The notes below the pieces were generated by a model. The model was not told where the DNA came from and did not search any database. It saw nothing but the letters and a program-made list of their open reading frames with translations. DNA of 28,278 nucleotides from a virus: the IMG/VR virus record IMGVR_UViG_3300021509_000046, positions 1 to 28,278 of that record; one strand, 5' to 3'. Within the stretch, counting starts at the first letter, position 1. The number at the start of each line of letters is the position of its first letter. Positions 1 to 28,278 of this stretch are shown here, in pieces. The position numbers and the translations under genes were made by a program.

Positions 1-24
1 CCACCGCTGAGGGTCGCCGTCGCT

Positions 25-549
25 ATGACTCAAACGTTCAACGATGATGTTTTCAGAGTTGAGTTATTGAAGATGATATGTCAATTTCCTCTTGATCAAA
101 TACTTTCTCATCCGAAAGTAGACGATGCCTATCGACGGTATACTTGGAAGCAAGAGAGGTCTATAGATTTCTTACAAGAGAACTTGGTTCTCTATGAAGA
201 CAAAGGTGTCCTGGTGGGGATATGTTCCTTTGTTGGTTACAAGTTTTCCTCTCGGTACGCCGCTTTCTTAGTCCAACCAGATTTGGACTTTTTGATCCAT
301 ATTCGCAGTATTCCTCCTTGGGACTCACCTACAGTTAGTCTGTCAATCTCTTATAACCCGTGGAAGGAGTTTACTAGTGTAATACCTTTACATGAGGTCC
401 TTTGTGATGTTTACGATGGCGACTCGGGAGGACACGTCCGTGTTGCTGCTGCGGTTCTACCTAATGCCCAAGCTGCTATGGAATTAGCACGAAAGTTAGC
501 TCAAGTTGTATGCGTACGTCTTGCTGCTGTACGTGAAAAAGTCACTTGA
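25..549 (+). CDS. Hypothetical protein, possibly 5'-truncated
   Basis: The 174-residue product matches no family I recognise. It is soluble-looking and mixed alpha/beta, with no signal peptide or membrane segment. It ends in an Ala-rich helix (about residues 140-170, NAQAAMELARKLAQVV). The frame stays open to the left edge of the window, so the gene may begin upstream. The ATG at 25 has a plausible Shine-Dalgarno element (TGAGGGT at 8-14, 10 bases before it), so I kept it as the start. The gene is followed directly by a hairpin terminator, which suggests it closes an operon lying mostly to the left. Codon use resembles the rest of the window. The reading frame is well supported; no function is assigned. 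Confidence 0.7.
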   Translation: MTQTFNDDVFRVELLKMICQFPLDQILSHPKVDDAYRRYTWKQERSIDFLQENLVLYEDKGVLVGICSFVGYKFSSRYAAFLVQPDLDFLIHIRSIPPWDSPTVSLSISYNPWKEFTSVIPLHEVLCDVYDGDSGGHVRVAAAVLPNAQAAMELARKLAQVVCVRLAAVREKVT

Positions 550-554
550 CTTTG

Positions 555-580
555 ACCCCCTTGTGGGGGTAAATTTTCTC
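555..580 (+). terminator. Rho-independent terminator candidate
   Basis: A perfect 6-bp GC-rich stem (ACCCCC at 555-560, GGGGGT at 565-570) with a TTGT loop is followed by an A/T stretch containing TTTTC. It lies 6 bases after the stop at 549 and before the strong ribosome site of the KH gene. The U-tract is imperfect, so efficiency is uncertain. Confidence 0.6.
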
Positions 581-621
581 TTGTTGAACGTTCAGTTCAG
601 TTTAGTTTAAGGAGGTAGGTT

Positions 622-888
622 ATGAGCAGCACCGATAAAGTGAAAGAGTTAACCGAACTAGTCACTCAACTAGTTAAAGCTTTGGTGGACGACCCAGATA
701 CCGTGACCGTTGAGACTTACAAGGGGGATTCAATCGTGTTGTTTACTGTTAAAGCTGACTCTCCTAAGACACTCTCGTTTCTGATTGGGAAGAAAGGAAG
801 TACGGTAACCGCAATGAGACATCTTGTTCGGTGCTTAGGAGCTCGGTTGGATCTTAAGACCGTCTTTGAAGTGTCCAGTCTTAAGTGA
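622..888 (+). CDS. KhpA-like KH-domain RNA-binding protein
   Basis: This 88-residue protein consists almost entirely of one type II KH fold. The N-terminal helix (LVTQLVKALVDDPDTV, residues 13-28) and the strands before the loop resemble bacterial KhpA/YlqC. The RNA-binding GxxG loop is GKKG at residues 56-59 in the context FLIGKKGSTVTAMRHLVR. KhpA proteins of about 75-80 residues bind single-stranded RNA and act as RNA chaperones in Gram-positive and other bacteria. The phage copy could act on phage or host transcripts, but its target is unknown. The ATG at 622 has an excellent Shine-Dalgarno (AAGGAGGT, 609-616). Its last 8 bases overlap the end of the convergent ligase gene. Family assignment rests on the GxxG loop, length and flanking pattern. 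Confidence 0.8.
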   Translation: MSSTDKVKELTELVTQLVKALVDDPDTVTVETYKGDSIVLFTVKADSPKTLSFLIGKKGSTVTAMRHLVRCLGARLDLKTVFEVSSLK

Positions 889-1879
889 TCTTATGAATTT
901 CAAGCATGTTGTAGCTTTTTGCTGTTTGTAGGATAGTTTTGATAGTGTTAACCGGGGCCGTGGTTTTGTTTTGTATTGTTGAGCTGTAAAGACGCACTCT
1001 TACTCTCTTTCCCGTGTTGTCTATGTAAACACTCACGTTGTAACAAGCTACCGCTACTACGTCGCCTTTGTTCAAGTAGAGTTCGGAGTTGTGACTTCTC
1101 CCTACTAGTTCGAGGTCCCCTTTCTCGTTTATAGCTCCTAGATCGTAGTTATAAACTCCTTTTGTCTTTGTAGGAATTCTGTTAATGACCTTGAGCGCAA
1201 ATTCTATGTATCGTTTAAACTTGATAAATGTTAAGTTATGTGCGTCTTGTTTAGTTGGTTTGAGTATTGCTCCTTCGAAGTGCCTGATTCGACAGAACTT
1301 GCGAACGCTCCTGTCGATCTCTGAGAGGGATCTTGCTCGCTCGTAAGGAACTCTATTTAGAGGCGTGTCTATAGGAGTTAGTTCTGAGGGAATAGGGAGC
1401 GATTTGAGTTCTTCCAACCGTTCTAGTGTAGTTTGGTGGGAGATATCCTTGTTATCTATGTAGAGACAGTCGAAGAGAGTTAGAACTGCGTGAACGTTAT
1501 TACGAGTTTTCCTTCTCCTGTGGATTAAACCAATGGTAATTCCTCGTGGTTGGTGTTTTTTGTTCACGTAAGTTTCTAGTTCGCCTTCCGCGACAAGGTC
1601 GTCACAAGGGAGTTTCTTTAGGGCTTCTATGATTGGATCTGGTAGTTGTAATGGATTACCTTGGTCACTGTACGCTTTGATAGAGTTACCTTCCTTACTG
1701 ATTTGGATGTAGAGACCGTCGTACTTAGGTTCAACGATGAAATCGGGCTGTGCTCCGTATTTTTTACGTATGAATGATAATAGTTCACGAGTGTTAACCT
1801 TCTTCACGTTAAAGATGAAAGCTACGTAGTCGTGTTGACGTCCGTTGAACTTTCCTGGTGTTATTTTTTTCGCTAACAT
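881..1879 (-). CDS. ATP-dependent DNA ligase (nucleotidyltransferase superfamily)
   Basis: The 332-residue product shows the ordered motifs of ATP-dependent polynucleotide ligases. Motif I is EPKYDG with the adenylated Lys at residue 52. A VAEGELE acidic motif lies near residues 96-102, a LTLFDCLYID strand near 133-142, motif IV is FEGAILKP and motif V is FIKFKR. The C-terminal third, with a DLELVGR stretch and many beta strands, fits an OB domain. These enzymes seal nicks through a Lys-AMP intermediate. The usual Arg after KxDG is Tyr here (KYDGLY), a small departure. DNA ligase is more likely than RNA ligase because of the OB-like tail, but this is not proven. The ATG at 1879 is preceded on the minus strand by GGGGGAAG. 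It is one of only two minus-strand genes here and diverges from the glycosyltransferase genes. Confidence 0.85.
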   Translation of the reverse strand: MLAKKITPGKFNGRQHDYVAFIFNVKKVNTRELLSFIRKKYGAQPDFIVEPKYDGLYIQISKEGNSIKAYSDQGNPLQLPDPIIEALKKLPCDDLVAEGELETYVNKKHQPRGITIGLIHRRRKTRNNVHAVLTLFDCLYIDNKDISHQTTLERLEELKSLPIPSELTPIDTPLNRVPYERARSLSEIDRSVRKFCRIRHFEGAILKPTKQDAHNLTFIKFKRYIEFALKVINRIPTKTKGVYNYDLGAINEKGDLELVGRSHNSELYLNKGDVVAVACYNVSVYIDNTGKRVRVRLYSSTIQNKTTAPVNTIKTILQTAKSYNMLEIHKIT

Positions 1880-1950
1880 TGAGCTTCCCCCGATTGGTGT
1901 TCTTAGTTGAGGTTAACCTTTTTTTCTGTTAGAGGCAAGTGAGGTTTGTT

Positions 1951-2730
1951 ATGGATAGAACAATCTCTATAGTAATTGGTTATGAACATCATGAGCGGCG
2001 CCTCCCTTTACTTCTCAAGTGTCTTTCCTCTCTCCAAGATGTTGAACAAGTTTGTATTGTTGAATCCGGCCCGTTTAAGGCTCTGACTCGCGAAACGTTG
2101 ACACCTGTTTTGGACGAAAACACTGAGTTGAAGTACTTGAAAATTTACACGTCGACTCCGTACAATAGGGCTTGGAATTTCAATATCGGCGTACGCCACC
2201 TCTCAACTTGTGAGATAGTGGTTCTAATTGACGCAGATTTGGTCTTTCCTCCCGATTTTTCGCGTATTGTACGTGAACACGTTACTTCCAAAGACTACGT
2301 TGGTCCTGCTTGGAATTGTATTGTATACTTGAATGAAAGAGACACTCTTCGGTCGCTCTCGCTTCCAAGATATGAGGTAGAAATCACGTCTCCGTCTCGA
2401 ACTTGTCGCCCTTCTAAGGCAGGAGCTGCTGGTGGTGCTTTCGTGTGTTATCGGGATACTTATTTTGATTTTCGTGGCATGGACGAGAGGTTCTTTGGAA
2501 GGACAAGTGAAGACAACGCTCATTGGGCCAAGTTAGAGGCGTTAGGTTACAAGATGAGACCTCTTCCCGTTACTCTTTACCACTTATATCACCCCATCAA
2601 TCCTACGATTGCATCAAATCGTAGCGAAGTTTTTGATATGTTGGGTTGGTCTAAGGAGAGATGGTTAGAGGAGATGAATTCTAGTAACAATTGGGGGTCG
2701 ATTGATGGCTTCATTGTCAAACCTATCTAA
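1951..2730 (+). CDS. GT-A (GT2/GT27-like) glycosyltransferase
   Basis: The protein begins with a GT-A Rossmann-like strand (TISIVIGYEHHERR) and has the metal and nucleotide-sugar motif LIDADLVFPPDF, with DAD at about residues 94-96. The second half contains GAAGGAFVCYRD and a SEDNAHWAKLEALGYKM segment. Acceptor-side ED segments of this kind occur in Glyco_transf_7C/GT27-type domains. It should move a sugar from a nucleotide donor to an unknown acceptor. I start at the ATG at 1951 because GAGG at 1941-1944 is 6 bases upstream. A GTG at 1939 is in frame but has a poorly spaced ribosome site. It has no membrane helix. It overlaps the next glycosyltransferase by 26 bases, so the two are probably translated together. 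Confidence 0.85.
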   Translation: MDRTISIVIGYEHHERRLPLLLKCLSSLQDVEQVCIVESGPFKALTRETLTPVLDENTELKYLKIYTSTPYNRAWNFNIGVRHLSTCEIVVLIDADLVFPPDFSRIVREHVTSKDYVGPAWNCIVYLNERDTLRSLSLPRYEVEITSPSRTCRPSKAGAAGGAFVCYRDTYFDFRGMDERFFGRTSEDNAHWAKLEALGYKMRPLPVTLYHLYHPINPTIASNRSEVFDMLGWSKERWLEEMNSSNNWGSIDGFIVKPI

Positions 2731-3520
2731 GACTTGTTACTTATTTTGGCTGGTAAAGGGAGATGTGCCTTTGTATGTTACTGTAAGTGTGTCTTCTTTA
2801 TGCACGGTAGCCGGCTTTGACGAAGTAATAATGTGTTTAGACGTTTCTGAGGTAGACATGTCATTCGAGTTTGTTCGAGAGACTTACTTCCCAGAGGTGA
2901 CCCAAGTTGTAACTCCTCAGGAATTCTTTGAAAGAGAAGCTCTCTCTATCTATTCGAATCTGCACGGCCGTTATGCAGTGGTTAATAAAGCTGACTTTTT
3001 CCGAATTTATGCCTTGCATCGGTTCGGGGGTTTTTATTGTGACGCGGATACACTTGCTCTTCGCCCGTTTCAGTCTCTTGTTACTGGTTCTTCCTACATT
3101 TCTTCTGAGGACGGTACTCACTTAAGTAACGGGATCCTTTTTGCGGAGAAGGGTCATAAAGCTTTAAAGTTCATGTACGAAAATTTCACGAGCCGTTGGC
3201 AACCTAATACCTTTAACTTAGTGGGGTCTCAGTGGTTCACCGAGTTAAAAGAGTACTTTCTAGTTGACTGGAATAGGAACCATCATTATCTCATTAGTTG
3301 GCAGGAGTGGAAGAAGTTGTTTTATCCTTTCTCCGGAGAAGTTGAGGATTTGTTTGCGCAGGAAGTGTTCTCTGTTCACTTGTGGGGTACTACTCTACGT
3401 CGGAATAACTTTTACCTCTCTCCGGATTATGTACGTGAGCGCCCCTCGACTCTTTTTTCGAAAGTCGTGCGATTTCTTTCGCAGAAAGGTTCTATAGTTT
3501 GTGAGGAGTTGTGCCGATGA
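2705..3520 (+). CDS. GT32-like glycosyltransferase with DXD motif
   Basis: The centre of this 271-residue protein is KADFFRIYALHRFGGFYCDAD, the signature of the Gly_transf_sug (OCH1/GT32) family: R..L...GG.Y.D.D. DAD lies at about residues 113-115 and should bind Mn2+ and the sugar nucleotide. Downstream SNGILFAEKGH and HLWG segments also fit that family. Bacterial relatives build capsule and surface glycans or glycosylate proteins. The ATG at 2705 lies inside the end of the preceding gene, with GGGGG at 2694-2698 as its ribosome site. The TTG at 2702 is an in-frame alternative one codon earlier. It ends in a 4-base ATGA overlap with the following methyltransferase-like gene. Donor and acceptor are unknown. 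Confidence 0.82.
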   Translation: MASLSNLSKTCYLFWLVKGDVPLYVTVSVSSLCTVAGFDEVIMCLDVSEVDMSFEFVRETYFPEVTQVVTPQEFFEREALSIYSNLHGRYAVVNKADFFRIYALHRFGGFYCDADTLALRPFQSLVTGSSYISSEDGTHLSNGILFAEKGHKALKFMYENFTSRWQPNTFNLVGSQWFTELKEYFLVDWNRNHHYLISWQEWKKLFYPFSGEVEDLFAQEVFSVHLWGTTLRRNNFYLSPDYVRERPSTLFSKVVRFLSQKGSIVCEELCR

Positions 3521-4047
3521 GCGTTCTTGAGCGATTGACCTCGGATAACCGACTCTTTGGTATTCCAATTCAACACTCATTCGCGTCTCTTTATATTTTG
3601 GACTTGATTTTTGACCGGTTCGATTTCGCTCAGGTTGTTGAGTTGGGTACGTACAGAGGTGCTCTTTCGACTTTTTTGTGGTTAGAATGTCAAGTTCGTG
3701 ATCGTCGTTTCTTATCGGTTGATCGTGCTGATAAGAGGGCTTCGCATCTGTTCCCTTTCTTGAGAGGCGATATTTTTGAATGTCAACGAACCAAGTTGAG
3801 AATTTTTGAGTTTTTAGATCGAGCACCTTCTTTCTTATATTGCGACAACGGGAATAAACCTCGTGAGATTCAAGTTTATGCCCCTGTCCTTCCTTCAGGA
3901 AGTGTGCTCGGCGTGCACGATTGGGGCACAGAAATTTCTGAGAAAGATGTTTCGTTCTTGGCTGACTTGAGTTTTCGCCCAATTGATGACATAAATTGTT
4001 TGAGTGCGGAACTCCATACGTTACAGCAGTTTTGGGTTCGGAAGTGA
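3517..4047 (+). CDS. Class I SAM-dependent methyltransferase-like protein (CmcI/Methyltransf_24 type)
   Basis: Motif I appears as VVELGTYRGALSTFLW, which matches the ExGxxxGxS pattern of CmcI-like and Methyltransf_24 enzymes. SVDRADKRA follows as the ribose-binding acidic strand. A third motif, PSFLYCDNGNKPREI then LPSGSVLGVHDWGTE, fits the DG.H...V..DL..W..L..GG...HD layout of that group, although the usual DGxH is DNGN here. These enzymes methylate small molecules or sugars, often next to glycosyltransferases as seen here. The ATG at 3517 has GAGGAG (3503-3508) 8 bases upstream and shares ATGA with the previous stop. A GTG at 3511 is too close to that site. Substrate is unknown, and an inactive relative cannot be excluded. 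Confidence 0.72.
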   Translation: MSVLERLTSDNRLFGIPIQHSFASLYILDLIFDRFDFAQVVELGTYRGALSTFLWLECQVRDRRFLSVDRADKRASHLFPFLRGDIFECQRTKLRIFEFLDRAPSFLYCDNGNKPREIQVYAPVLPSGSVLGVHDWGTEISEKDVSFLADLSFRPIDDINCLSAELHTLQQFWVRK

Positions 4048-4307
4048 TGTCTCCCGAGTTTGTTCATGACTTTCGGAATGGGATCTGTTGTATTGCTGGG
4101 ATAATCCTTAAGATTAACCGTAAGCAGGAGAGTATCCTCGCCGCACAAGAAGAGTTGTCCCAGTTGTTTTGCGAGCTACGGTTTCAGTTACTCCGAGTTC
4201 TTTCGGCTTTGGAGCGCTCTGTTAACGATTTTGGAGAGGTACAAGGAGGACAAGATGCCATCGAGCAATCCGTTCGCCATCTCGAAGATTTTAAAGGAAG
4301 TCCTTGA
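4047..4307 (+). CDS. Small helical protein resembling a histidine-kinase DHp (phosphoacceptor) hairpin
   Basis: This 86-residue product starts at the ATG at 4047, overlapping the preceding TGA by one base. Residues 4-21 read EFVHDFRNGICCIAGIIL. This resembles the H-box of sensor kinases, where H-D/E-x-x-N is followed by an amphipathic helix, so His7 would be the phosphoacceptor. A second long helix follows (ELRFQLLRVLSALERSV), giving the helix-turn-helix hairpin expected of a DHp domain. There is no ATP-binding CA domain, so it could only accept or relay phosphate, in the manner of Spo0B or Hpt proteins. A response regulator is encoded at 11384-12277. The resemblance is short and by eye, so a plain helical protein remains possible. 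Its 3' end overlaps the next gene by 53 bases. Confidence 0.5.
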   Translation: MSPEFVHDFRNGICCIAGIILKINRKQESILAAQEELSQLFCELRFQLLRVLSALERSVNDFGEVQGGQDAIEQSVRHLEDFKGSP

Positions 4308-4824
4308 TTTAAACCCTCAGAGTGTTTTGGATATTGGTCCAGGTTTTGGAAAGTGGGGCGTTCTTCTTCGAGAGTACTTAGATGTTTGGAATTGGAGAGT
4401 GTTCCCTCCCGAATGGAAAGTTCGGATTGATTGTATTGAGGCTTACCCTAAGTACATTTCCCCTTTGCACGAGTACGTTTACAACAAAGTGATAGTTCAG
4501 GATGTTCGTACTGTCTCTTGGGAGTCTTTCCCTACTTATGATCTCATATGTTTGTTCGATGTGATTGAACACATGAGCAAACTCGAGGGTTACGATCTGT
4601 TGCACGCTTTGCTTCAAAAGGCTACCAAAGCCGTGTTCGTTTCGACGCCGTTACCAGAGGATTTCTCTTCCTTTCCTCATGGAAGGTGGGAAGATGATTA
4701 TGAAGGTCATAAGGAGGCTTGGTCCCCGATAGAGTTTGTTGAGAATTTTGGTGCTGAGATAGTGATGTGCGATGGTGGTAAGAGGGGGTTCCGGACTTTT
4801 CTCGCGAAGATCAGAATACGATAG
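4255..4824 (+). CDS. Class I SAM-dependent methyltransferase
   Basis: The 189-residue protein has SVLDIGPGFGKWGVLLREYL as motif I (DxGxGxGxxG), an acidic IDCIEAYPKY strand as motif II, and YDLICLFDVIEHM as motif IV (D.I...DVIEH), the pattern of Methyltransf_11/23-type enzymes. FVSTPLPED follows as the post-catalytic strand. It probably methylates a small molecule or sugar. The second half of the window's glycosyltransferase neighbourhood begins just after it. The ATG at 4255 is chosen because AAGGAGG (4243-4249) is 5 bases upstream. A longer in-frame TTG start at 4231 would place that site inside the gene. It begins within the preceding gene, so translational coupling is likely. A separate gene begins 10 bases after its stop. 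Confidence 0.8.
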   Translation: MPSSNPFAISKILKEVLDLNPQSVLDIGPGFGKWGVLLREYLDVWNWRVFPPEWKVRIDCIEAYPKYISPLHEYVYNKVIVQDVRTVSWESFPTYDLICLFDVIEHMSKLEGYDLLHALLQKATKAVFVSTPLPEDFSSFPHGRWEDDYEGHKEAWSPIEFVENFGAEIVMCDGGKRGFRTFLAKIRIR

Positions 4825-4834
4825 GGGGTTTTTT

Positions 4835-5974
4835 ATGGAACTTGTAGAGTTTAAGGGCCGCAAAGGAATTTGGATTACATACAAGGGCCGCAAGATCTTT
4901 ATCCCTGAGGAGAGAATTCATCAACGTGAGTTGGGCTCACGTTCCCGTCTCGATCCGAAGATGAAAGTCCTCGGGGGTATTACTCTAGCAACTCTAGCCG
5001 CTTACTTTTTAAAACCAGGTACTCCTATTTCCGAGCTTTTTCGCAACAAGCGGTTTGTTGTGATCGCTAAACACCCAAACCCTACCCCCTCGATGAGAGA
5101 GAAGTTCTATGATATGATTACATCAGCTATAATGGGAATGCGAGTAGTTCGACCTAAGGCAGGGGCTAAACTTCCTAAGACAACCGGCGTTGTTCATACC
5201 TGGTCGAAAGAAGCCTTTAAGATGAAGCTCCCTAAAATTCAGGACTACGACCTAATGTCTGCCATTGATGATAAAGCGGTATTTCCGAAGTTGTTCAAAG
5301 ATGACCCTAAAATAGTTCCTCAGACTTTCTTGCTCCGCGAATTTCATAGTCTTGAATCCGCGCGCGATGCATTTCAACGCGCCGGGAAGGGTTTTGTAAT
5401 TAAACCACGTATTGGTTCTCTCTCGAAAGAACTCCCTACTCATGAGTGGAGTAACGAGCGGTTGATGAAGTACATTGAACAGCACGGTGGCCCTAATCAC
5501 GTGATCATACAGGAGATGTTGCCTTTTAAGAACGAGTTTCGTGTTCACTACGTAAATGGGAAAGTTTACTCTATCACACACCGCCGTTTTCCTGACCCTT
5601 TTCGTAAAATTTACAACAAAATCTTTTACCGATTTGGGATGGAGGGTGGTTCCTCTATTCCGGTACTTAACCCCGCGAAACGCAAACGACTCAAAGAGTT
5701 TGTGACTCAGGCTATGAAGCCGTATGAGAAGAATGCCCATGTTGGGTTTGACATAGTTGAATTACCCGACGGTTCCTTCCGGTTTATTGAAGGAAACCCC
5801 GTTCCGGGTAGCTTAATGAACCCTGTTATTGCCAGAAAGTTACACAAAACTGTTACTGGTGTGTGGACTAATGATTTGCGCGCTGTTGCTTTAGCTGGTG
5901 GTGCAGCTGGTTTATGGTGGGCAGGTGAAGGAGTCTCTGAAGTACGAAAAAAGGAGAAGCAACTGTGGGCGTAG
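4835..5974 (+). CDS. ATP-grasp carboxylate-amine ligase-like protein
   Basis: A 379-residue protein. The ATP-grasp core occupies about residues 140-335: Lys190 in GKGFVIKPRIGS, the hinge and acidic strand VIIQEMLPF (224-231), FRVHYVNGKVYSITHRR (235-251), and the metal-binding end VGFDIVELPDGSFRFIEGNP with Asp306, Glu319 and Asn321. ATP-grasp enzymes join a carboxylate to an amine or thiol through an acylphosphate. The N-terminus carries GIWITYKGRKIFIPEE (residues 11-26), a motif echoed in the zincin at 8084. A hydrophobic stretch follows (VLGGITLATLAAYFL) and another lies near the C-terminus (AVALAGGAAGLWWAG), so membrane association is possible. The ATG at 4835 follows AGGGGGT. The gene overlaps the AdoMetDC gene by 10 bases, which hints that an amine product may be its substrate. 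Confidence 0.82.
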   Translation: MELVEFKGRKGIWITYKGRKIFIPEERIHQRELGSRSRLDPKMKVLGGITLATLAAYFLKPGTPISELFRNKRFVVIAKHPNPTPSMREKFYDMITSAIMGMRVVRPKAGAKLPKTTGVVHTWSKEAFKMKLPKIQDYDLMSAIDDKAVFPKLFKDDPKIVPQTFLLREFHSLESARDAFQRAGKGFVIKPRIGSLSKELPTHEWSNERLMKYIEQHGGPNHVIIQEMLPFKNEFRVHYVNGKVYSITHRRFPDPFRKIYNKIFYRFGMEGGSSIPVLNPAKRKRLKEFVTQAMKPYEKNAHVGFDIVELPDGSFRFIEGNPVPGSLMNPVIARKLHKTVTGVWTNDLRAVALAGGAAGLWWAGEGVSEVRKKEKQLWA

Positions 5975-6348
5975 GAAAACACGTGTTAATTGACGTGTTT
6001 GAGGTGCCTTTTGAAGTTTTAGACAATGAAAAGCTAATCCTCCAGTGTTTGATTCAGGCCGCTAGTAAGGCAGGTGCGACCATACTTCATTCGTATGCTC
6101 ATCATTTCGAACCTCAAGGAGTAAGTTGTGTAGTTGTGATTTCTGAGTCCCATTTTTCTGTTCACACTTGGCCCGAGCGACTTTACGCTGCCGTTGATTT
6201 GTTCACTTGCGGTGATTCTGTTGATTTAGGTATGGCAACTCAGGAGATCCTTCAGTTTCTTGGAGGAGACCCTAAAGTTTTGGTTTTGGAGAGGGGTGAT
6301 ATACATGATCGCCGATTGGGGACTTCACCTGATTTTAGATTTGTATGA
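5965..6348 (+). CDS. speD: S-adenosylmethionine decarboxylase proenzyme (class 1B)
   Basis: This is a full-length 127-residue prokaryotic AdoMetDC. It contains ISESHFSVHTWPE and AAVDLFTCG. By alignment with the Thermotoga maritima enzyme, cleavage would fall between Glu61 and Ser62 and turn Ser62 into the pyruvoyl group. Ser54 and His67 are the processing residues, Cys82 the proton donor, and Trp69 and Glu71 substrate contacts. The whole set is present, so the enzyme looks active. It makes decarboxylated SAM, the aminopropyl donor for spermidine. No spermidine synthase is seen in the window. The start is GTG at 5965, with AAGGAG (5951-5956) 8 bases before it and a 10-base overlap with the ATP-grasp gene. 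It overlaps the following paralogue by 44 bases. Confidence 0.93.
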   Translation: MGVGKHVLIDVFEVPFEVLDNEKLILQCLIQAASKAGATILHSYAHHFEPQGVSCVVVISESHFSVHTWPERLYAAVDLFTCGDSVDLGMATQEILQFLGGDPKVLVLERGDIHDRRLGTSPDFRFV

Positions 6349-6676
6349 TTGTGATGAATTTCTCATTTCTAGTAAGAGTAAGCTCAGGGAGTTCGTACTT
6401 GAACTCTGTGACATTCTTGACGTAAAGAGGTACGGCGACCCTGTAATCGAGTGGTTCGGTAACGGCCCCGCTGAAGGCTACACTCTCGTACAACTGATAG
6501 AGACGTCTTTAGTATCGGGGCATTTTGCTCCTTCTAGTCGAACCGCTTACATCGATGTATTTAGCTGTAAGTTTTTTGACCCAATTAAAGTTCAGGAGTA
6601 CATTAGAGGTTTCTTTAAGGCTAAGAAGGTTGATTCTACCCTTCTTGAAAGGGGGTCGAAGTTACGTGAAGTATAA
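6305..6676 (+). CDS. Diverged AdoMetDC-family (SpeD-like) pyruvoyl enzyme
   Basis: A second SpeD-fold protein of 123 residues lies directly after the first. It has the family's N-terminal strand (LHLILDLYDCD) and the core SLVSGHFAPSSRTAYIDVF followed by SCK. Aligned to the upstream copy, the pyruvoyl Ser is Ser68, the processing His is His73 and the proton-donor Cys is Cys88, so self-cleavage and decarboxylation look possible. The cleavage-site Glu is Thr67, the processing Ser is Thr60, and WPE after the His is APS, so the residues expected to hold the adenosine part are gone. The substrate may therefore differ from SAM; some SpeD homologues, including phage ones, decarboxylate arginine or ornithine. 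The ATG at 6305 has GAGGGGT (6291-6297) upstream. Alternatively it forms a heteromer with the first copy. Confidence 0.85.
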   Translation: MIADWGLHLILDLYDCDEFLISSKSKLREFVLELCDILDVKRYGDPVIEWFGNGPAEGYTLVQLIETSLVSGHFAPSSRTAYIDVFSCKFFDPIKVQEYIRGFFKAKKVDSTLLERGSKLREV

Positions 6677-7865
6677 GATAACATTTTTGGGTTCCAAAGG
6701 TATGATCGAGGAAAGTTCCCCTCACCACAAATTGAGAACAGGTATTGTGGTTGAAACTCGTAGAGCTCGTTTTCAGGTTGATTGTGGTGAAGAGGAGTTC
6801 TTTGATAACCTTAGGGACGTGGATTTTTTGTATGTAAGTCATTGTTATGATGAGAAGACTGAAGTCTTTACTAATCATGGATGGAAGAGGTTTGCCGAGT
6901 TAAGTAGTTCGGATTGTGTCGCGACGTTGGATGAGAACGACCAGTTAGTTTTCGAGAAGCCCGTAGATTATATTGAACAAGATTACACTGGGTTGATGTA
7001 TTACTTGAGTACGGATTTTTTGAATATGATGGTGACCCCTAACCATAATTTGTATATTTCGGAGAACTTTGATGATCCTTCTTTTTCTCTTGTTCCCGCT
7101 GCGGAGTGTTTTGGACGCCCTAAGATGTTTACGTGTTCTTTTAAATGTGAACAACACGACGCTTCTTTGATACAAGCAGTTTTTTCTAACAACTATTCCT
7201 CTACTACTGAGTTAGTAGCTTCTTGCGATCAGGAGTCTTGGGTTCCTTACGACGGGAAAGTTTACTGCGTAACTCTGCCTGAGCACACTAGACATGTACT
7301 ATTGACGCGTCGTGAGGGTAAGGTGTGTTTTTCCGGGAACTCACACCCAGACCATGTAAGTGGTTTAAAACACAAGGAAATTCCGACGACACTGGTGTCT
7401 ACGTCGCTCGTTCGGCGCCAATTAGTCCGTAATTGGAAGGTCACTCCTACTCTTTTTTCTTCACTTCCTTTCGAGTACGAAGATGTGTCGCTGAAAGCCG
7501 TTCCTTGTTTTCACTCTATTCGGTGTCCTATGTGGGGTGTTGTAATAAACAACGAACTGGGTATCTTTACAGATGTAATACGACCACGTGCTGGTTGGAA
7601 GGTTCTCAAGGGACTCCGGGTTTACGTCGGAGATGGTTCTGCGATCAACCATCCTATAATCCGTGTTAAAGAAAAGGGCGGAGAACCGTTTGGACATACT
7701 TGTATGAAATCTCAACTTCGTTACGCATCTCAATTGAACTGGCAAACAGTTGTTTTTACTCATCTCGGCCGTCAGCCTGTTTTGAAGGGCGACGAGAAAG
7801 TGAAGGAAATACTTGGTGTGGAGGATTTAATTATTGCGAAAGATGGACTTACAATCGAAGTTTGA
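6666..7865 (+). CDS. Metallo-beta-lactamase-fold hydrolase containing a mini-intein
   Basis: After removal of the intein (6843-7340) the host protein is about 233 residues. Its first strands (KITFLGSKGMIEESSPHHKLR and FQVDCG) lead to the spliced metal motif SHSHPDH (HxHxDH). Later elements are CFHS, IFTDVIRP, a GDGSAINHPIIR segment, GHTCMKSQL and VVFTHLG, all typical of a phage- and thermophile-associated MBL family. MBL enzymes of this sort hydrolyse phosphodiesters or other esters with two metal ions; the substrate here is unknown. The GTG at 6666 is chosen because AAAGGGGGT (6648-6656) is 9 bases upstream; further 5' codons in frame lie inside the SpeD-like gene. It overlaps that gene by 11 bases. 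Without splicing the active site cannot form, because the motif is cut between the first His and Ser. Confidence 0.88.
   Translation: MKYKITFLGSKGMIEESSPHHKLRTGIVVETRRARFQVDCGEEEFFDNLRDVDFLYVSHCYDEKTEVFTNHGWKRFAELSSSDCVATLDENDQLVFEKPVDYIEQDYTGLMYYLSTDFLNMMVTPNHNLYISENFDDPSFSLVPAAECFGRPKMFTCSFKCEQHDASLIQAVFSNNYSSTTELVASCDQESWVPYDGKVYCVTLPEHTRHVLLTRREGKVCFSGNSHPDHVSGLKHKEIPTTLVSTSLVRRQLVRNWKVTPTLFSSLPFEYEDVSLKAVPCFHSIRCPMWGVVINNELGIFTDVIRPRAGWKVLKGLRVYVGDGSAINHPIIRVKEKGGEPFGHTCMKSQLRYASQLNWQTVVFTHLGRQPVLKGDEKVKEILGVEDLIIAKDGLTIEV
6843..7340 (+). other. Mini-intein in MBL hydrolase (166 residues)
   Basis: The insert starts with Cys1 (CYDEKTEVFTNHGWKRFAEL, block A) and ends KVCFSGN, followed by Ser as the +1 residue. 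Block B is MMVTPNHNLYI with the TxxH motif, and blocks F/G are YDGKVYCVTL...HVLLT...SGN. No LAGLIDADG or other homing endonuclease is present. The penultimate residue is Gly instead of the usual His, so Asn cyclisation must work without that His. The insertion point is exactly within HxHxDH: N-extein ends VSH, C-extein begins SHPDH. The intein is clearly related to the one in the portal gene. Confidence 0.92.
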
Positions 7866-8073
7866 GTCTGAGATACCAAAGTACAAGCACCGAGCGCGGA
7901 AGCGCAGAATTCCCATCTACTACCGACTTAGAAAGGAGCACCAAAGTAGAGTACCGTGGTTCCGTGAGTGGACTGTTTGGAAGAGGTATGTTTCCTTGAA
8001 GGATGCCAAGAAAGCTATTAGGGTCTTGAACGCTAAGGATAAGTGGTTTGAATATAGTTTAGATCCTTATTAA
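7834..8073 (+). CDS. Small basic hypothetical protein
   Basis: A 79-residue, strongly basic protein rich in Arg, Lys, Trp and Tyr (KHRARKRRIPIYYRLRK, then VPWFREWTVWKRY and DAKKAIRVLNAKDKWFEY). It resembles small nucleic-acid-binding or virion-associated phage proteins only in composition; no family is recognised. I keep the TTG at 7834 because GGAGG (7820-7824) is 9 bases upstream. An ATG at 7843 is in frame but has only a weak site. It overlaps the end of the MBL gene by 32 bases and precedes the zincin gene by 10 bases, so it belongs to the same transcript. Confidence 0.6.
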   Translation: MRKMDLQSKFESEIPKYKHRARKRRIPIYYRLRKEHQSRVPWFREWTVWKRYVSLKDAKKAIRVLNAKDKWFEYSLDPY

Positions 8074-8083
8074 GGAGATTGAC

Positions 8084-9085
8084 ATGAAATTTAGAGTCCC
8101 TCCTGAGTGGATCGAGAAATGGATTACTAAGGGTGGCCGCCGAATTCCGCTTATTAAAAAGGAGTTCCGACAAGCTTTCTTGTGGACCTTCTCCTTTACT
8201 AAGAAATCCCCTATGCGGGTTGTTGACCCTCGCACTATTAACGAGACGTTGGAGGAAGCGGGTTTTGAGACTCTCGATTTTTTAGAAGGTGTTGCAGCAC
8301 CTCATCCAGGAGTACGTAAGAAGGTCCTTCCTCAAATTAACGCATTTTTGGACTTTATTAGAGGTACTGAGAGTGAGAAAGTGTTTCAAAATGTAAGCTT
8401 GTCTTTTCATCGATGTACAGCTTCTGGTGCAACACCGTTGGGTTTTTACGTCGACTCTTATACTTTAGGGTCGTCAGGGAAAATTGAGAGAGAGCTCACG
8501 CGTCAATGTCTCGAACGATTTTCCGCCGCCGATCGAGCCCAGCTCGAGCTCGTGTTGGGTATTACTCTCCCTAAGGTTCAGGAAGTTCCTTCTGTTGTTA
8601 AGGACCTTGCTGAGTACGCTTTTCCGCAAGAGTCAGGAGCTATTAGTTTGCAAGTATTTCCTCCCAAACATCGTGGTGCGATTTATGGGCATTCTTTTCT
8701 CCACGAGTGTGGTCATTTCATCCAGAGCCGGCTTGCTACTCGAGCCCCTGATTATTACGTAGACTTTGGCCGCAATGTTTACGCTCCTTACCTCCAGAGA
8801 GTACTACCTGAAGGAGCCCAGTTCTTCCAACAAGCTACTAAGCATTATAGTCTGTCACGTCCTTCAGTTAACCGTAATTTTGTGAGGTTACGTTTTTACC
8901 GGTCGTTGATGGACAACCCTCTTGATACACCCGTATTGACGATTCCCAGTCTTCAAGATCCAGAAGAAGGTTTTTCTGAAGCTTTTTCGTATTACGTTCA
9001 TTCAAACCTTGAAAGACGACGGTTACTTAAACTCAAGTGGCCAGAGGCGTATGATTACTTTGAAACTTTGAAAGGAGTACTGTAA
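8084..9085 (+). CDS. Zincin-like (HExxH) metallopeptidase
   Basis: The 333-residue protein has a clear zinc-protease helix, SFLHECGHFIQSR, with HECGH at residues 207-211. A downstream EEGFSEAFSYY supplies Glu299 as the likely third ligand, the gluzincin pattern. It may be a peptidase acting on virion or host-wall proteins. It starts with an N-terminal WITKGGRRIPL motif (residues 13-23) shared with the ATP-grasp protein. The region around HECGH and GFSEAF matches, in order and spacing style, the C-terminal domain of the portal polyprotein (HELGH and SFAELF), so the two look paralogous. The ATG at 8084 follows AAGGAG. Its stop overlaps the next start by one base. It lacks a signal peptide. Activity is not proven. 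Confidence 0.8.
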   Translation: MKFRVPPEWIEKWITKGGRRIPLIKKEFRQAFLWTFSFTKKSPMRVVDPRTINETLEEAGFETLDFLEGVAAPHPGVRKKVLPQINAFLDFIRGTESEKVFQNVSLSFHRCTASGATPLGFYVDSYTLGSSGKIERELTRQCLERFSAADRAQLELVLGITLPKVQEVPSVVKDLAEYAFPQESGAISLQVFPPKHRGAIYGHSFLHECGHFIQSRLATRAPDYYVDFGRNVYAPYLQRVLPEGAQFFQQATKHYSLSRPSVNRNFVRLRFYRSLMDNPLDTPVLTIPSLQDPEEGFSEAFSYYVHSNLERRRLLKLKWPEAYDYFETLKGVL

Positions 9086-9324
9086 TGACCGCGTTCGATC
9101 CAATTCGGTGGTTGTCTGAGTATCGAGCAAAACATCCTGGAGAAGATCACTTCTCCTTGTGCCCTTTTTGCAAACATTTCCGCGAAGATTATACTTGTGT
9201 AGCGTTTCCCAAAGGAATTCCGGGAAAGTACTTGTTCTTCGATGTCTATCACCTTGAGAAAGACTCTTCTCAGAAAGGAGATGTTGTATTTGAATTGTCT
9301 TCCCGTTTTGAAAAGGAGAAGTAA
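9085..9324 (+). CDS. Small Cys-rich phage protein (CPFCKHF family-like)
   Basis: A 79-residue protein with Cys26-x2-Cys29, Cys38 and a downstream YHLEKD His, forming a possible metal site. The pattern CxxCKH, then xC.AFP.GIP, then H and GD..F, is one I associate with small conserved proteins next to phage head genes; their function is not known. The ATG at 9085 shares its A with the zincin stop, and AAAGGAG (9071-9077) is a good ribosome site. It is co-transcribed with the glycosyltransferase that begins 2 bases after its stop. I assign no biochemical role. Confidence 0.65.
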   Translation: MTAFDPIRWLSEYRAKHPGEDHFSLCPFCKHFREDYTCVAFPKGIPGKYLFFDVYHLEKDSSQKGDVVFELSSRFEKEK

Positions 9325-9326
9325 CC

Positions 9327-10295
9327 ATGTTGAAGATTTTGTATATCTGTAAGGACTTTACTAATTGGATTGGCCACGGACATTTGGCTTTTAAGAAAGC
9401 TCTTGCTAGGGTTGCTGATGTTACTTTTCATCATAAGTCCTGTCACGTACCCACGTTATTGAAGGAGCTCGCTGATAAGGGAAAGACTTTTGATTTGCTT
9501 ATGTTGGGTGAGGCTCCTCCGGTAACCCCTCCTTTGACGGGATTGGCCGAGGTTAAGCTCCCCAAAGTAGTCCACTATTGGGATGTTCATGCTTATCAGA
9601 GAGACCGACTCCTGTTTATTAAGGAGAATAAAATCGACTTTGTGGTGGTGAAGTTTAAAGAAGGAACGCTTAAGCTGTTTCCTCGGCTCCTTGATGTAGT
9701 TCCTTGTGAGTGGCTACCTATTGGAGTTGACACTCACGTGTTTAAAAAATGGTCTCAAACGAAGACTATAGACATATTACTAACCGGAGCTATTCTCCCC
9801 GATGTTTATCCTATGAGAGCATCTTATTTACGCACGTTTAAGGGGTACCCTGGCTTTGTACACGTTCCTCATCCTGGTTATGGACACTTTGATTCGCGAA
9901 CCGCGATTGTTCATGATACCTATGCGAAACTTTTGAACTCGGCCAAAGTTTGCCCTACTTGCGGCAGTATTTACAATTACTCAATTCAGAAGTTCTTTGA
10001 GATTCCCGCGTCTTTTTCCCTTTTAGCGGCACCGCCTATTAGCGACATCGTTGAACTGGGGTACGTTCCAGATAAACACTTTTTGTCTGTCTCTCCAACT
10101 TCCTTCGAGGATAAAATTCTCTCAGTCTTAAGGGACGAAGACCGCTTGGTTGAGATTACGACACGTGGGTATAGATTAGTTCGCAAGTTCCATAGTGTTG
10201 ATGTGAGAGCAAAGCAGTTTGTTAACTTGATGTGCAGGGCTGTGTTAGGTGTTAAACAGCCATTTGATGGGTTACGGGAGTTTTCTCTGAAGTGA
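9327..10295 (+). CDS. GT-B glycosyltransferase (GT4/CgeB-like)
   Basis: The 322-residue protein has a two-domain GT-B plan. The N-terminal domain begins LKILYICKDF and includes VVHYWDVHAYQRDRL. The linker region WLPIGVDTHVFKK is the usual start of the second domain in GT4-like enzymes. The C-terminal donor site is YSIQKFFEIPASFSLLAAP followed by ELGYVPDKHFL and SFEDKI, the Glyco_trans_1_2 (CgeB-like) signature with the E for the nucleotide sugar. It would transfer a sugar to an unknown acceptor. CGSIYN and CPTC give an extra CxxC pair near residue 210, possibly structural. The ATG at 9327 follows AAGGAG (9312-9317). The next gene starts inside its stop (GTGA), so this GT and the SDR protein are probably made together. 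Confidence 0.82.
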   Translation: MLKILYICKDFTNWIGHGHLAFKKALARVADVTFHHKSCHVPTLLKELADKGKTFDLLMLGEAPPVTPPLTGLAEVKLPKVVHYWDVHAYQRDRLLFIKENKIDFVVVKFKEGTLKLFPRLLDVVPCEWLPIGVDTHVFKKWSQTKTIDILLTGAILPDVYPMRASYLRTFKGYPGFVHVPHPGYGHFDSRTAIVHDTYAKLLNSAKVCPTCGSIYNYSIQKFFEIPASFSLLAAPPISDIVELGYVPDKHFLSVSPTSFEDKILSVLRDEDRLVEITTRGYRLVRKFHSVDVRAKQFVNLMCRAVLGVKQPFDGLREFSLK

Positions 10296-11368
10296 GAATT
10301 GCAATTCTAGGAGCAGACGGCTACTTAGGCTTCGCGCTTTCGCACCACTTGCTTAGAGAAGGACACTCTGTACTGGGTGTTGACAACTTAAAGCGAGAGG
10401 CTTTAGTAGAGGCGACCTCTTCCTATTCAATTATTCGCCACTCCTTTGAGTCCTTGAAAGATCTACAGACAGCTGAGTTAGATGTTACAAATTCCGTTGC
10501 CTTGCGTGACCGGTTGGAGAAGTTTGAGCCCGATTTGATCGTCGATTTATCCCGGTTATACAGTCCCGCTCTTTTTCAGCAACGGGATCAGCTACTTTGT
10601 ATTACTAATCTTTACAACACCGTTTCGATTGTAAATATGCTGGCTTCGTCCTCCTTACGCAGCGTTCCTTTGTTTGTAGTGACTGATCTTAACTCTTACT
10701 ACCCTTCACAACTACCCGTTCCAGAAGGTCCGCTATTGGTTCACCACAATGAACTCGAGGATTTTTTACCCTTTCCGTTGAAAGGAGACTCTCTTAATCA
10801 GTGTACCGAGGCATTTGTTCAAATTTTCTTAACGTATGCTCGTAACCATTTGAAGCTTAAGCTAGTTGATCTCCGTGTAGGCTCTGTGTATGGCGTGTAT
10901 CCAAGTGAAGAACCACTTCATCGATTACATGTTGATAGGTTCCACAGTACCGTTATTAACTACTACTGTGCTCGGGGTGTACGTCAGGGGATTGTAAATG
11001 TACCTCAAGAAGGCTATTACGCTATTATCTCGCTGAATCAATTTGTTGAAAGTTTTACTTACTTGTTGACTAAGAAAGTGAACAAACCCGTTGTTCATTT
11101 GTTCGACCGGCTAGTCAGCTTTCAGGACCTGATTTATAAAATAAAGCACATTTTCGCAGAGGATTTTGGGTATAGACTACGTATCGGATTCTTTCGTGTT
11201 AAGACTTTTGAGTTTACGTGGCCCCAGTTTGTCCACATTGAAAGGGAACTCTTGAGTGATTGTTTCTTAAGTGATACAATTGAGCTTGAGGATGATTTGA
11301 GAACGTTAATTGATGTGTGTTTTAGGAATAGGAAGAAAATCACTTCGCTACCCCGTTCTTTGTGGTAG
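10292..11368 (+). CDS. NAD(P)-binding SDR epimerase/dehydratase-like protein, SQD1-like
   Basis: The N-terminus MRIAILGADGYLGFALSHHL is a Rossmann GxxGxxG motif, followed by VLGVDNLKRE. This looks like extended SDRs and especially UDP-sulfoquinovose synthase (SQD1), which share a DNL.R segment. The LVDLRVGSVYGVYP strand is the SDR R..xVYGP element. The YxxxK catalytic pair is not where expected: by aligning the following Glu and strand, the site reads GDSLN, so Tyr and Lys seem replaced. It may be a catalytically dead binding protein, or use other residues. Usual length for the family (358 residues). The GTG at 10292 overlaps the previous stop; GGGAG lies 11 bases upstream. It probably works with the GT-B enzyme on a nucleotide sugar. 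Confidence 0.78.
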   Translation: MRIAILGADGYLGFALSHHLLREGHSVLGVDNLKREALVEATSSYSIIRHSFESLKDLQTAELDVTNSVALRDRLEKFEPDLIVDLSRLYSPALFQQRDQLLCITNLYNTVSIVNMLASSSLRSVPLFVVTDLNSYYPSQLPVPEGPLLVHHNELEDFLPFPLKGDSLNQCTEAFVQIFLTYARNHLKLKLVDLRVGSVYGVYPSEEPLHRLHVDRFHSTVINYYCARGVRQGIVNVPQEGYYAIISLNQFVESFTYLLTKKVNKPVVHLFDRLVSFQDLIYKIKHIFAEDFGYRLRIGFFRVKTFEFTWPQFVHIERELLSDCFLSDTIELEDDLRTLIDVCFRNRKKITSLPRSLW

Positions 11369-11383
11369 GTAGGAGGGAAGAGT

Positions 11384-12277
11384 ATGAAGGTCCTGATCTT
11401 GGACGATGAGGCGCCAGTGAGGGACTTTTTTAAGTCTTTCCTCGAGAGTAGTTTTGATAATTGCGAGTGTTTTACTTGTGGTTCGGTTCAGGAGTTTAAA
11501 AAGTTGAACACTGAAATCAACCCTGATTTCTATATCCTCGATGTTGTCTTACTTAACGGACAGGTGTTTTCAGCAGTTGATCAGTTCGATCCGTCGCGTG
11601 CGATACTTATAACAGGTTATGACTCAAACAGAGTTCGTAAGGTTGCTCAGATGTACGGGTTCCATGGGGTACTTCCTAAGCCAGTGAATGGAGACGTGTT
11701 GAAAAGTATGTTGGATTCCTTGATTTTGAGAGCAGGTTCCCAGTCACGATCTAGAGTCCAGAGTTTAATGTCCGTTTTTCCTCGGTTGTTTGGCACTCTT
11801 GCGAAGAGTTTGGTTAACGGGCAAAAAGTTCAAGATTGTGTCGAAATAGTCGGCAAAGCCCTCGATGCGACAGTGATCGTCTCCCCGTTCGAGCAAGATG
11901 GCACGATAAGTTTCCCTTTATTTGCGTACTTTAAAGAGGGCGAACCCGAGACACCTCGACGACTTAAGTTACCTCAGAGCTGGCTCGATCAATTGCTGGA
12001 TGGCGAACTTGTCACTCACTTCGGACAAGAGCTCAGCGAGTTAGGTACTGCCGTTAGAAGAGCCTTAGCACTTCCTATTAAAGGTGAAGGTATAGGTCAA
12101 TGGGGCTTTTTCTTAACGTTTGATGGTAAGGCTACTCCTTATACGCAGGAGGAGATTACGTTTGTAAGGTGTGTTGTAGATATACTCGCGCTCGCGTTAC
12201 TCCGACTACGTCATAATACTACTCTCGAGACTGTACTTCGTAACGCCATTACAAAAAGTAAGTGCCTTTTGAAGTGA
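11384..12277 (+). CDS. Response regulator: REC plus GAF-like domain
   Basis: The N-terminal 115 residues are a complete receiver domain: acidic pair Asp7-Asp8 (LILDDE), phosphoacceptor Asp53 (YILDVVLLNGQ), Thr77 (ILITGY) and Lys99 (LPKPV). All canonical residues are present, so it should accept phosphate. After a basic, Ser-rich linker, residues about 130-285 fit a GAF fold (FVNG...VEIVGKALDATVIVSPF, then RRALALPIKGEGIGQWGFFLTF, then YTQEEITFVRCVVDILALAL). It has no DNA-binding or EAL/GGDEF output. The tail is a short helix. It could intercept host phosphorelays or sense a ligand. No full kinase is in the window; a DHp-like protein is at 4047-4307. The ATG at 11384 follows TAGGAGGGA. It ends by overlapping the next gene. 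Confidence 0.85.
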   Translation: MKVLILDDEAPVRDFFKSFLESSFDNCECFTCGSVQEFKKLNTEINPDFYILDVVLLNGQVFSAVDQFDPSRAILITGYDSNRVRKVAQMYGFHGVLPKPVNGDVLKSMLDSLILRAGSQSRSRVQSLMSVFPRLFGTLAKSLVNGQKVQDCVEIVGKALDATVIVSPFEQDGTISFPLFAYFKEGEPETPRRLKLPQSWLDQLLDGELVTHFGQELSELGTAVRRALALPIKGEGIGQWGFFLTFDGKATPYTQEEITFVRCVVDILALALLRLRHNTTLETVLRNAITKSKCLLK

Positions 12278-12561
12278 CAGTGGACTTGAGGAATCTTTCT
12301 ACAGTCGAAGAATTGTTAGTTGAATTGGTGCGCGGAAATACGTCTGCTATAGAGAAGTTAGTTGAGCGCGTAACAGTGGCTGAGCGTAAAGTGGAAAATC
12401 TATGCGAGAATCAGGCTTCTGTAGTGTCGAGCGTGAATGAAGTTAAACTCCGAGTAGACGATATTTGGCGTATCTTGCGAAGTTTGTTCATTAAGGTCAT
12501 CCTAGTTTGTGGTTCTGTTTGTGCAATTAGTTTCGTGTTAGGGTACCTTCTGAAAGGATGA
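12262..12561 (+). CDS. Coiled-coil single-pass membrane protein, XhlA-like
   Basis: A 99-residue protein with a predicted coiled coil (about residues 30-70, heptad-like AIEKLVERVTVAERKVENL and SVNEVKLRVDDIWRIL) followed by one membrane helix near the C-terminus (KVILVCGSVCAISFVLGYLL). This layout resembles XhlA/hemolysin-type proteins that help holins. No endolysin lies beside it, so a lysis role is only a guess; a membrane partner of the upstream regulator is also possible. The start is uncertain. GTG at 12262 overlaps the regulator's end and has no clear ribosome site; GTG at 12274 (sharing GTGA with the stop) is the main alternative. Coupled translation is likely either way. It converges on the minus-strand gene, with 4 bases between the stops. 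Confidence 0.6.
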   Translation: MPFEVTVDLRNLSTVEELLVELVRGNTSAIEKLVERVTVAERKVENLCENQASVVSSVNEVKLRVDDIWRILRSLFIKVILVCGSVCAISFVLGYLLKG

Positions 12562-12565
12562 GATT

Positions 12566-13357
12566 TTACATCTCCGTGACCTTGAAGGGAACCTTCCGTA
12601 GTGTTAGATCGTACACCGGAATACAGTTTTGGTGTACCCCTCCTTTTAGTGCTTTAATTTCTGGCCTTTCTTCTACTGGGAACATTCTCTGAAGCCTGAT
12701 GTAAAGAGGCACAAAGTAGTAGATTGGGATCTTGGGTATTAGGAAGAGATGGTACGCAGGTGCGTAGTGAACGAAGTTTTTGATAAGCGTCTGTTTTTCA
12801 GGCAAATCGTTAACTATTTTGTGCAGATCGATGGAAATTGGCTTGGTGTAGTTTTTGGGATACATAGGTGCGTACTTCCTACTTAAGACTGGTGGAGTGA
12901 GCTCTAAGTTATAAACGGGTGCAAACGTTGAAAAGGGCGTCCCATAGTATGCATTCGACCAGTGTGTATATTCGGGTAAAAATTTCTCGAGAGCTTGTTT
13001 AGTTACTCTGGCAATAGGGTCTTCTTCGATCTTGAGTGGAGTAAAGATCATAAAGTCGAGGTCGTGAGGTGTTCCGTAAAAGACTGACCCTGTTACAATG
13101 ACGTAAGGGTTTTTGATTTGGAAAGGCAATATTCTATTCAAACTTCTCTTCACTCTATGAGCGTTTACCCCTCTTTTACGTAACTCTTTGACAATCAAAC
13201 TGTCGAGTTTTATAAGTTGTGATAGAGTTAGCCCTCCGACCTTACCCTCCTTTTTTCGGGCCTTTTTAATCAACGCTATTACGATTGAGTGCTTAAAAAG
13301 TAAGTCTTTAGTGGAGATTTTCGATAAATCGGCCCCTAAAAGTTGCGCTACTTTCAT
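12566..13357 (-). CDS. Nucleotidyltransferase-like protein (GS...DxD)
   Basis: The 263-residue protein contains VIVTGSVFYGTPHDLDFMIF, the GS-x7-DxD active-site pattern of the polymerase-beta-like nucleotidyltransferase fold (Gly90-Ser91, Asp99, Asp101). The later PISIDLHKIV could provide the third Asp. Such enzymes add nucleotides to proteins, RNA or antibiotics; the target here is unknown, and the fold is a weak match outside the motif. The start is the ATG at 13357, because on the minus strand AAGGAG is 5 bases upstream. An in-frame ATG at 13474 would run into the portal gene and is less likely. It is one of two minus-strand genes, divergent from the morphogenesis genes, which would fit an accessory gene under separate control. 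Confidence 0.65.
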   Translation of the reverse strand: MKVAQLLGADLSKISTKDLLFKHSIVIALIKKARKKEGKVGGLTLSQLIKLDSLIVKELRKRGVNAHRVKRSLNRILPFQIKNPYVIVTGSVFYGTPHDLDFMIFTPLKIEEDPIARVTKQALEKFLPEYTHWSNAYYGTPFSTFAPVYNLELTPPVLSRKYAPMYPKNYTKPISIDLHKIVNDLPEKQTLIKNFVHYAPAYHLFLIPKIPIYYFVPLYIRLQRMFPVEERPEIKALKGGVHQNCIPVYDLTLRKVPFKVTEM

Positions 13358-13366
13358 ATCCACTCC

Positions 13367-13395
13367 TTGCACTAATTGGTCAACTCTAGTATAAA
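13367..13395 (+). promoter_or_regulatory. Candidate sigma-70-like promoter for the morphogenesis genes
   Basis: In the 78-base divergent region, TTGCAC (13367-13372) and TATAAA (13390-13395) are 17 bases apart. The -10 is a good match, the -35 is poor (3 of 6). It would start transcription about 30 bases before the portal gene. This is pattern matching only. Confidence 0.35.
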
Positions 13396-13435
13396 GGTAA
13401 GGAGATACTGAGTCAACCCGTAGAGGAGGCAGACC

Positions 13436-16400
13436 GTGGAGAGACAGCTTGAGAAGAAGGAGAAGGAACAACAAGTTAAGGAGCGGTTAGTTGGAGAGAC
13501 TTCGATTACTACTGGAGCTCTCGCGAGTTTAGTTACATCTCTTTCTGCTTCGCAACTTCGCCAAATTTATAGAGAGACTAACGTTGTAAGACGATGTGTT
13601 GACCATATTGCTAGTTCTGTTGCAGACTTGCCGCGAGAATACGATGTGAAGTTTGGTTTGAAGAAGAACGAAGTGATTGATCTCATCTTCGTACGCGAGA
13701 CTATAACTGGGGAGACCTTCCGAGATGTATTGATCGCTTTAACTGTAGATCTGTTGGTATTGAATAAAGGTGTGTTAGTACCTCTGAAGACTTTTGGAGG
13801 GAAGTTAACCGGATTTACGGCACGTGACGCTGCCACTTTCTCTCCGGTGTATGAGAAAGACGGTAGACTTCGAGGGTTTATTCAGCAAGTTGGTTTGGGT
13901 AAGGTGTACAAGTTTCGTCCGGATGAGTTAGTGTATATTCAACTTATTCCTAAGACCTATACTACTTCTGGCGGGTCTATACTAGAGTCCCTTACTTACG
14001 AAATTTCGAGCTTGCTGAAGAATTTGGTGAAAAGTGATCCTGAGTCAAGGAAGCCGATTGGGACGTTTATCTTCCCGGAGAGTTTAGACGAGGCTGTAGT
14101 TAATCGGTTCCAGGAAGACTTAACCTCTTTGGTGTCTGGTGATAAAGTAAAGATCCCAGTAGTATGGGGTGCTGGTAAAGGTGAATGGATTGAGTTAGTT
14201 AAGCAGTTTGACATTCAGATGGTTGCCACGTTCTTAGACCGCCTTGATTGGTTGGTACGTAGTGCTTTTGGTTTTGTACCTCCCGGAAGTAGCTTACTTC
14301 AATCTCGACCTAACGAAGACCTGATGTATTCTACTTTGGTTCCCGTAGTTGCTCGGGCGATTCAGAATCGATTAAACCGCTTTCTTAAGCCCTATGGAGT
14401 CACTTTTAGCTTCAAGATTCCTCCTGCACATTCGTTGCAGCGTATTATTGAAGGGACCAAATCGGGGTTGATTTCACCTAACGAAGCCCGCCAGTTTATG
14501 TACTTACCTCCAGTCAAGGGAGGAGATCAGTTGTCTGTGATGCAACCCCAAGGGCTAACCCCAGTGGGAAAGAGCGGACAGCAAGCTCCTGTGGTCCCCC
14601 TCTCGGATACTAAGCAAGATACAGACATTACTCGTTCACTTTCTATGGAAGAGGTGAAGCAGCTCAGGAACCTCTCCCTCTTGACTGATGAGAAGACAGC
14701 ACGATTTGTTCTTAGAAGGATCGAGTTGTTGAAGTCGATGCAAGATGAGTTAAAAGAAGTGGCACTGGATTATCGTTCCTCTTTTGAAGAGAAAGTAATG
14801 TTGCGTCAAGATACTCCTGCCTTACCTTCTTATGTACCCTTCTTATTGCGAGTAGAGGGGATTATTGATGATTATGAGTCTCGTGCGACAGAGTTAGGGT
14901 ATGAGCGCGTACTCCAGTTTTGGGGCAGACGCGAGTTTGATAAAGATATGATTGATGCTGAGATTGCTGAGCACGATCGACGCCTCCGTCGAGAGACTAT
15001 TCGGAGCTGGAAGGAACGCCTAGATTCTATTTACAACGAAGCGAAAAGAGGTGAGTGGGATCAAGTTGAGAAGGATTTTGATAATTTCATACGCGCAATC
15101 ATCGCTGTTGCGGGATTTGTCACTTTGTTTGCGAATCTCCCTCTTGTACTTGTGTCCAAGTTTTTTGAGGAGACACAAGGAGTACTCTTACGATGGGTGG
15201 GTATATCTGATGATGTTACGTGTTATGATGAGGAAACTAAAGTATTGACGGATCAGGGATGGAAGTTCTTTAAAGATTTGGACGGCACAGAGAAATTGTT
15301 GAGTATTAACCCCAATGATTTGACTCAAGTTGAGTGGCTTAAACCTGTTGCTTATCAGGTATTTGAGTACGACGGTGAGATGATTCATTTCGAGAATCAT
15401 CAGACGGATCTACTTGTGACGCCTGATCACCAGTGCTTTGTGTATGATAATGGAAGACTTCAGAGAGTTCGCGCGAGAGAGTTGGCTCAATTTGCGAAAG
15501 TTTCTTTCTACCACGGTGTTCCCGGAGATGTCGCGGGTGCGCCTGGAATTTTTTACAGTGAGTCAGAAGTCCACCTCTCTCATTACAAGGGGAAGGTCTA
15601 CGATGTGACTCTTCCTAAATGGCACACCCTTTACGTCATGCGTAATGGGAAGTGTTTGTGGAGCGGTAATTGCGAAGACTGCGCAGCTCTTCAAGGGCGT
15701 GTTTTTAAGCCATCTACGCTCGAGCTTCTTCAGACTTGGCCCGGTTACGGTGTACGTTGCGGTCATAACTGCAGGTGTGCCCTTGAACCTGTTTCTAACA
15801 TTACACAGGCAAGTGTCAATGAGTGGATTGGCAAGACAATTAAGTTTAGGAATTTACACGTTCCTTTAAAGGAAGCAGCACTTGCTTATTCTGACGTAAT
15901 TGAGCATATCGACAAGAAGATTGTAGAAGCCCTTAGAAAGAACCCCCATTTGAGAGAGCCTTCGTACGTTGCTTTATTTAATGAAATCCGATTGCGCGAA
16001 GCCTTAACTCAACCCAAATACGATGCTATACGAAATATTCTCGAGATCCCCGCTTCTTTTACTGAAGAACAAATTCGCTCAGCTTTCGTTGATGCAACCG
16101 CCCTGAATATTCTGCTACGTCAGAACTTCCAGTACCCCAGTTCACCTTTTGTTTCTGAGTTGATGTCTGTAATGGAGCAGGCCAGGAAGATGCTCTGGGA
16201 CGAGCAGTTAAGCAAGCTTCTGCCTTCAGAATTGAAGGAGCCTTGGTTAGAAGGCGATTTTGCTCCTTTTGAGAAGTTGTCACTTAAGTTGTTTGATATT
16301 CCAGTTAAAGCTTACTTTGATCCCAGAGAGTTCTTTACTTATATGTTCCGTGCTTCTATTTTTAGTCCTCATCGAGAAGATATAGTAGGAATGCCGGCTT

Positions 16401-17701
16401 TTCGAGAGCTCTTGGCGACTCATATATGGTCTCCGACTACTTACGAGAACTGGCTTAACCGAGTTTACAAAGCACGACCCACTCCTTGGCGAGCTACGTT
16501 AACTCTCGATAGAGTACTCGCTCGTTTGGAGTATATTGATCCAGAGTTCCGCGACAAACTGGTAGAGATTCTTAGGAATTATCCTATGTTACGAGTCCCG
16601 TCTTTTTGGGACGGGTTAAAAGGGATCAAGTTGTCAGACGCGTCTCGGTACGATGCGTCTTATAACTTGGAAGGTACTTATGATGAGTTTGTGAAGTCCT
16701 TTGTTGGCTCCATTTTGACCACGGGAGATACGTTTCAATTCCTCCACGAGCTGGGTCACCACATATTTGAGCGTCATTTTACCGCGCGCTCCACAATGAG
16801 GGACGCGTTTGCTTACGTGTATCGTGAGCGTGTCCTGATCCCGTTTTATGAGCAAGTTTTACCTTATTTGACCGAAGAAGAAGCTCAGAAATTTATGGGA
16901 TACATGAACGAAATGCTTGATGCAAGTGAGAAGAGAACTCTCGGAAGTTTCTTCTTAGGGTCTCGAGACGTATTCAGAGAGGAGATTTTTAAGCCCATCT
17001 ATCCTAAGTTACAAGAAACAATGCGGAATTGGGCGCTTCCGATGCGGTTGTACTCGTTACAGAGCATTGACGAATCTTTCGCTGAGTTGTTTGCTACTTA
17101 TGTACGCAACCCATCAGTACTATATTTCAGCGACCCTGAGTTGTACTTATTTATGGAGTCACTCTTACAGAACCTAGCCGTGCGTCCCGAGACTTTAGTG
17201 AGTAAACACCCTATGTGGAAACGTGTTTTTGAGGCCCTCTCGCGAATAGGCTTAACGCGGAGTCAGATAAAGCAACTTCTTCCGAATCTTTTGTGGGCTC
17301 ATATTAGAGAAGATGTAGGGATTGAGGAGTTAGTGGCGTTGTTTGAGAGTGCCTCCACCGCAGAGGGTGAAGACTTACGGAAGAAAATAAAGGATATTGT
17401 TGCACGCTTTTCTAAAGCACCTGAGAAGAAGAAAATGCCCAGTTCTGAACCAAAACCTAAGGAGGCTAAGAAACCTCGTAAAGTACCTCTTCCTGAGAAG
17501 ACTTTGGTGACCCTCAAGGATGTACGCGAGGTTCTCGAGAAAACCCTGAAGTTTAAGGGTAGGGATTTAGAAGTTTTCATGGACAAAATCGTTTCGGCTG
17601 TGGCTGAAGGGAAATTGAGTATGATTGATGTGTATGAAAAATTAACTTCTTTTAAGACTCAAAAGGAGGCTTTGAAGTGGCTAGCCGGTTTGAAGAAGTA
17701 A
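13436..17701 (+). CDS. Portal-MuF-zincin polyprotein with mini-intein
   Basis: A 1421-residue fusion. Residues about 20-370 match an HK97-type portal (RQIYRETNVVRRCVDHIASSV, then PPGSSLLQSRPNEDL). A helical linker leads to a MuF domain, interrupted by an intein at residues 596-745. After splicing the MuF motif reads VTCEDCAALQGRVF...HNCRC, the CxxC...C metal site of this minor head family. A zincin domain follows (HELGH at 1104-1108, Glu1217 in ESFAELF), then a basic, helical tail (PKPKEAKKPRKVPL). The portal would form the DNA entry vertex, MuF enters the head, and the zincin could cleave virion or host proteins. Portal and MuF are normally separate adjacent genes, so the fusion is unusual. 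The GTG at 13436 has GAGGAGG 6 bases upstream. Confidence 0.88.
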   Translation: MERQLEKKEKEQQVKERLVGETSITTGALASLVTSLSASQLRQIYRETNVVRRCVDHIASSVADLPREYDVKFGLKKNEVIDLIFVRETITGETFRDVLIALTVDLLVLNKGVLVPLKTFGGKLTGFTARDAATFSPVYEKDGRLRGFIQQVGLGKVYKFRPDELVYIQLIPKTYTTSGGSILESLTYEISSLLKNLVKSDPESRKPIGTFIFPESLDEAVVNRFQEDLTSLVSGDKVKIPVVWGAGKGEWIELVKQFDIQMVATFLDRLDWLVRSAFGFVPPGSSLLQSRPNEDLMYSTLVPVVARAIQNRLNRFLKPYGVTFSFKIPPAHSLQRIIEGTKSGLISPNEARQFMYLPPVKGGDQLSVMQPQGLTPVGKSGQQAPVVPLSDTKQDTDITRSLSMEEVKQLRNLSLLTDEKTARFVLRRIELLKSMQDELKEVALDYRSSFEEKVMLRQDTPALPSYVPFLLRVEGIIDDYESRATELGYERVLQFWGRREFDKDMIDAEIAEHDRRLRRETIRSWKERLDSIYNEAKRGEWDQVEKDFDNFIRAIIAVAGFVTLFANLPLVLVSKFFEETQGVLLRWVGISDDVTCYDEETKVLTDQGWKFFKDLDGTEKLLSINPNDLTQVEWLKPVAYQVFEYDGEMIHFENHQTDLLVTPDHQCFVYDNGRLQRVRARELAQFAKVSFYHGVPGDVAGAPGIFYSESEVHLSHYKGKVYDVTLPKWHTLYVMRNGKCLWSGNCEDCAALQGRVFKPSTLELLQTWPGYGVRCGHNCRCALEPVSNITQASVNEWIGKTIKFRNLHVPLKEAALAYSDVIEHIDKKIVEALRKNPHLREPSYVALFNEIRLREALTQPKYDAIRNILEIPASFTEEQIRSAFVDATALNILLRQNFQYPSSPFVSELMSVMEQARKMLWDEQLSKLLPSELKEPWLEGDFAPFEKLSLKLFDIPVKAYFDPREFFTYMFRASIFSPHREDIVGMPAFRELLATHIWSPTTYENWLNRVYKARPTPWRATLTLDRVLARLEYIDPEFRDKLVEILRNYPMLRVPSFWDGLKGIKLSDASRYDASYNLEGTYDEFVKSFVGSILTTGDTFQFLHELGHHIFERHFTARSTMRDAFAYVYRERVLIPFYEQVLPYLTEEEAQKFMGYMNEMLDASEKRTLGSFFLGSRDVFREEIFKPIYPKLQETMRNWALPMRLYSLQSIDESFAELFATYVRNPSVLYFSDPELYLFMESLLQNLAVRPETLVSKHPMWKRVFEALSRIGLTRSQIKQLLPNLLWAHIREDVGIEELVALFESASTAEGEDLRKKIKDIVARFSKAPEKKKMPSSEPKPKEAKKPRKVPLPEKTLVTLKDVREVLEKTLKFKGRDLEVFMDKIVSAVAEGKLSMIDVYEKLTSFKTQKEALKWLAGLKK
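15221..15670 (+). other. Mini-intein in the MuF domain (150 residues)
   Basis: Cys1 begins CYDEETKVLTDQGWKFFKDL; block B is DLLVTPDHQCFVY (TxxH); blocks F/G are KGKVYDVTLPKWHTLYV and CLWSGN, with Cys as +1 (CEDC). There is no endonuclease domain. It sits between VT and C of the CxxC motif, so the MuF metal site is complete only after splicing. Penultimate Gly replaces His, as in the MBL intein. The two inteins share the CYDE start, GW.-F..L, V.P.H and SGN motifs. Confidence 0.92.
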
Positions 17702-18333
17702 GAACTGAATTGGGGTATATTGTTGATAAGGAAGGTACTCTTGTAGGGACATGGTTGTGGAAAGAAGGGAATATGACCGTGAGTACAAAGAACAAAGCTC
17801 TACAAGAGGTACTATCTCGAGGAGTACAGTTAGAAGAGCGCGTTTTTGATCGAGGAGAAATTCAACTTAGTTATTCTCCTCCGACAGTTCGAGTGGTGAA
17901 GTTTACCCCAGTCGAGCTTAGCTCAATTCTTGCACCTGATTTCTATTGTATTACAGCAGAAGAGCGAAAAAAGGGAGTATCCTTACCTGCTAATACTGGT
18001 AGACATTCTCGTACTTTCAAGCAAGTGCATCGGGGCTATGTCCTCGAGCGCTTGAAAGGTCGTGACATTACTATAGGTATTTGGTTTTATTCACCCGGAG
18101 GTATTGTGTGTCAAACTAATAGCAGGGCATTTGATAGAGAGTTCCAGGAGGTTAAGAAAAAGTTAACTAGGACAGTGTTTACACGAGATGGAGTAAAGGA
18201 AGTCCCACTTCCGTTTGCTAAAGCTACTTATTTCGATGTTAATCTAAAGCTCCCCCCACGGTACTTTTTGGTGCCCAGTTGGGGTATTGAGACTTCGGAG
18301 GAGGAGAAGTTCAAGGATGTCAAAGAAGTTTGA
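17677..18333 (+). CDS. Hypothetical protein between portal and terminase
   Basis: A 218-residue protein I do not recognise. It has mixed beta content (VRVVKFTPVEL; DITIGIWFYSPGGIV), a basic loop (TGRHSRTFKQVHRGYV) and no membrane segment. The GTG at 17677 has AAAGGAGG (17662-17669) 7 bases upstream, so the start is well supported. It overlaps the portal polyprotein by 25 bases and is overlapped by the next gene by 17 bases, so it is part of the packaging operon. Its position suggests a role in head assembly or packaging, but that is only context. No function is assigned. Confidence 0.65.
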   Translation: MASRFEEVRTELGYIVDKEGTLVGTWLWKEGNMTVSTKNKALQEVLSRGVQLEERVFDRGEIQLSYSPPTVRVVKFTPVELSSILAPDFYCITAEERKKGVSLPANTGRHSRTFKQVHRGYVLERLKGRDITIGIWFYSPGGIVCQTNSRAFDREFQEVKKKLTRTVFTRDGVKEVPLPFAKATYFDVNLKLPPRYFLVPSWGIETSEEEKFKDVKEV

Positions 18334-18682
18334 GGATTTTCTTGACCTCTCGTTAGAAGACTTGGAGTCTCCTCCCGTCTTGGGATTGGGTAAGGCTACT
18401 TCTGAGGACTTACCTGAGCGAGAGGATACTCCTACTGAGACAAGTTCCCCTGAACAGGAGGCAATTGATACGATTGCTGAGAGGATAATAGAAGAGCTAC
18501 GCGACAATGAAAATATTAAACCAAAAAATTGGAGTGACGTCCTACGCGGTTTGGAATTAGTATTAAAGTTCAAACACGAGTTACACGATAGACGCAAGAA
18601 AGGAGAACAGGACCTCGCATATCAAGCTCTTCAGGAGTTTAAGGAAGTAGTAGATGCCTTCTCGAAGTTTGAGTCAAAGTAA
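18317..18682 (+). CDS. Small helical protein, possible terminase small subunit
   Basis: The 121-residue product has an acidic, probably disordered N-terminus (rich in Glu, Pro, Thr, Ser to about residue 50) and a helical C-terminal half (AIDTIAERIIEELRDNENI; DVLRGLELVLKFKHELHD; YQALQEFKEVVDAFSKF). Lying directly before TerL and overlapping it by 29 bases, it is in the right place for a small terminase subunit, but I see no clear helix-turn-helix. A scaffold-like or accessory packaging protein is possible. The ATG at 18317 is chosen over an in-frame start at 18287; GGAGGAGGAG lies upstream. Confidence 0.5.
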   Translation: MSKKFEDFLDLSLEDLESPPVLGLGKATSEDLPEREDTPTETSSPEQEAIDTIAERIIEELRDNENIKPKNWSDVLRGLELVLKFKHELHDRRKKGEQDLAYQALQEFKEVVDAFSKFESK

Positions 18683-20099
18683 GTTCCACATTTCGTTAAA
18701 GAAACTTCGTGCCATTTGTCAAAATAGTTTCCTTCATTATTTGATTTTCGTTTTCGGGTTCCCTGTATCAGCGATGCACCGGGAGTGGATCGACGCGCTT
18801 ATGAAGTGTTCTCGCGTAGTAATTGCCGCTCCCCGAGCACACTCTAAAACTACTGTAGTTTCTATAGCGTATTCGACTTGGTTGATCGGGCGTAACCCTA
18901 ACATAAGGATCAAGATCATAACCAACTCTATTGATAAAGGTCGGGAAATTTTAACTGCGGTCTCGAGTACACTCCTCTTTAATAAGAGGTACCAGTTCGT
19001 TTTTCCTGAAGTTAGACCTGCAAAAACACGTTACTGGACGAAGGACAGATTGTACGTAGAGCGTTCTTTGGTTCTTCGTGATCCCACGATTGAAGCAAGA
19101 AGTGTTCTATCTACAGGAGCAGGTGGTAGGTCAGATGTGATTATAGGAGATGACATGGTCGATAATTTGAATTGCGTTACTGAGGGCTTGCGAAGAAAGG
19201 TAAAGGAAGCTTTTTACGATACTTGGATGAACACTCTCGAGCCGCAAGGGAATCAAGCAGTAGTTGTTGGCACTATTTGGCATGAAGACGATCTTCTCTC
19301 CGAGTTGTTGAGGAACAAGGATTGGGAGTTCCGCAAAGTTTGGGCAATAAATGATAATTTTGACCCGTTGTGGCCCCAAGTATGGTCACGAGAGAAACTT
19401 TATAAGAAGTGGAAAGAAAACCCTTTGGCCTTTGATAAGGGTTTCCGCCACCGCCCAACGCGAGTAGATACTGCTCTTTTCCCACCATCTTCGTTCAAAC
19501 AGCGTTCTGACTGGCCTCTTTCCCCCGGGTCTAACCCTCCCGAATACAGTGATGTAGATCCTTCTCTCATCAAGTGTTACTTCGGAGTGGATATCTCAGC
19601 TGGGCACGGAGATGATTTTTCGGTAATTTTTGTGGTGCGTGTGAATGCTGAAACTCTGATTCGGTGGCCTGTTGAGATAGCCCGCCTGAAACAACCAGCC
19701 CCTGATGTGACTCGTAAACTAATTCGAATGTACAAGCAGTATCAACCCGAAGTAATTATGATTGAGTCGAACGCTACTCAATCTATGATGCAAGATTGGA
19801 TCTCTGAAGTGAGTAAGTTGCCTCTAAAACCCTATTACACTGGCGTTCAGAAACACTTGATTTCGGTAGGAATTCCTTCTCTTAGAGTTGAACTTGACAA
19901 CAATATGTGGATGATTCCTTCTTGGGACCATCCACTCGAGTGCAGCTGTTCTTGGTGTCAGTGGAAAAGAGAAGTTTTGGCATATCCGTATAGCAAGAGG
20001 GATGATACTGTTTTTGCTTGGTGGTTTAGTCGCGAGGCAATTAGGCTCTTCTTGGAAGGGAAACGAGCGGGCCGCGGGTATGCCGTTGTGGAACTCTGA
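18654..20099 (+). CDS. terL: Terminase large subunit (ATPase/nuclease)
   Basis: The 481-residue protein has both motor and nuclease domains. Walker A-like APRAHSKTT has Lys65; Walker B is DVIIGDD (Asp166-Asp167). The RNase-H-like nuclease carries Asp313 (YFGVDISAGHGDD), Glu371 (VIMIESNATQ) and Asp450-Asp451 (SKRDDTVFAW). It packages DNA into the prohead through the portal and cuts concatemers. Near the C-terminus, HPLECSCSWCQW provides His426, Cys430, Cys432 and Cys435, a possible metal site outside the usual motifs. The ATG at 18654 has AAGGAAG 6 bases upstream and overlaps the preceding gene. It lies downstream of the portal here, which is the reverse of the common TerL-portal order. Confidence 0.93.
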   Translation: MPSRSLSQSKFHISLKKLRAICQNSFLHYLIFVFGFPVSAMHREWIDALMKCSRVVIAAPRAHSKTTVVSIAYSTWLIGRNPNIRIKIITNSIDKGREILTAVSSTLLFNKRYQFVFPEVRPAKTRYWTKDRLYVERSLVLRDPTIEARSVLSTGAGGRSDVIIGDDMVDNLNCVTEGLRRKVKEAFYDTWMNTLEPQGNQAVVVGTIWHEDDLLSELLRNKDWEFRKVWAINDNFDPLWPQVWSREKLYKKWKENPLAFDKGFRHRPTRVDTALFPPSSFKQRSDWPLSPGSNPPEYSDVDPSLIKCYFGVDISAGHGDDFSVIFVVRVNAETLIRWPVEIARLKQPAPDVTRKLIRMYKQYQPEVIMIESNATQSMMQDWISEVSKLPLKPYYTGVQKHLISVGIPSLRVELDNNMWMIPSWDHPLECSCSWCQWKREVLAYPYSKRDDTVFAWWFSREAIRLFLEGKRAGRGYAVVEL

Positions 20100-20162
20100 C
20101 GTCTTGCACTTTTCCGCGTTACCTTGGTAAGCTTTTCTTAGAGTGTTAGGAGGGACTACGTT

Positions 20163-21053
20163 GTGGGAGAGAATATCTCGGTAACTTCCTATACTTTCAA
20201 GAAGTACCTTAGCCCTTTTTTGGTTTGGTGTGAAGGTAAATTTGACTATATACTCCACGTCCATTGGGCTAGTGTTTTGCATGGAGACTTACGTATGGGG
20301 TACTGTGGTGACCCTAATAATGTGATCGGAGTTACTCTGTTCATTTACAAGCAAGGTGCTGTTAAACACCGCCCTAATGGACCAAAGGGCTGGACTGAGT
20401 TCTTGAAGGTCATTCGAGATCCTAAGAATTTCAAACTGAATTTTAAGACTGGAGAGATTCAAGGACAGCGTAGTTTGGCAGCGACTGTTAAGTTACCAGA
20501 AGCTAAGGCTTGGATGAAAGTAAAGAAGTATATTTCTCCTCCCGGTACTATTGGAGCTCGAGCTCTCCGTAAATGGTGGTCTTATATGACGATTGTTGAT
20601 AAGGGTAAGGTTGAGCACTTAACTCGTAAGTTGGACGAGTTTGAGTTCTACTTTACCGAAGGTAAGGCTTTTAGAGGAAGGTATATACTCCGGCCTTTTG
20701 GTAAGAACTTTACCTTCTTTACCGCCAGTGCTCAGCCTGTGTTAGTTGGAACAACTCAAAAGTTGGAAGAGGGTAAGGAAATCAGCGGTTTTCTTTGGAT
20801 CAAGGCGAAGAATCAGACTCCTTATATTCTTTCTACACGAGCTGTGAAAAAGCGGTTTATCTCTCCCGCTCATTTTAGCGGATTGCCAATGGCTCTAAAG
20901 GAGAGAATCCCGAAAGCTTTTCAATATTGGACTATAGAATCGAAGGCGAAACGTTTGAAGGTGAGGGATAACTTAGTGCTGGCTTTGAAAGGTCAGAAGC
21001 AGTATCAGTACCTGGAGGAAGGGGCTTGGCACAAAGTTAATTTGAAGGTGTGA
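20163..21053 (+). CDS. LigD-type 3'-phosphoesterase-like protein
   Basis: A 296-residue protein whose N-terminal half resembles the LigD 3'-phosphoesterase (LigD_N) domain. HVHWASVLHGDLRM gives His34, His40, Asp42 and Arg44, the same spacing as His42, His48, Asp50 and Arg52 of Pseudomonas LigD. Later ISPPGTIGA and FYFTEGKAFRGRYILRPF follow the P.G..GA and F.L.G..L.G...L.R pattern of that domain. The enzyme would trim 3'-phosphates or ribonucleotides at DNA ends. The second half (FLWIKAKNQTPYIL to the C-terminus) is unknown. It may heal DNA ends or have become structural. The GTG at 20163 is 8 bases after AGGAGGG. It sits between TerL and the protease. Confidence 0.7.
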   Translation: MGENISVTSYTFKKYLSPFLVWCEGKFDYILHVHWASVLHGDLRMGYCGDPNNVIGVTLFIYKQGAVKHRPNGPKGWTEFLKVIRDPKNFKLNFKTGEIQGQRSLAATVKLPEAKAWMKVKKYISPPGTIGARALRKWWSYMTIVDKGKVEHLTRKLDEFEFYFTEGKAFRGRYILRPFGKNFTFFTASAQPVLVGTTQKLEEGKEISGFLWIKAKNQTPYILSTRAVKKRFISPAHFSGLPMALKERIPKAFQYWTIESKAKRLKVRDNLVLALKGQKQYQYLEEGAWHKVNLKV

Positions 21054-21129
21054 CCGTGAACCCCTTGCCTTAATTTTGGTTCCCTGTGACTTTAAATAGG
21101 AAAAATTCAGAGCAGGAAGGAGGTGCGAG

Positions 21130-22272
21130 ATGAGGTTTGAGAACGGCCTGTTTCAGTTAAACCCTGAGTTTATTCGCGCTCCGTCTGAAGTTTCTGAGAA
21201 GATTGCTAATCCTGGGGAGCTGGTGATTGCGGGCTATGCTACGACTTATGATAAGGGCTTGGATAACGCTATTATATCTAGGAAGGCACTGTCAAACGCT
21301 GCCGCTGATTTGAAGAAGAGAAGTACCGTTCTGTTCAACCATGATCAGAATCGACCTATCGGTCGTATTCACGAGGTGAAGTTAGATGACAAAGGTTTGT
21401 TTACGATTGCTATCATTGATAAGACGGAACAGGAGATTCAGGAGAAGATTAAGTCAGGAACGTTGAATAAGTTTTCGATACGCGGCCGGATTCTAGCTTC
21501 TCATGAGGAATGGGATGAGAACTCTGGTAAGTCTACATCAGTTATTGATAACTTAAAGCTGCTTGAGGTATCTGTTGTTTCTGTACCTGCTGTTGATGAG
21601 GCAGAAATCCAATCGTGGTATGTACAGAGGAGTGCGAACGATAATGATTTCGTCCCTCTACAACGGGACGTTAATTTAGAACAAGGAGGTGACAAAATGA
21701 GTGATAAGGAAACAAAAGAGCTAGAAGAACAGGAGCTTGAGGAGAAGGAGGAAGCTATTGAGGAAGAGGAAGGAACTGAGGAGTTGATCGAAGCTGTGGA
21801 GTCTAGTCAGCTTGAGCTGCTTTTGGACCTCGATGAACGTGTTTCTACTTTAGTCGAGCGAACGGATGAACTTCTTAAAGCCGCAAATCTAGATGCTGTT
21901 ATGAAGAAGCTGGACGAAGCGATGGAAATGCTCAAGAAGATTTTGGACAAGTTGGAGAAGTATCCTTACCCTTATCCTTATCCCTATCCCGCGAAGAAGT
22001 CTGCGGAGATAGAGGAGAGCGTGGAAGAGTTGGACCTTGAAGAGGAGGCAGAAGAACCGATGCAGGAGGTCCTTGAAAGCGTACGCGCTCTCGCCGATGA
22101 GGTTAAGGAATTGAAGGAGACAGTTGTTGTTCGAGGTGAGAAGACCGAAGAGGCTCCCGAAGATGCCATTCGGCAGTTCCTCGAGTCGGAAGAGTACAAG
22201 AACGCAGATCCTTCTGAGAAAATGAGGATGCTGTGGGATTTTACAGAAAAGTATAAAGGAGGTGAAAAGTAA
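21130..22272 (+). CDS. HK97-type prohead protease fused to scaffold
   Basis: The first 170 residues are an HK97 prohead protease (S78 type): VLFNHDQNRPIGR with His71, KFSIRGRI with Ser116, and LLEVSVVSVPAVDEAEI as the last core strand. The remainder is a very acidic, coiled-coil scaffold (EELEEQ..., AMEMLKKILDKLEKY), split by five Tyr-Pro pairs at residues 278-287. The protease should cut scaffold and capsid during maturation. An in-frame ATG at 21697 with its own AAGGAGGT may give a separate scaffold protein. The ATG at 21130 has GGAAGGAGGT upstream. It overlaps the capsid gene by one base. Confidence 0.9.
   Translation: MRFENGLFQLNPEFIRAPSEVSEKIANPGELVIAGYATTYDKGLDNAIISRKALSNAAADLKKRSTVLFNHDQNRPIGRIHEVKLDDKGLFTIAIIDKTEQEIQEKIKSGTLNKFSIRGRILASHEEWDENSGKSTSVIDNLKLLEVSVVSVPAVDEAEIQSWYVQRSANDNDFVPLQRDVNLEQGGDKMSDKETKELEEQELEEKEEAIEEEEGTEELIEAVESSQLELLLDLDERVSTLVERTDELLKAANLDAVMKKLDEAMEMLKKILDKLEKYPYPYPYPYPAKKSAEIEESVEELDLEEEAEEPMQEVLESVRALADEVKELKETVVVRGEKTEEAPEDAIRQFLESEEYKNADPSEKMRMLWDFTEKYKGGEK
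21697..22272 (+). CDS. Nested in-frame scaffold protein (internal start)
   Basis: ATG at 21697 is codon 190 of the protease-scaffold gene, preceded by a perfect AAGGAGGT (21683-21690) 6 bases away. It lies just after the protease core, so initiation there would give a 191-residue acidic scaffold without protease. This copies the lambda C/Nu3 arrangement. Use of the start is inferred from the sequence. Confidence 0.65.
   Translation: MSDKETKELEEQELEEKEEAIEEEEGTEELIEAVESSQLELLLDLDERVSTLVERTDELLKAANLDAVMKKLDEAMEMLKKILDKLEKYPYPYPYPYPAKKSAEIEESVEELDLEEEAEEPMQEVLESVRALADEVKELKETVVVRGEKTEEAPEDAIRQFLESEEYKNADPSEKMRMLWDFTEKYKGGEK
21961..21990 (+). repeat. Tandem Tyr-Pro hexanucleotide repeat
   Basis: Five TAY-CCN units encode YPYPYPYPYP (residues 278-287 of the protease-scaffold). 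They differ mainly at third codon positions. The stretch lies just after a coiled-coil segment and is probably a stiff linker or a slippage-prone site. Confidence 0.85.
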
Positions 22273-23222
22273 TGTTGAATCCTATATCTGAACTTCGAAG
22301 GGCATTAGCAGAGAATACAGGCGGAGGCTACGAAGGTATTGCTGATATTCTGCCGAAGGAAGTTGATAAGATCATTACGCAGATGGTTGAACATCTTAAC
22401 CCGCTAAGGCAGAATATACCTAGGAAGCCGGGTTCTGGAGCTGGAGTTTATATCAATCGCAGGACTCCTGGTTCTACTAAAGCCGCGTTCTATGCTGATA
22501 CTGATTCTTTTGATGAGGAAACTGGTACTTATGAACAGGTTGAGTTCCTTTATAAGACCATCGGAACTCAAGGGAAAGTTACTCGTAAGGCACGCGCTAT
22601 CGGCTCCAAGTACATTGATATTCTAACGGCTGAGATGGAGGCAAAAGCAGAGGATTTTAAGGATAAGGAAGAGTACGCTATTTGTTGGGGCGATTCTAGC
22701 GCCAACGCCAAAGAGTTTGACGGCTTGTACAAGCTGTGCGACTCTTCAAACATAATCCCCGCTGGTTCGGACAACACAGGTGGAGATCTAACTCTGGCAC
22801 TGTTGGATCAGGCTTTGGACGCCATCCGTGGTATGCCTAGCTTGATTGTGTGCTCAAAGAGGACACGTCGAAGAATCAGAGCGTTGTTGCAGGCACAGCA
22901 GAGGTTTATCAATATGGTGAAAGTTAAAGGTGGATTCGAGGTTCTGAGCTACAACGAAGTTCCTATTCTGGTCAGCAACCAGATTCCGGATACTCAGCAG
23001 GTAAGCGCCAGCGGTGCTACGATTACATCTCTCACCGGCGGTAATTTGAGCACTTTGTTTGTAGTTGATACAAGCAAGGTGTTCATCTCTGAGCTAACTC
23101 CTTTGACCGTCCAACCTCTGGCCAAGGAGAGCAGCCAGTATGATAAGTTCGACATCTTCGCTGATGAGGTGTTGGTCGCCAGAGATCCTCAGGCTATTTC
23201 GTGCATTGTGGGCATTAGATAA
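22272..23222 (+). CDS. Major capsid protein, HK97 fold
   Basis: The 316-residue protein follows the protease and precedes a strong terminator, the usual capsid position. A central acidic helix (KYIDILTAEMEAKAEDFKDKEEYAI) fits the spine, and the SLIVCSKRTRRRIRALLQAQQRF segment and C-terminal FDIFADEVLVARDPQAISCIVGI strand fit the A domain and closing beta strand of HK97-fold capsids. It has a short N-terminal arm because most scaffold is supplied by the upstream gene. AAAGGAGGTG precedes the ATG, which overlaps the previous stop by one base (TAATG). Assignment rests on context plus domain pattern; no cross-link residues can be verified. Confidence 0.88.
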   Translation: MLNPISELRRALAENTGGGYEGIADILPKEVDKIITQMVEHLNPLRQNIPRKPGSGAGVYINRRTPGSTKAAFYADTDSFDEETGTYEQVEFLYKTIGTQGKVTRKARAIGSKYIDILTAEMEAKAEDFKDKEEYAICWGDSSANAKEFDGLYKLCDSSNIIPAGSDNTGGDLTLALLDQALDAIRGMPSLIVCSKRTRRRIRALLQAQQRFINMVKVKGGFEVLSYNEVPILVSNQIPDTQQVSASGATITSLTGGNLSTLFVVDTSKVFISELTPLTVQPLAKESSQYDKFDIFADEVLVARDPQAISCIVGIR

Positions 23223-23245
23223 TTGACCTAGTTAAGAGGTAGTGT

Positions 23246-23280
23246 AAAAACCCCTAACGCATTAGCGTTAGGGGTTTTTT
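23246..23280 (+). terminator. Strong rho-independent terminator after the capsid gene
   Basis: A perfect 15-bp stem (AAAAACCCCTAACGC at 23246-23260 with GCGTTAGGGGTTTTT at 23265-23279) around an ATTA loop, ending in six T. It lies 23 bases after the capsid stop. The symmetrical A/T arms could also stop transcription from the other direction. Confidence 0.93.
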
Positions 23281-23371
23281 GTTGCTTCTTAACTAGTTGG
23301 TTCTTGCTTTTCTGAAGGATAGTTGGTAAAAAACTTACTATAAGTCTTTGTGGTGTGATAAGGAGGTTGTC

Positions 23372-23740
23372 GTGATAGAGTTAGAATACAAAGGACCTTA
23401 TGAAGGTGAGTATTGGGAGATGCCCACGTACAGGGAATTGGTTCGAGTTTATAAAGGGCGCTGTAAAGTGAAGTATGAAGACACTGCACAAACTTTAGAG
23501 ATGCACGGGTTTGTTCGAGTTACTAAAGATGAGCCAGTTAAGAAGGTTGAAGTATCTATAGACACTACTCCTGCTCCTTTACCAGAGTCAAGTCGAGAGC
23601 GCAAAGTGATTGAGATGTATAGAGACGGGAACGCTTCAGTCTCGATGATTTCCAAAACTTTACGAATGAGTAAGAAGAAAGTTGAGGAAATTCTCGAGAC
23701 TTACAAAGCTTGCTTGAACGAGGGAGATAGGAATGTTTAA
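23372..23740 (+). CDS. Hypothetical head-associated protein with C-terminal helix-turn-helix-like segment
   Basis: The 122-residue protein has an N-terminal beta region (LVRVYKGRCKVKYEDTAQTLEMHGFVRV) that resembles small phage head proteins in which a short strand pattern ends in GFVEV. A Pro-rich linker (TTPAPLPESSR) leads to an HTH-like end: KVIEMYRDGNASVSMISKTLRMSKKKVEEIL. Such proteins often follow the capsid gene and precede the connector. GTG at 23372 is chosen because AAGGAGG (23360-23366) is 5 bases upstream. An earlier in-frame TTG lies before that site. It may bind DNA or be a head decoration protein. It overlaps the connector start by 8 bases. Confidence 0.55.
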   Translation: MIELEYKGPYEGEYWEMPTYRELVRVYKGRCKVKYEDTAQTLEMHGFVRVTKDEPVKKVEVSIDTTPAPLPESSRERKVIEMYRDGNASVSMISKTLRMSKKKVEEILETYKACLNEGDRNV

Positions 23741-24548
23741 ACAGGTCTACACCGGGAGTGAGGTAAGGTTACAGTTTGATTTCGTTGCGAACGGTCAAAC
23801 TGTTCTTGTCTCACAACCTCAAGCAGATATTTTCGACCCTTTCGGGAATAAGATAGATGTTGTTGATCTTATTTTTTCTGGAGGACATTATTTAACTTAT
23901 TGGACCGCCCCCTCTACTACGCTAGGGTCTTATGTTGCAGTTGGCCGTGGGAAGTATGGTTATGAGGATATTTTGGCTAATTCTCAAGTTAGGTTTGATG
24001 TTGTTTCGTCGTTGTCTACTGAGCTTGTTACGTTAGATGAGGTTAAGGAGTATTTACGTATAGACGACTTTTCTGAAGATTCTTTTCTCAGAGCTCTTCT
24101 TCTAGCTGCTTCGGCTGCTATTTTGGCGTATACACAGTTGAAGCTGGGCTCTGTTAGCGAAACAGAGCGTTGTTTCTTAAAGGGCGCCACCCAGTATGGA
24201 TTGAGATACTTCCCTATTTCTGAGATTACTGAAATTAGGCTTAATGATGTAGATCTAGTCGAAGACTCTGATTATTTCGTAGAGTTGTCCACAGGTCTTA
24301 TAAAGTTCTTTGCACCGCAGACCGGTTTCTTTGAGTGTACTTACACCTTTGGACTTTCCCAAATCCCCTCTCCGGTGAAACTCGCTTGCTTGAAACTCGT
24401 CGCCGCTCTTTACAACCTGCGAGAGTCTGAAGGTTTTTCCAGCCGTCGTTTATTGAGTAACGTGGAAAACTACTTAAGAGACGCGAAGATGGATGTAATG
24501 GCTGAAGTTAGGAGTTTACTCGCTCCGTTTAAACGTAAATTAGCTTAG
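23733..24548 (+). CDS. Head-tail connector (gp6-like) protein
   Basis: Residues about 95-215 match a phage gp6/YqbG-type connector: LVTLDEVKEYLRIDDFSEDSFLRALLLAASAAILAYTQ, the common L.E.K..L.I....D..L..L...A......T pattern. The first 90 residues form a beta-rich extra domain, perhaps an Ig-like or head-facing part, which is longer than in small gp6 proteins. The C-terminus has helices (AALYNLRE; VENYLRDAKM). It joins portal to tail parts. The ATG at 23733 follows GAGGGAG and overlaps the previous gene. Next is a glycosyltransferase, unexpected at this place. Confidence 0.8.
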   Translation: MFKQVYTGSEVRLQFDFVANGQTVLVSQPQADIFDPFGNKIDVVDLIFSGGHYLTYWTAPSTTLGSYVAVGRGKYGYEDILANSQVRFDVVSSLSTELVTLDEVKEYLRIDDFSEDSFLRALLLAASAAILAYTQLKLGSVSETERCFLKGATQYGLRYFPISEITEIRLNDVDLVEDSDYFVELSTGLIKFFAPQTGFFECTYTFGLSQIPSPVKLACLKLVAALYNLRESEGFSSRRLLSNVENYLRDAKMDVMAEVRSLLAPFKRKLA

Positions 24549-24565
24549 TTGCAAGGAGGGTTATT

Positions 24566-26458
24566 ATGATTACTGCTGTAACGTTTACGTCGGAAGATGT
24601 AGTCTCGTTTTTGAACACTGTACTACCTTTTCACATTGAAGGCATTCCTTTGGTTATAGTTGGACAAGACCAACGAGACCTTACTAAAGTCTTGAACTGC
24701 CGTACTTATGAGGGCGGGAAGACTTTTGGTAGAAAGTTGCTAGCTGGGCTAGAGAAGGTTGAAACAGAGTACTTTGTGTTCGTTCATCCGAAGGTGGTCC
24801 TTCCTAATTTGGATTTCCTTGGTGAAGCTTTGAAAGTTCTTTCCTCTCCTGAAGTTGGTTTCGTAGTTCCTGGGCTTCCTAAAGGTGCAGGACCACAGAG
24901 TTATAAGAGGAAAGATAAAGGAGCATTAGCTCGGATTGCTCCTTGGTGTTTTGCGTTTAGAACAAAAGAGGCTATTTCTCTGTTTGAGAAGGCCTCAAAG
25001 AAATTTCAAGATGAGCGCATTGTTCAACTCGTGTGTTACGAACTGATGAAACAAGGTCGTTTTAGTTATGTGTTCCCAATGTACACCTTGGACATGGAGG
25101 AAGACCTTAGTGATCAGAAGCTCGACTCGAGGTTTAGGACCGGTTCGTTGGAACCTGTGTTGATTTATCAATATCGCCAATCACAGGATGTACCCCCTGT
25201 CGCGAAATCCTTGTTCAAGGATATCATTGTTTGCACTCCACTAGACGTTCCTGACATAAGTCAGGGAAAGTTGATTTTTGTTCTAAGAGAGGGCGAGGAT
25301 TTTGCCGATATTTTTACTCCTGAACAGCTACAAAGGATGTGCGACAATCCTGACCCGTTTGTTTTCGCGTATCAGTTTCCTGTACTGCGGACCTGGTCAG
25401 GGAACCGGTACTTGAAAGATCAAGTTACTTGGGAAATCAGAGCTTTTGCTTCTTTTGAGAAGATTGCCCCACGTATTTTGGTTAATCCTTACTATGGACA
25501 ACAACTTCCTTATGAAGGGTTACGCCCAGTTAATGTGCCCATTATTAAGAAGGTCAGCGACCTGCCTGACAATTGCTCCATTGCGAGACTACGTACTCCT
25601 ACCTTAACCATTGCAACGATTATGAAGGATGAAATGAAGAACCTTCCCACGTATTTGGGCACCGCCCTACCTTTTGCTCAGCAAGTGATTTTGGTGGACA
25701 CCGGCTCCCAAGATGAATCTCCAGCTTTTGCAAAACGTTTTGGAGCTGAGGTGTTAGAAGCTAAATTGGATAAAGACTTCTCTAAAGTACGGAATTTGTA
25801 CTTACAGAAGGCGAACGGTACTTGGTTGCTTCAACAGGATTTGGACGAGATTGTTGACTATAAGCAGATTTACGCAGTGATGATGGAAGCACCTGAGAAT
25901 ACAGACGCAGTCCAGCTCCAAGTTCATAATTTGACCCCTCAAGAGGGAACGGTAATTTACCAGGATGCTATTCGTTTGGTTAAGAACCCACAGACTTGGT
26001 ACTACTCAAATCGAGTTCATGAGACGTTTGAACGTTGTGCTACTGAGGAGAATCGTGTTGTATCACGAGTTGATGATGTGGTGATTTACCACTTAGGATT
26101 TCTGTCCCCACGCATGAAGGAGAAACTCTCTTTTTACCGAGAGTTGATCAACATGCAGTTAGAGGAGGAACCGGAGAATCCCTTACCATACTTTAATCTC
26201 GCACTTGACCTGTTGAACGAATATGAGGAACACCCTGAGAATCTTGACGTAGCACTTAAGCTTCTCCTTCAAGCTACTTCTCTCCACCCAAGCTTTGCTC
26301 TTGCACAGTACGAAGTTTCGAGAGTATACTGTCAAAAAGCACTCGAGGCAATTGAGAGGACCCTTGAAGTTGTACCGCCTCACCATCCAATGGTAAATGC
26401 TATTAAGAAGGTTTATGGACCCTTGAAAGAGTATACTAAAAGGTATATTGTGAAATGA
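24566..26458 (+). CDS. Two-domain SunS-like GT2 glycosyltransferase with TPR-like C-terminus
   Basis: A 630-residue protein. The first 340 residues are a degenerate GT-A-like domain (ITAVTFTSEDVV..., FVFVHPKVVLPN, no DXD). The second domain, about 345-540, is canonical: LTIATIMKDEMKNLP, VILVDTGSQDESP, FSKVRNLYLQKANGTWLL then QQDLDEIVD, the SunS/WaaE-like GT2 signature with DLDE as the metal site. The end has TPR-like helices (LPYFNLALDLLNEYEE; LALKLLLQATSLHPSFALAQYEVSRVY). SunS relatives glycosylate peptides, so the target could be a virion protein. It lies inside the head-tail operon, 17 bases after the connector, and overlaps the next gene by 4 bases. ATG at 24566 follows AAGGAGGG. Confidence 0.85.
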   Translation: MITAVTFTSEDVVSFLNTVLPFHIEGIPLVIVGQDQRDLTKVLNCRTYEGGKTFGRKLLAGLEKVETEYFVFVHPKVVLPNLDFLGEALKVLSSPEVGFVVPGLPKGAGPQSYKRKDKGALARIAPWCFAFRTKEAISLFEKASKKFQDERIVQLVCYELMKQGRFSYVFPMYTLDMEEDLSDQKLDSRFRTGSLEPVLIYQYRQSQDVPPVAKSLFKDIIVCTPLDVPDISQGKLIFVLREGEDFADIFTPEQLQRMCDNPDPFVFAYQFPVLRTWSGNRYLKDQVTWEIRAFASFEKIAPRILVNPYYGQQLPYEGLRPVNVPIIKKVSDLPDNCSIARLRTPTLTIATIMKDEMKNLPTYLGTALPFAQQVILVDTGSQDESPAFAKRFGAEVLEAKLDKDFSKVRNLYLQKANGTWLLQQDLDEIVDYKQIYAVMMEAPENTDAVQLQVHNLTPQEGTVIYQDAIRLVKNPQTWYYSNRVHETFERCATEENRVVSRVDDVVIYHLGFLSPRMKEKLSFYRELINMQLEEEPENPLPYFNLALDLLNEYEEHPENLDVALKLLLQATSLHPSFALAQYEVSRVYCQKALEAIERTLEVVPPHHPMVNAIKKVYGPLKEYTKRYIVK

Positions 26459-27036
26459 CCAATCTCGTTGGCTTTCATTACAGGCGACGTATTTACACAG
26501 TTCGTCGGTATACTACTTGCATTGCAACGGAGTTGTCTTGTAAAAAGGGTGTTCCTACCGCCCTGAACATTTCGCAAATACACCCTGAGGCTACGCTGCG
26601 ATTGACTTGGTTGGGAGATACTCCAAGTGTGTTGTGCACGTTAGTTAGTAACTCCGTGACCGAGACTCTCACTTTAACTAAATTCAGCGCTTCCCTTACG
26701 TCAAATAAGTTTCCCGGATTGGAGTACGTGACGTGTTCTCAAGACGGCTCTCTTTCGATTTACACTACCGAAGAGGTTGGTCTTGATGTAGGACAGGTTA
26801 CTGGTGCGGTTTACACTGCTAGGAGAGCTATAGGTACGGATGAGTTCGGCCGTGTTACATTAGTCTCTTCGAGTGTGATGGTGTGTTTACCTGGAGTTGA
26901 AATTCGCGCTGACGACGTGTTGATTGATCAGGAAACGAACGAGACTTTTTCTGTAGTAGAGGCGCAGCAAGCTTTTGATCGTAGAGGCAAATTACATCAT
27001 TGGGAACTTGATGTTGTGCGGATAAGAGAACGATGA
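26455..27036 (+). CDS. Head-closure / head-tail adaptor candidate
   Basis: The 193-residue protein ends in a beta domain: VEIRADDVLIDQETNETFSVVEAQQ then GKLHHWELDVVRIRE. This fits the head-closure (SPP1 gp16-like) motif in which a hydrophilic ..GD.l.d....y.V strand is followed by a final hHwe.d strand. The first half is beta-rich and unrecognised. It sits between the connector/GT and the gp10-like gene, the usual slot for a head-closure protein. ATG at 26455 overlaps the glycosyltransferase stop in ATGA. The position and C-terminus support the call; no catalytic role is expected. Confidence 0.6.
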   Translation: MTNLVGFHYRRRIYTVRRYTTCIATELSCKKGVPTALNISQIHPEATLRLTWLGDTPSVLCTLVSNSVTETLTLTKFSASLTSNKFPGLEYVTCSQDGSLSIYTTEEVGLDVGQVTGAVYTARRAIGTDEFGRVTLVSSSVMVCLPGVEIRADDVLIDQETNETFSVVEAQQAFDRRGKLHHWELDVVRIRER

Positions 27037-27410
27037 GACTGTCGATTCGATTGCCTTCTGTTTCGAAAATCTTCGATGATCTTGAGAAGAGGAAGCAGAA
27101 GTCTGTCGATGTGATATTTGAAGAAATTGTTCGACTTGTTAGTGGTGAACCTCTTTCTAATGAAGAACTGCGCAGACGAGGACATCCTTACTCAAGACGA
27201 CGGCCTACTAACTTGTCTCCTTTAGTTCATATTCGCACTGGGCGTTTGAAGACTTCAATTCGTAAGAAACGCGACGGAATTGCTTTTGACACTAGCAAAG
27301 CACCTCATTTGAAATATGTGGTTGAGGGTACAAGACGGATGATCCCCCGAGACTTCGTCGCAGCTGCTCTTCGGAAGGCTTCAGATCGACTGAAGGAGAT
27401 TTGGGAGTAG
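27033..27410 (+). CDS. HK97 gp10-like head-tail/neck protein
   Basis: The 125-residue protein has the HK97-gp10 (tail completion) layout: an N-terminal helix, then HPYSRRRPTNLSP, VHIRTGRLKTSI, a beta region and KYVVEGTRRMIPRDFVAAAL. The TGRL and EGTR.M.PR elements are diagnostic. It helps join the tail to the head or complete the tail tube. Length is normal for the family. ATG at 27033 overlaps the previous stop (ATGA) with a weak ribosome site, so it is probably translationally coupled. It is followed by the tail-terminator candidate after 6 bases. Confidence 0.85.
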   Translation: MRLSIRLPSVSKIFDDLEKRKQKSVDVIFEEIVRLVSGEPLSNEELRRRGHPYSRRRPTNLSPLVHIRTGRLKTSIRKKRDGIAFDTSKAPHLKYVVEGTRRMIPRDFVAAALRKASDRLKEIWE

Positions 27411-27416
27411 AATAGT

Positions 27417-27845
27417 ATGATTTATTTACACGAAGTTCAGTTAGATTTGAGTGGTAAGATCGAATCCATTCTAACAGACTTAGATCAGACTTATAGCTTA
27501 GGTTTGATCAGAGCTCCTGTGATAGTGTCTTCTTTACCAGAGGAACGCGTTACCCCTTCTACCTACTTGAAAATGGAAGAGGTTTCGAGTCAAGAAAAAG
27601 TTTTCTTTCGGTGTACGGGGACATTGCTCGTTGAATTATCTTTTGAAGTAGGCGAAGATTTAGCTTCGAGTTTGATTCGGAAGTTAAGCAATAAGTTGCA
27701 AGATCAGTTGGAACGGAGAAATAATACTATTCACACTTACTATTCAGGTAACGTTAAAAGAGTTACATGGTCTCTTCCTAAGGAAGAGATGATTAGAACG
27801 ATTAAAGTTGAGTTCGAGGTGCAGGGCATTGAGCAACCAGTCTAA
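27417..27845 (+). CDS. Tail terminator candidate
   Basis: The 142-residue protein comes directly after the gp10-like gene, the usual tail-terminator place. It has alternating strands and helices (RAPVIVSSLPEERVTPSTYLKM; FRCTGTLLVELSFEVGEDLASSLIRKLSNKLQ) and a closing strand (EMIRTIKVEFEVQGI) of the right size and layout for SPP1 gp17-like tail terminators. Sequence match is general, so the call is mainly contextual. It has no membrane segment. The ATG at 27417 is 10 bases after GGGAG. Its end overlaps the zinc-ribbon gene, which starts with a TTG inside it. Confidence 0.55.
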   Translation: MIYLHEVQLDLSGKIESILTDLDQTYSLGLIRAPVIVSSLPEERVTPSTYLKMEEVSSQEKVFFRCTGTLLVELSFEVGEDLASSLIRKLSNKLQDQLERRNNTIHTYYSGNVKRVTWSLPKEEMIRTIKVEFEVQGIEQPV

Positions 27846-28065
27846 TGTTTGGAAATGTTCAAGTTGTGGGGCTGTTTTAGGTTACCTAGATGGTACAGAC
27901 ATCTTGCGTATTAAGTATAAGGACCTATACTTTTACGTGAACGTTATAAGAGGAGCTTCGTTGATAAAATGCTTGTGTCGTAAATGCGGTAAAGTTAATG
28001 AAGTTATGGCGAAGGCGATGAAGATGAGCGAACCTGCTGTGATCGAATTGGAGAAGTACTTGTAG
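27829..28065 (+). CDS. Com-like double-CxxC zinc-ribbon protein
   Basis: A 78-residue protein with two Cys pairs: WKCSSCGAVLG near the N-terminus and CLCRKCGKVNE near residue 55, forming a zinc ribbon like Mu Com (W.C..CG..L....R..iKC.rC...N). Com of phage Mu activates translation of a downstream modification gene by binding mRNA. Here a similar RNA role is conceivable but not shown. The start is taken as TTG at 27829 because GAGGT (27816-27820) is 8 bases upstream. A longer TTG start at 27808 would add 7 residues and is less supported. It overlaps the preceding gene by 17 bases. The intron-bearing gene follows 51 bases after it. Confidence 0.65.
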   Translation: MSNQSNVWKCSSCGAVLGYLDGTDILRIKYKDLYFYVNVIRGASLIKCLCRKCGKVNEVMAKAMKMSEPAVIELEKYL

Positions 28066-28116
28066 TGTGTTGGAGTTGTTGGGTACATACTTAACTTGAG
28101 GAGGTGAGAATTGTAA

Positions 28117-28148
28117 ATGAATACGCCAACTTATAACACCAAGCGCCT
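28117..28148 (+). CDS. 5' exon of an intron-interrupted gene, probably a tail protein
   Basis: ATG at 28117 lies 11 bases after AGGAGGT (28099-28105). The frame reads MNTPTYNTKR then CT, the first two bases of a Leu codon, and stops at 28148 at the predicted 5' splice site. Reading on into the intron gives a TAG at 28153-28155, so the exon needs splicing. By position, just after tail-terminator and Com-like genes, a major tail tube protein is the best guess. The 3' exon lies outside the window, so identity cannot be settled. Confidence 0.65.
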
Positions 28149-28278
28149 GAATTAGCTCGGGCCCCTAACTAGTAATAGTTAGGTGAAAAGCTCGCTTGGT
28201 CAGGGAAGCCTAAGTCCAGTTTTGGATATGGTAACCCTGAGGGGTTAGATTCGAAAGAATCGAAGCCCTGCAGAGACT
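28149..28278 (+). ncRNA. Group I intron, 5' part (IC3-like core, truncated by window)
   Basis: P1 is GCCUGA (28145-28150) paired with UCGGGC (28157-28162), with the U-G wobble at 28148/28159 marking the 5' splice site after 28148. P2 is CCTAACTA (28164-28171) with TAGTTAGG (28176-28183) and a GUAA loop. GGGAAGCCTAAGTCC (28203-28217) is the J3/4-P4-J4/5 region. P4 pairs 28208-28210 with 28230-28232, and P5 pairs 28214-28217 with 28224-28227. P6 is GGG/CCC, capped by a GATTC-GAAA-GAATC hairpin (28248-28261). TGCAGAGACT at 28269-28278 is J6/7 plus the P7 5' strand. The string closely follows the cyanobacterial tRNA-Leu and Azoarcus introns. P3', P8, P7' and the 3' splice site are beyond the edge. 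Confidence 0.92.

Follow-up and report, generated by a model that had tools for sequence, protein, structure and literature searches.

A probable mobile group I intron at the start of a phage tail tube gene, 13 nucleotides from a second intron site

Group I introns of subgroup IA have P7.1/P7.2 located between P7 and P3′, and in those of subgroup IC3 P3′ comes directly after the 5′ strand of P7. According to a passage of PMC11878797, which also mentions orf142 of Twort for exon skipping, the majority of split genes in phages have roles in DNA and nucleotide metabolism. Twort orf142 is a phage tail tube gene with three group I introns (I1–I3), the second and third of which belong to subgroup IA2, and its exon skipping is documented in passages of PMC10136302 and PMC11878797. 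These introns have no annotated ORF, and the first lies about 360 nt past the gene start, far into the gene. Phage group I introns with HNH nicking endonucleases are those of I-PfoP3I and I-HmuI (IA2 for Pf-WMP3), which lie in DNA polymerase genes and not, as here, in a tail gene (as given in a passage of PMC3428280).

The DNA analyzed here (the window, the whole stretch of 28,278 nt of IMG/VR record IMGVR_UViG_3300021509_000046) ends in what is very probably a mobile group I intron, of which it holds the 5′ half (28149–28278); the insertion follows nucleotide 32 of a gene for a phage tail tube. A strong ribosome-binding site precedes the start codon of the gene (ATG, 28117), and the unspliced frame, MNTPTYNTKRLN followed by a stop, ends after 12 codons at a TAG (28153–28155) in the loop of P1, as the preliminary description had it. 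Homologues without the intron read straight through (KRLSFGPGVLYIG). They include L018 (MNTPTYTTKRLSFGPGVLYIGAAGATPMTDIG...) and L019, which read MN.P.YTTKRLSFGPGVLY without interruption, L020 (the same sequence in the stretch read) and the more distant L039–L042. The earlier claim that the 5′ exon ends in phase 2 with CT was retained, with the splice site after CGCCT.

Folding of positions 28117–28278 gave a minimum free energy (MFE) of −58.9 kcal/mol, compared with −40.4 ± 4.2 kcal/mol in shuffled sequences (z −4.41; none of 200 shuffles was that low). P1, P2, P4, P5, P6 and the 5′ strand of P7 could be placed (Table 1), bearing out the statement that the core can be folded by hand. Hallmarks of group I introns were present in the window, namely a P1 in which the exon pairs with the internal guide sequence (28154–28162) as GCCU/GGGC and a U28148·G28159 wobble marks the 5′ splice site, and a P4–P6 domain (P4 strands 28201–28205/28235–28239) with the P7 5′ strand and its guanosine site. 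The window sequence ends at 28278, and its P3′, P7′, 3′ splice site and 3′ exon would lie beyond.

A search with the Rfam group I intron model RF00028, which had been proposed as a check, gave a partial match to 28139–28278 that was marked as truncated on its 3′ side, with 25.0 bits and, over the 479 bases searched, E = 2.4e-4. The gathering cut-off of this model is 50 bits, and nothing was reported for the window at that threshold; every score for an intron of the window type (window and L006, below) fell below it. Such a sub-threshold match, with half a structure visible, might be expected of a structured leader or a chance fold at a truncated tail gene that holds no intron at all. We consider this extremely improbable, as the homologues without an intron show that the frame should continue, the core was matched both by RF00028 and by a model made from other cores (R1, below), and an HNH gene and a 3′ core are present in L006.

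Exon 1 contains a segment, ACCAAGCG (28138–28145), that is fully complementary to CGCTTGGT (28193–28200), which overlaps the P3 5′ strand, and the same was seen in L006. This complement could be a folding trap or chance; as a functional helix it was rejected, 8 bp being reached in 78 of 2000 shuffles.

Table 1. Coordinates of the split gene and intron parts in the window, and of the 3′ core in L006
Feature	Position	Strand	Basis or remark
Ribosome-binding site GGAGGTGAG and spacer upstream of split gene	28100..28116	+	sequence
5′ exon of tail tube gene, MNTPTYNTKR plus CT (phase 2)	28117..28148	+	continuous homologues L018, L019
Group I intron, 5′ part, ending with the sequence	28149..28278	+	fold, RF00028, R1, identity to L006
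P1, GCCT-GA (hyphen, splice site) with TCGGGC	28145..28162 (28145–28150/28157–28162)	+	sequence, MFE; same helix listed for L006
P2 hairpin, 8 bp	28164..28183 (28164–28171/28176–28183)	+	MFE; same helix listed for L006
P3 5′ strand, CTCGC(TT); partner GACGCGAG at L006 12614–12621	28191..28197	+	sequence, placement next to P8
P4-P5-P5a (CAGGG/CCCTG, GCC/GGT, TCC/GGA)	28200..28240	+	RF00028, MFE, R1, Twort blastn
P6-P6a	28241..28269	+	MFE; GGG/CCC in window vs CC/GG in L027 and L028
P7 5′ strand, GAGACT; partner AGTCC at L006 12686–12690	28273..28278	+	RF00028, R1, L006
L006 P8	12625–12631 with 12670–12676		7–9 bp, two more pairs possible
L006 P7′, ATAGTCC	12684–12690		
L006 P9	12694–12710		

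Viral contigs were scanned for the P4–P5 letters of the window, and one stretch was found, in L006 (IMG/VR 3300033150_002146). A looser pattern gave five stretches (L006, L027, L028, L029 and L030), among which L027 (94.3 bits), L028 (78.3 bits) and L030 (61.2 bits) passed the Rfam cut-off; L029 had no Rfam intron match up to E 0.01. The best named match of the window was intron 1 of the Twort tail tube gene (blastn, 84.6% over 39 bases, 28201–28239, E = 0.05). Model R1 was seeded with six introns, L027, L028, L030 and Twort I1, I2 and I3. It matched the window at 28186–28278 with 28.8 bits, the sole match there up to E 10; its E-value of 6e-6 is rough, like the calibration of R1, and partly circular, because a P4–P5 likeness to the window had brought in four of the seeds (L027, L028 and L030 by pattern, Twort I1 by blastn); this likeness played no part in the choice of Twort I2 and I3. 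With equally rough E-values, R1 gave eight matches up to E 1 in 15 loci, comprising the six seeds, L006 (E = 1.6e-7) and a weak Twort hit (E = 0.15), and neither L001 nor L029 was matched; one of seven whole viral records was matched, that of L006. The fold, the partial RF00028 match and R1 thus support the identification as a group I intron made in the preliminary description.

On a 156-kb viral contig, a tmRNA match (57.1 bits) is overlapped at its 3′ end by the group I intron of L027 (4300–4858, minus strand; 94.3 bits). The intron seems to split a phage-borne tmRNA gene, the T-arm resuming past the intron by eye. On the minus strand of L029, from ~3,290 downwards, an intron of LAGLIDADG type was recognized by eye, with P3, P4 and P7 strands like those of L001.

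The core had been assigned to subgroup IC3, known mostly from bacterial tRNA genes. The P5 motif of the window (CCTAAG...TATGG) recalls the Azoarcus tRNA intron, but it is also present in L027, L028 and intron 1 of the Twort tail tube gene, and in L027 and L028 33 and 31 nt, respectively, lie between P7 and P3′. An HNH ORF occupies the P7.1/P7.2 place in L006. In L006, L027 and L028 alike P3′ does not directly follow the P7 5′ strand, although an ORF could have entered an IC3 intron. Because these inserts and the ORF sit at the place of P7.1/P7.2 and Twort introns 2 and 3 are IA2, a phage IA type appears more likely than IC3 for the window, which stops short of the diagnostic region. An IC3-type intron as in bacterial tRNA genes is very unlikely, the relatives being phage introns with a P7–P3′ insert of 31–33 nt and the Twort tail tube introns.

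L006 carries the same intron. Its positions 12055–12182 matched the intron of the window at 96.1% identity (123 of 128, with 2 gap positions), exon 1 was 93.8% identical (30 of 32), and 28100–28148 was 93.5% identical (43 of 46, with 3 gap positions). The two genes just upstream shared 60.2% and 60.5%, the spacer 61.8%, and longer blastn pieces elsewhere 65.5–73.1%. Because identity jumps from ~60% to 94–96% at the gene start, replacement appears to have taken in the exon along with the intron, as in co-conversion, a mark of homing.

After the P7 5′ strand, L006 has an ORF (12201–12719 including the stop; the GTG start is our choice) with an HNH_3 domain (E = 5.4e-11), whose product is a predicted homing endonuclease. 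An encoded endonuclease, as expected of a homing intron, was seen in L006 only. Relatives of the HNH protein were found at six loci in viral contigs, one being the L006 contig and the other five matching over 44–65 residues only. The 3′ end of the ORF overlaps P3′ (GACGCGAG), P8, P7′ and P9, and the distance from the P7 5′ strand to P3′ is about 430 nt including the ORF; introns with an ORF extending into the core are mentioned in a passage of PMC3984707. A TGAAGAG stretch before P7′ is common to L006 and L027. The 3′ part of L006 folded with z −3.61 (1 of 200 shuffles was that low) and matched RF00028 positions 148–253 with E = 0.023, and a scan of viral contigs for the 3′ core found L006 only. 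Rfam E-value searches of L006 11500–14162 as one stretch and of the whole of L001 6600–8100 gave no intron match, which is the outcome to be expected of truncated or ORF-split cores.

L006 also led to a change in P3. The preliminary description had placed its 5′ strand at GCTTGGTC (28194–28201), with a partner near GAC...AAGC. Because the partner beside P8 in L006 is GACGCGAG, the 5′ strand is better placed as in Table 1. Two other positions for P3′ in L006 were rejected, 12224–12230 (7 bp but away from P8) and 12204–12209 (6 bp, which would leave a long J3/4).

The recognizable 3′ exon of L006 begins ACAATTGAC (12719), and 49 conserved nucleotides of the 3′ exon, which encode the remainder of Leu plus SFGPGVLYIG..TP, are absent from L006. 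When exon 1 of L006 was joined to 17 candidate 3′ starts, three joins were in frame, following A, T and C, and none followed a G, because the 49 nt are missing. Of the downstream parts that had been predicted, P3′ and P7′ are present in L006, along with P8 and P9, but an in-frame 3′ exon fails after any G. The stop TGA of the HNH ORF overlaps the GTG opening the tail frame (GTGA, 12716–12719), and a search for a second tail gene on the 22.8-kb contig of L006 found none. L006 is either a damaged insertion or has a tail protein with a late start, and it is no clean model for what follows in the window phage, neither for the 3′ half of the intron nor for the 3′ exon.

The missing exon, the lack of a join in frame after G, the GTGA overlap and the single tail gene found would also suit a decaying relic, in which the core is still recognizable, the gene is not restored by splicing any longer, and translation of the tail protein starts downstream or is lost, as may be the case in L006. 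This is an unlikely reading, since the window and L006 differ at 5 of 128 intron positions plus 2 gaps with all visible helices kept, and the flaw of L006 is located past the point at which the window ends. We favor a mobile intron, whose 3′ half, beyond the end of the window, would be intact. Nicking close to the site of insertion is known for some HNH endonucleases of introns, in the case of I-HmuI 3 nt downstream of it (stated in a passage of PMC3428280), and for this reason faulty repair after nicking could, speculatively, have removed the exon of L006.

The preliminary description spoke of a probable tail gene, which family matches and gene order refined to a tail tube gene. In an alignment of eight tail proteins (the rows of L001 and L006 being 3′ exons only), all eight matched PHROG 2175, “protein with Ig domain” (best E = 2.5e-12), five matched PHROG 885, major tail protein, weakly (best E = 0.002), and one matched Pfam PF25681, phage tail tube (E = 6e-6). 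A tail assembly chaperone match lies downstream in L001, and head, connector and neck matches lie upstream in the window. These give fair but not structural support for the predicted tail tube function; an AlphaFold model of the tail protein was too poor (mean pLDDT 45.7), and a profile search of PDB chains with the tail family gave no match up to E 1. The tail protein had no tblastn match in phages or in plasmids at E 1e-3, 24500–28278 had no blastn match in phages, and the Twort tail gene did not match the tail family of the window (phage collection, E 1e-3). A single 31-base blastn match of 28100–28278 in plasmids (E = 0.5) was taken as chance.

Two other genes of the window were noted. Positions 24566–26458, flanked by the head-tail adaptor and neck genes, encode a protein of 630 aa that matches a glycosyltransferase family (phrog_13126, E = 1e-14). 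Immediately before the tail tube gene, 27808–28065 encodes an 85-aa protein with two CxxC pairs and weak family matches only; look-alikes were seen by eye in L001, L005, L006, L018 and L019.

Relatives of the gene at 27417 were found at five loci in viral contigs, and identity to the window was 86.6% over 6.7 kb for L001–L004 and 71.4% for L005. In L001, a sister phage (87.8% over 27417–28099), the start of this tail gene is interrupted by 1,189 nt (6746–7934) containing a LAGLIDADG_2 ORF (E = 7.7e-12). By direct reading, this intron ends in a G and has P1 (GGGCCU/GGGCCC) as well as strands of P3 and P7, and Rfam matched its 3′ half weakly (15.6 bits, E = 0.057). With the insertion removed, its exons join in frame, and MNTPTYNTKRLSFGPGVLYIGSAGQTPTIDIG... 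runs unbroken to the gene stop. The L001 intron differs from that of the window in its insertion site (the splice site is 13 nt downstream), its internal guide and its endonuclease, LAGLIDADG_2 vs the HNH seen in L006. Carriers of the intron with the LAGLIDADG ORF were L001, L010 and L031, and L001 equals L031 (a MAG contig) over 6,501 bases.

Direct reading of exon 1 showed 6 of 32 positions differing between the window and L001, with MNTPTYNTKR and Leu 11 unchanged. The guide AGCUC of the window (28154–28158) could form a P10 with GAGUU, which in the exon of L001 comes right after the equivalent position (direct reading), and the window intron would therefore fit an uninterrupted site of L001 type. 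A start of the window intron at the L001 site GGGCC was rejected, as no P1 with U·G was seen there by eye.

The last bases of the L004 contig are ...AACACCAA, and its final 91 bases exactly overlap the beginning of the L010 contig, from the same sample (3300016457); the base after the overlap is A in L010 (L001 type) vs G in the window type. The L005 contig also ends near the tail gene start. Because this assembly fork falls exactly where the two exon versions part, there are hints that several versions of the site coexist in these samples, one branch of which is seen. An assembly cause for the fork is possible, given the large inverted end repeats of the L010 contig. In IMGVR_UViG_3300016457_000282 (150,430 bases), the ends L047 and L048 are identical inverted repeats that begin at the tail gene fork and extend over at least 20 kb, and no perfect palindrome was found at the middle; these repeats are probably an assembly artefact.

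We propose that the transcribed intron would fold into a group I core, that guanosine bound at P7 would attack after U28148, and that joining of the exons would restore codon 11 (CT plus G, Leu), the 3′ exon of the window gene being expected to begin GAGTTTCGGGCCTGG or similar. The HNH endonuclease would nick or cut intronless tail genes, and repair of these would copy in the intron plus the neighboring exon. Because the sister phage has a different intron 13 bases further on, mobile introns appear to use the beginning of the tail gene as a landing site. It is conceivable, though doubtful, that the HNH and LAGLIDADG introns 13 nt apart exclude each other, each disrupting by its insertion the target of the other endonuclease, immunizing its carrier and attacking the rival genome, with L006 as a casualty. 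The insertion in L006 would then have lost the 49-nt exon, and what is left of the tail gene would now form a coupled pair with the HNH gene.

The intron is of a known kind; its host gene and neighborhood are unusual. It splits a second tail tube gene, with no detectable kinship to that of Twort and with two introns 13 nt apart, a hint that introns can also settle in structural genes whose N-terminal coding block is conserved. Interference of an intron endonuclease with a co-infecting phage is reported in PMC11620839, and sister phages with alternative introns would offer a natural test of this idea.
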